From Actinomycetota bacterium (GTDB lineage Bacteria; Actinomycetota; Actinomycetes; Streptosporangiales; Streptosporangiaceae): a stretch of 64,000 nt of DNA. The first letter of the stretch is position 1. Each line of letters starts with the position of its first letter. Under the pieces are notes generated by a model. It ran no database searches. It was not told the DNA's origin and saw only the letters and a list, made by a program, of their open reading frames with translations. Below, piece after piece: positions 1 through 64,000 of the stretch. Made by a program: the position numbers and the translations under genes. The stretch covers positions 1-64,000 of the forward strand of contig DAHVAR010000091.1 of assembly GCA_027314515.1 (NCBI GenBank), read 5' to 3'.

Positions 1-1701
1 AGCCTGTACCCGAAGAAGGTCGGCGGGAAGACGTACTGGTACCTGCGCGAGATGGCCCGCGTGGACGGGGTGCCGAAGATGGTGTCAGAGCGGTATGTGG
101 GCAGCGCCGCCGACATCGAGGCCATGCTGCAAGCGCGGGAGGCCGCGGTGACGCCGGCCCGGACCCGCCACCTGGCGTTCGGGGACGTGGCGGCGGCGTG
201 GGGCGTCCTGGAGGAACTCGGCGTGATCGGGCTGATCGACGAGGCGGCCGGCCGCCGCCCGGCGGGGCAGCCGCTGTCGACCGGGACCTACCTGGCGCTG
301 GCGGCGCTGAACCGGCTGGTCGCGCCGTGCTCGAAGGCCGGGTTCGCGGACTGGTGGCGCACCACCGCCGCGGACCGGTTCACCAGGGTTCCCGCCAGCG
401 CGCTGGATCACCGCCGGTTCTGGGACGCCATGCACGCGGTCACGCCAGCGCAGCTGGAGCAGGCGTCGGCGAAGATCGCGGCCAGGATCGTGGAGGTTTC
501 CGGCGTCGACGTGTCGAGCGTGGCGCTGGACATGACCAACTTCGCTACCTTCATCGACACCGGCAACGCCAGGGCGCCGGTCGCCCAGCGGGGCAAGGCC
601 AAGCAGAAACGGTCTGACCTGCGGCTGGTCGGCCTGGGCCTGGTCGTCACCCGTGACGGGGGGATCCCGCTGACCTGGCACGCCTACCCCGGCGACCGGC
701 CGGACGTCACCCAGTTCACCGCCATGGTCGATCAGCTTCGCGGCCGGTACGAGCACATCGCCGCGGCGCTCGGCCAGCAGCCCGCTGATCTGACGGTAGT
801 GTTCGACGCGGGCCAGAACAGCGAGGACAACTTCGCCCACCTGGCCGGCACCGGGCTGCGCTACGTCGGCTCGGTCCCCGCCTCCGACTGCCCCGACCTC
901 ACCAGCCTGCCCGCCAGCGCGCGCACGCTCGTCGACGAGCAGAGGTTCGGGAAGCTGACCGCGTTCGACACCCGCCGCACCGTCTACGGCGCCGGGCGCC
1001 GCGCGATCCTGACCCACTCACCCGAGCTGCGCGACAGCCAGGCCGCCGGGTTCGACGGCACCACCCTGGCCAAGGCCGGCCGCAAGCTCGGCGACCTTGC
1101 CGCCGTCCTGGCCCGCGGCAAGACCCGCCGCGGCCGGGACAAGGTAGAGGCCGAGATCACCTCCATCACCAGCAAGCCGTGGGTGCGGCGCGTCATCACC
1201 TGGCAGCTGGCCGGCGACCAGCCGAAAGACCTGCGGCTTTCCTGGCAGATCGACCAGCACGCGCGCGCTGCGCTGGAAGAAGAGATCTTCGGCAAGCACG
1301 TGCTCATCACCGACCACGACAACTGGACCGTCGCCGACGTTGTGGCCGCTTACCGGTCCCAGTCCGAAGCCGAGTTCTCCTTCCGCCAGCTCAAAGACAC
1401 CCGCGTCGTCTCCTTCTCGCCCATGCACCACTGGACCGAGCACAACATCCGCGTCCACGTGTTCACCTGCGTCCTGGCCCTGCAGATCGCCCACCTCATG
1501 CGCTACCAGGCCCGCAGGCAAGGCCTGAACCTGTCGGTACGCGAACTGCTGTCCCAGCTCGCCGGCATCGGCGAGACCGTCCTGATCTACCCCTCCACCG
1601 CAGGCCGGCCCAAAGCCCGCCGCATGACCACCGAGCTCACCGGCAACCAGCCCCAGCTCTACCAGATCTTCGGCCTCGGCCAGCGGGCGCCCCGGAGTTA
1701 G
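1..1701 (+). mobile_element. IS1634-type transposase, 5' end outside the window
   Basis: DDE transposase of the IS4/IS1634 group. The reading frame is open from base 1 (S-L-Y-P-K-K-V-G-G-K-T-Y before the first Met at 52), so the start lies outside the window and the track's Met is internal. The stretch GGKTYWYLREMARVDGVPK followed by VSERYVG is the usual N-terminal signature of this group. Candidate catalytic acids are the Asp of ALDMTNF, the Asp of VVFDAGQN and the Glu of SEAEFSFRQLK, which has the E-x6-K spacing of IS4 enzymes. No frameshift or stop is visible, so the enzyme may be intact. The left terminal repeat is not in the window and I could not fix the right end; 1702-1868 has only short inverted repeats. 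Confidence 0.9.
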
Positions 1702-1868
1702 GTCATACGCGCAAAACAGCCCTCACGCGCTGCTGACCAGCAGGAACCCTCAGCCCACTGCAAGATCACCGGAAACTCCGGCTAGCCGGTCAGGGCTGTC
1801 CTATGGTGTCCTATCCCTAGACGCCCCGGAGGCGTCCAGCGGAGCAGACATGCGGCCGGGAGGTGGCA

Positions 1869-3419
1869 GTGGGATCGAAGGGATTCTGGCGCCGGGCAGA
1901 GGAAGATCCGGGCTGGATCGCAGTGATCGATCCCGACGGCACGCAGCACGCGGCGGGAGACTTGCTCGGCCGGGTCAATCAGCTGACCCATGCGCTGAGG
2001 GCGCGTGGCCTCAAGCCCGGTGACGGCATTGCCGCCATCGCGCCGAATGGCTCGGCACCGGTCGAGGTGTACCTCGCCGCTCTTCAGGCAGGCTGGTACC
2101 TCACCCCGATCAACTGGCACTTCACCGCCTCCGAGGCTGCCTACATCGCGGCTGACTGCGGCGCCAGGGCGTTCTTCGTCCACGAAAAGTTTGCCCAGCT
2201 CGGCGTCCAGATCGCCGACCAGGCGGGCATCCCCGCCGCAGCACGGTTCAGCTACGGCGACATACCGGGCTTCACCGATGTCCGCGAGCTGCGCGCGGGT
2301 CAGCCCGCGACGCTGCCCGACGACCGGACCGCGGGGACGACGATGCACTACACCTCGGGCACCACCGGCCGGCCGAAGGGCGTGCGGCGCGGGCTGACGG
2401 GACTGGATCCGGACGACGCGGTCGTCCTGGGCGCGGGGCTGCTGTCCTTCTTCGGCGTCACCGACGGCCAGCCGAATGCCCACCTGCTGACCTCACCGAA
2501 CTACCACACCGCGGTCACCGTGTTCGGCGGCGGCGCCCTGCATCTCGGCCACACGCTGGTCTGCATGGACGGATTCGACGCGGAGACCGCGCTGGCGCTC
2601 ACCGAGCGTTACCGGTGCACCAGCTCGCACATGGTGCCGACTCAGTTCAAGCGGATGCTGTCGCTGCCCGACGAGGTCAAGGCCACGTATGACCTGTCGT
2701 CCATGCGCTGGCTGATCCACGCCGCGGCGCCCTGCCCGGTGGGGATCAAGCAGGAAATGCTGGACTGGTGGGGACCATGCGTCTGGGAGTACTACGCGGC
2801 GACCGAAGGCGGTGGCACGATCGCGTCGCCGCATGACTGGCTCGCCCATCCCGGCACCGTCGGCACCGCCTGGCCGATCAGCGAAGTGCTCATCGCTGAC
2901 GAGGACGGGAACTCCCTTCCGGCCGGGACGCCGGGCACCGTCTACATGAAGATGGGCTTCGCCGAGTTCGAGTACTACGGTGACAAGGCCAAGACTGAGG
3001 CGAGCAGGCTGCGCGGTTACTTCACCGTCGGCGACATCGGCTACCTGACCGAAGACGGCTTCCTGTTCCTCTGCGACCGCAAGTCCGACATGATCATCTC
3101 GGGCGGTGCCAACATCTACCCGGCCGAGATCGAGGCCGAGATCATCATGAACCCGAAGGTGGCCGACGTCGCGGTCTTCGGCATTCCGGACGAGGAGTGG
3201 GGCGAGCAGATCAAGGCAGTCGTCCAGCCAGCCGTCGGCGTCGAGCCCGGTGACGGCCTGGCCGCCGAGATCCTGGCGGGCCTTGACGGCAAACTGGCCA
3301 GGATGAAATGGCCGAAATCTATCGACTTCGCTGCCGATCTGCCCAGGGACCCGAGCGGCAAGCTGCTCAAGCGGCGGCTGCGAGATCCGTACTGGGCGGA
3401 TCAGGCCACCAAGATCTAG
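1869..3419 (+). CDS. Acyl-CoA synthetase (AMP-forming, FadD type)
   Basis: ANL-superfamily ligase that activates a carboxylic acid to acyl-AMP and then acyl-CoA. Visible motifs are the P-loop-like YTSGTTGRPKGV (about residue 160), the adenine-pocket YYAATEGGG, the hinge GDIGYL with DRKSDMIISGG, and the C-terminal catalytic Lys in PSGKLLKRR. About 516 residues, normal for the family. The track starts at GTG 1863, but GGGAGG at 1858-1863 overlaps that codon; GTG 1869 sits five bases downstream of it and is the better start. A small inverted repeat (GACGCC/GGCGTC, 1820-1836) lies upstream. It converges on the LysR gene with a four-base overlap of stops. The acid substrate cannot be read from sequence. 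Confidence 0.88.
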   Translation: MGSKGFWRRAEEDPGWIAVIDPDGTQHAAGDLLGRVNQLTHALRARGLKPGDGIAAIAPNGSAPVEVYLAALQAGWYLTPINWHFTASEAAYIAADCGARAFFVHEKFAQLGVQIADQAGIPAAARFSYGDIPGFTDVRELRAGQPATLPDDRTAGTTMHYTSGTTGRPKGVRRGLTGLDPDDAVVLGAGLLSFFGVTDGQPNAHLLTSPNYHTAVTVFGGGALHLGHTLVCMDGFDAETALALTERYRCTSSHMVPTQFKRMLSLPDEVKATYDLSSMRWLIHAAAPCPVGIKQEMLDWWGPCVWEYYAATEGGGTIASPHDWLAHPGTVGTAWPISEVLIADEDGNSLPAGTPGTVYMKMGFAEFEYYGDKAKTEASRLRGYFTVGDIGYLTEDGFLFLCDRKSDMIISGGANIYPAEIEAEIIMNPKVADVAVFGIPDEEWGEQIKAVVQPAVGVEPGDGLAAEILAGLDGKLARMKWPKSIDFAADLPRDPSGKLLKRRLRDPYWADQATKI

Positions 3420-4324
3420 GCGGCGAGCCGGATCGCCACCCGCTTGAGCATGTCGATCAGGCGGGTAGCGGCGACGGGGTACGGCGGCTGGCCGTAGGTC
3501 ACGGCGAAGATGTGCCGCCGGGCGCCGGGCAGCGGAGTGCTGGCGATGCCGGGATGCCTGGCTACCCGCAGGCACAGCTCCGGCAGCGTGGTGACGCCGA
3601 GACCAGCGGCCACGAGGGCCTGTACCGCGAGGTAGTCGTCGGTGGTGAACGAGATCTGCGGGGTGAACCCGGCTGACTCGCACTGCCGGACCAGCGAGCT
3701 ACGGCAGCGCTCGCAGCCGGCAATCCACCGGCTGTCCGCGTAGGCGGCCAGGTCGGACGCCGGCGGCCCGGCGGCTGCCGCGGTCACCAGGTGGACAGCC
3801 TCGTCGACCAGCAGCGTTCCGCGGGTGCCCTCGTCGGCGGGCTCTGGCGGGCACGGGTCAAGATCGGCCCGGTAGTGCTGGAAGACCACGGCCACGTCGA
3901 CGTAGCCAGCACGGAGCATCCGCAGCGCCTCCGGCGGCTCGGCTTCGGTGAGGACGAACTCCATCCCGGGTGCCTCCGCGGCCAGCATCGTCGCCGCGGC
4001 CGGGACCAGCGTGCCGAGTGCGGACGGGAACGCGGCCAGCCGCACCCGGCCTTCCCGCAGGCCGACGTGGGCGGCAAGCTCGGTCTCGGCGGCGTCCAGC
4101 CGGCCGATGATCTCCTCGGCCCGCTCGGCAAGCAGCCGGCCAGCGTCGGTCAGCCGGACGCCCCGGCCGACGCGTTCCAGCAGCCGGGCACCGGTCTCGG
4201 ACTCGAGCCGGGCGATGTGGTGGCTGACGGACGGCTGGGCATAGTTCAGCTCTCGTGCCGCCGCCGTGACGGAACCGTTCCTCGCGACCGCGACGAGTAC
4301 CCGAAGCCGGGTCACGTCCAGCAT
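3416..4324 (-). CDS. LysR-family transcriptional regulator
   Basis: 302-residue LysR regulator. The N-terminal winged helix-turn-helix is clear (LRVLVAVARNGSVTAAAREL, then QPSVSHHIARLE), followed by the periplasmic-binding-like effector domain from about residue 90. It is divergent from the sugar-type MFS gene, the usual layout for a LysR regulator and its target, so control of that transporter and of itself is inferred. Its stop overlaps the stop of the convergent acyl-CoA ligase gene. The effector domain has several Cys residues (for example SRWIAGCERCRSS), which could make it redox or metal sensitive; that is speculation. Confidence 0.9.
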   Translation of the reverse strand: MLDVTRLRVLVAVARNGSVTAAARELNYAQPSVSHHIARLESETGARLLERVGRGVRLTDAGRLLAERAEEIIGRLDAAETELAAHVGLREGRVRLAAFPSALGTLVPAAATMLAAEAPGMEFVLTEAEPPEALRMLRAGYVDVAVVFQHYRADLDPCPPEPADEGTRGTLLVDEAVHLVTAAAAGPPASDLAAYADSRWIAGCERCRSSLVRQCESAGFTPQISFTTDDYLAVQALVAAGLGVTTLPELCLRVARHPGIASTPLPGARRHIFAVTYGQPPYPVAATRLIDMLKRVAIRLAA

Positions 4325-4327
4325 TCA

Positions 4328-4341
4328 CCAACTATAGATGG
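4328..4341. promoter_or_regulatory. Imperfect palindrome, candidate LysR operator
   Basis: CCAACTATAGATGG is a 12-of-14 palindrome centred on CTATAG. It begins four bases upstream of the LysR start codon and lies in the 190-bp divergent gap before the MFS gene. It is AT-rich against a GC-rich background. An autoregulatory site is inferred. Confidence 0.35.
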
Positions 4342-4514
4342 CCTCGTTGTGATGCCCCCATCCCATCAACCTCCCCGCTCGTCGTCCCCATGCTCCTGGC
4401 ACGCACTGCCGCGGCTCGGCTCCCCGGCGAGGGAGCGGGCCCGTGGGGCACCTTTCCCTGGTTGTCCCGAGGGGCCGCCGCCGTGGGTGGGTATATCTCG
4501 CTCCTGGGGGCGAC

Positions 4515-6026
4515 ATGGCGACTTCTGGCGGGAACGGGCCTTCGGAGCCCGAGCATCCGGCAGGCAACCCGGCTGCCGAGGCCAATCCGCCCGCAGGCGG
4601 CGGGCCAGCCGCGGCGCCCGATGCGGCCATCATGCGCCGGGTCACCGGCGGAGCGGCGATCACCGCGCTCGGTGGGCTGCTGTTCGGCTACGACACCGGC
4701 GTGGTATCTGGCGCATTGCTGTTCCTCCGGACGCAGTTTGGCGGGCTGTCGAACTTCCAGCTGGAGCTGGTCACCAGCTTGCTGCTGGTCGGCGCGATGG
4801 CCGGCGCGCTGGCGGCCGGACGGCTATCGGGCCGGATCGGCCGCAAGCCCACGATCATGATCACCGCCGTGGTGTTCGTGCTGGGTGTGCTGCTGGCCGC
4901 AGTCACGCCGACCTACCCGGTCTTGCTGATAGCCCGGTTCGTCATCGGCCTCGCGGTGGGCTCGTCGTCGATGGTCGTGCCGCTGTACATCGGGGAGATC
5001 GCGCCGCCACGCTTCCGCGGCGGCCTGGTCAGCCTTAACCAGCTGGCGATCACCATCGGCATCCTCATTTCCTACCTGGTCGACTACGGCCTTTCCTCAT
5101 CCGGTGACTGGCGGCTGATGTTCGGGCTGGCCGCGATACCGGCGGTACTGCTGTTCGGCGGCATCCTGACTCAGCGCGAGAGCCCGTACTGGCTGATCGA
5201 GCGCGGCCGGGACGACGAGGCGCGGTCGGTACTGGCAAGGCTGCGGCCGTCCGGCGAGGTGGGCCGGGAAGTTGCCGAGATCCGTGAGGTCATCAGCCAG
5301 GGCCGGGCCGGGCTCCGCGAGGTGCTCAGCCGCACCGTGCGGCCAGCCCTGGCCGTTGGCGTGCTGATGGCCGTATTCCAGCAGATGACCGGTATCAACA
5401 CGGTCATCTACTACGCGCCGTCACTGCTGCACGACGCAGGCCTGGGCCAGTCCTCGGCGCTGCTGGCCAACGCCGGCATCGGCGCCGTGAACGTCGCGAT
5501 GACCATCGTGGCGGTCAGGCTGCTTGACCGGGCTGGCCGGCGTCCGCTGCTGATCAGGGGAAGCGCCGGAATGGCGGTGGGCATGAGCGCGGCCGCGCTC
5601 GCGTTCGCCGGCGGCACGCACCTGACCGGCGCGCGGGCCGCGGTGGCGATCGCGGCGCTGGTCGTCTACACCGGCTCGTTCGCGATCGGGCTCGGCCCGG
5701 TGTTCTGGCTGATGATCTCCGAGATCTACCCGCAGCGGGTGCGCGGCACCGCGATGGGCGTGGCCAGCCTGGCGAACTGGGCGGCCAACTTCCTGGTCAC
5801 GATCTCGTTCCTGACGCTGCTGAGCGCGATCGGCGGGACCGGCGTCTTCTCGCTGTTCGCCGTCCTGACTCTGGTAGCGATCTGGTTCTTCGTGCGCCGG
5901 GTGCCGGAGACCAAGGGCCGCAGCCTGCAGGCGATCGAGGCAGACCTGCGGCGGTCGCAACTGCTGGAACGGCCAGGAGAACCACCGGGACAGCGACCGG
6001 ACGGCCCGGTCGGTCACGCGGCTTAG
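4515..6026 (+). CDS. MFS sugar porter
   Basis: Major facilitator of the sugar-porter family (XylE/GLUT type), about 503 residues with 12 predicted membrane helices. Signatures include GGLLFGYDTGVVSGAL in helix 1, the GRIGRKP loop after helix 2, the PLYIGEIAPPRFRGG sugar-porter motif after helix 4, QQMTGINTVIYYAPSL in helix 7 and PETKGRSLQAIEADL at the C-terminus. The track start (4443) would add 24 residues of unrelated sequence; ATG 4515 preceded by GGGGG at 4506-4510 is preferred. The first 35 or so residues are a Pro/Ala/Gly-rich cytoplasmic tail. Probably a proton-coupled sugar or polyol importer controlled by the divergent LysR protein. Confidence 0.9.
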   Translation: MATSGGNGPSEPEHPAGNPAAEANPPAGGGPAAAPDAAIMRRVTGGAAITALGGLLFGYDTGVVSGALLFLRTQFGGLSNFQLELVTSLLLVGAMAGALAAGRLSGRIGRKPTIMITAVVFVLGVLLAAVTPTYPVLLIARFVIGLAVGSSSMVVPLYIGEIAPPRFRGGLVSLNQLAITIGILISYLVDYGLSSSGDWRLMFGLAAIPAVLLFGGILTQRESPYWLIERGRDDEARSVLARLRPSGEVGREVAEIREVISQGRAGLREVLSRTVRPALAVGVLMAVFQQMTGINTVIYYAPSLLHDAGLGQSSALLANAGIGAVNVAMTIVAVRLLDRAGRRPLLIRGSAGMAVGMSAAALAFAGGTHLTGARAAVAIAALVVYTGSFAIGLGPVFWLMISEIYPQRVRGTAMGVASLANWAANFLVTISFLTLLSAIGGTGVFSLFAVLTLVAIWFFVRRVPETKGRSLQAIEADLRRSQLLERPGEPPGQRPDGPVGHAA

Positions 6027-6050
6027 CCCGGCTGCCCGCATGATGGTGGT

Positions 6051-6926
6051 GTGCACCCGCAGAACATGATCTGGCGGCCAGCGCCCGGATGGCCGGAAGC
6101 GCCGCCCGGATGGCAGCCCCCTGCTGGCTGGAGCCCGCCCGCCGACTGGCCTGCCGCCCCGCCTGACTGGCAGTTCTGGGTGCCGCCCGGGCCGCGCTCA
6201 CCGGCGCGGTCGCACGAGCCGAGCCGGCGCGACCTGGTAGCCGAGACCAGGCTGGTCATGGTCGCGTTGCTGGCGCCGTGGATCATCAGCGCGGTACTGA
6301 CGCTGGCGGTGCACGAGACCTCGCATGTCAGCCTCACCCAGCTGCCGACCTACGACCCGCATCAGCCGGTGCTCAACGTCATCCTGGGGCTGCTCAGCTA
6401 TCTGCCGGTAGCTGCCGTAGTCCCGCTTGCGCTGCTGCTGCTGGCCAGGACCGGGCAAAGTCCCGCTGACCTGGGCCTGACCAGGGCCCGGCTGCCTGAC
6501 ATCGGCGTCGCCTTCGGCCTGATGGCGGCGGGCCTGGGCTGTGAGTTCCTGCTGGCCATCCCGTTCACGTTGCTGCGGCACTCGCCGCTGGTCAATACGG
6601 CCGGCCGACTGCACGTGCCGGCTTACTACATCATCTTCGGCCTGAGTCAGGCGCTGATTACCGCGATCGCTGAGGAGACCGCCGTCAGCGGATACCTGCT
6701 CACCCGGCTGGACCAGCTCGGCTGGAGGCCCTGGCCGGCATTCTGGCTGAGCCTCGCATTGCGCACCAGCTATCACGTCTACTACGGGCTGGGAGCGGTG
6801 CTGACGCTGCCGCTCGGATACTTCCTGACCCGCTCCTTCCAGAAGCATGGCAAGCTCAGCCGGCCGATCCTGGCCCACTTCCTGTACGACTCGCTGATCT
6901 TCCTGATCACGATCCTGGCGCGTTAG
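6051..6926 (+). CDS. CPBP (CAAX/Abi-type) intramembrane protease family protein
   Basis: About 291 residues. The N-terminus is a soluble W/P-rich repeat (units like PPGWQPP, PAGWSPP, PADWPAA) and the rest is a multi-helix membrane domain. CPBP motif 1 is present as AEETAVSGYLL, with Ser where the classical EExxxR Arg would be; motifs 2 and 3 are the His of TSYHVYYG and HFLYD. The Arg substitution occurs in other actinobacterial members as I recall, so activity is uncertain. Start GTG 6051; ATG 6066 is an alternative. It begins 24 bases after the MFS stop and may be co-transcribed. It overlaps the convergent ureohydrolase gene by 20 bases. Confidence 0.78.
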   Translation: MHPQNMIWRPAPGWPEAPPGWQPPAGWSPPADWPAAPPDWQFWVPPGPRSPARSHEPSRRDLVAETRLVMVALLAPWIISAVLTLAVHETSHVSLTQLPTYDPHQPVLNVILGLLSYLPVAAVVPLALLLLARTGQSPADLGLTRARLPDIGVAFGLMAAGLGCEFLLAIPFTLLRHSPLVNTAGRLHVPAYYIIFGLSQALITAIAEETAVSGYLLTRLDQLGWRPWPAFWLSLALRTSYHVYYGLGAVLTLPLGYFLTRSFQKHGKLSRPILAHFLYDSLIFLITILAR

Positions 6927-7965
6927 CGTCCGGTGCCGGGCCGCCACGGCCCAGCAGCAGCGGGTCAGCCGGATTGCGCGCTGGGCGGCCGGGGTCGCCG
7001 GCCAGCGCGCGCCGCCGCCAGGCGATCCCGGACAGTGCCTCCAGCACCACCCGGTTGGCCAGGTAGGCCGTCACCTCGGCATGGTCGAATGGCGGCGCTA
7101 CCTCCACGATGTCGATGCCGGCCAGCGGAAGCTCCATGGCGATGCGGCGGACGGCGTCGAGCAGCTGGCGGCTGGTGAGGCCGCCTGGCTCGGGCGTGCC
7201 GGTTCCCGGCGCCATCCCCGGGTCGACGACGTCGACGTCGACGGACAGGAAGACCCCGTCGCATTCATCGGTCGCGATCGCGAACGCCTCGGTGAGGCAT
7301 TCGTCCAGGCCCCGGAACGTGACCTCGGCCATCTCGAAACTGCGCATCTGCTGGCTCGCCATCCAGTCCAGCGTCTCCGGCTCCGGCCAGTAGCCGCGCA
7401 GGCCGATCTGCAGGAACCGGTCCCCGCGGACCGCGCCGGACTCGATCAGGCGGCGCATCGGGGTGCCGTGGCCGTGCAGGGCGCCGAACTGGGTATCGCC
7501 CGTGTCGGCGTGAGCATCGAAGTGGATCATGGACACCCGGCCCCAGCCGGCGTGCCGGGCGACGCCGGTTGCGTCTGGCAGGGCGATGCTGTGATCGCCG
7601 CCGAGGATGACCGGCACGGCACCGCCCTGACAAGCCTGGTAGACCGCTTCCTCCAGACGGCGCAGGGACAGCTCGGTGTCGCCGGACGGCATCTCGATGT
7701 CGCCGGCGTCGGCGACCTTGAGCTCGGCCAGCGGGTCGACGCCCAGAGCCAGGTGCGGCCTCGATCCGTCGTGCGGCAGGTAGTCAGTGAACCGGATGGC
7801 CTGCGGCCCGAAGCGAGCACCCGGCCGGTGCGATGTCCCGCCGTCGAACGGAGCCCCGATGATCAGGATGTCGGTGTCCGCCCAGGATGCCGGGTCAGCC
7901 AGGTCGGCGCGCGGAACGCCGAGGAACGTGGCATCCGGGCCGTACATGCCGCCAAGTCGCGTCAT
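6907..7965 (-). CDS. Agmatinase/arginase-family ureohydrolase
   Basis: Binuclear-manganese ureohydrolase of 352 residues that would cleave a guanidino compound to urea and an amine. The metal-ligand motifs are all present: GGDHS, FDAHAD and SVDVDVVDPGMAPG. The sequence looks more like agmatinase/guanidinobutyrase than true arginase, but substrates in this family cannot be assigned reliably by eye. The gene is divergent from the phosphatase at 8075. The C-terminal 25 or so residues are Pro/Gly-rich and unlikely to be catalytic. Confidence 0.87.
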   Translation of the reverse strand: MTRLGGMYGPDATFLGVPRADLADPASWADTDILIIGAPFDGGTSHRPGARFGPQAIRFTDYLPHDGSRPHLALGVDPLAELKVADAGDIEMPSGDTELSLRRLEEAVYQACQGGAVPVILGGDHSIALPDATGVARHAGWGRVSMIHFDAHADTGDTQFGALHGHGTPMRRLIESGAVRGDRFLQIGLRGYWPEPETLDWMASQQMRSFEMAEVTFRGLDECLTEAFAIATDECDGVFLSVDVDVVDPGMAPGTGTPEPGGLTSRQLLDAVRRIAMELPLAGIDIVEVAPPFDHAEVTAYLANRVVLEALSGIAWRRRALAGDPGRPARNPADPLLLGRGGPAPDANAPGS

Positions 7966-8074
7966 CGCCTATCCCTTCGCTACCCGGTTACGGTACCGGC
8001 AGTCGCTGTTCACTAGTTGGCGCAGTTAACCAGCCGGCCAGGAGCGCGAGGCTAGCAGGCAAGCTGGCCGTGAG

Positions 8075-8911
8075 ATGGTGCCAATGCAGACCAACGAGCA
8101 GGAACGGAGCACGAGCGTGACGCAGTCCGCCGGTACGGCACGGCCGGAAGTCGAACGGCCGCTTGGTCAGCCTGAGATTGACGCACTGACGCTGGCGGAC
8201 GGACGGCGCATCGCCCTGGCCGGCCTGCTCAACCTGCGCGATCTTGGCAACTACCCGGTTCGTGGTGGCGGCTCGGTCCGCTGGCGCACGCTGCTGCGGT
8301 CCGACGCGCTGCACGCGCTCGATGCCGATGGCCTGGCCGTGCTGCGCAGCCTCAACGTGCGCACCGTCGTTGACCTGCGCACCCAGTCCGAGACGCAGAT
8401 CGCGCCGAGCTTGCTGGAGGGGCTGGCCGTCCGGCGCGCGCACGTCTCGATCCTGCGCGGTGACCTGCAGCCGCTGCCGCCGGAACTCGATGCCATCTAC
8501 CGCTTCATGGTCGACGACTGCGCCGGCGCGATAGCTGAGGCGATCAAGGTGCTGTGCGCCGCGGACGCGTTCCCGGCACTGGTGCATTGCAGCGCCGGAA
8601 AGGACCGGACCGGCATCGTGATCGCCCTGCTGCTCGCCGTGCTGGGCGTTCCGGATGAGGTGATCGCCGCCGACTACGCGCTGAGCGCACGGTACCTCGA
8701 TCCGGACGCCACCCCGGCGATCGGGCACCTGCGGGCCAGCACCGGCCTTGGCGCAAGCCTGACGCGGCCGATGCTGACCAGCCCGCCCGGGCTGATCCTG
8801 AAGGTGCTGAGCTGGGTGCGGACGGCCGGCGGCTCGGTCGACGGCTACCTGCTCGACCACGGGCTGAGCCGGGCAGACCTCGGTCAGCTGCGCAGTGTCC
8901 TTATCGTCTGA
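8075..8911 (+). CDS. Protein-tyrosine/dual-specificity phosphatase (PtpB/Siw14-like)
   Basis: Tyrosine-phosphatase-like protein of up to 278 residues. The P-loop Cx5R motif is HCSAGKDRTG and the N-terminal block LLNLRDLGNYPVRGG followed by WRTLLRSDALHAL is the usual signature of this atypical bacterial class (Mycobacterium PtpB-like). Substrates can be phosphotyrosine, phosphoserine or phosphoinositide in relatives. Start choice is uncertain: ATG 8075, ATG 8087 (after GAGATGG) or GTG 8117. A 15-bp tandem duplication covers the stop codon, so the last residues VLIV and TGA are repeated just after the gene. Confidence 0.85.
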   Translation: MVPMQTNEQERSTSVTQSAGTARPEVERPLGQPEIDALTLADGRRIALAGLLNLRDLGNYPVRGGGSVRWRTLLRSDALHALDADGLAVLRSLNVRTVVDLRTQSETQIAPSLLEGLAVRRAHVSILRGDLQPLPPELDAIYRFMVDDCAGAIAEAIKVLCAADAFPALVHCSAGKDRTGIVIALLLAVLGVPDEVIAADYALSARYLDPDATPAIGHLRASTGLGASLTRPMLTSPPGLILKVLSWVRTAGGSVDGYLLDHGLSRADLGQLRSVLIV

Positions 8912-8926
8912 GTCCTTATCGTCTGA
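8897..8926 (+). repeat. 15-bp tandem duplication across the phosphatase stop codon
   Basis: GTCCTTATCGTCTGA occurs twice in perfect tandem (8897-8911 and 8912-8926). The first copy ends with the phosphatase TGA stop; the second supplies a second in-frame TGA. Directly visible. Confidence 0.95.
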
Positions 8927-8951
8927 GCCCTGAACACCTGGAAGGTTACAG

Positions 8952-9425
8952 ATGGCCATCGATGATCTCGACCGCCAGATCGTGGCTGCCCTCGTGGCCG
9001 ATGCCAGAGCCACGTACGCGCAGGTGGGCGCGCAGATCGGGCTCTCGGCCCCGGCAGTCAAGCGCCGGGTGGACCGGCTGCGTGCCTCGGGGGCCATCAC
9101 TGGCTTCGCCGCCCAGGTCGATCCGGCCGCGCTGGGCTGGACTACTGAGGCCTACGTGGAGCTGTTCTGCCGCGGCCGCACGTCGCCGGCCGAGATCGCG
9201 GCGGCCGTCGGCAAGCACCCGGAGGTCATCGATGCCTCCACGGTCACCGGGGAGGCCGACGCCCTGGTTCACATCCGCGCCGCCGACGTCCGGCACTTCG
9301 AGCAGGTTGTCGAGCGGATCGGGGCCGAGCCCTTCGTCGACCGGACACGCAGCGTGATCGTGATGTCCAGGCTCGTGCATAGGCCCGACCGGCTGCCGCC
9401 CGGCGAGAGCGGCCGGGCCGGCTGA
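8952..9425 (+). CDS. Lrp/AsnC-family transcriptional regulator
   Basis: 157-residue Lrp/AsnC protein: N-terminal helix-turn-helix (IDDLDRQIVAALVADARATY, then GLSAPAVKRRVDRL) and C-terminal RAM ligand-binding domain (about residues 65-140). Start ATG 8952 follows GGAAGG. It sits 40 bases after the phosphatase, same strand, and just upstream of the small membrane protein and the KimA-like transporter. Amino-acid or small-molecule sensing is typical of the family; the targets here are unknown. Confidence 0.88.
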   Translation: MAIDDLDRQIVAALVADARATYAQVGAQIGLSAPAVKRRVDRLRASGAITGFAAQVDPAALGWTTEAYVELFCRGRTSPAEIAAAVGKHPEVIDASTVTGEADALVHIRAADVRHFEQVVERIGAEPFVDRTRSVIVMSRLVHRPDRLPPGESGRAG

Positions 9426-9486
9426 TTCGCGGATTTGCGGGTAACTCTGGCGCTGTCGGCTGCAGAGTTCGGCTACAGTCGTGGCC

Positions 9487-9729
9487 ATGTCGGAGCGTCA
9501 GAACGAACCAGTGACCGGCGGCAGGCCGATGACCACGGGCGAATTCCGGGCAGCGCGGGATATCTCCGCGAGCACGGCGCAGTTCCGGGCGTTCGCCGAG
9601 GACGGCTCGCAGGGTGATTGGGAGGCGAGCGCGCCCGCGCGCAGCCCGGCGAAGATCGCCGTGCTGATCGCGCTCGTGATCGTCGTGCTGGCGATCTTCG
9701 CGTTCATCGGCTATGAGATGAAGGGCTAG
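9487..9729 (+). CDS. Small single-pass membrane protein upstream of kimA-like gene
   Basis: About 80 residues from ATG 9487 (the track uses GTG 9481). A charged soluble segment of about 55 residues (MSERQNEPVTGG, RAARDISASTAQFRAF) is followed by one strong membrane helix (IAVLIALVIVVLAIFAFIGY) and a short tail EMKG. No recognised domain. Its TAG stop lies five bases before the probable CTG start of the transporter, so the two are probably translated together. A role as an accessory subunit of the transporter is possible but is inferred only from position. Confidence 0.6.
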   Translation: MSERQNEPVTGGRPMTTGEFRAARDISASTAQFRAFAEDGSQGDWEASAPARSPAKIAVLIALVIVVLAIFAFIGYEMKG

Positions 9730-9734
9730 CGGGG

Positions 9735-11576
9735 CTGGCGAGCCAGCCTCCGGCCGGCCGGACGTCACCGGACGAGGAGAAGCACCGGCTCACCGCCCTC
9801 GAGGGGCTGGCCGCGCTGTCCCTCGATGCGCTGTCCTCGGTCGCCTACGGCCCGCAGGCCATCATCATCGTGCTGGCGACCGCCGGGGTGGCCGCGTTGC
9901 ACTACACGATGCCAGTGACCCTGGCGATCGTGCTGCTGCTGGTCGTCCTGGTGGTCTCCTACCGCCAGGTCATCGAGGCCTTCCCGAGTGGCGGTGGCGC
10001 CTACGCGGTAGCCAAGGCGCATCTGGGCGTCACACCGAGCCTGGTGGCGGCCGCCTCGCTGGTCGTGGACTACGTGCTGAACGCGGCTGTCGGCGTGTCG
10101 GCTGGCGTCGAGGCCCTCACCTCGGCCTTCCCGGTGCTGTATCCCGACCGGGTGTGGCTGTGCCTGGGCGTGCTCGGCGTGATCACCGCCGCGAACCTGT
10201 GGGGCGTGGCGGAGTCGGCCAGGCTGTTCATCGCGCCGACGATCCTGTTCATCGTAGCGATCTTCACGGTCATCGTCGCTGGCCTGCTTCGCCCGCATCC
10301 GCTGCCGTTTCCCGCCGGATCGGTGACGTCGGCCCCGCTGACGGTGGGCATCCTGCTGCTGCTGAGGGCGTTCGCCTCCGGGTGCTCGGCGCTGACTGGC
10401 GTCGAGGCGATCGCGAACGCGGTGCCGGAGTTCCGTGAGCCGAGGGCGCGTCGCGCCCAGCACACCGAAGTCGGGCTAGGCGTGATCCTCGGCCTGATGC
10501 TGATCGGCATCGCGGCGCTGGCCGACAAGTTCAAGGCCGAGCCGTCGACGACCGTGACCACGCTTGCCCAGCTCACCCAGGGCTCGATCGGCCATAACTT
10601 CTTTTTCTACGCGGTCCAGCTGCTGACCACGGTCCTGCTGGCGCTGGCGGCTAACACCTCCTTCGGCGGACTGCCGGTCCTTGCCTCGCTGCTCGCCTCC
10701 GACAATTTCCTGCCGCACCTGTTCTTCCTGCGGGCGCAGCGACAGGTACACAGGTACGGTGTCGTCGTGCTCGCGGTGGCCGCCGCTGCCCTGCTAGTGG
10801 CCTCGAGCGGCAGCACGCAGGCGCTGATCCCGGTGTTCGCCATCGGGGTGTTCGTCGGCTTCACGCTGTCGCAGGCCGGCATGGTGCGGCACTGGCGGCT
10901 CCAGGGCACGCCGGGCTGGCCGGGCCGGGCGCTCGTCAACGGCGTCGGAGCCGCATTCACCCTCGCGGCGCTTGCCATCGAACTGGTCAGCAAGTTCACC
11001 GAGGGTGCCTGGCTGGTCGTGATCGTCGTACCGCTGCTGGTGCTGATGTTCGCCTGGGTGCACACCGTCTATACGCGGATGGGCCGTGCGCTGGAGCTCG
11101 GTGATCTGCCGCGACCACCCGAACGCCGGACGTCGACGGTCGTCGTGCCGGTTGCAGTTATGTCGAGGCTGGTCAGGGAGGGCATCTCGGCTGCGCTGTC
11201 GCTCGGTGACGAGGTCATAGCGGTCACCATCTGCTTCGACGATCCGGCCGAGCAGGCAGTCAGCGAGAACCTGCGCGCGCAGTGGCAGCGGTGGGATCCG
11301 GGCGTCCCGCTGGTGACGCTGCACAGCAGCCACCGGTCGCTCGGCGAGCCGCTCGTCGCCTACCTGCGCGAGCTGGAGCGAACCTATACCCACGATCAGC
11401 TCGTCGTGCTGATCCCGGAGGTCCAGCAGGCCCGCCCCTGGCAGCGCATCCTGCATAACCAGCGGGGCTTCGCGCTGGAGCAGGCGATTCAGCACAGCGG
11501 CGTGAACGTGGTGATCTGCCGCCTCAGGTACCGGCTGTCGGCGGTGGCCGGTCAGCTACCGTCCGGGCCGCCCTGA
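9735..11576 (+). CDS. kimA: KimA-like APC-superfamily potassium importer
   Basis: About 613 residues if started at CTG 9735; the track's GTG 9870 would delete half of helix 1. Reading upstream in frame gives LTALEGLAALSLDALSSVAYG, which matches the N-terminus of Bacillus subtilis KimA (YdaO) as I recall it. Other shared blocks are SYRQVIEAFPSGGGAYAVAK, SGCSALTGVEAIANAVPEF and, in the cytoplasmic domain, VTLHSSHRSLGEPLVAYL and RILHNQRGFAL. B. subtilis KimA is a 607-residue, high-affinity K+/H+ symporter inhibited by c-di-AMP. The location beside a full Kdp operon supports potassium transport. No ATG, GTG or TTG is available in frame between the TGA at 9714 and 9870. It overlaps kdpE by 25 bases at the 3' ends. 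Confidence 0.85.
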   Translation: MASQPPAGRTSPDEEKHRLTALEGLAALSLDALSSVAYGPQAIIIVLATAGVAALHYTMPVTLAIVLLLVVLVVSYRQVIEAFPSGGGAYAVAKAHLGVTPSLVAAASLVVDYVLNAAVGVSAGVEALTSAFPVLYPDRVWLCLGVLGVITAANLWGVAESARLFIAPTILFIVAIFTVIVAGLLRPHPLPFPAGSVTSAPLTVGILLLLRAFASGCSALTGVEAIANAVPEFREPRARRAQHTEVGLGVILGLMLIGIAALADKFKAEPSTTVTTLAQLTQGSIGHNFFFYAVQLLTTVLLALAANTSFGGLPVLASLLASDNFLPHLFFLRAQRQVHRYGVVVLAVAAAALLVASSGSTQALIPVFAIGVFVGFTLSQAGMVRHWRLQGTPGWPGRALVNGVGAAFTLAALAIELVSKFTEGAWLVVIVVPLLVLMFAWVHTVYTRMGRALELGDLPRPPERRTSTVVVPVAVMSRLVREGISAALSLGDEVIAVTICFDDPAEQAVSENLRAQWQRWDPGVPLVTLHSSHRSLGEPLVAYLRELERTYTHDQLVVLIPEVQQARPWQRILHNQRGFALEQAIQHSGVNVVICRLRYRLSAVAGQLPSGPP

Positions 11577-12271
11577 TAGCGGTACCCCATGCCGGGCTCC
11601 GTCAGCAGCCACCGCGGCCTGGCCGGATCAGGCTCGAGCTTGCGGCGCAACTGGGCCATGTAGAGGCGCAGGTTGCCGGTGGCATCGGCGTAGCCAGGTC
11701 CCCAGACCTCGGCCAGCAGTTGCTGCTGGCTCAGCAGCTTGCCGGGGTTGCGCAGCAGCACCTCAAGGAGATGCCATTCGGTAGGGGTCAGCCGGATATC
11801 CGCGTTCCCGGCATGTTGCCGGTCGTCGCTGGTCGCGCCGCGCATGACGCGCTTGGCGGCCAGGTCGACGATGAGATCACCCAGCCTGACCTGCGGTACA
11901 TCGTCGTCCGCCGTTGCCCGCCTGGTGACGGCACGCATCCGGGCGAGCAGTTCGTCCATCCCGAACGGCTTGGTGACGTAATCATCAGCGCCGGCGTCCA
12001 GCGCCTCGACCTTGTCGGTGCTGTCGGCCCGGCCGGACAGCACGATGATCGGCGCGTCGCTCCAGCCGCGCAGGCCGTGGATGACCTCGACGCCGTCCAG
12101 GTCGGGCAGGCCGAGGTCAAGGATGACCAGGTCGGGCCGGTGGCGCGCGGCGAGTTCCAGGGCCTCGCCCGCGGTCCCCGCGGTGTGCACCTCGTACTGG
12201 CGGACGCGCAGGTTGATCCGCAGCGCGCGGATGATCTGCGGCTCGTCATCGATCACCAGAACGCTCGTCAC
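11552..12271 (-). CDS. kdpE: KdpE-like response regulator (distal copy)
   Basis: 239-residue OmpR/PhoB-type regulator. The receiver domain (residues 1-120) has the acidic pair in VIDDEPQ, the phospho-acceptor Asp in VILDLGLPDLDG, and Lys in DYVTKPFG. The C-terminal winged helix runs from about 140 (LTPTEWHLLEVLLRNPGKLLS, ending EPGMGYRY). It follows kdpD by 46 bases on the same strand, the classical kdpD-kdpE order. Its winged-helix is equivalent to, but clearly different from, that of the regulator at 14973. It is the last gene of the long kdp transcript and converges on the KimA-like gene. Confidence 0.9.
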   Translation of the reverse strand: MTSVLVIDDEPQIIRALRINLRVRQYEVHTAGTAGEALELAARHRPDLVILDLGLPDLDGVEVIHGLRGWSDAPIIVLSGRADSTDKVEALDAGADDYVTKPFGMDELLARMRAVTRRATADDDVPQVRLGDLIVDLAAKRVMRGATSDDRQHAGNADIRLTPTEWHLLEVLLRNPGKLLSQQQLLAEVWGPGYADATGNLRLYMAQLRRKLEPDPARPRWLLTEPGMGYRYQGGPDGS

Positions 12272-12317
12272 AGCGCAACTCTGTCATCCCGCACAGCGGC
12301 AGCAGGCAGCGGCGGGA

Positions 12318-14966
12318 CTACGCCGTGCCGGCGTCGCGGTCGCTGCTGATCGCGAGCGCTTGCGACGGCGCCGGAACGGCCGGCAGCGACAGCGTCATGG
12401 TCAGCCCACCGCCCGGCGTCTCCTCGGGCTCCAGAGTGCCGCCCATCGCTTCGGTCAGGCCGCGGGACAGCGCCAGCCCGAGGCCGACCCCGGTGGTGTT
12501 GTCGGTATCGCCGAGCCGCTGGAAGGGCACGAACATCTGATCCCTGTGCTCCTGCGGGATGCCGGGACCGCAGTCGATCACCCGCAGTTCCACCCGGTCT
12601 TGCAGCGCGCTGCCGGACAGCGTCGGCGGGACATCTGACGGCGAGTACCGCAGCGCGTTCGCCGTCAGGTTCGCGATCACCCGCTCCAGGATGCCCGGGT
12701 CCACCGCCACCTCCGGCAGATCGTCCGGAATGCTGACATTCACCGCCTGCCCGGCCGGCCCGAGGTCGTCCAGCGACCGGGCGACGATCTCGGCCAGGTC
12801 AGCGGGCCGCGGGAAGACCGCGAGCGCGCCGGCTTGCAGCCTGCTCATATCGAGCAGGTTGTCGACGAGCCGGGCCAGCCGGTCCAGCGACTCGTCCGCG
12901 GTGGCCAGCAACTCGTCGTGGTCCTCGGCGTCCCACTCGATGTCACGTGATCGCAGGCTGGTGACCGCGGCCTTGGCAGACGCCAGCGGGGTGCGCAGGT
13001 CATGGCTGACCGCCGCGAGCAGCGCGGTGCGCACCCGGTCGGCCTCCGCTATCGGCCGGGCAGCCTCGGCAGCGGCGGCGAGGCGGCCCTGCTCGAGAGC
13101 CACCGCAGCGTAGGCGGCGAAGGCGCCGAGCACCCGCCGGTCGGTGGCTGGCAGCGGCCGGCCGCGCAGCGCCAGTACCAGGCCGTCGCCGGCCGGCATC
13201 TCGACATCGGCTTCCTCTGGGCGGCTGACCGGAGACTCGCCCGAGGAGCCCACCGCGGTCCACCGGCTGGCGATCCCCGCCTGCGGCGACTCGGTGCGCG
13301 GACCGGCCAGCTCGAGCAGCGTCACCGAGTCCATCCCGAACGCCTCGCGGACCCGGTCCAGGACCGCCGGGAGCGACCGCTGACCGCGCAGCACGCTGCC
13401 GGCGGTGGTCACCAGCAGCTCCGACTCCGCGCCCGCCCGGGCAGCTTGCTTGGTGCGCCGGGCCGCGGCATCGACCACTGAGCTCACCGTGAGGCCCACG
13501 GCGACGAAGATGGCGAGCGCCAGGGCGTTGTTGGCCTGCGCGATCGTCCATTTATGGACCGGCGGGGTGAAGAAGTAATTCAGCAGCAGCGATCCGGCGA
13601 CCGCGGCGAGCACGGCCGGGATGAAGCCGCCGACCAGGGCCACTACGATCACGCCAGCCAGGAAAACGAGCATGTCGCTGGTCAGGTTGATGCTCGCGTG
13701 CACGGTGGCCAGCACCAGCGACAGCAGCGGCATCAGCGCCACCGCCAGCGCATAGCCGGCCAGCTGGCGGCGCAGGGTCAGGCCGCCCGCCGCTCGCGGC
13801 AGCCCCCGGCCCCGGCCGGCATAGGAGTGCGTGACCATGTGCACGTCGATGTCACCGGACTCGCGTACCGTCCGGTTGCTGACGCCCGGTCCGGTCAGCA
13901 GCGAGGACAGCCAGCCGCGACGGCTGACGCCAAGCACCAGCTGGGTTGCGTTCTCCGCCCTGGCGAAGGCCAGCAGCGCATCCGGCACGTTGTCGCCGAC
14001 CACCTGGTGGTAGCTGCCGCCCAGATCCTCGACCAGCCGTCGCTGGGTGGCGAGGGCAGCCGGACTCGACCCGCCGGTCCCGTCCGACTGGGTCACATGC
14101 ACGGCCAGCAGGTCCCGGCCGGGCGACCGCGCGGCGATCCTGGCCGCCCGCCTGATCAGCGTCTCGCCTTCCGGGCCGCCGGTCAGCGCCACGACCACCC
14201 GTTCCCTGGCCTCCCAGGTAGCGCGGATGTCATGCGCTTCCCGGTAGCGCTGCAGGCCCTCGTCGACCTTGTCGGCGAGCCAGAGCAGCGCGAGTTCCCG
14301 CAGCGCGGACAGGTTGCCGATGCGGAAGTAATTGGTCAGCGCGGCATCGATCTTCCCGGCCTGGTAGATGTTGCCGTGCGCCATCCGGCGGCGCAGCGCC
14401 TCCGGGGTCATGTCGACGAGTTCGACCTGGTCGGCTGCCCGCACGATGGCATCGGGAACGGTCTCCCGCTGCGGCACGCCGGTGATCTTCTCGACCACGT
14501 CGTTGAGCGACTCCAGGTGCTGGATGTTCACGTTGGAGATCACGTCGATGCCCGCGTCGAGCATTTCCCGGACGTCCTGCCAGCGCTTGGCGTTGCGGGA
14601 GCCGGGAACGTTGGTGTGCGCGAACTCGTCGACCAGCGCTACGTCAGGCTGCCGCGCGAGTACGGCATCGAGGTCCAGCTCCTCGAAGAAGGTGCCCCGG
14701 TAGGGCATGCGCACCCGCGGGACCACCTCGAGGTCGCCGACCTGCTCGGCGGTGTGCAGCCGCCCGTGCGTCTCGACGAACGCGACGACCACGTCGGTGC
14801 CGCGTTCCCGGCGGCGGTGGCCCTCGTTGAGCATGGCGAACGTCTTGCCAACGCCGGCGGCTGAGCCGAGATAGATCCTCAGCTGGCCCCGGCCAGCCGG
14901 TGACCTGGTTGCCCTGACGTCCGCCAGGCGGTCGGTACTCATCGACTGTGCTGCCTCGTAGACCAT
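12318..14966 (-). CDS. kdpD: Sensor histidine kinase KdpD
   Basis: 882-residue osmosensitive potassium-sensor kinase. Domains in order: KdpD N-terminal domain with Walker A (GSAAGVGKT, about residues 34-42), universal-stress-like domain (about 240-370), DUF4118 four-helix membrane domain (about 390-500), GAF-like region, HisKA with the phospho-acceptor His in SHDLRTPLA, and HATPase (N box NLTANALRYSP, G boxes DCGPGIP and TGVGLGLAL). All kinase boxes are intact. Start is either ATG 14966 or ATG 14942. It lies six bases after the proximal response regulator. It would phosphorylate one or both neighbouring KdpE-like proteins when potassium is limiting. Confidence 0.95.
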   Translation of the reverse strand: MVYEAAQSMSTDRLADVRATRSPAGRGQLRIYLGSAAGVGKTFAMLNEGHRRRERGTDVVVAFVETHGRLHTAEQVGDLEVVPRVRMPYRGTFFEELDLDAVLARQPDVALVDEFAHTNVPGSRNAKRWQDVREMLDAGIDVISNVNIQHLESLNDVVEKITGVPQRETVPDAIVRAADQVELVDMTPEALRRRMAHGNIYQAGKIDAALTNYFRIGNLSALRELALLWLADKVDEGLQRYREAHDIRATWEARERVVVALTGGPEGETLIRRAARIAARSPGRDLLAVHVTQSDGTGGSSPAALATQRRLVEDLGGSYHQVVGDNVPDALLAFARAENATQLVLGVSRRGWLSSLLTGPGVSNRTVRESGDIDVHMVTHSYAGRGRGLPRAAGGLTLRRQLAGYALAVALMPLLSLVLATVHASINLTSDMLVFLAGVIVVALVGGFIPAVLAAVAGSLLLNYFFTPPVHKWTIAQANNALALAIFVAVGLTVSSVVDAAARRTKQAARAGAESELLVTTAGSVLRGQRSLPAVLDRVREAFGMDSVTLLELAGPRTESPQAGIASRWTAVGSSGESPVSRPEEADVEMPAGDGLVLALRGRPLPATDRRVLGAFAAYAAVALEQGRLAAAAEAARPIAEADRVRTALLAAVSHDLRTPLASAKAAVTSLRSRDIEWDAEDHDELLATADESLDRLARLVDNLLDMSRLQAGALAVFPRPADLAEIVARSLDDLGPAGQAVNVSIPDDLPEVAVDPGILERVIANLTANALRYSPSDVPPTLSGSALQDRVELRVIDCGPGIPQEHRDQMFVPFQRLGDTDNTTGVGLGLALSRGLTEAMGGTLEPEETPGGGLTMTLSLPAVPAPSQALAISSDRDAGTA

Positions 14967-14972
14967 GTCGCC

Positions 14973-15660
<688 letters not shown>

Positions 15661-15683
<23 letters not shown>

Positions 15684-16290
15684 GGGCCCGGTTCAGTAGC
15701 AGCACGTTCACCACCGGCTCACCGAGGAACCCGAGCGTGCGGCCCGTGGTGTACTCCCTGACCAGGGCCTTGACCTGCGCCGGGCTGACGTGCCGGGCGG
15801 CGGCCACCCGGTCCACCTGGATCGCCGCATTCGCCGGCGAGATGTCGGGGTCCAGGCCGGAGCCGGAGGCGGTGACCGCGTCCGGCGGGATCTTCGAGAC
15901 CGGCACGTGGTCGAACGCGGACACCTGCCTTTGCCGTTTCTTGATCTCGGCGATCAGCTTCGGGTTGCTCGGTCCGAGGTTCGACGCGCCGGAGTACCGG
16001 GGATCGCAGCCGTAGTCGTTGCTGGCGCCGCTGGTCGCCGCGGACGGCCGCGGCTGGAAGTACTGCGGCAGCGGGTTCCCGTTGGCGCTCCGGAACTCCT
16101 GGCACAGCAGGCTCGATCCGATAATCCTGCCGTGATAGGTAACCAGCGACCCGTTCGCCTTGTCGTGGAACGCGATCTGCGCCACCGCGAGCATGGCCAG
16201 CGGGTAGATGATGCCGGTGAGCACGGTGAAGACCACGATGCCGCGCAGTGCGGCGATGTGCTGGCGGACGTAGCCGGGAAGGCGGTTCAC
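15661..16290 (-). CDS. kdpC: Potassium-transporting ATPase subunit KdpC
   Basis: About 209 residues from GTG 16290; the longer track start (16389) runs into kdpB and gives non-homologous sequence. The GTG follows AGGTGAG at normal spacing, eight bases after the kdpB stop. One N-terminal membrane helix (GIVVFTVLTGIIYPLAMLAV) precedes an exported domain with the conserved FRSANGNPLPQYFQPRPSA, SNLGPSN and ASGSGLDPDISPANA motifs and the C-terminal ALVREYTTGRTLGFLGEPVVNVLLLN. KdpC stabilises the KdpFABC complex and affects ATP affinity. Confidence 0.95.
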
Positions 16291-16298
16291 TTGTCTTC

Positions 16299-18413
<2,115 letters not shown>

Positions 18414-18414
18414 C

Positions 18415-20085
18415 TCAGTGCAGTCCTTCTGCGAACGGGCCGAGGGCGAGGGCGGGGAAGTAAGTGAGGCCGATGAGCACGAGGATCACGCCGATGAGCA
18501 TGCCGACGAACAGCGGCTTGTGGGTCTCCAGCGTGCCCGCGCTGGCCGGCACGGGCTGCTGCCTGGCCAGCGATCCGCCCAGGCCAAGCGCGAAGATCAT
18601 AGGGGCGAACCTGGCCACCAGCATGACGATCCCGCCCACCGTGTTGTACCAGTAGGTGTTGGTGGCCAGGCCGGCGAAAGCCGAGCCGTTGTTGTTCGCC
18701 ATCGAGGTGAACGCGTAGAGGATCTCGGTCAGCCCGTGCGGGCCCGGGTTCAGAATGGATGCCCGCGGGATTCTCAGCCCGATGGACAAGCCCGTCCCGG
18801 CCAGCACGGTCGCCGGGGTCGTGAGGAAGTACAACGCCGCGTACTTCATCTCGGCCGGGCGGATCTTCTTGCCGATGTACTCCGGCGTCCGGCCGACCAT
18901 CAGGCCGCCGACGAATACCGTGACGATGGCCAGCACGAGCATGCCGTACAGGCCCGCGCCGACGCCGCCCGGCACGACCTCGCCGAGCGCCATGTCGGCC
19001 AGCGTGATCCCGCCGCCGAACGGTGTCAGCGAATCGTGGGAGCAGTTGACCGCGCCGGTGGAGGTGACCGTGGTCGACGCCGCGAACAGCGAGCAGCCGG
19101 CGGTGCCGAACCTCGTCTCCACGCCCTCCGTCGCGCCGTGGGCGACCTGGGCCGCGGTCGCTCCGCCGACGCTGTAGTGCGACTCGAAGAAGCTGATCCC
19201 GCCGACCGCGGCGAGCCAGAGAACCACCATGACAGCGAGCAGCGCGAACCCCTGCCGCGTGTCCTTCACCATCTTGCCGAAGGTCCGGGTCAGGGCGAAC
19301 GGGGTCACCAGGATCAGGAAGATCTCGAACCAGTTGGTGAACGGGCTTGGGTTCTCGAACGGGTGGGCGGAGTTGGCGTTGAAGAAGCCGCCGCCGTTGT
19401 TACCCGCCTGTTTGATGACCTCCTGGGAGGCCACCGGGCCGCCGGGGATGGTCTGGTGCGCGCCGGACAGGGTAGTCACGGTGTGGTAGCTGGCAATGTT
19501 GTCGATGACCCCGCCGGCCATCAGGATGATCCCGCCGATCACCGCGAGCGGGATCAGGTACCTGATGGTGATCCGCGTGGTGTCCACCCAGAAGTTGCCG
19601 AGCCGGTCGGTCTTGGACCGCATGAACCCGCGAACCAGTGCGATGGCCACCACGATGCCGACAGCCGCGGACATGAAGTTCTGCACGGCCAGGCCCGACA
19701 TCTGGGTCAGGTAGCCCATGGTCGACTCGCCGGAATAGTTCTGCCAGTTCGTGTTCGTGACGAACGAGGCCGCGGTGTTCCACGCCAGCGCCGGCGGCAC
19801 GTTCTTCATGCCCTCCGACAGCAGCAGGTAGCTCTGCAGCCGCTCGATGCCGTACAGGAACAGCACGCTGATCGCCGAGAAGGCCAGCATGCTGCGGGCG
19901 TAAGCACCCCACTTCTGGTCGTTGCCCGGGTTGATCCCGACCAGCCGGTAGATCCAGCGCTCCAGCCGCCAGTGCCTGTCGGTGGTGAAGACGTGCGCCA
20001 TGTAGTTGCCGAGCGGCAGGTAGCACGCGGCCAGCGCAGCGACGAGCAGGCCGAGTTGCAGCCAGCCGGCCGTAGCGGAGCTCAT
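18415..20085 (-). CDS. kdpA: Potassium-transporting ATPase subunit KdpA
   Basis: 556-residue channel-like subunit that binds and translocates K+. The four selectivity-filter-like repeats are recognisable: [48 protein letters not shown] and [11 protein letters not shown]. About ten membrane helices. Its ATG overlaps the kdpF stop by one base (TGATG), so translation is coupled. Length is normal for the family. Confidence 0.97.
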
Positions 20086-20174
20086 CAGAACCTCTCGGGC
20101 TTGACGAGAGCGACGAATAGGTACGCAAGCAGCAGCAAGCCGCAGATCAGGCCGACCCAGTTCTCAGCGCTCAA
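20085..20174 (-). CDS. kdpF: KdpF, 29-residue subunit (absent from ORF track)
   Basis: A TTG-started 30-codon frame directly before kdpA encodes [20 protein letters not shown] followed by ALVKPERF, which is a typical KdpF: one membrane helix with a short basic tail. KdpF stabilises the KdpABC complex and binds at the KdpA/lipid interface. Its stop overlaps the kdpA start (TGATG). Its first 11 bases overlap the end of the upstream microprotein gene, suggesting three-step translational coupling. No strong ribosome-binding site precedes the TTG, which fits coupling. Confidence 0.9.
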
Positions 20175-20253
20175 AGGACTCGATTCCCTTCAGGATGAGC
20201 CAGAGCACGCCGAAGACGACGATGGTCAGGCCGATATAGGCCAGGTCCAGCAT
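20164..20253 (-). CDS. 29-residue membrane microprotein at the head of the kdp operon
   Basis: A 30-codon ATG frame absent from the ORF track encodes MLDLAYIGLTIVVFGVLWLI followed by LKGIESFER. It has a strong ribosome-binding site (AGGAGGGC) seven bases upstream, the best in the operon. It is a single membrane helix of KdpF-like length and charge layout (short acidic N-terminus, helix, basic/acidic tail) but a different sequence. It is the first gene of the kdp transcript and overlaps kdpF by 11 bases. A second KdpF-like subunit or a leader-type regulatory peptide are both possible; I recall no named family. Confidence 0.75.
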   Translation of the reverse strand: MLDLAYIGLTIVVFGVLWLILKGIESFER

Positions 20254-20315
20254 GGAGCCCTCCTAGGCTTCGCCCGTTCCGAGCCAGTGAACTGCCTTGA
20301 GGAGGGCACCTAGCC

Positions 20316-20358
20316 GTTCCAAACGGCACCCATGCGGGCCGGATGCGGTTCCTAACGG
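20316..20358. promoter_or_regulatory. Two GTTCCWAACGG direct repeats, candidate KdpE sites
   Basis: GTTCCAAACGG (20316-20326) and GTTCCTAACGG (20348-20358) are direct repeats 32 bp apart, which is three helical turns, 63-105 bp upstream of the first kdp-operon ORF. The first copy is also part of a perfect 6-bp inverted repeat (GCCGTT/AACGGC). Same-face direct repeats are the usual binding mode of OmpR-class regulators. KdpE binding is inferred. Confidence 0.5.
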
Positions 20359-20436
20359 AATCCATGCACGGCGCTGGGGACTGCGATACCAACGGCGGTG
20401 CGCCGGCCGTCGTCGGATCTCCGGAGGCAGCAGAAA

Positions 20437-20462
20437 GCGGGGCCGCCGGATGGCGGCCCCGC
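20437..20462 (-). terminator. Rho-independent terminator after aminotransferase gene
   Basis: A perfect 11-bp stem (GCGGGGCCGCC / GGCGGCCCCGC) with a 4-base loop lies 20 bases past the stop of the aminotransferase gene. On the minus strand it is followed by TTTCTG. It insulates the kdp promoter from upstream transcription. Confidence 0.75.
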
Positions 20463-20481
20463 CGGGGTAAAGCCCCTGCTG

Positions 20482-21873
20482 TCAGGCGGCGAGATCGTCC
20501 AGGCCGCTGAGGTCGGCCAGGATCGCACCGAACCTGGCCAGCGCGGCGGCGATCCACGGCAGCCGCAGCGGATCGGCCGCCGCCAGCGCCTGCTCGCGCT
20601 CGGCGTCGGTGTCGCCGTACAGCATGCTGGTGGCAAGCCGCAGCCGCAGGCAGGACGGGCTCTCGCCAAATGCGCTGCCCGGCAGCGTGCCGGCCCCGTA
20701 CCGGTCCAGTAGCAGGGCGGCGAGGTCATCGCCAGTCCGGACGCCGAACCTGGCCAGCAACTGGTCCCGCCACGGTGCGAAGTCCGGGTACAGGTAGAAC
20801 GCGGCCTGGGGCGGCGCGACGTCAAGCCCGGCGGCGGTGCAGCGCCGGGCCGCCTCGCGGCACACGGCGGCGTGCAGCGCGCGGCTGCGGTGCACGCGAT
20901 CGGCCAGGTCGGCTGGCTCGTCCATGGCCACGGCCGCCGCCTCCTGCATCGGGCCAGCGGCAGCCGACCAGATCTCGCTGGCGATGCCCAGCAGCCGGGC
21001 CCGCAGCGCCGAACCGGCCGCGCCGTCGGGCATGCGCGCTACCCCGATCCGCCAGCCGCCGGCGGCCAGGTTCTTGCTGAGTGAGGTCGTGACTATCGTC
21101 CGGTCCGGCGCGACCACAGCCGGGCTGAGGAACGGCAGGTCCGGGTCATGCACCAGATCCCGGTAGATCTCGTCGCTGATGATGAGCAGCCCGTGCCGCT
21201 CGGCAACCTCGCATACCGCGCGAACGGCGTCCGGACTGGCAAGCCGGCCGGTCGGGTTGTCCGGCAGGGTCATGAGCACGGCACCGATTGGCCGGTCGCC
21301 GTGACGCCGGCTGCGGACGGCGGCCTCGAGCGCGTCCGGGTCGCAGACCCCGCCCTCGCCGGCAACGGCGGGCACGAACTGCGGGGTGACGTCGGCCAGC
21401 GTGGCCTGAGCCGCGTAACTGACCCAGCTGGGCCGGGGCAGCGCGACGCTGGTGCCCAGCGCCAGCATCGTGCCGAACAACAGCGCCTTGCTGCCGGGGC
21501 CGGACACGACTGCCTCGGGCGCGGTCGGCAGCGACCGCCGGGACCAGTAGCCGGCTGCCGCCGCTCGCAGCCGCTGCGACCCGGCGACCGGGCCGTAGCC
21601 GCCGCGCCCGGCAGCGGCGGCCAGTTCTGCGATCAGCCGCGGATGGAGCGGGAGTCCGGCTTCGCCGAAGGCCAGCGGCAGTACCTGCTCGCCGCGCTGG
21701 CGGCGGCGCTCGAGTGCCTCATTGGCGGCGAGCGTGGCGGACACCGGGATGTTGGCGCGGCGGGCAGCCAGCTGGCCGGCGAAGGCCGGCGGCCCGGCGA
21801 CGCCCGCACCGGGGGAGTGCGGAGTCCGGCTGGAGATCGGTTCGGTCATGGCGGCTGGGCCAGCCCATGGCAT
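20482..21873 (-). CDS. Class I/II PLP-dependent aminotransferase
   Basis: 463-residue fold-type I aminotransferase. PLP Lys is in TSLSKNLAAGGWRIG; other signatures are GYGPVAGSQRLR, LPDNPTGR and IISDEIYRDL. Start ATG 21873 has AGGAG eight bases upstream, so the eight-residue extension before MTEPIS is probably real. The gene is divergent from the LysR gene at 22023 (149-bp gap), suggesting LysR control. Substrate unknown; general aspartate-aminotransferase-like fold. Confidence 0.87.
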   Translation of the reverse strand: MPWAGPAAMTEPISSRTPHSPGAGVAGPPAFAGQLAARRANIPVSATLAANEALERRRQRGEQVLPLAFGEAGLPLHPRLIAELAAAAGRGGYGPVAGSQRLRAAAAGYWSRRSLPTAPEAVVSGPGSKALLFGTMLALGTSVALPRPSWVSYAAQATLADVTPQFVPAVAGEGGVCDPDALEAAVRSRRHGDRPIGAVLMTLPDNPTGRLASPDAVRAVCEVAERHGLLIISDEIYRDLVHDPDLPFLSPAVVAPDRTIVTTSLSKNLAAGGWRIGVARMPDGAAGSALRARLLGIASEIWSAAAGPMQEAAAVAMDEPADLADRVHRSRALHAAVCREAARRCTAAGLDVAPPQAAFYLYPDFAPWRDQLLARFGVRTGDDLAALLLDRYGAGTLPGSAFGESPSCLRLRLATSMLYGDTDAEREQALAAADPLRLPWIAAALARFGAILADLSGLDDLAA

Positions 21874-22022
21874 AGCAATAGCTCCTAGCTGCGGGGCGAG
21901 AGAAGGGTGGGGGGTACTTCTCAGCCGCAGAGGCTACCCGCCGCTAGTGCGCTGACCAGCCCATGTGGTGGTAAAGCATCAGTACATCAGGGCATGTCTG
22001 ACGCAGAGGTTAAGGGTGTCTT

Positions 22023-22961
22023 ATGCTGGTAGCCATGCTCGAGTTGCATCGGCTCCGGCTCCTGCTCGAGTTCGCCGAGCGAGGCACGATCGCCGCCGCG
22101 GCTGGCGCCCTCGGCTATACGCCGTCCGCCGTCTCGCAGCAGCTCGCCGCGCTGGAGCGGGAGACCGGGGCGACGCTGCTGAACCGGACGGCGCGGACGG
22201 CCGAGCTGACCGAGGCGGGCAAGCGTTTGGCAGCGCGAGCGGCCGAGATCCTGGCGATGGTCGAGGCGGCCGAGGCCGACCTCGCCGCCCCGGAGCCAGC
22301 CGGACGGGTGGCGATCTCCGCATTCCCGACCGCGGCGGTCGCGTTCGCGCCAGCGCTGACCAGGACGGTTCGGGCGCATCCGGGCCTCAGCCTGCTGCTG
22401 CGCCAGACCGCGGGCGGTGAGGTGCTCCGGCTGGTCAGAGCCGGACAGGTGGACGTGGCGATCGTCGACGACTGGAGCGGCAAGCTGGCAGCCGGCCAGG
22501 CGGCGCTGCGGTTCTACCACCTGGTTACCGACCCGCTGGTGCTGGTCGTGCCGCGCGGGCACTGGGCGAGCGACCCGCGCGTTCCGGTGTCGCTGCACAA
22601 GCTGCGCGAAGAGCCGTGGCTGTCACCTCCCGCGGGCGAGGCGTCCCGCCGCGCGGTGGACCAGGTGCTGGCCGCAGCAGGCGGGGTAGCCGAGGCGCCG
22701 TCGGAGTTCGAGGGCCTGGCCACGATCCTGAGCCTGGTGGCGCGCGGCATCGGGGTGGCGATCCTGCCACGGCTGACGCTGGCCGGCGGCGACGCCCGGG
22801 TTGCCGTCCGGGAGTTGCCCGGAACGCGCCCGGCGCGGGACCTGTATGCGGCGGCCAGGGCATCCTCGGTGCGACGGCCAGCGGTCGCGGTGATCGTGCG
22901 GGCGCTGACCTCAGCGGCGCGCGGCCTGCCCGGCGCCCGGACCGAAGCCGAGGCTGGCTGA
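22023..22961 (+). CDS. LysR-family transcriptional regulator
   Basis: 312-residue LysR regulator with N-terminal HTH (LELHRLRLLLEFAERGTIAAA, then YTPSAVSQQLAALERETGA) and effector domain from about residue 95. ATG 22023 is preceded by AAGGG at normal spacing; ATG 22035 is an alternative. It is divergent from the aminotransferase gene and 20 bases upstream of dapE on the same strand, so it may also be co-transcribed with dapE. Overall similar to LysR proteins of amino-acid metabolism, but the effector is unknown. Confidence 0.88.
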   Translation: MLVAMLELHRLRLLLEFAERGTIAAAAGALGYTPSAVSQQLAALERETGATLLNRTARTAELTEAGKRLAARAAEILAMVEAAEADLAAPEPAGRVAISAFPTAAVAFAPALTRTVRAHPGLSLLLRQTAGGEVLRLVRAGQVDVAIVDDWSGKLAAGQAALRFYHLVTDPLVLVVPRGHWASDPRVPVSLHKLREEPWLSPPAGEASRRAVDQVLAAAGGVAEAPSEFEGLATILSLVARGIGVAILPRLTLAGGDARVAVRELPGTRPARDLYAAARASSVRRPAVAVIVRALTSAARGLPGARTEAEAG

Positions 22962-22981
22962 CTCAGCGTTAGGCTGCCCCA

Positions 22982-24067
22982 ATGAAGCCTGAGACCGGAA
23001 CGCTTGATCTTGCCCTGGCGGCTCCTGAGCTGACCGCGCGGCTCGTCGATATCGAGTCGGTGAGTGGTAACGAAGGGCCGCTGGCTGACGCGATAGCCAG
23101 CGCGCTGGCGGAGCTCGGGCACCTGACCCTGCATCGTGACGGCAACGCGATCGTGGCGCGCACGAACTTCGGCCGGGCCGAGCGGGTAGTGCTGGCCGGT
23201 CATATCGACACGGTTCCGGTGCACTCGAATCTCCCGTCGCGGCTGGCCGACGGCCGGCTCTACGGCTGCGGTAGCTGCGACATGAAGTCGGGGGTGGCGG
23301 TGCAACTGCGCCTCGCGGCGCAGCTGACCGACGCGGCCCGTGATGTGACGTACGTGTTCTACGACTGCGAGGAGGTAGAGGCAGAGCGCAATGGGCTGCT
23401 GCGGCTCAGCCGGGCACGGCCGGAACTGCTAGTGGCCGACTTCGCGGTGCTGCTGGAACCGACCGGTGCCGTGGTCGAGGGCGGTTGCCAGGGCACGCTG
23501 CGAGCCGAGATCATCGCGCGCGGCGAGCGAGCGCACAGCGCGCGAGCCTGGCTCGGCAGCAACGCGATCCACGCAGCCGGCGGGATCCTGGATGTGCTGG
23601 GCCGTTACGTCACACGCCAGCCGGTCGTGGACGGGCTCAGCTATCACGAGGGCATGAACGCAGTGGGAATCCGCGGCGGGGTGGCCGGCAACGTCATTCC
23701 GGATGAGTGCGTCGTCAGCGTCAACTTCAGGTTTGCCCCTGATCGCTCTGCCGGGCAGGCCGAGCAACACGTCCGGGACGTGTTCGACGGCTGGGACGTC
23801 GTCATCACCGACGTCGCCGGGGGAGCGCGGCCTGGGCTGGGCGCGCCGGCCGCGGCCTCTTTCGTTACGGCGATGGGCGGCGTGCCGCGGGCGAAGCTGG
23901 GGTGGACCGATGTCGCGAGGTTCGACGCACTGGGCATCCCGGCAGTCAACTTCGGCCCTGGCGACCCGCAGCTTGCGCACACCAGGGACGAGCACGTCGC
24001 GGTGGCAGAGATCGAGCAGTGTGAGTCGCAGATGCTCGCCTGGCTGAGTCCGGCTGCGCGAGGCTAG
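22982..24067 (+). CDS. dapE: Succinyl-diaminopimelate desuccinylase (M20 family)
   Basis: 361-residue M20 zinc metallohydrolase. DapE hydrolyses N-succinyl-LL-diaminopimelate to LL-DAP and succinate in lysine and peptidoglycan precursor synthesis. Zinc-site motifs: LAGHIDTVPV, CGSCDMKSGVAVQLR and YDCEEVEAERNGL (catalytic Glu pair), plus the C-terminal His in QLAHTRDEHV. The dimerisation domain spans about residues 180-290. The actinobacterial DapE subtype normally carries this DCEEVE motif. Confidence 0.9.
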   Translation: MKPETGTLDLALAAPELTARLVDIESVSGNEGPLADAIASALAELGHLTLHRDGNAIVARTNFGRAERVVLAGHIDTVPVHSNLPSRLADGRLYGCGSCDMKSGVAVQLRLAAQLTDAARDVTYVFYDCEEVEAERNGLLRLSRARPELLVADFAVLLEPTGAVVEGGCQGTLRAEIIARGERAHSARAWLGSNAIHAAGGILDVLGRYVTRQPVVDGLSYHEGMNAVGIRGGVAGNVIPDECVVSVNFRFAPDRSAGQAEQHVRDVFDGWDVVITDVAGGARPGLGAPAAASFVTAMGGVPRAKLGWTDVARFDALGIPAVNFGPGDPQLAHTRDEHVAVAEIEQCESQMLAWLSPAARG

Positions 24068-24073
24068 CCCCTG

Positions 24074-24099
24074 CTGGCGAGGCTGGCCCCGCTCGCCAG
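24074..24099. terminator. Hairpin between convergent dapE and htrA-like genes
   Basis: Perfect 8-bp stem CTGGCGAG/CTCGCCAG with a 10-base loop in the 45-bp convergent gap. GC-rich flanks and no T tract; a bidirectional terminator is likely from its position. Confidence 0.5.
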
Positions 24100-24112
24100 G
24101 GCCCGGCGATGG

Positions 24113-25768
24113 TTACTGCGGCGGCGCCGCGGCCAGCGTCACCTTGCGGGTCACGGTCTGGCCCGCGGGAGTCACCCACGTGAGCCTCACCGTGGCGCCG
24201 CTGTGCACGCCCTGCAGGATGTTCATCAGCGAGGCTGGCGACGACACCGGCTGGTTGTTCACCCTGGTGATGACGTCGCCGGCATTGATGCCCGCCGCGG
24301 AGGCCGGCGTCTGGCAGAGCGAGCCGAGTATCAGCGTGCCCGAACTGACCGGCGCGATCCTGGTGGGCAGGCCGGCCTGTTGATCGTTTTGCACGCAGCC
24401 GCCGGGCGCCGGGGTCACCTGACCGCCCTGGCCGGTCACGTCCTGCACCTGCTGCTGGAGCTGAGCTCGCGGACTCGCCGAGGTGCTCTGGGTGCCGTTT
24501 TTCCCGCTCGGCACGAGCACGCCGACGAAGCCCGAACTGCCGATCCGGATGCCCACGGCTGGGTGCCCGGCGATGATCCGCCGGGCGAGAGCGAGAGCCC
24601 GGTTGATCGGGATCGCGAAACCTACGTCCTGGCCGGAGTTGGCGGTGCTGTTCACGCTCGCTGCGGTGTCCATGCCGATGACCTTGCCGTCGGTGCTCAC
24701 TAGCGGGCCGCCGGAGTCGCCCGGAATGATCTGCGCATTGGTCTGCAGCATGCCGGTGAGGGTCTCAGCCGCTTCACCGCTGCCGTTGTCGCTTGCGGTG
24801 ATGGTCTGGTTGAGGTTGGTGATGGTGCCGGCCACGTAGCTGATCTTGCCGGTGCCATTCGCGTTGCCCATGCCGACGACCTGATCGCCGATCTTGACCG
24901 ACGAGGAGTCGCCGATCGGCACCGTCGGCAGGCCGGACGCTCCCACTAGCTGGATGACGGCGACGTCGGAGCCCTTGTCGTAGCCGAGCCACCGGGCCGT
25001 GTACTGCCGTCCAGTCGTCACTACCGTCGCGGTGAGGCCGGTCGTTCCGTTGATGACGTGATTGTTGGTCAGGACCAAGCCAGAGTGGCTGATGATCATG
25101 CCAGTGGCGGCGGCGCCCATGCCCTGGCCGTCGTACTGCAGGTTGCTCGTGATGACTACCAGCCCGGGCGTGACAGCGTTGCGGAGCCGCCGCATGGTGC
25201 CCTGTGAGATCGCTCCGGAGTTGCCACTGTTTGAGCTGCCGTTGTTGGCGTTGCCGTTCGTGCTGCCGCCGGGGAAGAGGCTGTTACCCGGCTGGCCGAG
25301 ATTGCCGGAACCGGCACTGCCAGAACTGGCGGCCGGCGGCTGGCTGCCGTCGGCGAACGCAACCACCAGGCTGCCGGCGGTAGCGGCGACGGCAGCAACG
25401 GCAATGTAGGTGATCGCCGCGGTGAGCGCGCGGCGGCGCGGCGGGCGGGGCGGCTGGCCGTAGCCACCGGGTACGCCGTAGTGGCCCGGCGGCTGGCCGT
25501 AGCCACCGGGCTGGCCGTAGCCGGGCTGGCCGTAGCCGGGCGGCGGGTAGCCGATCGGCTGGGTGAAGGCCGGCAACTCGCCGGCGCCGGCCCGGCTGGA
25601 CGCAGCCCGGCTGGACGCATCAGGATTACCTGACTCCCGGGCTGGCCCAAAGTCAGCGGTCTGCCGTGCCTCGCCCGCTTGCGGCTGAATGGACGGATCT
25701 GCGGGGGCCGTCCACGACTCCCAGATGCCAGGCCGCTGGCCGTCGCTGCTCTGCTCGTCCATCTCCAT
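24113..25768 (-). CDS. Membrane-anchored HtrA/DegP-type serine protease with PDZ domain
   Basis: About 551 residues from ATG 25768 (MEMDEQSSDGQ); the track start at 25897 adds 43 unlikely residues. Order: acidic N-terminus, Gly/Tyr/Gln/Pro-rich repeat (YGQPGYGQPGGYGQ), one membrane helix (ITYIAVAAVAATAGSLVVAF), a Gly/Asn/Ser linker, trypsin-like domain and a C-terminal PDZ domain. Catalytic triad: His in VLTNNHVINGT, Asp in GSDVAVIQL, Ser in IPGDSGGPLV. PDZ ends with TVRLTWVTPAGQTVTRKV. It would act outside the membrane in envelope protein quality control. The cytoplasmic repeat tail is typical of actinobacterial PepD-like proteases. Confidence 0.92.
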   Translation of the reverse strand: MEMDEQSSDGQRPGIWESWTAPADPSIQPQAGEARQTADFGPARESGNPDASSRAASSRAGAGELPAFTQPIGYPPPGYGQPGYGQPGGYGQPPGHYGVPGGYGQPPRPPRRRALTAAITYIAVAAVAATAGSLVVAFADGSQPPAASSGSAGSGNLGQPGNSLFPGGSTNGNANNGSSNSGNSGAISQGTMRRLRNAVTPGLVVITSNLQYDGQGMGAAATGMIISHSGLVLTNNHVINGTTGLTATVVTTGRQYTARWLGYDKGSDVAVIQLVGASGLPTVPIGDSSSVKIGDQVVGMGNANGTGKISYVAGTITNLNQTITASDNGSGEAAETLTGMLQTNAQIIPGDSGGPLVSTDGKVIGMDTAASVNSTANSGQDVGFAIPINRALALARRIIAGHPAVGIRIGSSGFVGVLVPSGKNGTQSTSASPRAQLQQQVQDVTGQGGQVTPAPGGCVQNDQQAGLPTRIAPVSSGTLILGSLCQTPASAAGINAGDVITRVNNQPVSSPASLMNILQGVHSGATVRLTWVTPAGQTVTRKVTLAAAPPQ

Positions 25769-26162
25769 CACCCTCTGCCCAGTGTCATGCCAGCCTATGT
25801 CCGGCAGCCCGGGCCGACATCCGTCACCGGACGCAGTCGCTCGCACCCGTCCCGTCCAAGTAAGCACTACCGACCTGGACGTTAGCTGAACGAGCACTGA
25901 GGATCGCCTATCGCGGCGCGGGCTGGAGATGCGTTGCTTGTAGTCGCGCTAGTCGTGGTCCTGCATCAGTGAGTAAGCGGCCGGGGGGCCGCCGAAATTC
26001 CGGCTCAGGCAGCCGAGTGCCGGGAGTAATCTCCGCAAGTCGGGTGCGCTCGTCCCGGGGACGGGTGCGCCACGCTCGGGCGTGAAGGCGATATATCTTG
26101 TCATCTCTGCTGTGGAGATATATCTTGAAGCTGTCACGGACGGCACCACGCAGGAGTTGACA
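25769..26162. other. 394-bp divergent gap with AT-rich direct repeats
   Basis: No convincing gene. The track ORF 25908-26774 (minus) is mostly antisense to the two genes to the right. The right part (26080-26162) is noticeably AT-rich and holds the GATATATCTTG repeats listed separately; the left part probably carries the HtrA-type gene's promoter, but I see no clear -35/-10 pair. Confidence 0.5.
26090..26127. promoter_or_regulatory. GATATATCTTG direct repeat, candidate operator
   Basis: GATATATCTTG occurs at 26090-26100 and 26117-26127, 27 bp apart, just upstream of the membrane-protein gene at 26163. Each copy contains the self-complementary octamer GATATATC. Such AT-rich palindromes are very rare in this sequence and look like operators of a PadR- or GntR-like repressor; the regulator is not identified. 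Confidence 0.5.
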
Positions 26163-26621
26163 ATGTCCGCACCGCCAAGCACCTATCAAACGGACCTGAG
26201 CCACCGCGAGGAGATCGCGGTTTCCGGCGCGGCGCTGTCGGAGGCGCCGTGGAAGCTGGCCGGAGCGGCGGGCGTCGCCGTCGCTGGCGCCGACATGCTC
26301 GCGCACCTTGCCTTCCTCCATCCGGAACTGTTCAGCCCGCTGTCTGAGGGCGTCGTCGCGTTCTTTGCGGTAGCCGGAGCGGGAGCCCTTGTCCGCAGCA
26401 GGCACAGCCGGGCGCTGCGCTGGGCGCGCAGCAGGCCGTGGCGATTCGCCATCGTGCCCGGAGCCGCCGCCGCGATCGTCATCTTCGTGCTGACCATGCT
26501 GCACGGCAGTGGCGTCTTCGGCAGTGGTTTCACCGCGTTGTGGCATGGCGCGATCGCCTACGGTGTGACCGGCGTGGTCGGCTCGGTCGTCCGGCCGAGC
26601 CGGGCAGAACGAGGCTCCTAG
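26163..26621 (+). CDS. Small multi-pass membrane protein
   Basis: About 152 residues from ATG 26163, which has AGGAG seven bases upstream; the track Met at 26082 lies inside the repeat region. A short polar N-terminus is followed by about four hydrophobic segments (LAGAAGVAVAGADMLAHLAF, VVAFFAVAGAGALV, FAIVPGAAAAIVIFVLTML, ALWHGAIAYGVTGVVGSVV). No recognised family. The upstream repeats suggest it is tightly regulated on its own. It converges on the deacetylase gene with only 16 bases between stops. Confidence 0.7.
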   Translation: MSAPPSTYQTDLSHREEIAVSGAALSEAPWKLAGAAGVAVAGADMLAHLAFLHPELFSPLSEGVVAFFAVAGAGALVRSRHSRALRWARSRPWRFAIVPGAAAAIVIFVLTMLHGSGVFGSGFTALWHGAIAYGVTGVVGSVVRPSRAERGS

Positions 26622-26637
26622 CGGTTGCGACCCGCAG

Positions 26638-27399
26638 TCACGGCCGGCCCGCGATGCCATGCTCGCCGACCGGCCCGACTGCCAGGCCGCGCCGTTCGCA
26701 TTCGTCGAGCAGCGGCCGGACCGCCCCGAGGCCGGCTTGCCAGGCGCCTGGCGGCGAGGTGCAGCCGGAGTCATGCAGCAGCACGGTCACGCCGCCATCG
26801 AGCCCGCGAAGCAATGTCCGCAGCACCGAACCCGGCGTGGCGCCTGGTGTCCATTCCCGGCCCGAGGCGCCCCACAACACCGGGGAGAGGCCGAGTTCCC
26901 GAGCGACCAGCAGGGCCGGCCCGCTGAGCACTCCGTAGGGTGGCCTGAATAGCCGTGGCCGGATGCCGGTGACCGTAGCGATCAGGTCCGTTGCCCTGGC
27001 CAGGTCGGACCGGGTGGCCGCCGGAGTGCGGGCCGGGAGGTAGCGGTGATCCCAGCCGTGAACCCCGACCTCGTGCCCGGCGGCCGCGAGTTCAGCGGCG
27101 AGGCCCGGTGCCTTGGCAACCATGCTGCCCAGCATGAAGAAGGTCGCGTGCACCGCACGTTCGGCCAGCACCCGGGCGAATTCCGGGGTGGAGCCGGAAT
27201 CGGGGCCGTCATCGAAGGTGAGGGCCACATGCCCGGGATCGCCCTGGCCGGACAGCCGCCTGAAGGCGAGCATCCGGACTGGCCCGAGCCCGGTGATGCC
27301 CGGCCCGGCATGCGCAATGGCAAGTCCCGCGGCCGCGGCGCCCGCGAGGACTCCGGCCTGCCGCAACCGCCCGGCGCGATAACCGGCCGGTGCAGGCAC
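26638..27399 (-). CDS. Polysaccharide deacetylase (NodB domain, CE4)
   Basis: 253 residues. N-terminal hydrophobic segment (AGVLAGAAAAGLAIAHAG) suggests membrane anchoring or export. CE4 motifs in order: TFDDGPD (motif 1 with both Asp), HGWDH (motif 2, metal His), RPPYG (motif 3), the GASGREWTPG region (motif 4 partly altered), LLHDSG (motif 5). Would remove N- or O-acetyl groups from a cell-wall or extracellular glycan. Divergent from the glycosyltransferase at 27661, suggesting a shared glycan pathway. Confidence 0.88.
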   Translation of the reverse strand: MPAPAGYRAGRLRQAGVLAGAAAAGLAIAHAGPGITGLGPVRMLAFRRLSGQGDPGHVALTFDDGPDSGSTPEFARVLAERAVHATFFMLGSMVAKAPGLAAELAAAGHEVGVHGWDHRYLPARTPAATRSDLARATDLIATVTGIRPRLFRPPYGVLSGPALLVARELGLSPVLWGASGREWTPGATPGSVLRTLLRGLDGGVTVLLHDSGCTSPPGAWQAGLGAVRPLLDECERRGLAVGPVGEHGIAGRP

Positions 27400-27511
27400 C
27401 TACCGCCTCCGCCGCCGGATGAGCGGTGACCTGCGCTGTGCGATCACGAGGGAATGTTAACCCCGCCGAAACTGCCCAGCCCGGAGAGCGACGGCCTGAA
27501 TGGCTGCGGCC

Positions 27512-27543
27512 GTTGACCCTGATACCCGTTGACCCTGATACCC
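27512..27543 (+). repeat. 16-bp perfect tandem duplication in a divergent promoter
   Basis: GTTGACCCTGATACCC is repeated at 27512-27527 and 27528-27543. The duplication places TTGACC of copy 1 exactly 17 bases before TGATAC of copy 2, an ideal sigma-70 spacing toward the glycosyltransferase gene. The promoter role is inferred. Confidence 0.85.
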
Positions 27544-27660
27544 GGCTAGTGTCCATCGCGGTTTTCCGGGTAGAGCGGTAGCCATGCGCATCGGGGTGGC
27601 TACCGGGTGCGGAGCGGCCGGCCCGGCAGGCGCTGGCCCGCTCTGGCGGGGCGTCGCCGA

Positions 27661-28755
27661 ATGACCGGATCCAGGTCCGCCGTGCTGTTGTCGGGCTCGA
27701 TCGGCATGGGACACGACGCGATTGCCGCGGCGTGCGCGTCCTCGCTCGAGTCGCAGGGCTGGTCGACGGTCACCCTGGACGCGATGAAGATGCTCGGTCC
27801 CGGCGGCGGCTCGGCCGGCCAGGCGGTCTTCCGCGCCATGCTCGGGACCCCGGGGCTCCTCGATGCCGTGCACTTCTCGGCGCTGCGCACCGGCAACCGG
27901 CTCGCCCGCATCGCCGATGCGCTCGCCAGGCGCAAGCTGGCGCCGGTACTGCGGCGGTATCTCGACCAGCATCCTGCCGACCTCCTGCTGTCGGTGTTCG
28001 CCACCGGGGCAGCAGCCGGAAGCGCGGTCGCACGCCGGTATCCGGCGATGCGCCACATCGTGTTGTGCAGTGACGTCACCCCGCACTGGCTCTGGGTGCA
28101 TCGCGACGTGGACATGTACCTCGTCTGTGCCGAGGTTGCCGAACTGGGCGTGCTGCGATTCCAGCCGGCTGCCAGGATCGAGGTGGTACCTCTTCCGGTT
28201 CGCCCGGCCTTCTACCGCCCGCTCGGGCAAGCTCAGGCCAGGGCAGCGCTCGCCATTCCGCCGGACGAGCGCTGCGTACTGCTCATGTCCGGTGCCTGGG
28301 GACTCGGGCCGGTAGCTGCCGCGGCTGAGGCGCTGGCCGGAGCCGGCCTGCACGTCCTGGCAGTGGCCGGCCGCAACGAGCGGCTGGCGAGCAAGCTGGC
28401 GGCGGTCGCCGCGCGGCAGCCGCGGATCCGCGCCTTCGGCTTCACCGACCGGATTCCGGACCTGATGTCCGCGGCCGACCTGGTCATCACCAGCTCGGGT
28501 GACACCTGCGCGGAGGCCCGGACTGTCGGCAGGCCGCTGTTGCTGCTGGACGTGGTCCAGGGTCACGGCCGGGACAACCTGCAGCACGAGCTGGAGCTTG
28601 GCGATGCCATGGTGACCTCGGCTGGCCCAGCGGAGGTCACTAGGTGCGCGCTTGCCGCACTGGACCGCGCTAAGCCTGCTCCGGTCGGCCTGGTCCGGTC
28701 GCGAGCCGACTGGGAGTCCGCCTTCGCGGCAGCAATCAGCAGCTGCGGCTTCTAG
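27661..28755 (+). CDS. Glycosyltransferase, GT28/MGDG-synthase-like
   Basis: About 364 residues from ATG 27661 (the track start GTG 27607 is less likely). N-terminal LLSGSIGMGHDAIAAA is the Gly-rich loop of MurG/MGDG-synthase-type GT-B enzymes; a central VLCSDVTPHWLWVH with the DVTP motif matches the processive diacylglycerol glucosyltransferase branch; the donor site is ITSSGDTCAEARTVGRPLLL. Likely transfers a sugar to a lipid acceptor at the inner leaflet. It pairs with the divergent deacetylase. Confidence 0.8.
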   Translation: MTGSRSAVLLSGSIGMGHDAIAAACASSLESQGWSTVTLDAMKMLGPGGGSAGQAVFRAMLGTPGLLDAVHFSALRTGNRLARIADALARRKLAPVLRRYLDQHPADLLLSVFATGAAAGSAVARRYPAMRHIVLCSDVTPHWLWVHRDVDMYLVCAEVAELGVLRFQPAARIEVVPLPVRPAFYRPLGQAQARAALAIPPDERCVLLMSGAWGLGPVAAAAEALAGAGLHVLAVAGRNERLASKLAAVAARQPRIRAFGFTDRIPDLMSAADLVITSSGDTCAEARTVGRPLLLLDVVQGHGRDNLQHELELGDAMVTSAGPAEVTRCALAALDRAKPAPVGLVRSRADWESAFAAAISSCGF

Positions 28756-28994
28756 CCGCACGGCGGCGGCAGGCACCGGGGCGAGCGATCACGCAAAGCA
28801 ACCTGCACAGCACGCTGGGTATTAGGGCGGGGCCGTTACCCGACCTGGCCCCGGCCCGCTGCCTGCGCATCCAGCTGACCTGGGTAACGTGTCTGTGACG
28901 CGGTGATCGGCCCGCACGCCCTGCCTGCCGGACCGGCCGCCGCGAAGACAGCACGGCACCCGGCCCTGCGGCAGCTCTTCGCGCAGGCGGGCAG

Positions 28995-30008
28995 ATGGCG
29001 GAGGCAACGGCAGTGACACAGGTAGCCGGCGCGATCGAGGTCGGCCTGACAGACCCCGGCCGAAACGTGCAGTCCGGCGGCCGGAGGTCCGCCCGCCTTG
29101 TCGCCCGCAGCCTGTTCCTGCTGACCAAGCCGCGCATCATCGAGCTGCTCCTGGTCACCACACTGCCCACCATGATGCTCGCCGCGCGCGGCCTGCCCCC
29201 GGCCCGGCTCATCCTGGTGACGATGCTTGGCGGTGCACTCGCGGCCGCCAGCGCGAACACGCTGAACTGCTATCTCGACCGCGACATCGACGCGGTCATG
29301 AAGCGGACGTCGAAGCGGCCGCTGGTAGCGCGGGTGGGCGGACATGGCGAGACAGGGACGGCCAGCGGGACGGCGGTCAAGCCCGGCGAGGCACTGGCGT
29401 CGGGAATCTTGCTCGGCGCCGCGGCCACGCTGCTGCTCGGCTTCGCGGCGAACTGGCTGGCCGCGGCGCTCGCCGACGCCGCGATCTTGTTCTACGTGTT
29501 CGTCTACACGATGGCGCTGAAGCGGCGCACTGCCTCCAACATCGTGATCGGCGGCGCCGCTGGCTGCTTCCCGGTGCTCGTCGGCTGGGCCGCGGTCACC
29601 GGCCGGGTGAGCTGGGCAGCCGCGGTGCTGTTCGGGGTGATTTTCTTCTGGACTCCGCCGCACTTCTGGGCGCTGGCGATGAAATTCCGCGATGACTACG
29701 CGGCGGCGAAAGTCCCGATGCTCCCGGTGGTCGCGAGTCCGGCGGTGGTGGCCAGGAAGATCCTGCTCTACTCCTACGTCATGGTTGCCGCGACGCTGCT
29801 GCTGACGCCGTACGCGGGCTGGGCCTATGGCGCCTGCGCGGCTGTGCTCGGTGGCTGGTTCCTGGTCGAGGCGCACCGGTTGCGTAAGCGGATCGGGTCG
29901 TCCAGCGGGCCGGCCCCGATGCGCCTGTTCCACCTGTCGATCGTGTACCTCACGCTGCTGTTCGCGACGGTAGCCGTGACGGCGGTGCTGCCATGGCACG
30001 GCTGGTAG
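28995..30008 (+). CDS. ctaB: Heme O synthase (protoheme IX farnesyltransferase)
   Basis: 337-residue UbiA-type prenyltransferase that farnesylates heme B to heme O for cytochrome oxidase. The first Asp-rich motif is [19 protein letters not shown] and the second conserved loop is [27 protein letters not shown]. About nine membrane helices. N-terminal 40 residues are polar. The 239-bp gap upstream (28756-28994) shows no gene. Other cox genes are not in the window. Confidence 0.95.
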
Positions 30009-30128
30009 TCAGTCAGCCACCCAGGGTGAGCGGGCGTCGGGCCGGCCCGCGATACTTTGTTGCCGGGTTCCGTAAAATTACGAGTCATTGACCCTAGCCG
30101 CCGGCTTCCAGGGGTAATGCTTGGTCAT

Positions 30129-31721
30129 ATGAGCTGGACGAGACGGGCGTTTCTCGGCCGGGCCGCCGCCGCCGCCGCCGTGCCGGCCGCCGTGGTCGCG
30201 GCGGTAAAGATCGGTGATTCGGTGACGCCGGCCAAGACCGGCGGCCGCGCAGTCGCCGCGGCGCGCTCGGGCCGGCCGAGGGCCCGCTGGACGGTCAAAT
30301 ACGAGAACTCGCTACCTGGCTATCCGGACTGGCGGATCAGGAATCAGGGCCCGGTGCACGCCATAGGCGGCTACGCCGGGCAGGCAAGCGTCCTGCCCGG
30401 CGAGCCCATCGACCTGTACGTGTCGACGACGGCGCGCGAGTTCACGGTGAAAGCCTTCCGGATGGGCTGGTACAAGCATGACCTTGCCCGGCTGCTCTGG
30501 CAGTCCGGTTCGATCCGCGGGCACCGGCAGGCGCCCGCCAGGTTCGATGCATCGACCCGGACGGTGTACACCAAGTGGGGCGTCTCGCTCACCGTGCCGA
30601 GCGACAACTGGCCCGAGGGCTCGTACCTGTTCAGGCTGGACGGGGATAACGGCTTCCAGCGATACGTGCCGGTGACCGTCAGGTCGGCCAGCACCGCGGG
30701 CAAGGTCGTCATGAAGAACGCCGTGCCCACCTGGCACGCCTACAACACCTGGGGTCACTACGACCTCTACAAGGGCCCGGACGGCAGCTATAACTCCCGG
30801 TCCTACGCGGTCAGCCTGGACCGGCCGATCGACACCGACGGCGCGTACCTGTTCATGGTCTACGAGCGCAAGCTCATCAATCTGGCCGAGCGCCTCGGCC
30901 TGCCGCTTGCTTACCTCACCAGCATGGACATCGCCAGTAATCCGCACTCGCTGGATGGCGCGGCAGCGCTGGTGTCGCCCGGTCATGACGAGTACTGGTC
31001 ACCGCCCGAGCGGGCGATCGTGACGGCCGCCAGGGACAATGGCATGAACATCGCTTTCCTCGGCGCGAACGCGATGTTCCGCCGGACCAGGCTGGAGCCG
31101 ACCGCGATCGGCGACAACCGGCTGATCGTCTGCTACAAGACCAGCTACGCCCTGGACCCGATGTACGGCAAGCAGAACGACCTGGTCACCAGCGACTGGC
31201 GCGAGCCGCCGAACCCGGACCCGGAGTCCTCGCTGATCGGCACGCTTTACGAGGGCTTCCCGGCCATCGCGGACTACGTGGTGCACACGCCGCACGCGTG
31301 GATGTTCAAGGGCACCGGGGTGCGCCGGGGTACCAGCTTCAAGGCGCTGGTCGGCATCGAATACGACCGGGTAACGCCCGGCTATCCGATGGAGCGTCCG
31401 ATTCAGGTGCTAGCCCACTCGCCCCTGGTGTGCCAGGGTGTCAACAGCTTCGCCGACTCCGCGTACTACACCCACCGCGGCGGCGCGGGCGTCTTCAACT
31501 GCGGCACCATGCGCTGGGTCGAGTCGTTCGGGCCGCCGACGTACAACTGGGGCCTGACTCCGTCGGCCGGCGATTTCACCCGGCGGGTGACGGCAAACGT
31601 GCTGAGGGCGTTCGCGGACGGCCCGGCTGCCGAGAAGTACCCCGCGTACGACAACCTTGCCGAGATCCACGAGCAGGTCGGTGACCCGCTGACTGGCGGC
31701 AGTGTCGCCACTGCCGGGTAA
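30129..31721 (+). CDS. Tat-exported DMFase-like (N,N-dimethylformamidase beta-subunit-like) protein
   Basis: About 530 residues from ATG 30129. A twin-arginine signal (MSWTRRAFLGRAAAAAAVPA) shows export. The mature part starts with a beta-rich domain (LYVSTTAREFTVKAFRMGWY) and has the large domain with VSPGHDEYWSPPERAIV and AFLGANAMFRRTRLE, the signature of the dimethylformamidase large-subunit C-terminal family. Real DMFases have Fe liganded by Tyr and Glu; I cannot confirm these. Most family members are uncharacterised exported actinobacterial proteins, so amidase activity is not assured. The track start (30057) would place residues before the Tat signal. Confidence 0.78.
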   Translation: MSWTRRAFLGRAAAAAAVPAAVVAAVKIGDSVTPAKTGGRAVAAARSGRPRARWTVKYENSLPGYPDWRIRNQGPVHAIGGYAGQASVLPGEPIDLYVSTTAREFTVKAFRMGWYKHDLARLLWQSGSIRGHRQAPARFDASTRTVYTKWGVSLTVPSDNWPEGSYLFRLDGDNGFQRYVPVTVRSASTAGKVVMKNAVPTWHAYNTWGHYDLYKGPDGSYNSRSYAVSLDRPIDTDGAYLFMVYERKLINLAERLGLPLAYLTSMDIASNPHSLDGAAALVSPGHDEYWSPPERAIVTAARDNGMNIAFLGANAMFRRTRLEPTAIGDNRLIVCYKTSYALDPMYGKQNDLVTSDWREPPNPDPESSLIGTLYEGFPAIADYVVHTPHAWMFKGTGVRRGTSFKALVGIEYDRVTPGYPMERPIQVLAHSPLVCQGVNSFADSAYYTHRGGAGVFNCGTMRWVESFGPPTYNWGLTPSAGDFTRRVTANVLRAFADGPAAEKYPAYDNLAEIHEQVGDPLTGGSVATAG

Positions 31722-31825
31722 GGTGGCCAGGGTCAGACGTGCGGATGACGCGCAAGGTCGGCGCGGCCATTATCGTGAGATCTGGCGGGGACATGCGGGT
31801 GGCGGCGGGAAGCGGTGGGTGAGCG

Positions 31826-33340
31826 ATGCGCAAGCTAAGCGTTAGGACTCGGTGGGCGGTTCCGGTCGGCGTTGTCGCGGTGACCGGCATCGTCATCGCG
31901 GCAGCAGCGGTGGCCAGCGCGGCGGCGGTGCCATCGCTGCCGTCCCGGACGCCGCGGCAGTTGCTGACCGAGATCGCGCAGGGCATGGCGACGCCACTAG
32001 GCCCGCTGACGGCGACCGTGCAGCAGACCGCCAACCTCGGCTTCCCGGCGCTGGCGCTGCCCGCGCAGGAAGGCGGCGCTAGCGGCCCCTCGGCTGGCCC
32101 GCAGTCCGTCACCATTTGGTACCGCGACCCGCGGCACGTCAGAGTGGCCGAGCAGGTGCTGGCGGGCGAGACCGACTTGCGCCGCGATGGCCGCACGCTG
32201 TGGGTGTGGAACAGCAAGACGCAGACCGCGACGCGGTACATGCTCCCGGCCCGGAAGTCGCACGGCGGCTCCGGGCCGGCTGGCGGCTCCGTGCCGGGAA
32301 CGCCGTCGGCAGCCGCGGCGCAGCTACTGACGGCGATCGGGCCGACGACCGTGGTCAGCGTCCAGCGCAACGTCTACGTGGCCCGGCGTGCCGCTTATCA
32401 GCTGTCGCTGGTGCCGCGCAGCAGCAAGTCACTGGTCGGCAGCGTGGTGATCGCGATCGATGCCAGGCGTCACATACCGCTGCGAGTCGAGGTGTACCCG
32501 CGAGGCTCGTCGACGGTCGCCTACAGCATCGGCTTCACCGCACTGTCGTTCGGCCCGCCGGCGGCATCCAACTTCAACTTCACCCCGCCGTCCGGTGCGA
32601 CCGTGAAGAAGGTGACGGTGCCGGGCAATCTCACGTCGATCCTGGGCCAGGCCGTCCCCGGCGCCGCCGGCCTCGGCAGCCTGGTGCCCGGCGCGCCGGG
32701 TGCCGGCCTCGGCAGCCTTTCGTTCGGGCCTGGCGCCCACGGCAGCGTGACGCCCGCTACCGCCAGGCTGATCACCGGCATGCTGGCACCGGCCAAATTG
32801 CCCAAGTTCTTGCCTGCACTCCCGCCGCAAGTGCGCAGGCAGATCGAGGCACAATTCGCCAAGAGCCTGCCGGCCGGCCTGAGCAAAGCGCGGCGGGCGG
32901 CCTTGATCAAGGCGTTCGCCAGGCATCTCCTCGGCCGCCGTCCCCTCAGCCGGGGTGTCATCGCTCAGCTCGGGACCAACGCTGGCCCCGCCACGGCCGC
33001 GCCGCGCGTTATCGGCGCCGGCTGGCTGTCGGTTGTCGCCACCCCGCCGAGCCCGCAGGTGGCCGCCGCGGTCAGGCTCGCGCTGCACGGCAGCCCGGGG
33101 GCAGGCCAGTCGTCGCCGGCCTACAACTCGGCACCGGCGGTGAGCCCGCCGGCCGGGCAGGTTCTGGCCGCGTTGCCGGCTCTGCTGAGGGCGGCGACCC
33201 CGGTGCACGGCACGTGGGGCCGCGGCTGGCTGCTGCAGACCGCACTGGTGAACGTCCTCGTCACCACCAAGGGGCAGATCCTGGCCGGTGCCGTCACCCC
33301 CTCGGTGCTGTACGCCGACGTGGCCGCCGACGCGGGGTGA
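31826..33340 (+). CDS. LolA/RseB-like exported protein coupled to an ABC transporter
   Basis: 504 residues. A signal or anchor helix (WAVPVGVVAVTGIVIAAAAV) is followed by a LolA-like domain: VTIWYRDPRHVRVAEQVLAGE, LWVWNSKTQTATRYML and RHIPLRVEVYPRGSS fit the half-barrel found in MucB/RseB/LolA-like lipoproteins (about residues 40-270). The C-terminal half is Pro/Ala/Gly-rich and ends with a hydrophobic strand region (VLVTTKGQILAGAVTPSVLY). Its TGA overlaps the GTG start of the ATPase gene, so the three genes form one coupled operon. It may act as an extracellular sensor or carrier for the exporter. Confidence 0.75.
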   Translation: MRKLSVRTRWAVPVGVVAVTGIVIAAAAVASAAAVPSLPSRTPRQLLTEIAQGMATPLGPLTATVQQTANLGFPALALPAQEGGASGPSAGPQSVTIWYRDPRHVRVAEQVLAGETDLRRDGRTLWVWNSKTQTATRYMLPARKSHGGSGPAGGSVPGTPSAAAAQLLTAIGPTTVVSVQRNVYVARRAAYQLSLVPRSSKSLVGSVVIAIDARRHIPLRVEVYPRGSSTVAYSIGFTALSFGPPAASNFNFTPPSGATVKKVTVPGNLTSILGQAVPGAAGLGSLVPGAPGAGLGSLSFGPGAHGSVTPATARLITGMLAPAKLPKFLPALPPQVRRQIEAQFAKSLPAGLSKARRAALIKAFARHLLGRRPLSRGVIAQLGTNAGPATAAPRVIGAGWLSVVATPPSPQVAAAVRLALHGSPGAGQSSPAYNSAPAVSPPAGQVLAALPALLRAATPVHGTWGRGWLLQTALVNVLVTTKGQILAGAVTPSVLYADVAADAG

Positions 33341-34323
33341 GCTTGTCGGCCCAGCTAGCTGGCGCTATACATGCCAGCACCGAGACGGATGCCGGGTTCG
33401 CGGTCACCAGCAGCGGGCTGAGCAAGCGCTTTGGCGGCGGTCAGCTAGCCGTCGACCAGATCGACCTGGCGGTGCCGGCCGGATCGGTCTACGGCTTCCT
33501 CGGGCCGAACGGCTCCGGCAAGACCACGACGATCCGCATGCTGCTCGGATTGATCCGGCCGACCGCGGGAAGCCATGCAATGCTCGGGCTGCCGATGCCC
33601 GGCCGTCAGGCCGATGCGCTGCCGCTGGTCGGGTCGCTGGTCGAGGGACCGGCGTTCTACCCGCACTTGTCTGGGCGGGCGAACCTGACGCGCCTCGACG
33701 CTGCCGACGCCACGGCCGACGCCGCGACCGCGCGACGCCGGATCGACGCGGCACTGGCCAGGGTCGGGCTGCTCGGGGCGGCAGACAAGCGCTACAAGGC
33801 GTACTCGCTCGGCATGAAGCAGCGGCTCGGCATCGCGACCAGCCTGCTGCGGCCACGGCAGCTGGTGATCCTGGACGAGCCGACGAACGGCCTGGACCCG
33901 CAGGGCACCAGGGAAGTAAGGGCGCTCATCAGGCAGATCGCGGCGGACGGGACCACCGTATTCGTGTCCTCGCACCTGCTCGCCGAAGTCGAGCAGGTGT
34001 GCACGCACGTGGGCGTGATGCGGGCCGGCCGCCTGGTCTACCAGGGGTCGCTGGCGCAACTGCGCGGGCAGGCCGGGCTGCTCGTCCGGACACCCAAACC
34101 GGAACTGGCCGCTCAGGTCCTTGCCGAACTCGGCCTCGCCGGGATCCGGCAGGGCGACGGCGCCGATCAGGAAGTGACCGCGGAGCTCGGCGCCATGCTG
34201 CCCGAGGTCATCTGCGAGCGGCTGGTGCTGGCCGGCGTCCCGGTGGCCGGGCTGGAGACGCCGCGCCGCAGTCTTGAGGATGAGTTCGTCGAGCTGACCG
34301 GCGAGGGTTTCGATGTCGATTGA
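33337..34323 (+). CDS. ABC transporter ATP-binding protein (ABC-2 type)
   Basis: About 328 residues from GTG 33337, which overlaps the previous stop as GTGA; the track ORF from 32116 is antisense-like junk fused to this gene. Walker A is LGPNGSGKTT, Q-loop region precedes VEGPAFYPHLSG, signature is YSLGMKQRLGIA, Walker B VILDEPTNGLDP, H-loop VSSHLL. A DUF4162-like C-terminal domain (GLLVRTPKPELAAQVLAEL) follows. It powers the permease encoded next, with which it overlaps by 11 bases. Confidence 0.93.
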   Translation: MSLSAQLAGAIHASTETDAGFAVTSSGLSKRFGGGQLAVDQIDLAVPAGSVYGFLGPNGSGKTTTIRMLLGLIRPTAGSHAMLGLPMPGRQADALPLVGSLVEGPAFYPHLSGRANLTRLDAADATADAATARRRIDAALARVGLLGAADKRYKAYSLGMKQRLGIATSLLRPRQLVILDEPTNGLDPQGTREVRALIRQIAADGTTVFVSSHLLAEVEQVCTHVGVMRAGRLVYQGSLAQLRGQAGLLVRTPKPELAAQVLAELGLAGIRQGDGADQEVTAELGAMLPEVICERLVLAGVPVAGLETPRRSLEDEFVELTGEGFDVD

Positions 34324-35248
34324 ACAAGGCGACCGGGCGCTGCCGCAGGCGGCTGGCGGTGCAGTGGCCGTTCGCCCGCGGCTTGACTGGCCGGACGAGC
34401 CGCGGCTAGCCCAGAGGAACCCCGTTTCCGCCTGGTTGCGGTTCTTTGCTTCCGAGATCCGGCTGGTCTTCGGCCGTCCGCGGAACCTGGCCCTGCTCGG
34501 CGTGCTCGGGTTCGTGCCGGTGTTCTTCGGGGTCGTGTTCCGGCTGACGATCTCCTCGGTCGACGGCGGCGGCGGTCCGCCGTTCCTGAATCAGCTAGCC
34601 GGCAACGGGGTGTTCCTCGCGCTGGTCGTGCTCACGGTCATGCTGACCGTGCTGCTGCTGCCGCTGAGCGCCGCCGTTGTGTCCGGCGACGCGATCGCGG
34701 GGGAGGCCGCCCTCGGCACGTTGCGCGGCTTGCTCACCGTCCCGGCTGGCCGGACCAGGCTGCTCGCCGTCAAGTACGCGGCGATCGTCGTGTTCAGCCT
34801 GGCGGCTTGCCTGCTAGTCGCGGCCATGTCGCTGGTCATGGGCCTGATCCTGTTCCATGTCGGCCAGGTCACGCTGTTGTCAGGCACGACCGTCTCGCTC
34901 GGGGCTGGCGTGCTGCGGGTGCTGGCGGTCGCCGTCTTCGCCGCTGCCGCGATGGCCTCACTCAGCGCGATCGGGCTGGCTGCCTCGACCCTGACGCAGC
35001 ATCCGGTGGGCGCCATCGCCGGGGTCCTGATCGTCACCGTGGCCAGCGAGATCTGCGACCAGGTGCCGCAGCTGTCGGCGATTCACGCCTACCTGCCGAC
35101 GCACTACTGGCTGAGCTGGGACGGGCTGTTCCGGTCGCCGACCGACTGGTCCGGCGTGGAGCACGGGCTGGTTTCGTTCGCGGTGTACGCGGTGATCTTC
35201 GGTTCGATCGCCTGGGCGAAGCTGACCTCAGCCGACGTCAGCAGCTGA
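34313..35248 (+). CDS. ABC-2 type permease
   Basis: 311 residues with six predicted helices (for example LALLGVLGFVPVFFGVVF, VFLALVVLTVMLTVLLLPLS, AAIVVFSLAACLLVAAMSLV). The cytoplasmic segment ALGTLRGLLTVPAGRTRLLAVKYAA is the usual coupling region of ABC-2 exporters. Start ATG 34313 overlaps the ATPase gene. Export of an unknown substrate, possibly linked to the LolA-like protein. Confidence 0.88.
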   Translation: MSIEQGDRALPQAAGGAVAVRPRLDWPDEPRLAQRNPVSAWLRFFASEIRLVFGRPRNLALLGVLGFVPVFFGVVFRLTISSVDGGGGPPFLNQLAGNGVFLALVVLTVMLTVLLLPLSAAVVSGDAIAGEAALGTLRGLLTVPAGRTRLLAVKYAAIVVFSLAACLLVAAMSLVMGLILFHVGQVTLLSGTTVSLGAGVLRVLAVAVFAAAAMASLSAIGLAASTLTQHPVGAIAGVLIVTVASEICDQVPQLSAIHAYLPTHYWLSWDGLFRSPTDWSGVEHGLVSFAVYAVIFGSIAWAKLTSADVSS

Positions 35249-35330
35249 GAAATAGGGCGTCCAGGGCCGGTCATCCACAGCAGGGCGCGGCCGTCCCGCG
35301 CTCGCGCCCGGCAGGCGATAGCGTGCACTA

Positions 35331-37421
35331 GTGCCCACTGAGCTGCCCGAGATCGGCGTCCTGCTCAAGGCGGCGGTGTCCGGGATCCGCGGCGCGCAGC
35401 GGCCGGGACAAGTCGCGATGGCCGAAGCGGTCCTGCAGGCGATCCAGGCCCGGCGGCATCTGGCCGTGCAGGCCGGGACGGGAACGGGCAAGTCGCTGGC
35501 CTACCTTGTGCCCGCGGTCCGGCACGCACTGGGCGAGCAGGGACAGACGGTCGTCATCTCGACCGCCACGATCGCGCTGCAGCGCCAGCTCATCGAGCGC
35601 GACCTGCCCCGGCTGTCGGCGGCGCTGGCGGACCTGGTGGGCAGGGAGCCGGTGTTCGCGATTCTCAAGGGCCGGCGGAACTACCTGTGCCTGAACAAGG
35701 TGCACGGCAGCGCGCAGGACGAGCCCGCGGACTCGCTGTTCGACGCGCGATCGGTATCGGCGATCGGGCGGCAGGTGACCCGGCTGCACGACTGGGCGGC
35801 GACGACCGACAGCGGGGACAGGGACGAGCTCGTTCCCGGCGTGGACGACCGTGCGTGGCGGCAGGTGTCGGTCAACGCGCGGGAGTGCATCGGCGCGGCG
35901 AAGTGCCGGTTCGGCAGCATGTGCTTCGCCGAGCGGGCACGCGAGGCGGCCGGCGAGGCGGACCTCGTGGTGACGAACCACGCGCTGCTCGCCATCGACG
36001 CGATCGAGAACAACATCGTGCTGCCCGAGCACGATGTCGTGGTCATCGACGAGGCGCACGACCTGGTCGACCGGGTCACCAGCGTGGCATCCGGCGAGCT
36101 GTCCGCGGCAGCCGCCGACGCGGCGGCCCGCCGGTGCGGCAGGCTGGCGGCGGAGGAGCTGTCCGGCCGGCTGCGTGCCGCGGCCGAAGGCCTCGAGCTG
36201 GCGCTGGCCGACACCCCGGACGGCCGTCTCGACGTGCTGTCCGAGCAGGTTGAGGAGGCGCTCACCGTCGTCAGGGACGCGGCCGCGGCGTGCGCGGCTG
36301 ACCTGCGCAGCCAGTCCGGCGGCGACGACGACGCCGAGCGGCTGACGGCTACCAGAGTCGCGACCGTGGCGCTGGACGAGGTGGCGGAGAACGCCACCCG
36401 GATCATCGCCGCCTACGCCGAGCAGATCGCGGCCAGGCCCGAGGTCGTGTGGCTGGACCGGCCGGCCGGGGAGGAGCCCGCCCGGCCGGACACCCTGCGG
36501 GTGGCGCCGTTGCAGGTCGGCACGCTGCTCGCGGAGCGGTTGTTCAAGCCTCGCACGGTGGTCCTGACGTCGGCGACGCTGACCCTCGGCGGATCATTCG
36601 AGCCGCTAGCGCAGCAGTGGGGCTTGCCGCAGCTGGGCACGCCCGACCGCGCTGCCCGGGCCGCAGTGCCGCCAGTGCCCGCCGCGGGCGAGTCCGGCGG
36701 GTCGGCCGAGTCCGGCAGCGGTGAGCCTGATGCGCCCGGGCTCAACTGGACCGCGCTCGATGTCGGCTCGCCGTTCGACCACCGCCGCAGCGCGATCCTG
36801 TATATCGCGCGGCAGCTTCCGCCGCCAGGCCGCGACGGGCTGTCCGCCGGTTGCCTGACCGAGTTGCGCGAGCTGATCGAGGCGTCCGGCGGGCGGACTC
36901 TCGGACTGTTCTCCTCGATGCGGGCAGCGCGGCAGGCGGCCGACGCGCTGCGCGGCGAGATCGGCGTGCCGCTGCTGTGCCAGGGGGAGGACTCGACCGG
37001 GCTGCTGGTCAGCAAGTTTGCCGCGGACGAGCAGAGCTGCCTGTTCGGCACGCTGTCGCTCTGGCAGGGCGTCGACGTGCCGGGCCGCTCGCTCCAGCTT
37101 GTCGCGATTGACCGGATCCCGTTCCCCCGGCCGGACGACCCGCTCGCCTCGGCCCGGCAGCGGGCGGTCGCCGCGCACGGCGGTAACGGCTTCATGGCCG
37201 TGGCGGCGGCGCAGGCCGCGCTGCTGCTGGCGCAGGGCACTGGCCGGCTGCTGCGGACCGTCGACGACCGCGGGGTGATCGCCATCCTGGACCCGCGGCT
37301 GGCGACCGCCCGGTACAGCGGTTTCCTGCGGGCGTCGCTGCCGCCGTACTGGAGCACCTACGATGCGCAGGTCGTGCGCAGCGCATTGCGGCGGCTGGCC
37401 GCGGCGCCGGCGAAGGCCTGA
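35331..37421 (+). CDS. dinG: DinG-family ATP-dependent DNA helicase
   Basis: 696-residue XPD/DinG-type superfamily 2 helicase. Walker A QAGTGTGKSLAYL, motif Ia STATIALQRQLI, DEAH box VVIDEAHDL, motif III TSATLT, motif V-VI region LWQGVDVPG and QGTGRLLRT. Four Cys that could bind a 4Fe-4S cluster are visible: NYLCLNK, then CIGAAKCRFGSMC. A low-complexity insert (AAGESGGSAESGSGEPDAPG) lies near residue 450. Start GTG 35331. Acts in DNA repair/recombination, unwinding 5' to 3'. Confidence 0.92.
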   Translation: MPTELPEIGVLLKAAVSGIRGAQRPGQVAMAEAVLQAIQARRHLAVQAGTGTGKSLAYLVPAVRHALGEQGQTVVISTATIALQRQLIERDLPRLSAALADLVGREPVFAILKGRRNYLCLNKVHGSAQDEPADSLFDARSVSAIGRQVTRLHDWAATTDSGDRDELVPGVDDRAWRQVSVNARECIGAAKCRFGSMCFAERAREAAGEADLVVTNHALLAIDAIENNIVLPEHDVVVIDEAHDLVDRVTSVASGELSAAAADAAARRCGRLAAEELSGRLRAAAEGLELALADTPDGRLDVLSEQVEEALTVVRDAAAACAADLRSQSGGDDDAERLTATRVATVALDEVAENATRIIAAYAEQIAARPEVVWLDRPAGEEPARPDTLRVAPLQVGTLLAERLFKPRTVVLTSATLTLGGSFEPLAQQWGLPQLGTPDRAARAAVPPVPAAGESGGSAESGSGEPDAPGLNWTALDVGSPFDHRRSAILYIARQLPPPGRDGLSAGCLTELRELIEASGGRTLGLFSSMRAARQAADALRGEIGVPLLCQGEDSTGLLVSKFAADEQSCLFGTLSLWQGVDVPGRSLQLVAIDRIPFPRPDDPLASARQRAVAAHGGNGFMAVAAAQAALLLAQGTGRLLRTVDDRGVIAILDPRLATARYSGFLRASLPPYWSTYDAQVVRSALRRLAAAPAKA

Positions 37422-37463
37422 CCGACCGGCGAGGCGGAAGGCACAGCAGCGCACTGGGGAGAT

Positions 37464-37481
37464 GCCGGCAACACCGCCGGC
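37464..37481. terminator. Possible terminator hairpin after dinG
   Basis: GCCGGC / GCCGGC stem with a 6-base loop, 43 bases after the dinG stop; no real T tract. Confidence 0.3.
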
Positions 37482-37514
37482 TTCGCTTGCAAGGTTTCGA
37501 ACCCTGGAAGGCCG

Positions 37515-37770
37515 ATGTCCGCGGATCTAGCGCGAGGGCCGCAGATCGAAATCCCGTTGCCCGCAGATCTAAAGCCCGACACCCTTCTTCGCGCCAGGAG
37601 CAGCGGGCTCAAGAAGGCCGACTACCTCGCGCGAATCGCCTGCGGCGGCTATCCGGGTGCATTCCGAAGGGACACCCCGGGGCGCCGCAACCGACTCTTT
37701 TCCAGCCACCTGAACGACATCATGGTGCGGGATGTCAGGCAGGTCGCGAAGATCGAGCGCGCATCGGGTC
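37515..37770 (+). pseudogene. Fragment of a DUF4143-type AAA ATPase
   Basis: The frame contains SGLKKADYLARIACGGYPGA, then RRNRLFSSHLNDIMVRDVRQ and VAKIERASG, which is the DUF4143 segment of stand-alone AAA_14 ATPases. Nothing before it encodes the AAA domain and homology is lost right after IERASG; no frame rescues it. Upstream and downstream are the intact dinG and DUF1203 genes. I read it as a decayed insert; the rest of 37422-37993 shows no recognisable gene. Confidence 0.6.
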
Positions 37771-37993
37771 GATGCCCGTCGCGTTGGCCGAGTTTGGCAA
37801 GGCGGCTCCGTCGTGCTGCAGAACGCGATCGCCGACGATGCGACGATCGCGGCGGTTTCTTGCGGGTGTCGCTGGCGCCGGACTGGAGCGCCTACGGCCG
37901 GCACTATCGCCGGGCCAGTTTGCAATGTCAAGGCGCGAGCTTGCCGTCGTGATCCCGCCAGCAATGCCCGTTCCCGGCCCTGATCCTGGGGTT

Positions 37994-38524
37994 ATGAGAA
38001 CACTGGCAGATTCAAGGACGAGCTTTGAAGTGCGCGCTATCACGCCTGACGTGCTCGCCGAGTTGCGCAACGCGGACGATGCAGGCAACGCTGCGGTCTT
38101 GCGGACCGATCCCGACGGTGGCGCGCCGCTGCGCTGCTGCCTGCGGCGGACCTGGCCGGGCGAGCACGTAGCGCTGGTGTCTTACGCGCCGCTGCGCCGG
38201 TGGGCCAGCGAGACCGGCGCGCAGCCGGGCCCGTATGACGAGGTCGGACCGGTCTTCATTCATCCGGCAGAGTGCGACGGGCCAGACGGGACCGGGTATC
38301 CGGCGGCGTTCGCGACGAGCGCTCGTGTGCTGCGCGCCTACCACGCCGACGGCCACATCCTGGGCGGGCGGCTGGTGGCGGGTGATCCGGACGGTAGTCC
38401 GGTGCCGGTCGAGTCAGCGCTCGCGGAGATGTTCGCCGAGCCGGCCGTGGCGCTGGTGCACGGCAGGGCCGTCGAGTTCGGGTGTTTCACCTTCGAGGCG
38501 CGCAGGGTGCGCGAGCTCGGCTAG
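37994..38524 (+). CDS. DUF1203 family protein
   Basis: 176 residues from ATG 37994 (MRTLADSRTSFEVRAITPDV); the track start at 37487 runs through the pseudogene region. Family features: CCLRRTWPGEHVALVSYAPL, EVGPVFIHPAECDG and RAYHADGHILGG. The conserved Cys, His and Asp residues suggest an enzyme or metal protein, but function is unknown. A strong terminator follows. Confidence 0.85.
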   Translation: MRTLADSRTSFEVRAITPDVLAELRNADDAGNAAVLRTDPDGGAPLRCCLRRTWPGEHVALVSYAPLRRWASETGAQPGPYDEVGPVFIHPAECDGPDGTGYPAAFATSARVLRAYHADGHILGGRLVAGDPDGSPVPVESALAEMFAEPAVALVHGRAVEFGCFTFEARRVRELG

Positions 38525-38539
38525 GCCGAGGCGGCGGGA

Positions 38540-38581
38540 GCCGTGCTGCGCTGTCCTGGCCAGCGGCGCAGCACGGCTTTT
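38540..38581. terminator. Strong rho-independent terminator
   Basis: A perfect 12-bp stem (GCCGTGCTGCGC / GCGCAGCACGGC) with a 14-base loop, followed by TTTT on the plus strand. It ends the DUF1203 transcript and lies just past the stop of the convergent pirin gene. Confidence 0.8.
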
Positions 38582-38590
38582 GCGTGCTCG

Positions 38591-39589
38591 TTACAGGACG
38601 TCGTGGCCGGGGTGGGGCTGGTCAGGCAGCGGCGTGCGCACTGCCGGGATCGTGCCAAGCCGGCCGGCCTGGTAGTCCTCGAAGGCCCGGACGAGTTCCG
38701 CCCTGGTATTCATCACGAACGGACCGTAGGCCGCGACCGGTTCGCGGATCGGCTGTCCGCCGAGGACCAGCACGTCCAGCTTCTCGCCCGGGCCGTCCAT
38801 GATCCGCTGCGCGCCGAGCGTCAGCACGTCACCGGCGCCGAACACGGCAAGCTGGCCGGTCCTCACCGGGCGCCGGGCAGCGCCGACCGTCCCCGAGCCG
38901 GCCAGTACGTAGCCGAGTGCGTTGAAGTCCGGCCGCCAGGGCAGCCGGAACTCAGCGCCCGGCTCCACGGTCACGTGCAGGAGAGTGATCGGGGTATGGG
39001 TGACGCCAGGGCCCGCATGCCCGTCAAGCTCGCCGGCTATAACCCGTACCAGGGCGCCGCCATCGGCGGAGCTGAGCAGCGCCACCTGACCAGCGCGAAT
39101 GTCCTGGTAGCGCGGCGGGGCCAGCTTCAGCCGGGACGGCAGGTTCACCCAGAGCTGGAAGCCATGGAACAGGCCACCGCTCATCACCAGGTCTTCGGGC
39201 GGCTCTTCGATGTGCAGGATGCCCCCGCCGGCGGTCATCCACTGCGTGTCGCCGTTGGTGATCAGGCCGCCGCCGCCATTGGAGTCCTGATGGCGGAAGA
39301 CGCCGTCGATGATGTAGGTCACGGTCTCGAAGCCGCGGTGCGGGTGCCAGGACGTGCCCTTCGGCTCGCCCGGCGCGTAGTCGACCTCGCCCATCTGGTC
39401 CATGTGAATGAAGGGATCCAGTGCCCGCAGTTCGACGCCGGCGAAGGCGCGGCGAACCGGGAAGCCCTCGCCCTCGAACCCGGACGGTGCTGTCGTGACC
39501 GACAGGACGGGCCGGTCCGCGGCCGTTGCCGGATCCGGTTCGCTGATGCGCGGGAGCACCAGGATGTCTTCGACTGTCACCGCTGGCAT
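38591..39589 (-). CDS. Pirin family protein
   Basis: 332-residue bicupin. Metal site 1 is in FIHMDQMGEVDYAPG and HPHRGFETVTYIIDGVFRHQDS, with Glu in GGGILHIEE; the C-terminal cupin starts near residue 190. The longer-than-usual N-terminus (VEDILVLPRISEPDPATAADR) is typical of actinobacterial pirins. Roles proposed in the family include quercetinase activity and redox-linked regulation; no specific function is visible here. Confidence 0.9.
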   Translation of the reverse strand: MPAVTVEDILVLPRISEPDPATAADRPVLSVTTAPSGFEGEGFPVRRAFAGVELRALDPFIHMDQMGEVDYAPGEPKGTSWHPHRGFETVTYIIDGVFRHQDSNGGGGLITNGDTQWMTAGGGILHIEEPPEDLVMSGGLFHGFQLWVNLPSRLKLAPPRYQDIRAGQVALLSSADGGALVRVIAGELDGHAGPGVTHTPITLLHVTVEPGAEFRLPWRPDFNALGYVLAGSGTVGAARRPVRTGQLAVFGAGDVLTLGAQRIMDGPGEKLDVLVLGGQPIREPVAAYGPFVMNTRAELVRAFEDYQAGRLGTIPAVRTPLPDQPHPGHDVL

Positions 39590-39905
39590 GGCGTCCTCCG
39601 TCTACTAGTCTGCCTGGTCAGCCGGCGCCTGTCGGCCGCTGGCCCGCCGCAGGGAACATTGATTGAATGCGCAACATTCCCTGTGGCGAGCAGGAATCCC
39701 AATAAAGCCGACATAGCGCGCCGTCACGTCAACGGACTGCCAAGTTGAGCCCACGCGACAGTGATCTGTGTCACATAATGAAACCAGCTTCGGTAGCGTG
39801 GCGTCAGATCCTCATCACGCACCGTGATGCCCCCGATATGACTCCGGCTGGTCAGCTGCGACAGGCGGTCTGGCCAGCCGGCTTCCACCACAGTGAATAA
39901 CCGAG
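39590..39905. other. Intergenic region, no convincing gene
   Basis: The 79-residue minus-strand ORF (39724-39963) has no family features and contains the terminator, so I do not accept it. A 7-bp inverted repeat CAGGGAA (39650-39656) / TTCCCTG (39677-39683), centre to centre 27 bp, may be an operator for the pirin gene. The stretch from 39690 to 39900 is less GC-rich than average. Confidence 0.45.
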
Positions 39906-39948
39906 CGCCTCGTGCCCTGTCCCGCTTCCGGGGACAGGGCACGAGGCG
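39906..39948. terminator. 18-bp-stem terminator after the TetR gene
   Basis: A perfect 18-bp stem (CGCCTCGTGCCCTGTCCC paired with its complement at 39931-39948) and a 7-base loop lie 17 bases past the TetR stop. No T run on either side, but position and stability support termination of the MFS-TetR operon. Confidence 0.7.
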
Positions 39949-39964
39949 TTGCGCTGCGGTCACG

Positions 39965-40597
39965 TCACAGCGGCAGGCCCTGCTCGAGGTGGGCCAGCGC
40001 CTTGTCGATGCGCCCGAACAGCCCGGCCACGTCGGACATCCCGTCGGCAGTCCAGGTGTCCTCGCCGTAGCTGGTCGTGACGGACATGATCACGCCGATG
40101 ACAGCGCCGGCCAGGTTGCGCACCTCGAAGTCGTCGGCGCTCCGGCCCGTTCGCCTGGCAATCGACTCCGCTATCTGGTTAATCGTCCGGACGAACTCGT
40201 CGACTGCCCGCGCCCGCACTTCGGGAACAGTTGCCGCCAGCTCCGCGGTGTCCCGGAACCGGACCAGGTCCTCCGGGCTCAGTGACGCCAGGGTGGCGGC
40301 GGAGGCGGCACGGAACGCGGCGATCGGGCTCAGCTCAGGCGGCTGGGCCGCGAGCGCCTCAGCCGTGACGATATCCAGGTCGTCCTGCAGAACCACGTCT
40401 TCCTTGGTGGGGAAGTACCGGAAGAACGTGGCCGGCGAGACTTCCGCCGCATCGGCGATCTGCTCGATGGTCGTGGCAGCATAGCCCTGCTCGCGGAAGA
40501 GCCGGAGCGCCTGCTGCCGGATGGCAACGCGCGTCCTGGCCTTCTTTCGCTCGCGGAGGCCCGGCTGCCGGGCAGCCATGTCGGTCATGCCAGTCAT
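39965..40597 (-). CDS. TetR-family regulator of the DHA2 exporter
   Basis: 210 residues from ATG 40597; the 390-residue track ORF starts far inside the MFS gene. HTH is in ALRLFREQGYAATTIEQIAD, then VSPATFFRYFPTKEDVV. Its ATG overlaps the exporter's TGA (ATGA), so it is the second gene of a coupled operon and probably represses it. Ligand domain from about residue 60 has no diagnostic features. Confidence 0.9.
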   Translation of the reverse strand: MTGMTDMAARQPGLRERKKARTRVAIRQQALRLFREQGYAATTIEQIADAAEVSPATFFRYFPTKEDVVLQDDLDIVTAEALAAQPPELSPIAAFRAASAATLASLSPEDLVRFRDTAELAATVPEVRARAVDEFVRTINQIAESIARRTGRSADDFEVRNLAGAVIGVIMSVTTSYGEDTWTADGMSDVAGLFGRIDKALAHLEQGLPL

Positions 40598-42279
40598 TCT
40601 GCCCCGGCGGCATCCAATTCCGCGCTGCCGGCCCCGCCGGCGTCCCCGCCGCTGCCGGCCCCGCCGGCGTCCCCGGCGGCCTCGCGTGGCGCGATCCCGG
40701 CGGGGCCGCCCGGGCGGCCCGGCCGCCGGGGCAGGAACACGGCGGCCAGCACGGCCGCCGCTGCCGCGATCGCCGCGCAGACCCAGAGCATCAGGTCGAC
40801 GCCGCTGGCGTACGCGATGTGCACGGCCGTGAGTAGCGATGCCGAGCCGAGCCTGGCAGCGACGATGACGCCGGCTCCGACGCTGCTCTTCGCTGCCGCG
40901 AGCGCGGCCGGCGGCTGGCTGGCGGTGAGGTGGCTGGCGGCGAGGTGGCTGCGGTACACCGAATTCAGCACGGTACCGAGCACCGCGATGCCGATTGTCG
41001 CGCCCACCTGGCGGGCCGCGGTCATGAGCGCTGAGCCGGACCCGCTGCGCTCCGCCGCCAGCGCGCTGAGCGCGGCGTTCAGCATAGTCGGCATCGCGAG
41101 GCCAAGGCCAAGACCGGTCACCGCGAACCACGTGCACATGAAACCCGCGCCACTAGCTGGCGACGTAGCCGTGCCGACGGCGAGCGCCGCGGCCATGACC
41201 GCGAACCCGCCGGCGCCGACCGGCCGCATGCCGAGCACCGGCGGACGGCCAGGGCCGCCGTCGCCCGCCTTGCGCGTGCTCTGCAGCCGCTGCCCGATGC
41301 CGAGCCCGACCACAAGGCCGCCGATCAGCGGCAGCATCCGGATGCCGCTGGCCATCGAGTCGAGCCCGCTGACGTCCAGGAAGAACTGCGGCATCGCGAA
41401 CGTCAGGCCGAACAGCGCGAAGGAGATCATCGTCGACAGTGCCGTCCCCCAGGTGAACCCCGGGGCGGCAAACAAGCTCAGGTCGACCAGTGGCTGGCCG
41501 CGGCCACGACGGCCGGCCGCACGCTCCCAGGCCGTGAACAGCCCGAGCAATGCCGCGCCGGCCGCCATCGCGGCGACTGCGAGAACGTCTGACCATCCGT
41601 ACTGCCCGGCCCGGATGACGCCGTAGGTCAGGATGGCCAGGCCGGCGCTGGAGAGGAGCACGCCGATGACATCGATGCGCAGGCGTCCGGTGCCGCGCGA
41701 CTCGGGCAGCAGGAACATCACCGCTGCCAGCGCCAGCACGACGACCGGAACGTTGATCAGGAACACCGATCCCCACCAGTAGTGGTCGAGCAGCCAGCCG
41801 CCGAGGATCGGGCCGAGCGGGTAGCCGAGGAAGGTCGCCCCGCCGACGATGGCGATCGCCTTCGGGCGCTCCGCAGGCGTGAACATCACCGGCAGGACGG
41901 CAAGCGCGAGCGGCATGATGACGGCGGCCGCGAGCCCGAGCACCGCGCGCGCCGCGATGAGTTCGCCGGGCGATGACGCGTAGGCGCACGCGGCCGAAGC
42001 GGCGCCGAAGACTGCGAGCGCGCACATCAGCAGCTTCTTCCTGCCGACCCGGTCGCCGACAAGCCCGGCGGGCAGCAGCGCCGCGGCCAGGACCAGGCTG
42101 TAGGCGTCGACGAACCACTGCAGGTCGCCAGTGGAAGCGTGCAGGTCGACGGCCAGCGTCGGCAAGGCAAGCGAGAGGACGAACAGGTCGAGGCCGACGA
42201 CCAGGACGCTGACCGCCAGCGCTCCGAGTGCCCACCAGCGACGGCTGCCGCCGCCGGCCGTGAACTCGACATGGCGCAC
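40594..42279 (-). CDS. DHA2-family MFS drug exporter (EmrB/QacA type), 14 helices
   Basis: About 561 residues from GTG 42279, which has GGAGGTGA five bases upstream; the track's TTG 42294 overlaps that site. Helix 1 region has GLDLFVLSLALPTLAVDL, motif A is GDRVGRKKLL, motif C-like segment LGYPLGPILGGWLLDHYWW. Fourteen predicted helices. The C-terminus is a Gly/Ala/Asp-rich tail with a 27-bp tandem repeat in DNA (from 40624), and a 15-bp near-tandem repeat at 40921-40950 encodes SHLAASHLTA. Proton-driven export of a hydrophobic compound is likely. Confidence 0.9.
   Translation of the reverse strand: MRHVEFTAGGGSRRWWALGALAVSVLVVGLDLFVLSLALPTLAVDLHASTGDLQWFVDAYSLVLAAALLPAGLVGDRVGRKKLLMCALAVFGAASAACAYASSPGELIAARAVLGLAAAVIMPLALAVLPVMFTPAERPKAIAIVGGATFLGYPLGPILGGWLLDHYWWGSVFLINVPVVVLALAAVMFLLPESRGTGRLRIDVIGVLLSSAGLAILTYGVIRAGQYGWSDVLAVAAMAAGAALLGLFTAWERAAGRRGRGQPLVDLSLFAAPGFTWGTALSTMISFALFGLTFAMPQFFLDVSGLDSMASGIRMLPLIGGLVVGLGIGQRLQSTRKAGDGGPGRPPVLGMRPVGAGGFAVMAAALAVGTATSPASGAGFMCTWFAVTGLGLGLAMPTMLNAALSALAAERSGSGSALMTAARQVGATIGIAVLGTVLNSVYRSHLAASHLTASQPPAALAAAKSSVGAGVIVAARLGSASLLTAVHIAYASGVDLMLWVCAAIAAAAAVLAAVFLPRRPGRPGGPAGIAPREAAGDAGGAGSGGDAGGAGSAELDAAGAE
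40624..40677. repeat. 27-bp tandem repeat in the exporter C-terminus
   Basis: GCTGCCGGCCCCGCCGGCGT recurs with a 27-bp period (40624 and 40651). It encodes the GGDAGGAGS-type low-complexity tail of the exporter. In-frame length changes would be tolerated. Confidence 0.8.
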
Positions 42280-42319
42280 GGGGCTCACCTCCAATCACGC
42301 AAGTGACTCTTATACGAGA

Positions 42320-42330
42320 TTGACTGTCAA
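42320..42330. promoter_or_regulatory. TTGACTGTCAA palindrome, candidate TetR operator
   Basis: A perfect 5+1+5 palindrome, 41 bp upstream of the exporter start, in a locally AT-rich promoter region; TATAAG (on the minus strand) lies 10 bases nearer the gene. Likely bound by the TetR protein of the same operon. Confidence 0.45.
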
Positions 42331-42458
42331 ATCAGAGACTACATCAAGATAGCCTGAGCCGGCTCGGACATCTCGGCCATCGCGAAGCCGCGGACCCGCA
42401 TGGTGCCGACGCCTGAGCTCTGGCTGGCAGACTGGTGACGGAGATAAGGAGTCAGCCA

Positions 42459-42977
42459 ATGCCACAGCCACAAGGCGAGGAGCTTGCCCGCGTTCGTGCC
42501 CGCCGGGAGGAGCTGCGCACGCAGTATCTGCGCCCGCTAGCCGACCGTCCGCCGTCGACCGTCAGCGGGGTGCATCACCTCGCGCTGATCTGCAAGGACG
42601 CGGAAGAGACGATCGAGTTCTACCAGGAGTTCCTTGGTTTCCCGCTAGTCGAGCTAGTGGAGAACCGCGACTATGCCGGCTCCAACCACTTCTTCTTCGA
42701 CATCGGCAACCACAACCTGCTCGGCTTCTTTGACTTTCCCGGCCATGACCATCCGGCCTGGCAGGAGACCATCGGCGGCGTGCAGCATCTGGCAATCTCG
42801 GTGTCGGCCGCACAGTTCGCAGCGGCGAAGGAGAAACTCGACGCTGCCGGGATCGACTACCTCGGCCCGGACCGCGGCGCTGACAACAGCATGTACTTCC
42901 GCGACCCCAATGGTGTCGGCCTGGAACTGTACCGGGAAGACCTCGGGACGTTTGAGGGCGAGTTGCTGGTCGAGTAG
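42459..42977 (+). CDS. VOC-family (glyoxalase/dioxygenase fold) protein
   Basis: 172 residues from ATG 42459, which follows AAGGAG at seven bases; the track start GTG 42435 has no such site. A single VOC domain: metal His in VHHLALICKD, second His in VQHLAISV and Glu in VGLELYRED. An N-terminal helix with alternating charges (EELARVRARREELRTQYL) precedes it. Possible glyoxalase, ring-cleaving or resistance activity; not assignable. Confidence 0.85.
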   Translation: MPQPQGEELARVRARREELRTQYLRPLADRPPSTVSGVHHLALICKDAEETIEFYQEFLGFPLVELVENRDYAGSNHFFFDIGNHNLLGFFDFPGHDHPAWQETIGGVQHLAISVSAAQFAAAKEKLDAAGIDYLGPDRGADNSMYFRDPNGVGLELYREDLGTFEGELLVE

Positions 42978-42986
42978 GAAGGGCCA

Positions 42987-43003
42987 CCCGCCAGCTCAGC
43001 GGG
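42987..43003. terminator. Short hairpin between convergent genes
   Basis: CCCGC / GCGGG stem with a 7-base loop in the 52-bp convergent gap between the VOC and DUF3052 genes. Weak, no T tract. Confidence 0.3.
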
Positions 43004-43029
43004 ACCTGCGCTGCCTGTTCTTGACGAAT

Positions 43030-43452
43030 TCAGGCCCGGTGCTCGCGGCGGATCACCAGGCGGAGCCCGGACCAGGTGTCGTCGATCCCGCACACCTTGT
43101 TGTCCACCAGCCCGGTCGGCAGCACGATATCCCGGATGGCCTGGTCGGTTACGTCTGTCGGCACCTTGCTGGTCCGCTTGGGCCAGGCGATCCATAGTCC
43201 GCATGCCGGAGCCATCCGGGCGCGTAGCCTCGGCAGCTCTGCCTCCAATTCAGCACGGCGGGTGACGAAGGCCACGATGACGTCGTAATGCGCGTCATCC
43301 GACAGGTCGGTATGCAGCCTGGCGACGTCGGGCAGTTCGGCGAGCGTGTCCTCGAACGCCTCGGGCGCGCCGATCAGTGCCACCTCGTCGCCTTCGCCGA
43401 TGCCGAGCTTGCGAGCGAGCGGAGTTCCGCGGTCACCGGTCCCCTCAGGCAT
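43030..43452 (-). CDS. DUF3052 family protein
   Basis: 140 residues: LARKLGIGEGDEVALIGAPE, then YDVIVAFVTRRAELEAELP and GLWIAWPKRTSKVPTDVTDQ are the family signature. Small cytoplasmic actinobacterial protein of unknown function. It is the last gene of the minus-strand series PNP - PMM-like - XdhC-like - DUF3052, with a 36-base gap after XdhC-like. Confidence 0.88.
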   Translation of the reverse strand: MPEGTGDRGTPLARKLGIGEGDEVALIGAPEAFEDTLAELPDVARLHTDLSDDAHYDVIVAFVTRRAELEAELPRLRARMAPACGLWIAWPKRTSKVPTDVTDQAIRDIVLPTGLVDNKVCGIDDTWSGLRLVIRREHRA

Positions 43453-43488
43453 CCGTCCTCCCGCGACGGCTCAGCAGGTAAAGACGGC

Positions 43489-44061
43489 TCAGAAGGCAAA
43501 GCCGCCGGGCTTGGCGTTGCGGTCGGCGATGAGCCCGGCCACTGTCGCAATGGCGATCTCCGCGGGAGTGCGTGAGCCGATGTTCACGCCGATCGGCCGG
43601 TGTACCTTGCTGACCTCGCTGGCCGGCACGCCGAGCTCAGTCAGCGCTGCGACATGCGGCGCCTCATGCCGCGGATTGCCCATGATGCCAACCCAGCGCG
43701 CGCCTGCTGCCAGCGCATCGCGCAGCTGGACGCCCAGCTCGGGCCGGTGATGATCGGTGACAACGACATCGGTTCTGCCGTCGGCGAGGCCGTCCAGGCT
43801 GTCAGCAAGCTCGAAGTCACCGGCCGGGGCGGCCTTCGCTCGCTCCGGGTCCGGCTCTACCAGCACTGCCCGGTACCCTGCGTCGGCGCCGTAGCGCAGC
43901 AGGTAGCTCGCGACCGGCGTGGCGAAGACCGCCGCCAGCACCTTGTCCTGCGCCGGGGCCGGGACCGTGCCGTGCGCCACCGCGCAGCTGTCGTCGTGCA
44001 CATGATGGTCATGCGAGTGTTCGCGCCGGTCGAGGGAATCGCCGTGCCCCGAGCTTGCCAT
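43489..44061 (-). CDS. XdhC Rossmann-domain protein
   Basis: About 190 residues if started at ATG 44061; the track start is a TTG at 44097. Matches the C-terminal NAD-like-binding domain of XdhC/CoxI proteins: RYGADAGYRAVLVEPDP, VVVTDHHRPELGVQL, GARWVGIMGNPRHEAPH and IGVNIGSRTPAEIAIATVAG. The N-terminal XdhC_CoxI domain is missing, replaced by a His-rich stretch (HSHDHHVHDDSC) that could bind metal. XdhC proteins help insert sulfurated molybdenum cofactor into xanthine dehydrogenase; the neighbouring PNP supplies hypoxanthine, which fits a purine link. Confidence 0.8.
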   Translation of the reverse strand: MASSGHGDSLDRREHSHDHHVHDDSCAVAHGTVPAPAQDKVLAAVFATPVASYLLRYGADAGYRAVLVEPDPERAKAAPAGDFELADSLDGLADGRTDVVVTDHHRPELGVQLRDALAAGARWVGIMGNPRHEAPHVAALTELGVPASEVSKVHRPIGVNIGSRTPAEIAIATVAGLIADRNAKPGGFAF

Positions 44062-44117
44062 GCCTACGAGCTTGCCATCCGCGACGCCGCCGGGCAACTT
44101 ACCATGATCGCCTGACC

Positions 44118-45818
44118 TCAGCCCAGCAGGCCGGCGACGGCCAGCCGCAACTGTTCCAGCCGGCTGTGCGCCGCCTGCCGGGCCGTTGCCAGCGAGCGGC
44201 CGGTCACCTGCTCGACGACTTCCAGGTAGGCGGTGATCTCCGGCTCACCGTCGGCCGGCCCGACGACCACGCGCGCTCCGGGCAGCTCGTAACTGATCAT
44301 GTCGGCGGACGGCAGATCCCAGCTGCCGCCGGTGTAATCAGTCATCCGGATGACCGGCCGGCCGCACAGCTCGGCCGGGCCGGTTGCGCGCAGCCGGGAC
44401 ATCACGTCGACCGCGGCCAGGTCCGGCCGGGCTAGCCGGGCGGTCAGGTGCACGCCGTGCGCAGCCTCAAGCGCGTCATAGGCATCCTGGAGCGACTCGC
44501 CCACGGACCTGGCTATGGCGGCCAGCCGGAGGACCGCTAGCGCGGCGCAGATGCCATCGCAGTCCCGCGCCGCCCCGCCAAGGGCGTAGCTCGCTTCCTC
44601 CGAATAGCCGAACGCGAACCGCGCATCCTGTCGCAGGTCAGCGGCGCGGACCAGGCGTTCCGACCCAGTTGGGGCCAGCACGTGCCGGGCTCCGGCCGCG
44701 GCCGCGATCTTCGACAGCAGTGAGCCGCAGACGACAGTGCTGACGACAAGCTGCTGCGACATGACGATGCCTGGCTCGGCTGCCATCCTGCCGAGTACGA
44801 ACGCGCCCAGCAGCGCGCCAAGCTGATCGGCAGTGAGCTGCCGGTAGCCGCCGGGCGCGGCCGGGTCCGGCACCGCGACTGCCAGCCGGCCGCCGTCCGG
44901 GTCGGTTGCCAGGACCAGGTCGCAGGACGACCGCCGCGCCAGCGCGATCGCGAGATCGAGCGCGCCCGGCTGCGCCAGATCGGGGACCGGCAGGGACGGG
45001 AAGTCCGGATCGGGTTGCAATTGCGCCGCGACCACATCGGGTGCAGGGTAGCCGCCCTGCTCGAACGCACGCAGCGCCAGCGCTCCGGCCACCCCGTGCA
45101 GCGGCGTGTAGGCGAACCGGAGCCAGGCAGCGCTCGGCGGCGCCTCGCCCGCCGTCGCGCGGACCGAGTCGAGGTATGCCTGCGCTCCCTCGTCGCCGTG
45201 CGCGGTGATCAGCGGACTGCCGGATGGCGCGATCGCGATGCCGGGAAGCGGCCCGAGCACGGTCAGCGCCGCGTCGATGTCGGCGTCGGCAGGCGGCGCG
45301 AGGTGCAGACCGGCCCCGTCGTACACCCGATAGCGGCTGTCCGCGGCCGGGCCGGGGCCGGCGGTGATCATGACGCCGGCGACGGCGCCGAAGAACCGAA
45401 CGGCGAAGGACAGGAACGGGGTTGGCTGGCCACCCGGCAGCAGGTGCACACGGATGCCTGCGCCGGCGAAAACAGCGGCGGCCTGCGCGGCGAACGCTGC
45501 GCTGAGGCGTGCTGCGTCCCGGCCGATCACGATGCCCGCAGCGGCTGCACCTGGTGCGCGGTCCAGCAGCCAGCCGGCCACCGCTGCGCTCGTGGTCGTC
45601 ACTGTCGCGCGGTTCATCCGGCTCGGCCCGGCCGCGGCAGGCCCGCGAAGGCCGTCCGGGCCGAAGCGCAGCCGCCCGGCGAACCTGCTGGCGAGCTCTG
45701 CCGCCGCAGCCGGCGAGTCGTCGGCGAGCAGCGCGGTGAGCTCGGCCTTGTCCTGCTCGCTGACGTCGGCCGCGATCCAGGCCAGTATCTCCTCGCGGAG
45801 GCCGGCCGCAATCGTCAT
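44118..45818 (-). CDS. Phosphomannomutase/phosphoglucomutase-like protein with degraded active site (probable pseudoenzyme)
   Basis: 566-residue alpha-D-phosphohexomutase fold, all four domains traceable: FGPDGLRGPAAAGPSRMNR, the active-site segment, the metal loop, FAFGYSEEASYALG (sugar loop) and the C-terminal domain. The catalytic phosphoserine loop, normally TASHNP, reads MITAGPGPAADSRYRVY, so Ser and His are gone. The metal loop, normally DPDADR, reads DPDGGRLAVAV, so its third Asp is gone. It sits directly after the PNP gene with a TGATG overlap, the same order as deoD-pmmB in mycobacteria. The frame is fully open, so it is conserved as a protein rather than decaying. A regulatory or binding role is inferred. 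Confidence 0.85.
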   Translation of the reverse strand: MTIAAGLREEILAWIAADVSEQDKAELTALLADDSPAAAAELASRFAGRLRFGPDGLRGPAAAGPSRMNRATVTTTSAAVAGWLLDRAPGAAAAGIVIGRDAARLSAAFAAQAAAVFAGAGIRVHLLPGGQPTPFLSFAVRFFGAVAGVMITAGPGPAADSRYRVYDGAGLHLAPPADADIDAALTVLGPLPGIAIAPSGSPLITAHGDEGAQAYLDSVRATAGEAPPSAAWLRFAYTPLHGVAGALALRAFEQGGYPAPDVVAAQLQPDPDFPSLPVPDLAQPGALDLAIALARRSSCDLVLATDPDGGRLAVAVPDPAAPGGYRQLTADQLGALLGAFVLGRMAAEPGIVMSQQLVVSTVVCGSLLSKIAAAAGARHVLAPTGSERLVRAADLRQDARFAFGYSEEASYALGGAARDCDGICAALAVLRLAAIARSVGESLQDAYDALEAAHGVHLTARLARPDLAAVDVMSRLRATGPAELCGRPVIRMTDYTGGSWDLPSADMISYELPGARVVVGPADGEPEITAYLEVVEQVTGRSLATARQAAHSRLEQLRLAVAGLLG

Positions 45819-46642
45819 CAGCGCAAGCCGCCGATGATCGACGCGAGCAACTCGCCCAGTGACGCGGCGGCTCGGGCGCCCGCCGACACCACCTCGGCGT
45901 GCTCGATCGGCTGCGCCGACAGCCCGGCTGCCAGGTTAGTGACCAGCGAGATACCGAGGACTGCTGCGCCGAGGTGCTTCGCCGCGATCGCCTCCAGCAC
46001 GGTGGACATGCCGACCAGCCCGGCGCCGGCCGCGGCAAGCATGCGGATCTCTGCCGGGGTCTCGTACTGAGGGCCGGGCAGCCCCGCGTACACAGCCTCG
46101 GCCAGGTCCGGCCGGTGCGCCCGTGCCGCCGCCCGCAGCGCGGCCGGATACAGCGCGGTCAGGTCGGTGAACCTGGACGGGTAGCCATCGGGCGGCGGTG
46201 GGCCGGTCAGCGGGGAGACGCCGGTCAGGTTGAGCTGGTCGCTGATCAGCACCGGCTGACCGGGCTGCAGACGGAGGTCGATGGCCCCGGCCGCGTTGGT
46301 CAGCACGACCGTCTGGCAGCCGGCCGCGACCGCGGTGCGGACGCCGTGCACGACCGTGTCGGGGGAGTGCCCTTCGTACAAGTGCGCGCGGCCGAGGAAG
46401 ACCAGCGCGTCGCGCCCGCCGATGCCGACGGACCGGACGAGCGGCTCGTGACCGGCAACCGTAGGCGCGGGCAGGCCGCCAAAGTCGGCGAAGGTGAGCT
46501 CGGCATCCGCCGGGCCGAGTGCGCCGGCCGCGGCTGACCAGCCGGAGCCGAGCACGACCGCCACGTCATGGCGGGACTTGCCGGTCAGCTGGGCGAGTTG
46601 CGCGGCACTTGCCGCGGCGGCCGCAAACGGATCAAGGGTCAT
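45818..46642 (-). CDS. Purine nucleoside phosphorylase
   Basis: 274-residue trimeric-type PNP (PNP/MTAP family): VVLGSGWSAAAG with the phosphate-binding Ser, FLGRAHLYEGH, VLTNAAGAIDLRLQPGQPVLI, AVYAGLPGPQYETPAEIRML (Glu for purine binding) and GMSTVLEAIAAKHLG. Cleaves purine (deoxy)nucleosides to base and (deoxy)ribose-1-phosphate. First gene of the operon; overlaps the mutase-like gene by one base. Confidence 0.93.
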   Translation of the reverse strand: MTLDPFAAAAASAAQLAQLTGKSRHDVAVVLGSGWSAAAGALGPADAELTFADFGGLPAPTVAGHEPLVRSVGIGGRDALVFLGRAHLYEGHSPDTVVHGVRTAVAAGCQTVVLTNAAGAIDLRLQPGQPVLISDQLNLTGVSPLTGPPPPDGYPSRFTDLTALYPAALRAAARAHRPDLAEAVYAGLPGPQYETPAEIRMLAAAGAGLVGMSTVLEAIAAKHLGAAVLGISLVTNLAAGLSAQPIEHAEVVSAGARAAASLGELLASIIGGLR

Positions 46643-46665
46643 GCTGGCCTAGGGTAGCGGTCGCG

Positions 46666-46705
46666 CTGGTTACTCCTCGGCGAGCAGGTGGGCGGCGGGC
46701 AGGCG
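46666..46705. repeat. 40-bp direct repeat, copy 1
   Basis: Identical over 40 bp to 50204-50243. This copy encodes the last 11 codons (RLPAAHLLAEE, stop) of the FtsX-type permease plus the four bases CCAG after its stop. The two copies flank the permease and ATPase genes. Confidence 0.95.
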
Positions 46706-49438
46706 ACGTAGTGCCCGGGCTGGCAGGAGTGCGGCGGTGGCGGTGATCAGGACGCCGGCTGCCACGGCGGTGGCGGCGACCAGGTAGAGGGTGGCAGGTA
46801 GCTGGCCGGCGAAGATCGAGGCGGCGGCGAGGCCGAGGGCGGCTCCGGCTGCCGATCCGGTGAGGCCGATGATGGTGCCTTCGGTGACGACCAGCCGGCT
46901 GAGCGCGGACTCGGGCCAGCCGAATGCGCGGATGGCGGCGAGTTCGGCGGCGCGTTCCCGGATGTTGAGGAAGATGACGTCGGCGACGGCTAGTACGCCG
47001 AGCGCGACGGTGGCCACGACGGCGATGTAGTCGACGCCGCGGACCTGGACCGCGACGGCGTTGCCGAGCAGCGAGCCGACGACGACGCCGCGGAAGGCGA
47101 AGGTGAGGGCGGCGAGCACGGTCAGCGCGGTGATGCCGATGGCCAGGCTGATCGCGCCGACGAGCGCGCGGCCGGGGGTGCGCAGCACGTTGACGGCTGC
47201 CAGTGCGGTAATGCCGCCGGGCTGGCGGGCGCGGCGGACGGCCAGTACTGCCGGGCGGACTGAGGCGACGGGCTCGGCGGTGGCGGCGAGCCAGGCCGGC
47301 GCTACCCCGGCGGTGACGGCGACGGCGACGGCGATCGGCACGGCCAGCGCCGCCCGCCCCGGTGAGGCGTGCAGGCCGAGCGCGGAGGAGAGCGGCAGGG
47401 CCGCGGCGGCGCCGAGTATCCCTGCGGTCAGGCCGATGGCTGCCAGTTCGCCGAGTACCGCGGTGAACAGCCGGGGCCTGGTCCAGCCCAGGCAGGCCAG
47501 CACGCCGAGTTCCCGGCGGCGGGCGCGTACTGCCGCTGCGGCGGAGTTGGCCACGAACAGGACGCAGACGACCAGGATGAGCAGGAACAGCACCAGGCTG
47601 TTCTTGTCGATCGCGGTGAGGATCGCGACGGCAACGCCTTTTTTCACCCAGCCTTCGGACAGTGTCAGGGCCGGCTGGCCGAACTTCCCGGCGGGCAGGT
47701 CAATCGTGGTCGGCTGCGGGGAGGAGCCTGCCACGATGTCGACTGCCAGGTGCGTGCGCACCGCGACCTGCTGGGCTACCTCGCGGATCCGTTCCAGCGA
47801 CACCGCGTTCGGCCCGGTCACCCCCGCCACCCGCACCCGGATCACGCTGATCGGATCGGCAGCGCGGGCGGCGTCACCGTAGTAGGAAGACTCCAGCGCG
47901 GGCAGCGCGGACAGGGTGGTGACAAGGTCCACCGGCTGAGTGACGTACCCGCCGAGGTTCTGGTTGGGCAGCAGGTCCTGCCCGTGCAGCGCGTGCCGGC
48001 TGGCCGCGCTCGCCGGCGCCGCGGCCACCGGCTGGTACGGGCCAAGCGGCAGTTGCGACAGCGGATCGAACGACCGGATCCGGGCCGCGTCGAACGTGCC
48101 CACCACGCGGGCATAGGCCTCATGTTGCCCCGGAGTCGCCTGATGCGGCTGGCCGAGGTCGAGCGTGGTCGCGTGCACAGCCAGAGCGCGGTACTGGACG
48201 TCCTCGTTGTCCATCGGCGGCGCCTGGATGCCGCCCGTGTACCAGACCGACGCCGGGTTGCGCACCTGCTGCGGAACGAGCACACCGGGGGCAGCGCGGC
48301 GGTAGCTCACCGTTCCGGCGGTCCAGTATCCCCAGAGCGGGGAGACTCCGGCGACGTTCCCCTGAAGGGTGGTCTCGGTGAAATTATCGTAAACCTGCCG
48401 GTATGCCCGTGCTGCAGTGATCCGGGTGGTCGCGACCGTCGTGGCCGGCGCCGTTGCCTCCCGGGCCATCCAGGTCACGCTCATGTCCGGCGGCGCCGCG
48501 GGCGTGGCGAGCTGCTGCAGCTCGGTCACCGCGTACTCGTCCATGCCCGGCGACGAGGCGGCGAGGACCGGGAACTCGGTGAGCCCGGCCGAGTCTGTCC
48601 GGGCGCCCGACTTCTCGCCTAGGTACCGGCCGGAGACCAGCGCGTGGTTCAGCCCGTCCAGCTTCGCCTCGGCCACCGGGTCGATCGCGGCGATCAGCAG
48701 GGGAACCTCCCAGCGCACGTAGTAGTGCGCCGCACCGGGCCGGGCATTGCTCGCCCCGGCCAGGCCGGGCAGCCCGGCTCCGTAGCCATCGGCCTTGGAC
48801 CAGCAGTCCACGGCGGATTGCGCGGCGATGCCGAACGGGTTCGCGGTCGGGGGCGCCCCGAGCGAAGGGCAGACGCTTGCCACGCCGCCGCCCGGCAGAT
48901 CCTCCACCAGGGGGCTGTTGTTCCGCTGCAGGTCGAACCGAAGCCGGTTCGGGGTCACGTAGAGGTAGGACGGTGGCTGGGTGATCCGGGTGCGCCCAGC
49001 CTGGCTCACCCAGGTCGTGCTGATCCGGTAGAGCTGGTGGCCGGGCCGGTGATAGTCAGCGGCAGGAACCGTCACCGGGATGTCCGCGACGAACTCGGTG
49101 TAGCCGATCATGGCGATGGGGGCGGCCACGGACACGCCGGGCAGGCTGGCGATCTGGTGGTATTGGGCCATGGTGATGCCGCCGTAGATGCCGGACAGGA
49201 AGTTCGGCTGGACGGTGCCGGTCTGGGTTTCGAGCGTGGTCCTTGATCCCCTGGGCCGGACCAGGATGTCGTAGGCGGCGGCGAAGTGCGCCGACACGGT
49301 GCCGGTGGTGCGTAGTTGCGCGGTTCGTGATGCCGCGGTCAGCACGGTGAACGCGGTCGTTGCCAGCAGCAGCCCGATCAGCAGCGCGATCGCGCGGGTT
49401 GTCCGGAAGCGCAGTTGTGACCAGGCCAGCCGTGCCAT
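46670..49438 (-). CDS. FtsX-like ABC transporter permease, large
   Basis: 922 residues. One helix near the N-terminus (ALLIGLLLATTAFTVLTAA), a large external region (about 30-610) without known domains, then two FtsX-type four-helix blocks: FLLILVVCVLFVANSAAAAV with LGVLACLGWTRPRLFTAVLG, and LAAIRAFGWPESALSRLVV near the C-terminus. This is the MacB/LolCE-like mechanotransmission group, so it may act on a substrate at the outer face rather than transport through the membrane. It follows the ATPase by 12 bases. Ends within the 40-bp direct repeat. Confidence 0.88.
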   Translation of the reverse strand: MARLAWSQLRFRTTRAIALLIGLLLATTAFTVLTAASRTAQLRTTGTVSAHFAAAYDILVRPRGSRTTLETQTGTVQPNFLSGIYGGITMAQYHQIASLPGVSVAAPIAMIGYTEFVADIPVTVPAADYHRPGHQLYRISTTWVSQAGRTRITQPPSYLYVTPNRLRFDLQRNNSPLVEDLPGGGVASVCPSLGAPPTANPFGIAAQSAVDCWSKADGYGAGLPGLAGASNARPGAAHYYVRWEVPLLIAAIDPVAEAKLDGLNHALVSGRYLGEKSGARTDSAGLTEFPVLAASSPGMDEYAVTELQQLATPAAPPDMSVTWMAREATAPATTVATTRITAARAYRQVYDNFTETTLQGNVAGVSPLWGYWTAGTVSYRRAAPGVLVPQQVRNPASVWYTGGIQAPPMDNEDVQYRALAVHATTLDLGQPHQATPGQHEAYARVVGTFDAARIRSFDPLSQLPLGPYQPVAAAPASAASRHALHGQDLLPNQNLGGYVTQPVDLVTTLSALPALESSYYGDAARAADPISVIRVRVAGVTGPNAVSLERIREVAQQVAVRTHLAVDIVAGSSPQPTTIDLPAGKFGQPALTLSEGWVKKGVAVAILTAIDKNSLVLFLLILVVCVLFVANSAAAAVRARRRELGVLACLGWTRPRLFTAVLGELAAIGLTAGILGAAAALPLSSALGLHASPGRAALAVPIAVAVAVTAGVAPAWLAATAEPVASVRPAVLAVRRARQPGGITALAAVNVLRTPGRALVGAISLAIGITALTVLAALTFAFRGVVVGSLLGNAVAVQVRGVDYIAVVATVALGVLAVADVIFLNIRERAAELAAIRAFGWPESALSRLVVTEGTIIGLTGSAAGAALGLAAASIFAGQLPATLYLVAATAVAAGVLITATAALLPARALRRLPAAHLLAEE

Positions 49439-49450
49439 CGCCGCGCGCTC

Positions 49451-50203
49451 TCAGCCGAGTTGCCCGACGCGCCGGATGATGTCATCGGCCGGGTAGCCGC
49501 CGGTCAGCATGATGTCGTCGATGACGGCCCCGTCGCGGAGCCTGATCAGCCGTTCGGCGCGGGCGGCGATCTGGGGGTCGTGGGTGGCCAGGATGATCGT
49601 CATCGCCCGCTGCTGGCGCAGCGTGGCCAGCAGTTGCAGGATCTCGGCGGCGTTCGCCGAGTCCAGGTTGCCGGTCGGCTCGTCGGCCAGCAGCAGCGCG
49701 GGGGTGTTGATCAGCGCCCTGGCGATGGCGACCCGCTGCTGCTCGCCACCGGACATCCTGGCCGGCAGCGACTGCTCGCGGCCGGCCAGGCCGACAGCGG
49801 ACAGCAGTTCCCTGCCGCGTTCGCGTTTGCTGAAGGCTGTCCGGTAGGGCAGCAGCGGCGCGATGACGTTGTCCAGCGCGGTGAGCGCGGGGAGCAGGTT
49901 GTAACGCTGGAAGACAAAGCCCGCCGTGCGCCGGTAGGCCGCCAGCGCGGCGCCGCGCAGCGCGGTGACATCCGTGCCGGCCGCGATGACCCTGCCGGAG
50001 TCCGGGCGCTCGATCGCGCCGATCAGGTGCAGCAGGGTGGACTTGCCGGAACCGGACGCGCCGGTCAGCGCGACGAACCCGCCCGCGCCGATGCTCAGGC
50101 TGACGTCGTGGGCAGCGCGGACCTGCCGGTCGTTGCCGATCCCGTAACTCTTGCAGATGCCGCGCAACTCGATCGCAGCATGGCCGCCAGCCGGATCAGT
50201 CAT
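49451..50203 (-). CDS. MacB/LolD-type ABC transporter ATPase
   Basis: 250 residues. Walker A GASGSGKSTLLH, Q-loop FVFQRYNLLPALTALDNV, signature MSGGEQQRVAIARAL, Walker B LLLADEPTGNLDS, H-loop ATHD. Partner of the large permease. Its Shine-Dalgarno GAGGAG, seven bases before the ATG, is part of the upstream 40-bp direct repeat, that is, it is derived from the tail of a permease gene. Promoter region 50244-50373 is shared with the divergent PadR gene. Confidence 0.93.
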   Translation of the reverse strand: MTDPAGGHAAIELRGICKSYGIGNDRQVRAAHDVSLSIGAGGFVALTGASGSGKSTLLHLIGAIERPDSGRVIAAGTDVTALRGAALAAYRRTAGFVFQRYNLLPALTALDNVIAPLLPYRTAFSKRERGRELLSAVGLAGREQSLPARMSGGEQQRVAIARALINTPALLLADEPTGNLDSANAAEILQLLATLRQQRAMTIILATHDPQIAARAERLIRLRDGAVIDDIMLTGGYPADDIIRRVGQLG

Positions 50204-50243
50204 CTGGTTACTCCTCGGCGAGCAGGTGGGCGGCGGGCAGGCG
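50204..50243. repeat. 40-bp direct repeat, copy 2
   Basis: Perfect copy of 46666-46705, ending right at the ATPase start codon. In this position it would encode RLPAAHLLAEE and a stop on the minus strand, with no permease body upstream. It also provides the ATPase ribosome-binding site. Confidence 0.95.
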
Positions 50244-50274
50244 GCACAGCAGATGAGTTAATGTGACCCTATAC

Positions 50275-50327
50275 CTAGTGACAATGCAAGACCATGCGGC
50301 GTCTGGTTAGCTAGCGACAATGCAAGA
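50275..50327. promoter_or_regulatory. 17-bp direct repeats, candidate PadR operator
   Basis: CTAGTGACAATGCAAGA (50275-50291) and CTAGCGACAATGCAAGA (50311-50327) differ at one base and are 36 bp apart, in the divergent gap between the ABC transporter and the PadR gene. PadR regulators commonly repress their own gene and a neighbouring exporter from such sites; binding is inferred. Confidence 0.55.
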
Positions 50328-50373
50328 TGAAATCGTTTCGTTACGAGACTCCTCGACCGGGGACTGACGACAC

Positions 50374-50967
50374 ATGCCCCTGCATCACGCGGTACTCGCC
50401 TTGCTGGCAGACAAGCCGGCTCACGGCTACGAGCTGAAGAGCAGCTTCGAGCAGGCCGTCGGCGACCAGTGGGGCGGCCTGAACATCGGGCATCTGTATC
50501 AGATACTCGACCGGCTCAGCCGGGACGGGCTGATCGAGTCGGAGCGGCAGCCGCAGCAGGTCAAGCCCGACCGTGTCGTTCACCACCTGACCCCGGCCGG
50601 GCGCGAAGAGCTGGACCGGTGGCTGGCCGAGCCGAGCGCCCGCCAGCGCGGTTACCGGGATGACTTCTTCCTCAAGCTGATGGCTGCCGCGCAGGCCGGG
50701 GACCAGCAGACCCTCGATGGCGTACTGCGTCGCCAGCGGGCGCACCTGCTGCGGGAGCTGCGCGGCCTTGCCGAAGCCAGGACTCAGTCGCCGTCGGACG
50801 TCGTGGCCCTGCTGATCACCGCGGCTGAGCTCCATGTCCGGGCTGATCTCGGCGTCGTTGACGCAGCCGAGCAGGCGCTCACGACGAGCGTCGCGCATCC
50901 GGAAGCCAGCCGGGCGCGCCCGGAGCCGGCGACGAGGGCCGGAACCAGCGAGGCCGCCGCAGGCTGA
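50374..50967 (+). CDS. PadR-family transcriptional regulator
   Basis: 197 residues. PadR winged helix: HHAVLALLADKPAHGYELKS, then GHLYQILDRLSRDGLIESE and HHLTPAGREELDRWL. The C-terminal helical dimerisation domain (Vir_act_alpha_C-like) follows to about residue 170, then a Pro/Ala-rich tail. Divergent from the ABC transporter genes, which it probably represses. Confidence 0.9.
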   Translation: MPLHHAVLALLADKPAHGYELKSSFEQAVGDQWGGLNIGHLYQILDRLSRDGLIESERQPQQVKPDRVVHHLTPAGREELDRWLAEPSARQRGYRDDFFLKLMAAAQAGDQQTLDGVLRRQRAHLLRELRGLAEARTQSPSDVVALLITAAELHVRADLGVVDAAEQALTTSVAHPEASRARPEPATRAGTSEAAAG

Positions 50968-51143
50968 CTCCGGGCTGGCCCGCATCCGGCCCGTTTCCCG
51001 TCGCAGGCTTCGGTTCGGCCCGGTTTGCGGGCGCACTAGCGCAGTGGCCGGCAGCCGATCACCCGGCGCGGATGAGGCTCGGCCCCTGCCGTGCTGTGCA
51101 GAATCGACAGTGTGCCGACACTGCTGCAATCCCCGGGCACGGA

Positions 51144-52496
51144 GTGAGAAGCGGGTACGTCGTGGGCGCGTACGGACAGGCCGGATCCGCTGAGCAGGAG
51201 ACGGTTGCCGGGGCTGACGCCGCGCAGCGCTGGCTCGCCCGGCTGAGCTTGGTGCTCGTTGCGGTTGCTGTCGCGATACCAGCGGTCTTTGCCGGGCTGA
51301 AGAGCATCGCGATGCTGGGCGTCGGCGTGGCGGCGGCTGCCGTGAGCCTCGCCGCGGCGTATGCGTTCCTGTCGCGGCGAGGCTCACTGCGCTGGCTGGC
51401 ACTGGCCGCCTTCGTCGCCGCGCCGGTTGCCGTCATCGCTCTCTATGCGTTCGCCGGGCTGCTCTGGGTGGCGCTCGCGGCGGCTGCCAGCTGGCTGCTC
51501 GCGGGGGTTACGGCACGGTCCGCGCTGGCCCGCGGCCGGACCGGCGACCGGATGCCCGAATGTCCTGCCCGCCCGGTCCGGCATCCGTTCCTGATCATGA
51601 ACCCGAAGTCCGGTGGCGGGAAGGTGGACAGGTTCGACCTCAAGCGCAAAGCCGAGGATCTTGGCGCCGAGGTCTTTCTCATGGCTGGGCCCGAGCCAGT
51701 CGACGTCACCGCGGTGGCTGAGAAGGCGGCCGCGGACGGCGCCGATCTGCTCGGCGTTGCCGGCGGTGACGGCACGCAAGCGCTGGTAGCCGGCGTGGCG
51801 GCCGAGCACGGTATCCCGTTCATGGTGATCACGGCTGGTACTCGTAATCACTTCGCGCTGGATCTCGGGCTGGACCGTGACGATCCTTCGGCGTGCCTTG
51901 AAGCGTTGCGGGACGCCGTCGAACTGCGCGTAGATCTGGGCACGATCGGCTCCCGGACGTTCGTGAATAACGCATCGTTCGGTGCCTATGCCGACGTGGT
52001 CCAGACTCCCGAATACCGCGACGACAAGCTGGGCACGACGCTTGACGTGCTGCCGGGCTTGCTCGAGGAGCACCGCGGGCCACGGCTCAGGGCGCGAGCG
52101 GATGGCGTCGAGCTCGGTGCGCCGCAAGCGCTGCTGGTGGCCAACAACCCGTACGGAAGCGGGGACATCGCGGGGCTCAGCCGCCGGCCGCGGCTTGATC
52201 GCGGCATCCTCGGCGTGGTCGGCGTCTATGTGAGTAGCGCGCGGCAGGCAGCCAGCCTGCTGGGCGGCAGGCGGGCGGGCGGCCTGAACCTGCTGACCGC
52301 GACTAAGGTCGAGATCACTGCTGTCCGTCCCGAAGTCTCGGTCGGGGTAGACGGCGAGGCGCTGTCGATGCCCACGCCGGTGCTGTGCGCAGTCCGTCCC
52401 GGCGCGCTCCGCGTGCGGGTGCCACGGCACCGGCCAGGTGCCAGCCTGGCGAAGCCGCCGATGGACTGGGCGCGGCTGAGACAACTCGCCCGGTAG
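51144..52496 (+). CDS. Membrane-bound diacylglycerol kinase-like lipid kinase
   Basis: About 450 residues from GTG 51144; GTG 51159 is equally possible and the track's ATG 51072 less so. Three or four membrane helices (LSLVLVAVAVAIPAVFAGL, LALAAFVAAPVAVIALYAF) precede a cytoplasmic DAGK catalytic domain: FLIMNPKSGGGKVDRF, GVAGGDGTQALVAGVA (the GGDGT nucleotide loop), GTRNHFALDLGL and a C-terminal VGVDGEAL. Would phosphorylate diacylglycerol or a related lipid. The membrane-fused arrangement differs from soluble DgkB. HAD gene follows six bases later. Confidence 0.85.
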   Translation: MRSGYVVGAYGQAGSAEQETVAGADAAQRWLARLSLVLVAVAVAIPAVFAGLKSIAMLGVGVAAAAVSLAAAYAFLSRRGSLRWLALAAFVAAPVAVIALYAFAGLLWVALAAAASWLLAGVTARSALARGRTGDRMPECPARPVRHPFLIMNPKSGGGKVDRFDLKRKAEDLGAEVFLMAGPEPVDVTAVAEKAAADGADLLGVAGGDGTQALVAGVAAEHGIPFMVITAGTRNHFALDLGLDRDDPSACLEALRDAVELRVDLGTIGSRTFVNNASFGAYADVVQTPEYRDDKLGTTLDVLPGLLEEHRGPRLRARADGVELGAPQALLVANNPYGSGDIAGLSRRPRLDRGILGVVGVYVSSARQAASLLGGRRAGGLNLLTATKVEITAVRPEVSVGVDGEALSMPTPVLCAVRPGALRVRVPRHRPGASLAKPPMDWARLRQLAR

Positions 52497-52501
52497 CCGT
52501 A

Positions 52502-52993
52502 GTGCGGGTCGGCTACGCGCGCGTGTCGGACTGGCGGGACCTGCTGCGCTGGGCCGCAGATCTGTCGGCGAGAACCGTCGTCATCGACGTGGAACCGCTA
52601 GTCGCATTCTGGGACACCAGCCAGGAACATCTCGACCAGGGAGTCGCGGCCGTGCTCGCCCAGGTTGCCGCGATTCCGCCGGTAGAGGTGGTGTGCTTCG
52701 CCACCAATTCGGCCCGGCGGTTGTCCGGCACTCCGTCCGGCGCTGGCGTCCGCGTGATCTACCTGCCGTCTGCCCGCAAGCCGCTTAACACAGCGCCGTA
52801 CCGCAACCTGCCCCGGCCCGGGATTGTCATCGGTGACCAGCCTGCGACCGACGGCGTCCTTGCCCGTCGGCTCGGATACACGTTCCTGCACTACTCGCCG
52901 CTGCTGGCCAGCGTGCCGGCCGGGCCGCGCCTCCTGCAGCGATGCGGACAGTGGCTGCTGCCGTTGCTGTTCGGGAATCAGCGACGGCAGTGA
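52502..52993 (+). CDS. YqeG-like HAD-superfamily protein
   Basis: 163 residues from GTG 52502, six bases after the lipid-kinase stop (the track start lies inside that gene). HAD motifs: VVIDVEPLVAFWD (motif I, with Glu in place of the usual second Asp), VVCFATNSARR (motif II), SARKPLN (motif III Lys) and GIVIGDQPATDGVLARRLG (motif IV). Similar layout to YqeG-type phosphatases. The Asp-to-Glu change in motif I may alter catalysis. Coupling to the lipid kinase suggests a phospholipid-phosphate substrate, but that is inference. Confidence 0.68.
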   Translation: MRVGYARVSDWRDLLRWAADLSARTVVIDVEPLVAFWDTSQEHLDQGVAAVLAQVAAIPPVEVVCFATNSARRLSGTPSGAGVRVIYLPSARKPLNTAPYRNLPRPGIVIGDQPATDGVLARRLGYTFLHYSPLLASVPAGPRLLQRCGQWLLPLLFGNQRRQ

Positions 52994-52998
52994 GACCG

Positions 52999-53019
52999 GG
53001 GCGCTAGGCACCCGCGCCC
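52999..53019. terminator. Hairpin between convergent HAD and MaoC genes
   Basis: GGGCGC / GCGCCC stem with a 9-base loop in the 58-bp convergent gap. Likely bidirectional terminator; no T tract. Confidence 0.4.
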
Positions 53020-53051
53020 TAGGCGATGCACAAGGACGTCGCCGAGCGGCG

Positions 53052-53504
53052 TCAGGCCACGAACAGCGACAGCGTGTCAGCTACGCAGGCCGCCTTCTCC
53101 TGGCCCTCGACCTCAACCCGCATCCGCACGTGCGCGAGTGAGCCGAGATGGGTCTCCTTGACGTCGGTCAGCGTCGCCTCGGCCCGGATGGACGAGCCGG
53201 TCAGCACCGGCGATGGGAAGCGGACCCGGTCCAGGCCGTAGTTGATGCCCATGGTCAGGTTCTCGATCCGGAAGATCTCCATCGACAGGATCGGCAGCAG
53301 CGACACGGTCAGATAGCCGTGGGCGATCGTTCCGCCGAAGGGGCCGCGCGCCGCGCGCTCGAGGTCAACGTGAATCCACTGGTGATCTCCAGTGGCGTCG
53401 GCGAAGGCATTCACCTGCTCCTGGGTGATCTTGTGCCACTCGCTGAAACCGAGGCTCTCGCCCTTGACCGCGACGAACTCGTCCAGGTTGGCAAAGGTGC
53501 GCAC
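53052..53504 (-). CDS. MaoC-like (R)-enoyl-CoA hydratase
   Basis: 150 residues, single hot-dog domain. The hydratase-2 motif is present: FADATGDHQWIHVDLERAARGPFGGTIAHGYLTVSL, shown in part as DATGDHQWIH with catalytic Asp and His. Start GTG 53504 with GGAGG nine bases upstream. Resembles the mycobacterial Rv0130-type hydratases. Confidence 0.9.
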   Translation of the reverse strand: MRTFANLDEFVAVKGESLGFSEWHKITQEQVNAFADATGDHQWIHVDLERAARGPFGGTIAHGYLTVSLLPILSMEIFRIENLTMGINYGLDRVRFPSPVLTGSSIRAEATLTDVKETHLGSLAHVRMRVEVEGQEKAACVADTLSLFVA

Positions 53505-53645
53505 GCCAGTAACCTCCGGGTGAGTCAGGCAGATCCGCCCTCCGGCTAGCCGCGGGCGGGACTAACAGGACAATAGCGCCAGTCGCCCGCTGCCGACAGC
53601 CTGCGGCCGATGACTGCCTGCGGCTCGCTGGCCGGCCGCGCACGC

Positions 53646-54284
53646 CTAGATGCTGCCGAATAGCCGGTCGCCGGCATCGCCCAGGCCGGGCACGATGTAG
53701 CCCTTGTCGTTGAGCCCGGCGTCGACGGCGCCGGTCACCACCTGAACCGGGACGCTGCCATCCTGGAAGCCGGCGGCCAGCCTGGCCAGCCCTTCCGGCG
53801 CTGCTACCAGGCAGATCGCCGTGACTGTCGCGGCGTTGCGATCGAGCATCATCGTGATGACCGTCTCCATCGACCCGCCGGTGGCCAGCATCGGATCCAG
53901 GATGAACGTGTCCCGTCCGGTCAGGTCGGCCGGCAGCCGTGTCGCGTAGGTCGAGGCAATCAGCGTTTCCTCGTTCCTGACGAGCCCGGCGAAGCCGATG
54001 TCCGCGCGCGGCAGCAGGCTGGCGAGACCATCAAGCATCCCGATTCCGGCCCGGAGGATCGGTACCAGCAACGGGACCGGCCTGGCCAGCCGCACGCCGT
54101 CGGCTGGCGCCACAGGCGTGACCATCTGGACGGGCTCGACCCGCACGTTCCTCGTTGCCTCGTATCCGAGCAACGTGGTCAGCTCGTACGCAAGTCGCCT
54201 GAAGGTCGGGGTGTCGGTGCCGCGGTCACGCAGCGCGGTGAGCTTGTGCGCGACGAGCGGATGATCGGCAACGGTCGTTTGCAT
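53646..54284 (-). CDS. upp: Uracil phosphoribosyltransferase
   Basis: 212 residues. PRPP loop [20 protein letters not shown]-terminal [22 protein letters not shown] and C-terminal [15 protein letters not shown] are diagnostic. Converts uracil and PRPP to UMP in pyrimidine salvage. Monocistronic by spacing. Confidence 0.96.
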
Positions 54285-54347
54285 GCTCGGTAGTGTGCCA
54301 GCCGCCCCGCGCCCGCCGCCGCTAGCGCTCGGCTGTCAGGCGCGGTG

Positions 54348-54869
54348 CTAACCGCGCCGCTCGGCTGCCGCTTCAGCGAGCAGTTGCCCGGCGGCTTCCA
54401 GGCAGCCGGGGCCGAAAGCATCCTCGACAGCAGCCAGCAGTGCCTGCTGCGCGCTGGAGATCGCTTCCGCCGCGGCCCGGATCTGCGGCACCGTCCACTT
54501 CCGGCCGGCGACCTGGTAACTGCGCCGCAGGCTCTGCAGCGCGGCGGGCGCGCCGTGAGCTTCGTTGCCCCAGGCTTCGTGCACCAGCATGTTCCGGTCG
54601 CGGTTGGCTTCGCGGCAGGCATGCAGCGCAGTCCGGATCGCATCTCGCTGGGCGACGGGCAGCTCCGCATGGTGGCGCGCTACCGCGTCACAGTTCTCGA
54701 TGAGCCAGTGCGTCTCCTGACTGCTTGCGACCACCGCGGCGTAGGCGCCGCCGACGAGCGTGCAGAAGCTCATCCGCAAGGCGATCTCCAGCACCGCGGC
54801 CCGCTCGACAACCTGCCCGAGTATCTCGAAGCGCTCGTCCGGGGGATCGGTTCTCGGCGGCTCCGTCAT
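54348..54869 (-). CDS. Helical protein with a HEPN-like R-x4-H motif
   Basis: 173 residues from ATG 54869 (MTEPPRTDPPDERFEILG); the track ORF extends upstream through non-coding sequence. Almost entirely alpha-helical by composition. The segment REANRDRNMLVHEAWG contains R-N-x3-H, the catalytic signature of HEPN ribonuclease domains, and the preceding helices (LEIALRMSFCTLVGGAYA) fit the fold. HEPN domains occur in toxins and phage defence; no antitoxin-like (MNT) gene is adjacent, so the assignment is tentative. Divergent from the Cys-rich protein at 54969. Confidence 0.55.
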   Translation of the reverse strand: MTEPPRTDPPDERFEILGQVVERAAVLEIALRMSFCTLVGGAYAAVVASSQETHWLIENCDAVARHHAELPVAQRDAIRTALHACREANRDRNMLVHEAWGNEAHGAPAALQSLRRSYQVAGRKWTVPQIRAAAEAISSAQQALLAAVEDAFGPGCLEAAGQLLAEAAAERRG

Positions 54870-54968
54870 AGCCGGCAGCCTAGAACCTGCCGCCTCCGGC
54901 GGGCCGCGCGCCCGCCTTGTTGACGGTCGCGTCGTGCACGCGAATCGAAACTGTGTTCTACTAATGGG

Positions 54969-55496
54969 ATGAGCACGGTCGTCCGTCCGGAGTGGTGGTG
55001 CTATCCGTTGCAGTGCCCGGCAGGTCATCCGTGGGCACCGGGGCGCGTCACGGTGGGCTGGATGCCATGTGACTGCCCGAGCACCCGGACCCACGGTGTG
55101 CTTGGTCACCTGTGGGTCCGGTGCCGAGAAGACAGCTGCCCGTCGATCTGGTACCGGCCGCGTCACGAGCGCGCCGTGTTAGGCCCTGCCCGCAGCCGGC
55201 TGCCGCGGTTCTGGCCTCCGTTAGCCTGGCCCATGCTCCGGCATGAGCACGGTGTGCTCCTCCGGCATGAGCACGGTGTGCTCATCCAGCAGGTAGTCGA
55301 AGGCAAGCGGGGTGCAGTCGTGCTGCGCGAGCCAGTCCATGAACGTCACGTGCACCGGATGTGCCCGGTAGGCGTTCATGGTCGCCACGTCCGCGAACTC
55401 GGTGTACAGCAGGTAGGCGTAGCCGCGGTTGCGGGCACCGGTCAGGTCGGTGCCCAGGCGGCATTTTGTCATCAGGCCGATCTCGCCCGGCCATGA
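54969..55496 (+). CDS. Cys-rich small protein, C-terminus extended over an antisense gene
   Basis: The first 68 codons look genuine: RPEWWCYPLQCPAGHPW, then GWMPCDCPSTRTHG and CREDSCPSIWYRPRHE, with Cys pairs that could bind zinc; I recall similar short actinobacterial proteins ending just after WYRPRHE. Here the frame stays open for another 107 codons, all antisense to the Dabb gene. A one-base shift right after RPRHE meets a TAG, so a frameshift may have fused the extension. The true product may therefore be about 70-75 residues. Confidence 0.5.
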   Translation: MSTVVRPEWWCYPLQCPAGHPWAPGRVTVGWMPCDCPSTRTHGVLGHLWVRCREDSCPSIWYRPRHERAVLGPARSRLPRFWPPLAWPMLRHEHGVLLRHEHGVLIQQVVEGKRGAVVLREPVHERHVHRMCPVGVHGRHVRELGVQQVGVAAVAGTGQVGAQAAFCHQADLARP

Positions 55497-55580
55497 CGCC
55501 ACCATGTCCCGCATCTGCGTCGCCTCTGCCGCGGACAGTTCGCGCGGAAAGCTGAACAGCACGATGTGCTGCAAGGTCAT
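55221..55580 (-). CDS. Dabb (stress-responsive A/B barrel) domain protein
   Basis: 119 residues, ferredoxin-like dimeric A/B barrel: MTLQHIVLFSFPRELSAAEA, then YAYLLYTEFADVATMNAYRAHPVH in part. Start ATG 55580 has GAGGAG six bases upstream. The C-terminus ends in a duplicated octapeptide (EHTVLMPE repeated) created by a 24-bp DNA repeat. It lies 29 bases after the APC permease on the same strand, so it belongs to the Lrp - GS-like - APC operon. Dabb proteins include small cyclases and isomerases as well as unknowns. Confidence 0.82.
   Translation of the reverse strand: MTLQHIVLFSFPRELSAAEATQMRDMVASWPGEIGLMTKCRLGTDLTGARNRGYAYLLYTEFADVATMNAYRAHPVHVTFMDWLAQHDCTPLAFDYLLDEHTVLMPEEHTVLMPEHGPG
55237..55284 (-). 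repeat. 24-bp tandem repeat in the Dabb C-terminus
   Basis: Two units with a 24-bp period (55237-55260 and 55261-55284) differing only at the last base; core TCCGGCATGAGCACGGTGTG. In frame, it adds eight residues per copy, so copy number may vary between strains. Confidence 0.95.
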
Positions 55581-55609
55581 CGTGGATCTCCTCGGTGGTC
55601 AGTCAGCCG

Positions 55610-57202
55610 TCACGAGCCCTCGGCTTCGGCCGGCACCTTCGCCATCTCGACGTCGAACACTCCGTCTCCGGAGTACCGGAGGCCGCAGTAGTAGCCGATG
55701 AAGTAGAAGATCAGCGACATGGCGGCGAAGACCACGGTGTCCCAGGGGAACGGGATGATTCCGGAGCCGCCGAACTGGGCGCTGCCCAGGTAGGAGAACA
55801 GCACGATAGACCCGAGGTAGGCCGGCATCCAGATGCCCCACTTGACGTCGTGCGCGGTGAGCCTGCGATGCGGGACGTAGAAGAACAGCAGCAACAGTCC
55901 GACGGCCACGGAGGGGATGAGCACGCGCACCGAGTGCCAGCCCGCCCAGTAGATCATCACGCTGCTGACGGTGAAGGCCCACGGCGCGAGCACCTTGTAG
56001 GCAGGGAGCCGGTAGGGCCGCGGCTCGTCCGGGTTCTTGCGCCGGAAGATCGCCAGCGCCAGCGGGCCGGGGGCGTAGGAGAGCAGGAGCGCACTCGCCA
56101 CCAGCGGGAACAGCGAGGTGAACGCGGGCAGCAGCACAATGTAGATGGCCGAGACGACCAGCACCAGGATGTTGGAGACCCACGGGATGCCGTCCGCGCT
56201 CAGCCTGGTGAACGCCATTGGCAGGTAGCGGTCGTGCTTGGAGAGCGTGTGGCCTACCCGTGAGCACCCCCCGTAGTAGATGTAGCCGTCCTTGAAGGTG
56301 GCGATCAGCGTGACTACCAGGGCGATCAGGCCGATCGTGGCCAGCGCCACACCGTCGGAGACGCTGGTCAAGGGGAACGCCAGGCTGTTCAGCCCGGCCC
56401 AGTCGCCCGCTTTCACGTGCATGGCGCCGAAGTTGATCGCACCGTTGACCGCCAGGCTCTCCAGCGCGTAGATGACCATGGTGATGAAAAGGGTGATGAA
56501 GACGGCCTTGGGGATGACCTTTCCTGGATCGCGGACTTCCTCGGCGTAGTCGATCGGCTGGCGGAATCCGCCGTAGCCGTAGATCGTGGCCGAGATGGCC
56601 AGGAACACCCCGCTGTAGCCCATCGGGGCGAAGCCGCCGAAATGCGAGAAGTTATGCGGGTGGAACTGGGTCAGCAGCGCCAGGATCAAGACGACGAGGC
56701 CGACGATCGTGGCGATCGTCAGCACGTTGTTGATCTGCCCCATGTACCTGATCCGCAGCCAGTTGATGATCGCGACAGCTACCAGGATGAGCAGCGTGGT
56801 GAGGATGCCGGCCGTTGTCAGCTTGGTGCCCGTGTACAGGCCAGGGAACCAGTAAGCGAGGTACTCGGTGAACGCGACGCAGATAGATGGCACTGCCAGC
56901 GCGTATCCGATGAACGATCCCCAGGCGTTCAGCACGCCCACGATGGGCCCGCTGCTACGAGCCGGGTAGTAGGCGACGCCGCCGGCCCGCGGCCACATGG
57001 TGCCGAGCTCCACGTAGGCCATCGCCACCGCCAGGATCAGCAGCAGGGCAATCACCCACGAGATGATCCCTGACGGCCCGGCGAGGGCGAGAACCGAGAC
57101 TGGGGTGAAGCCGACCGCGGGGCCGAGAATCGCCCCGGTAGCCAGGAACACGACGCTCCACAGGCCGAGTTCGCGCCGGTACTGATGAGAGGTAGATGAC
57201 AT
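55610..57202 (-). CDS. APC-superfamily amino acid/amine permease
   Basis: 530 residues, 12-14 predicted helices. N-terminal LGLWSVVFLATGAILGPAVG carries the unwound helix-1 G-rich substrate motif of APC transporters; WPRAGGVAYYPARSSGPIVG follows in helix 2-3. Excellent Shine-Dalgarno AAGGAGG five bases before ATG 57202. Downstream of the GS-like gene (70-base gap), upstream of Dabb; likely the importer for the compound processed by the cluster. Substrate not predictable. Confidence 0.88.
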   Translation of the reverse strand: MSSTSHQYRRELGLWSVVFLATGAILGPAVGFTPVSVLALAGPSGIISWVIALLLILAVAMAYVELGTMWPRAGGVAYYPARSSGPIVGVLNAWGSFIGYALAVPSICVAFTEYLAYWFPGLYTGTKLTTAGILTTLLILVAVAIINWLRIRYMGQINNVLTIATIVGLVVLILALLTQFHPHNFSHFGGFAPMGYSGVFLAISATIYGYGGFRQPIDYAEEVRDPGKVIPKAVFITLFITMVIYALESLAVNGAINFGAMHVKAGDWAGLNSLAFPLTSVSDGVALATIGLIALVVTLIATFKDGYIYYGGCSRVGHTLSKHDRYLPMAFTRLSADGIPWVSNILVLVVSAIYIVLLPAFTSLFPLVASALLLSYAPGPLALAIFRRKNPDEPRPYRLPAYKVLAPWAFTVSSVMIYWAGWHSVRVLIPSVAVGLLLLFFYVPHRRLTAHDVKWGIWMPAYLGSIVLFSYLGSAQFGGSGIIPFPWDTVVFAAMSLIFYFIGYYCGLRYSGDGVFDVEMAKVPAEAEGS

Positions 57203-57272
57203 GTTGGCCTCCTTCGAAAGGCCCGGGCGGTCACCATCGAAAGCCGGACGGGCCGGCCTGCCGGGCTTCGGT

Positions 57273-58823
57273 TCAGAAGAACTCGAAGTACTCGCGCATC
57301 TCCCAGTCGCTGATGTTCTGTCCTTCCGGTGGCGGGTTCTCCGCGATGGCCGCGTTGTAGCGGGCCACCTCGGCGCGCTTCATTTGCAGCAGGTAGTCGA
57401 CCAGGATGTCGCCGAACGCCTTGCGGAAGAACTCGTCTTGATCGAGCACGCCAACCGCGTTGTCGAGGGACGCCGGAAGGGGCGTGTTCTGCGTGGCGTA
57501 CGGGTCGGCCTCGACCGGCGGCGGCGGGTCGAGCGCGCGGCGGATGCCGTCGAGCCCGGCGGCGATGTTCGCCGCCATGTACAAGTACGGGTTGGCGGCC
57601 GGCTCGCCGATCCGCATCTCTACGTGGCTGTTCGCGTCGCCGGGCGCACCCTGAACGCGGACCAGCGCCCCTCGGTTCTCCAGTGCCCAGCACACCCGGT
57701 CGGGCGCGAAGGAGTATGGCCGGAAGCGCTTGTAGCCGTTGACCGTCGGTGTGGCGAACACGCTCATCGGCAGCGCGTGCTCGAGCAACCCGGCGACGAA
57801 CTGCCGTCCGGTCAGCGACAGGTAGTCGTCGTCGCTGGCGAACTCGTTCCGCCCGTCCTGCCGCGAGATCAGCGACTCGTGCAGGTGCCAGCCCGACGGG
57901 AAGAAGTTCGGCAGCGCAGGTACGCACATGAACGTCGCCAGCAGCCCGCGGCGCTGGCAGATCTGCTTGACGGCGGACCTGAACAACACCACCGCGTCGG
58001 CTGCTGCCAGCCCGCCGATCGGGCTGAAGCTGAACTCGATCTGGCCGGGCCCCCACTCATCCTCCATCGAGCGGGGCGGGAGCCCGACGGCCGCGAGGCC
58101 ATCGCGGATCGCCTCCAGCGTGCTCGAAACGCTGTCCAGCCGTACCTCCGACAGGTACTGGTAGCCGCGCTCGAAGACGCTGACCGCAGGAGGCGGCGCG
58201 GTGAAGCCGGCGTCCTGCGGTGCGATGTGCTCGGAGTCGAGCTTGACGATGTAGTACTCGATCTCGATCCCGGCCAGGTAATCGAAGCCGGCGTCGCCGA
58301 GCTCGGACAGCATGCGCCGCATCAGCCCGCGGCCATCCAGCGGCACTGGCTGGCCACTGGAGAAGTACGTGTCGCACAGCATCCATCCGGTCCGGTCGGC
58401 CCAGGGCAGCACGCGGAACGTGGCCGGATCGGGTACGAGCACGACATCCGGGAAACCGGTGAACTCCGCGATGCCGAACCCGCCGCCGGCAGCGAAGGCC
58501 GGCACGAACACCTGGTTGCCAGTGTCAAGACTGTAGATCGCACCGGAGAAGTCCAGGCCGTTGGACATCGCGGCGATGGCCACCTCGGGCGACAACGACT
58601 TAGCGCGGGGCATGCCGTGCTGATCCACGACCACCAGCCGGACGGTGCGGAGGTCCAGCGCGCGGATCTGACCGGCGACCTCGGCCGCCATTGCGGCCTG
58701 CTCCGGCGTATACAGGCCGTTGCGCGCGACGAATCCTGGCTGGCCAACGCCGTGCGCGTCAGTACGCCCTGGGGGGACCCCAGAACCCGATGGCCGACCC
58801 GCGGCCGGGCTGCTGCTTGTCAC
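57273..58823 (-). CDS. Glutamine synthetase-like gamma-glutamyl ligase
   Basis: About 516 residues from GTG 58823, which has GGAGGA seven bases upstream; the track start (58877) adds 18 residues. GS-fold signatures: GIEIEYYIVKLD (metal Glu), EWGPGQIEFSF, GWHLHESL (metal/ATP His) and ALENRGALVRVQ with HVEMRIGEPAANPYLYMAA. The loop that in true GS reads DGSS and binds ammonium is here GLDFSGAIYSLD, so Asp is replaced by Ser. That pattern, and the neighbours, point to ligation of glutamate to an amine other than ammonia (PuuA/GlnA3/IpuC type). The real amine is unknown. Confidence 0.85.
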   Translation of the reverse strand: MTSSSPAAGRPSGSGVPPGRTDAHGVGQPGFVARNGLYTPEQAAMAAEVAGQIRALDLRTVRLVVVDQHGMPRAKSLSPEVAIAAMSNGLDFSGAIYSLDTGNQVFVPAFAAGGGFGIAEFTGFPDVVLVPDPATFRVLPWADRTGWMLCDTYFSSGQPVPLDGRGLMRRMLSELGDAGFDYLAGIEIEYYIVKLDSEHIAPQDAGFTAPPPAVSVFERGYQYLSEVRLDSVSSTLEAIRDGLAAVGLPPRSMEDEWGPGQIEFSFSPIGGLAAADAVVLFRSAVKQICQRRGLLATFMCVPALPNFFPSGWHLHESLISRQDGRNEFASDDDYLSLTGRQFVAGLLEHALPMSVFATPTVNGYKRFRPYSFAPDRVCWALENRGALVRVQGAPGDANSHVEMRIGEPAANPYLYMAANIAAGLDGIRRALDPPPPVEADPYATQNTPLPASLDNAVGVLDQDEFFRKAFGDILVDYLLQMKRAEVARYNAAIAENPPPEGQNISDWEMREYFEFF

Positions 58824-58900
58824 GTGGCTGTCCTCCGATGCAGTTGTGTCTGAGTCGGCCAGACACCGGGAAGCCAAGCCTGCCGGCGCCGGGCACCGGA

Positions 58901-59461
58901 TCAGGTCTTCTCGGGGGCACCGCGACGCTGGCTCATCTGTGCCAGCATCGCGGCGGTGAAGTTGCCGGGCTCGACGTCAGCAAGGGACAGGTACGTCTCG
59001 GTCCGCTGTACGCCGCTGATCTGGAAGATCTCGGCGAGCAGCAGCTCACGCAGGTGCGCGTGATCCCGGACGCGCAGCCGGACTAGCAGATCCAGGCCGC
59101 CGGTCACCACGCTCATGCCCTCAGCCTCTGGCAGCGCCCGGATCGCTTTAATGATCTCGCTGAGGTCCATGCCGGGGCCGGCCGTGACCGCGATATAGAC
59201 GACGACCGGGTATCCGAGGGCCGCCCAGTCGACATCGACCCGGTAACCCCTGATTGCGCCCAGGCGCTCCAATCGGGCAATCCGGTCAGCCACCGCGGGA
59301 GGCGACATCTCGACTTGCCTGGCCAGCGCACGCTGTGACTGGCGAGCGTCGTTCGCCAGTGCGCGTAGCAGGGCTAGGTCGATGTCGTCTACCTCAACCT
59401 TCGGGCGGGCGGCCAGGGTGACTTCGGCCAGCCTCGCGAAGGGCGCTGAGACAGTTGCCAT
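58901..59461 (-). CDS. Lrp/AsnC-family regulator of the gamma-glutamylation cluster
   Basis: 186 residues from ATG 59461 (MATVSAPFARLAEV); the upstream part of the track ORF is intergenic. HTH in DDIDLALLRALANDARQSQR, then VEMSPPAVADRIARLERLGA; RAM domain after residue 90. First gene of the minus-strand operon (next gene 77 bases on) and divergent from the aminotransferase operon; it is the natural bidirectional regulator of both. Confidence 0.9.
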   Translation of the reverse strand: MATVSAPFARLAEVTLAARPKVEVDDIDLALLRALANDARQSQRALARQVEMSPPAVADRIARLERLGAIRGYRVDVDWAALGYPVVVYIAVTAGPGMDLSEIIKAIRALPEAEGMSVVTGGLDLLVRLRVRDHAHLRELLLAEIFQISGVQRTETYLSLADVEPGNFTAAMLAQMSQRRGAPEKT

Positions 59462-59489
59462 ATGCCAGCCGACCGTTCGTGATGCCGAG

Positions 59490-59501
59490 TAACTTGAGTT
59501 A
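59490..59501. promoter_or_regulatory. TAACTTGAGTTA palindrome, candidate Lrp site
   Basis: 5-bp arms (TAACT/AGTTA) around a 2-base centre in the 129-bp divergent promoter region, flanked by GCCAGC (59464) and GCTGGC (59503). The region to 59580 is unusually AT-rich for this sequence. Lrp binding inferred. Confidence 0.4.
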
Positions 59502-59590
59502 TGCTGGCTGATACCGCCGCTGCTTCTGTAAAGCACGCGGTGAGAAATTCTTACATTTGCAAAATCGGCTGTCAAGATACGGAAGCGCTA

Positions 59591-60850
59591 ATGACCGCAG
59601 CAATGGACCAGCGCCACATCAGCCTGCCTGGCACGGCTGCAGGCGGCACTGCGCGTGACTGGGACGCCGCTTTGGCCAAGCGCACGAAGTCACTCGGGGG
59701 CGGCGAGATCACCGCGATTCTCGCGCTCGCCGGGGCGTCCGACGTCATCACGTTTTCAGGCGGGTTCCCCGATCCGGCCACGTTTCCCGCGCCAGTGCTC
59801 GCGGACATAGCGGCCCGCCTGATCACGCAGGACCCGGGTGTTGCCCTGCAGTACTCGGCGACCGAGGGCATCGCGGGGGTGCGCGACTACGTGGCCGGCC
59901 GGCTGGCTGCGCTCCAGGGCCGCACGCCGGGCCCGTCGGAGTTGATGGTCACCAGCGGCGGCATCGACTGCATGGAGTTGGTCGCCAAGAGCTACCTGGA
60001 TGCCGGGGACGCGGTCGTGGTGGAGGCGCCGACCTACCTGGGCGCGATCATGGCGTTCCGCGGCTACGAGGCTGACGTGCGGGGCGTGCCGGTCGACAGT
60101 GACGGGTTGCGAACCGACGTGCTCGCCGATCAGCTGGCCGCTGGCCTGCGACCGAAGATCTTGTACACGATCCCGGATTTCCAGAATCCGACCGGGCTGA
60201 CGATGGGCGCGTCCCGCCGGAGTGAGCTGATCGCGCTGGCCCGGCGGTACGGGTTCCTGATCCTCGAGGACGTCGCCTACCGGGATCTCCACTTCGACCA
60301 GCCGCCGCCAGACAGCCTGTGGTCGATGGCGCCAGATGTCGTGCTGCAGGCCGGGACGTTCTCCAAGATCTTCTGCCCGGGCTTCCGGATGGGCTGGGCG
60401 GCAGGGCCGGCCGAGATCATCAGCCGGCTGGTGGTGGCCAAGCAGAACTCCGATCAGTGCTCGGGCGCTCTTGGTCAGCGGATGCTGGAGGAGTATGGCC
60501 GCGGCGGGCACATGGAACGTCAGATCGTCGCCTCTCGTGCGCTGTATGCGCGCCGCGCCGCCCTGATGGACCAGGCGCTGACCGCGCACATGCCGGAGGG
60601 CACGACATGGACTACACCGCAGGGCGGCTTCTACATCTGGGTCACCGCCCCCGACGGTGTGGATACCGTGGCCTTGTCCGCCGCGGCGCGAGCGCGAAAA
60701 GTCGCCTATGTACCAGGCCGGCCCTTCTACCCCGGTGACGAGGGCGCGGCGCAGATCCGCCTCGCTTACAGCCGGGTGGCTAACGAGTTGATCGAGGAGG
60801 GCATCCACCGGATCGGCGGGGTGCTCAGAACTGCCCTGGAGGAACAATGA
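59591..60850 (+). CDS. PLP-dependent aminotransferase (LysN/AroH-like)
   Basis: 419 residues from ATG 59591; earlier Met at 59501 lies in the promoter region. Fold-type I features: FSGGFPDPATFP, LQYSATEGIAGVRDYV, SGGIDCMELVAKSYLDAGD, YTIPDFQNPTGLTM and the PLP Lys in QAGTFSKIFCPGFRMGW. Similar to 2-aminoadipate/aromatic aminotransferases with broad specificity. First gene of the plus-strand operon; ATGA overlap with the cupin gene. Confidence 0.9.
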   Translation: MTAAMDQRHISLPGTAAGGTARDWDAALAKRTKSLGGGEITAILALAGASDVITFSGGFPDPATFPAPVLADIAARLITQDPGVALQYSATEGIAGVRDYVAGRLAALQGRTPGPSELMVTSGGIDCMELVAKSYLDAGDAVVVEAPTYLGAIMAFRGYEADVRGVPVDSDGLRTDVLADQLAAGLRPKILYTIPDFQNPTGLTMGASRRSELIALARRYGFLILEDVAYRDLHFDQPPPDSLWSMAPDVVLQAGTFSKIFCPGFRMGWAAGPAEIISRLVVAKQNSDQCSGALGQRMLEEYGRGGHMERQIVASRALYARRAALMDQALTAHMPEGTTWTTPQGGFYIWVTAPDGVDTVALSAAARARKVAYVPGRPFYPGDEGAAQIRLAYSRVANELIEEGIHRIGGVLRTALEEQ

Positions 60851-61365
60851 GTACCGTGCCTGCCCGGCGGGACGACGCCCCGGAGCCCCCCGGATCGCTC
60901 GGCGATGCGGCGAGCCACTTCACCACGGAGGCACACGGCGAGCCAGCCGGTCCCGGCCGGTACGTCAATGTGGACTCGATCAGCCCGGTCGAGTTCCTCC
61001 CCGGGCTCGGGTTCCGGCCGGTCAGCGGGCAGCGCGGGATGACGAACTTCGTCAGCTTCGAGCCAGGCGCGAAAGCGCCGCGGCATGTGCACGAGGAGGA
61101 GCAGATCGTCATCGTTATCGATGGCGAGTTCACCTTCGACCTGGACGGCGACGTACGCGTCATGCGCAAGGGCGACGTCGCGGTCGTGCCAGCGTGGGTC
61201 CCGCACGGGGCATGGACTACTGACAGCCACTGCCTGGAGATCGACGTGTTCTGCCCGCCGCGGCAAAGCCTGCTAAAGCTCGCCGCCGCTCAGGCCGGCC
61301 AGGTCGCGCAGGCCGGCCAGGCCACGCCGGCAGGCCAGGCCGGGCAGGCGGGGAGCGAGTCCTAG
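60847..61365 (+). CDS. Cupin-domain protein
   Basis: 172 residues. One cupin domain (about residues 45-140): PRHVHEEEQIVIVIDGEFTF has the H-x-H-x3/4-E metal triad and VVPAWVPHGAW the fourth His. An N-terminal 40-residue polar region and a repetitive Ala/Gln/Gly C-terminal tail (AGQVAQAGQATPAGQAGQAG) flank it. Overlaps the aminotransferase stop (ATGA). May be a metal-dependent enzyme (dioxygenase or isomerase) or a binding protein in the pathway. Confidence 0.82.
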   Translation: MSTVPARRDDAPEPPGSLGDAASHFTTEAHGEPAGPGRYVNVDSISPVEFLPGLGFRPVSGQRGMTNFVSFEPGAKAPRHVHEEEQIVIVIDGEFTFDLDGDVRVMRKGDVAVVPAWVPHGAWTTDSHCLEIDVFCPPRQSLLKLAAAQAGQVAQAGQATPAGQAGQAGSES

Positions 61366-62160
61366 GTGGACCTCGGGCTGGCCGGCCGCAAGGCGATCGT
61401 CACCGGCGGGTCGAAGGGACTAGGCAAGGCCATCACCGCCGATCTGATGGCCGAGGGCGCATCGGTCGTCATCTGCTCTCGGCATGTCGCCGAGCTCGAG
61501 TCGACGGCAGCGGAATTGACGAAGAGCGCAGCCGACGGGGGCGGCGCCGTGTTCGCGCTGCCGTGCGACGTGACAGACCCGGACCAGGTCATCAGCTTCA
61601 TCGATGACGCGACGGCCGCCCTTGGCGGGCTGGACATCCTGGTCAACAATGCCGGCGGGGCCAGGCCCGGGCAGTTCGGCACCTTGACCGATGACGACTG
61701 GCATGCCGACATCGAGGTCAAGCTGCTTGCCCAGATCCGGTGCACCAGGGCGGCGCTGACGCCGCTACGGCAGAGCCAGGCGCCCCGGGTAGTCAACATC
61801 AACGCCGTGTACGCGCGCTACCCCGATCCCGCATTCCTCGCCTCCTCCGTCAACAGGGCCTCCTGCCTCAGCCTGTCGAAGGCGCTGTCCATCGAACTGG
61901 GCCGGGAGGGGATCCTGGTCAACAGTGTCAACATCGGCCTGGTCGAGACCCCGCAGTGGCAGAACATCCACCGCCGGCGGGCACCCGGCATGTCGGCCGA
62001 GCAGTTCTTCGGCAAGCTGGCCGAAGCCGAGGTCCCGCTCGGCCGGTTCGGCCGCCCTGACGAGGTCGCGGGGCTGGTGACGTTCCTGGCTAGTGACCGG
62101 GCCAGCTACATTGCCGGCGCGTCCATCGACGTCGCTGGCGGGATGGGCAAATTTCTCTAG
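61366..62160 (+). CDS. SDR-family protein lacking the canonical Tyr-x3-Lys
   Basis: 264 residues; GTG 61366 directly follows the cupin stop. NAD(P)-binding TGGSKGLGKAI and ILVNNAGGARPGQF are intact. In the catalytic segment, NINAVYARYPDPAFLASS continuing VNRASCLSLSKAL, the usual Ser is Ala and the Tyr-x3-Lys aligns with Ser-x3-Arg. I recall other SDRs with an SxxxR-like variant, so this may be a divergent enzyme type rather than a dead one. C-terminal GASIDVAGGMGK is typical of FabG-like proteins. Stop is 13 bases before the amidotransferase ATG. Confidence 0.85.
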   Translation: MDLGLAGRKAIVTGGSKGLGKAITADLMAEGASVVICSRHVAELESTAAELTKSAADGGGAVFALPCDVTDPDQVISFIDDATAALGGLDILVNNAGGARPGQFGTLTDDDWHADIEVKLLAQIRCTRAALTPLRQSQAPRVVNINAVYARYPDPAFLASSVNRASCLSLSKALSIELGREGILVNSVNIGLVETPQWQNIHRRRAPGMSAEQFFGKLAEAEVPLGRFGRPDEVAGLVTFLASDRASYIAGASIDVAGGMGKFL

Positions 62161-62173
62161 GGAACGGGGTTGC

Positions 62174-62956
62174 ATGTGCCGGCTGCTTGGTTACTGCTCG
62201 GATCATGAGGCGTCGCTGGAGGACCTGATCGGCGCCGATGGCCTCCGCGAATTCACTGGTCTGTGCGCACTGCACGGCGACGGGTGGGGGATGGCCTGGT
62301 ACAACGGCGCCGAGCCCAGCATCCGCAAATCGCCGCTCCGCGCCGACAGCGAGCCGGAGTATGACAAGCTGGCCCGCGATCCGCTGGCCAGCCTGGGGCT
62401 GGTGCACCTCCGCTGGGCAACTCCCGGCCTTGGCGTGACCGAGCGCAACAGTCACCCGTTCCGGTACGGCCAGTACGTGTTCGCGCACAATGGCGCTATC
62501 CATCCGCAGAACAGGCTGCCCGAGATGCTGCCGCCGCAGTGGGAGAGCAAGCTGGCTGGCACGACCGACAGCGAACGGTACTTCCTGCTCGTCATGTCGC
62601 GGCTGGCCAGTAACGGCGGAGACATTGTAGCGGCGATCGCGGCGGCGGCCGCCGACATCGACGCCGTGTTCGAGCCGAACAGCCTGAACGCGATCCTGCT
62701 ATCTCCTGACAAGCTCTACGCGATCAGCTGGTACCACCGTGACCGGATACCAGAAGCCAAGCTGCAGGCTCTCGGTTGCAAGCCGGATGAGGTCGCGGCC
62801 TACTTCGACCTGGCGTACCGCGCGACTGATAGTTCCGTGGTTGTCGCTAGCTCGGGCTGGCCGCAGCCCGGCTGGACGCCGCTGGAGAACCGTCATGTCC
62901 TGGTGACGGACCGCCGAACTCTCACGACCGCGGTGCTACCGCTGACGGTGGTCTAG
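62174..62956 (+). CDS. Class II glutamine amidotransferase (Ntn hydrolase, EgtC/YafJ-like)
   Basis: 260 residues from ATG 62174: the second codon is Cys (MCRLLGYCSDHEASLEDL), which becomes the N-terminal nucleophile after Met removal; the track's earlier start would destroy this. ALHGDGWGMAWYNG, LVHLRWATPG and FAHNGAIHPQ are the class II glutaminase motifs. There is no synthase domain, so it is a stand-alone gamma-glutamyl amide hydrolase, as EgtC is in ergothioneine synthesis. In this cluster it could remove the glutamyl group added by the GS-like ligase. Confidence 0.88.
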   Translation: MCRLLGYCSDHEASLEDLIGADGLREFTGLCALHGDGWGMAWYNGAEPSIRKSPLRADSEPEYDKLARDPLASLGLVHLRWATPGLGVTERNSHPFRYGQYVFAHNGAIHPQNRLPEMLPPQWESKLAGTTDSERYFLLVMSRLASNGGDIVAAIAAAAADIDAVFEPNSLNAILLSPDKLYAISWYHRDRIPEAKLQALGCKPDEVAAYFDLAYRATDSSVVVASSGWPQPGWTPLENRHVLVTDRRTLTTAVLPLTVV

Positions 62957-62999
62957 CGGGGCGGCGGTCTAGCGGAGCGGTGATCTAGCGGAGCGAGAG
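62952..62999. repeat. 16-bp repeat (three copies) supplying two stop codons
   Basis: TCTAGCGG starts at 62952, 62968 and 62984, a 16-bp period; units are TCTAGCGGGGCGGCGG, TCTAGCGGAGCGGTGA and TCTAGCGGAGCGAGAG. The first TAG is the amidotransferase stop; the CTA of the third is the stop of the convergent hypothetical gene on the minus strand. Confidence 0.93.
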
Positions 63000-63413
63000 C
63001 GCCCGCGCGTCGGCCCGATCCGGCGCGGCGCTGGTCAGGTCCAGGTATGGCTCCTCGTCCGGCTCAGGCAGGGCCATCGCGCTGGCGCTCGGCGTCGGCC
63101 GCGGCCGCCGCGGGTGGCCTGCCGCCGAGGTTCCGCCGCGGCCGCGGTAGATGAGCAGGCCGTTCACCGGGTCGGGGACCGCGTCCAGGGCGGCGCGCAC
63201 CACCGGCAGGTCTCGGAAGGCCAGCCATTGCGCATCGGTGTGGAAGCAGACTTCGAAGGCGACTCCCCAGGTGCCTGCATGCCAGATCCCGTCGAGCGCG
63301 CCGTTAGTGAGCGCTGCCTCGATCAGTTCGGAGTCGTGGGCCTGCTGCCACTGGAAGGCAGAGAACTCAGCGAACTCCGAGTGCAGGACCTCGATCGACC
63401 ACCAGTCAGCCAT
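62985..63413 (-). CDS. Hypothetical protein
   Basis: About 142 residues from ATG 63413 (MADWWSIEVLHSEFAEFSAF); the track ORF extends upstream through non-coding sequence. Likely a small compact domain: WQQAHDSELIEAALTNGALD and WGVAFEVCFHTDAQWLAFRD, then a Gly/Pro-rich low-complexity tail. I recall similar short actinobacterial proteins starting MADWWS but no function. Its stop is within the 16-bp repeat. Confidence 0.7.
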   Translation of the reverse strand: MADWWSIEVLHSEFAEFSAFQWQQAHDSELIEAALTNGALDGIWHAGTWGVAFEVCFHTDAQWLAFRDLPVVRAALDAVPDPVNGLLIYRGRGGTSAAGHPRRPRPTPSASAMALPEPDEEPYLDLTSAAPDRADARALSLR

Positions 63414-63567
63414 TACCTGAATGGTACGTCCGCGCGAACAGGCGCGGAAGGGGCGCGGGCCCCTGGTGCCCTGCGCGTAACCGCCGTGCAACCGGAGTGC
63501 CGAAAACTAGCCGGCCCGAAGCGGACGCATCGCGATCCGGCCGAGCGCGGCGGCCACGCAGCCGGGC

Positions 63568-64000
63568 TTAGCCGCGGTGACTGTGGCTAGGGCTGGCATG
63601 TCGGCCCGCTCCCCGCATGGACGGCCGTGACGTGGCTAGCCGCGCCCGGAAGCGGGGCACCGGGAGGGGCCGGACCGGAGCGATCCGGACCAGGCAGTTG
63701 TAGGTCACGACGGCGATCGCTATGTGCATGAGCATCAGCACCCCGATTGCGTCGCCAGGCTCGCCCCGGTAGAGGATGTAAAGGTCGGGCAGCCACAGGA
63801 CCAGGGTGACCAGGATGGCACTGCGGACGAACAGCCAGCGCGGCTGTGAGCTCACCCTGGTCACCACGGGCCAGCCGATACAGGCGATGATGACGCCGAC
63901 CACGGTGAGCCTCCCGTAGTCGAAAAACTGAAAGTGCATATAGCCCCTGGTCGACGGGAACACTGCCTGGCCGATGACCACGAGCAGCGCGTCCGCCGCT
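63568..64000 (-). CDS. Membrane protein, partial (possible DUF6069 family)
   Basis: The frame continues out of the window: before the track's Met (actually GTG 63981) it reads AADALLVVIGQAV. Three or four helices are visible (LTVVGVIIACIGWPVVTRVS, SAILVTLVLWLPDLYILY, IGVLMLMHIAIAVVTYNCLV), then a basic Arg-rich C-terminus. The helix pattern and GVLMLMHIA resemble DUF6069 proteins. No function known. Confidence 0.55.
   Translation of the reverse strand, partial: AADALLVVIGQAVFPSTRGYMHFQFFDYGRLTVVGVIIACIGWPVVTRVSSQPRWLFVRSAILVTLVLWLPDLYILYRGEPGDAIGVLMLMHIAIAVVTYNCLVRIAPVRPLPVPRFRARLATSRPSMRGAGRHASPSHSHRG

Follow-up and report, generated by a model that had tools for sequence, protein, structure and literature searches.

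A predicted doubled KdpE operator upstream of the kdp operon in a member of the Streptosporangiaceae

Known KdpE binding sites

The closest described counterparts of the site reported here are the KdpE sites of E. coli and M. smegmatis. In E. coli, KdpE recognizes TTTATA-N5-TTTACA, the two half-sites of which are independent and equal, and residues R193, R200 and T215 of the protein are required for DNA binding (PMC3264566). In case of M. smegmatis, the footprint protects one 18-bp site only, and the footprinted, minimal KdpE sequence CCGTAAAGAAACCATCAAGGCC corresponds to GTAAAG-N5-ATCAAG; its authors treated it as one motif of 22 bp and saw no noticeable resemblance to KdpE sites from elsewhere (PMC5401905). 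Read as two hexamers separated by five nucleotides (6-5-6), the M. smegmatis site is of the same design as the E. coli site. No doubled KdpE sites were found in the open literature, to which the search was confined.

Gene surroundings

The window (the whole stretch of 64,000 nucleotides analysed here) harbours a kdp operon on its minus strand in the order leader micro-ORF, kdpF, kdpA, kdpB, kdpC, KdpE-1, kdpD and KdpE-2:

20164 to 20253, minus strand: leader micro-ORF, the first ORF of the transcript, overlapping kdpF
20085 to 20174, minus strand: kdpF with TTG start (Pfam PF09604, E 2.5e-11)
18415 to 20085, minus strand: kdpA
16299 to 18413, minus strand: kdpB
15661 to 16389, minus strand: kdpC as listed ORF, the real start probably being further in (position and sequence)
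14973 to 15683, minus strand: KdpE-1, OmpR-family response regulator in the kdpC-kdpD interval (recognition helix YLRFHMARLRRKL)
12318 to 14966, minus strand: kdpD (Pfam KdpD, Usp, DUF4118, HisKA, HATPase_c)
11552 to 12271, minus strand: KdpE-2, canonical KdpE (place after kdpD and sequence; recognition helix NLRLYMAQLRRKL)
20437 to 20462, no strand assigned: perfect 11-bp inverted repeat, likely a terminator, behind the upstream aminotransferase-like gene

The aminotransferase-like gene, named from its sequence, is likewise encoded on the minus strand and ends at 20482. As a likely terminator, the inverted repeat would separate the kdp promoter from this gene.

Anatomy of the operator

The first-pass annotation had reported two 11-mers differing by one mismatch and placed 32 bp apart (start to start). 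Both positions were confirmed upon re-reading: GTTCCWAACGG matches exactly at 20316-20326 (GTTCCAAACGG) and 20348-20358 (GTTCCTAACGG) and has no exact match elsewhere in the window. The spacing was described there as three helical turns, which is correct, since with 10.5 bp to the turn it amounts to ~3.05 turns. The repeat is real, but its unit was chosen too short, since the two copies can be aligned along 23 nt (20313-20335 and 20345-20367; 19/23 identity, 32 bp apart). Among dinucleotide-shuffled versions of the intergenic region (227 bp), an equally good 23-nt repeat occurred once per 1000 and a 17/20 match over 20 nt three times, as compared to 279 times for a 10/11 match over 11 nt. Therefore, the longer repeat is convincing, whereas the 11-bp pair alone is within chance, and GTTCCWAACGG was abandoned as unit in favour of the 23-nt copy and the 6-5-6 arrangement contained in it. 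A short palindrome (CCGTTCCAAACGG) in one copy was also discarded, being imperfect in the other copy and lost in relatives.

The kdp (minus) strand reads GCATGG-ATTCC-GTTAGG-N15-GCATGG-GTGCC-GTTTGG. Each 23-nt copy thus has the form GCATGG-N5-GTTWGG, i.e., two 6-bp half-sites at 11-bp pitch, and the two presumed 11-bp repeats are replaced by four tandem half-sites, starting at 20367, 20356, 20335 and 20324 (spaced 11, 21 and 11 bp):

20362 to 20367, minus strand: half-site H1 of the distal site, GCATGG (present in 17/17 pattern-selected close relatives; 97% per position in 29)
20351 to 20356, minus strand: half-site H2 of the distal site, GTTAGG (11 bp from H1; kept in close relatives)
20330 to 20335, minus strand: half-site H3 of the proximal site, GCATGG (32 bp from H1; GCAT in 29/29, spacing fixed)
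20319 to 20324, minus strand: half-site H4 of the proximal site, GTTTGG (in relatives also GCATGG, GCTTGG, GCAAGG or GTCAGG)

H4 is often GCATGG in relatives (L025, L026, L031). In several of them its variants match H1/H3, which shows the half-sites to be direct repeats of one another. The operator spans 20319-20367 and thus precedes the first kdp-operon ORF by about 65-115 bp; its nearest edge is ~65 bp away from the first start codon.

The pair occurs only once in the genome. The 20-mer GCATGGNNNCCGTTNGGAAC has 0-mismatch matches at these two places only in the whole 5.86-Mb genome (~5.9 Mb), and a whole-genome search with the double pattern returned a single place even at 3 mismatches. When the whole window was scanned with a half-site matrix, the pair scored 32.2, followed by 11.7 (an overlapping register) and 10.5.

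Conservation in close relatives

The close set combines two sets and comprises every examined kdp promoter with a KdpA at least ~70% identical (n=29). The promoters of the first set (n=17) were chosen by their match to GCATGG-N5-GTTAGG; all 17 have the proximal GCAT and a spacing of always 32 bp, the 15-bp linker and the flanks being variable. Most promoters of the second set, fetched without the pattern, match it exactly (variants: L151, L152, L154, L155 and L158), and all of them keep the second site at 32 bp except L158 (33 bp). Taken together, the double site is present in 29/29 close promoters (28 at exactly 32 bp, one at 33), the letters of the distal half-sites being kept to 93-100% and the proximal GCAT in all. 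A lack of conservation in orthologous kdp promoters had been named beforehand as an outcome that would refute the first-pass annotation; the sites and their 32-bp spacing are kept, also in the promoters fetched without the pattern, which speaks in its favour. In the window, a 6-5-6 tandem of half-sites occurs twice in front of kdpFABC, and the orthologous promoters retain it.

Conservation in distant Actinobacteria

The distant set consists of 79 nonredundant, nearly all actinobacterial kdp promoters and was scanned with a half-site matrix, the training of which drew in part on top-scoring sites from the set itself and at no point on how they are spaced. In 47 of the 79, the best tandem site has its best partner exactly 32 bp away, compared to a mean of 1.5 at 32 bp and a maximum of 6 at any offset in shuffled promoters; 23/79 were below the pair threshold. 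For promoters assigned to mycobacteria by sequence and context (family f6), the best partner is at 32 bp in 24/30. Self-similarity under a matrix-free 6-5-6 mask likewise peaks at lag 32 (z 6.1 in close, 6.4 in far and 4.9 in mycobacterial promoters), and 6-mer repeats in mycobacteria are strongest at lags 32, 11 and 21. The conservation noted for close relatives therewith reaches Streptosporangiales, Nocardia and mycobacteria. An extension of the double operator to Alphaproteobacteria was discarded, since 24 promoters examined from this group display neither a lag-32 signal nor TTTA-type tandem sites.

The half-site letters form a gradient from GCATGG/GTTAGG (clade of the window) via GTATGG/GTCAAG (other members of the same family) to GTAAAG/GTCAAG and GCTAAG/GTAAGG in mycobacteria and Nocardia. 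The forms GTATGG-N5-GTCAAG and GTAAAG-N5-GTCAAG thereby bridge the half-sites of the window and the footprinted ones of M. smegmatis, which are arranged in the same 6-5-6 direct order upstream of kdpF. The window differs from M. smegmatis by having two sites 32 bp apart, with diverged letters (GCATGG/GTTAGG), in place of one published motif. M. smegmatis was outside the genomes searched; most of the related mycobacterial promoters examined also have a second site. The exact M. smegmatis 22-mer has no match in the 397 mycobacterial genomes searched. In a one-mismatch relative (L244), CGAGTG-N5-GTAAAG is found 32 bp upstream, containing one good half-site only.

The E. coli kdpFABC site (PMC3264566; structures 4KFC, 4KNY) shares the 6-5-6 tandem, the OmpR-family regulator and the upstream position, but its half-sites on the kdp strand are TTTATA/TTTACA, and they come closest to the actinobacterial ones when read from the opposite strand (TGTAAA/TATAAA), so that the polarity of the two kinds of site may be reversed, a reading drawn from two sequences and not relied on here. 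AT-rich TTT half-sites of the E. coli type are absent from the kdp strand of the window. E. coli also differs in having one established site: TTTGCG-N5-TTTGCA, 32 bp further downstream, is a weak 8/12 match within the core promoter and may have arisen by chance.

The same genome contains a second kdp operon (C192), which has no comparable double site; thus, not every kdp operon has the double operator. In this second operon (L142 7072-14605), kdpA and kdpB are separated by a Usp-like gene; the kinase is of the DUF4118/GAF kind and lacks the N-terminal domain of KdpD, and an OmpR-type regulator is oriented divergently. Both kdp operons have a trypsin-like protease nearby, judged from sequence to be of the HtrA type (window 24113-25897, minus strand; L142 5317-6801, plus strand); the two are alike, with proline/glycine-rich N-termini. 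In two other loci, L059 (G025) and L061 (G049), two kdpA genes diverge across ~500-700 bp, and a common promoter region may serve both of the respective kdp operons.

Core promoter

A sigma-70 consensus scan found no promoter and was replaced by detection of a -10-like element in the alignment:

20286 to 20291, minus strand: -10-like hexamer TTCACT (nt 76-81, counting from where the distal site starts)

When promoters are aligned on the double site, T76, T77 and T81 are kept in 97, 90 and 86% of the close and 82, 93 and 75% of the far promoters, respectively. Positions 76-81 read TT[TC][AG][CA]T in both sets and are TANNNT-like (TCTAGCTTT and similar) in mycobacteria; a -35 hexamer is not apparent. 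Taking TTCACT as the -10 element, we infer a transcription start near 20279; the proximal site would then cover roughly -56 to -40, and the distal one -88 to -72. PhoB is an activator standing next to the -35 position, and the predicted layout fits an activator adjoining this position in a PhoB-like manner. The pho box and the PhoP boxes resemble the window in their direct repeats at 11-bp pitch and in the activator site adjoining the -35 position, but differ in half-site sequence and regulon, and a PhoB-type context is missing from the window.

Leader micro-ORF

Preceding and overlapping kdpF, 125 of 141 kdp promoters examined carry a conserved micro-ORF of 27-29 aa with a single membrane span and a consensus of about MADVIFVALTIAxFAxLGLVVKAVERL. 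No Pfam or NCBIfam model matches it. Its divergence at the three codon positions in mycobacteria (0.24/0.12/0.32) indicates that it is coding. The corresponding 120 nt of M. smegmatis have been described as 5'-UTR.

Which regulator reads the operator

KdpE-1 and KdpE-2, which flank kdpD in one operon, are 55% identical; they are probably the "two regulators" meant by the first-pass annotation. KdpE-2 is the counterpart, by position and sequence, of KdpE in other Actinobacteria, and KdpE-1 was detected in some members of the clade of the window only. The equivalents of R193, R200 and T215 of E. coli KdpE are kept in both paralogs, and the operon encodes cognate KdpD/KdpE with an intact winged helix-turn-helix domain. 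Recognition helices and half-sites pair by clade, i.e., NLRLYMAQ with GCATGG/GTTAGG, YLRQY[LM]AQ with GTATGG/GTCAAG, and YLRVYLAQ with GTAAAG/GCTAAG/GTCAAG. This covariation agrees with KdpE as the reader, but comprises three clades and is confounded with phylogeny.

An assignment of the operator to KdpE-1, based on its clade-specific helix, was considered and withdrawn. KdpE-1 as main reader, or a heterotypic array in which each paralog occupies one class of half-sites, would be in line with its location inside the operon, with its diverged helix (FHMAR), present only in the GCATGG/GTTAGG clade, and with the separate supported clades formed by the two paralogs (100/99 and 97/92). However, G085 and G146 lack KdpE-1 between kdpC and kdpD and nevertheless keep the GCATGG-type double operator, as does G210 judged on the fetched stretches, and by inspection the pattern of H4 variants is independent of the presence of KdpE-1. 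A leading or shared role of KdpE-1 is therefore regarded as rather unlikely. Since relatives without KdpE-1 keep the operator, KdpE-2 is the better candidate and the most likely reader.

Alternative explanations

The repeats very probably form the core of a doubled KdpE operator, and binding of KdpE is predicted. The KdpE operator proposed by the first-pass annotation is supported by the conservation and by a half-site geometry equal to that of the E. coli and M. smegmatis sites, and is favoured because the site is unique to kdp, is followed by a -10-like element at fixed distance and belongs to an operon encoding KdpD/KdpE. Since an 11-bp pitch is generic and half-sites alone name no regulator (in case of M. 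tuberculosis PhoP, the protein recognizes 7-bp direct repeats with a 4-bp spacer; PMC4832192), binding of another OmpR-family regulator of the PhoP, MtrA, PhoB or GlnR type instead of KdpE was also weighed. Such a regulator is improbable in view of a site that is unique to kdp in the genome and that matches the M. smegmatis KdpE site in geometry and via bridging sequences, and of kdpD/kdpE in the operon. Moreover, K+ transporter or KdpD-like loci, and not phosphate or cell-wall genes, account for most of the other matches in relatives, contrary to the regulon location expected of a PhoP, MtrA or PhoB box.

Control of kdp by riboswitches exists in some Firmicutes, where a c-di-AMP riboswitch is involved (PMC6488665), and the repeats could accordingly be part of a riboswitch or attenuator in the 5' leader RNA. 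An Rfam search of the leader ruled against this, with no family above threshold (ydaO-type c-di-AMP riboswitch included) and tfoR as sole sub-threshold match (19.5 bits vs a cut-off of 70), which is chance-like. In addition, what is conserved are direct repeats of fixed helical phase located upstream of the -10-like element, rendering an RNA element highly improbable. The remaining explanation, chance similarity or shared noncoding ancestry without function, could appeal to the ordinariness of the 11-bp pair, but is practically negligible given near invariant half-sites amidst varying flanks and spacers and the fixed 32-bp spacing across Actinobacteria.

Proposed function of the doubled operator

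For the doubled KdpE operator, the following course may be envisaged. Under K+ limitation, sensed by KdpD, KdpE would be phosphorylated by KdpD, and the phosphorylated protein, most likely KdpE-2, would fill the four half-sites on one face of the helix as two dimers in tandem. The proximal dimer, positioned just upstream of the -35 position, could recruit RNA polymerase to a promoter without recognisable -35 element, and the distal dimer, three turns upstream, could add cooperativity or gain. In this way, the operator would switch on leader-kdpFABC-kdpE1-kdpD-kdpE2. Sequence, geometry, conservation, uniqueness and gene context of the site are observed here, while binding of KdpE, activation, cooperativity and the mechanism of the second site are parts of this scheme that we infer. 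A function as KdpE operator is in itself ordinary; the doubled architecture at 32 bp appears to be undescribed.

Matches beyond kdp

A loose double pattern (up to 1 mismatch) matched 20 places in 41 genomes, of which 11 coincide with the kdp promoter, as expected; one further match (L270) is also upstream of a kdpA, ~0.7 kb away. The reversed control pattern matched 13 places, so that single non-kdp matches are insignificant by number and were judged by content. In L265-L268, the match is at the start of a gene for a DUF4118 histidine kinase-like protein, followed by an OmpR-type regulator; the kinase domain was confirmed by Pfam in L265, L266 and L267, and a KimA-like gene is divergently oriented in L265 and L266. 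In L269 and L271, double-site matches are located in front of KimA-like genes. Identification as KimA is firm for L269 and L266 (PDB 6s3k; E 4.9e-126 and 6.4e-86, respectively). In the linked regulators the helices are of the VY type (VF in L268), and they go along with half-sites of the type GTTAAG/GTCAAG, which suggests that paralogous K+ circuits share the operator design and differ in its letters. The genome of the window itself has a KimA gene of this kind at C146, with 72% identity, and a less similar one in the window at ~9780-10979 (plus strand), near the kdp operon; no double site was detected in the stretch scanned around the C146 gene.

One may speculate, at about even chances, that a single actinobacterial operator design for K+ limitation, with two KdpE-type tandem sites spaced by exactly 32 bp and held at a fixed distance to the -10 element, serves kdp as well as KimA-type symporters via paralogous KdpD/KdpE-like pairs, with helices and half-sites having changed together, the circuits being insulated from each other and an extra KdpE paralog having joined the operon in the clade of the window. 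According to the sequence comparison, the published actinobacterial KdpE site is usually paired, with rigid 32-bp spacing and rigid distance to the -10 element. The results further point to KdpE paralogs acting on KimA-type transporters and suggest that a conserved membrane micro-ORF lies in what had been presumed to be the 5'-UTR of kdpF.
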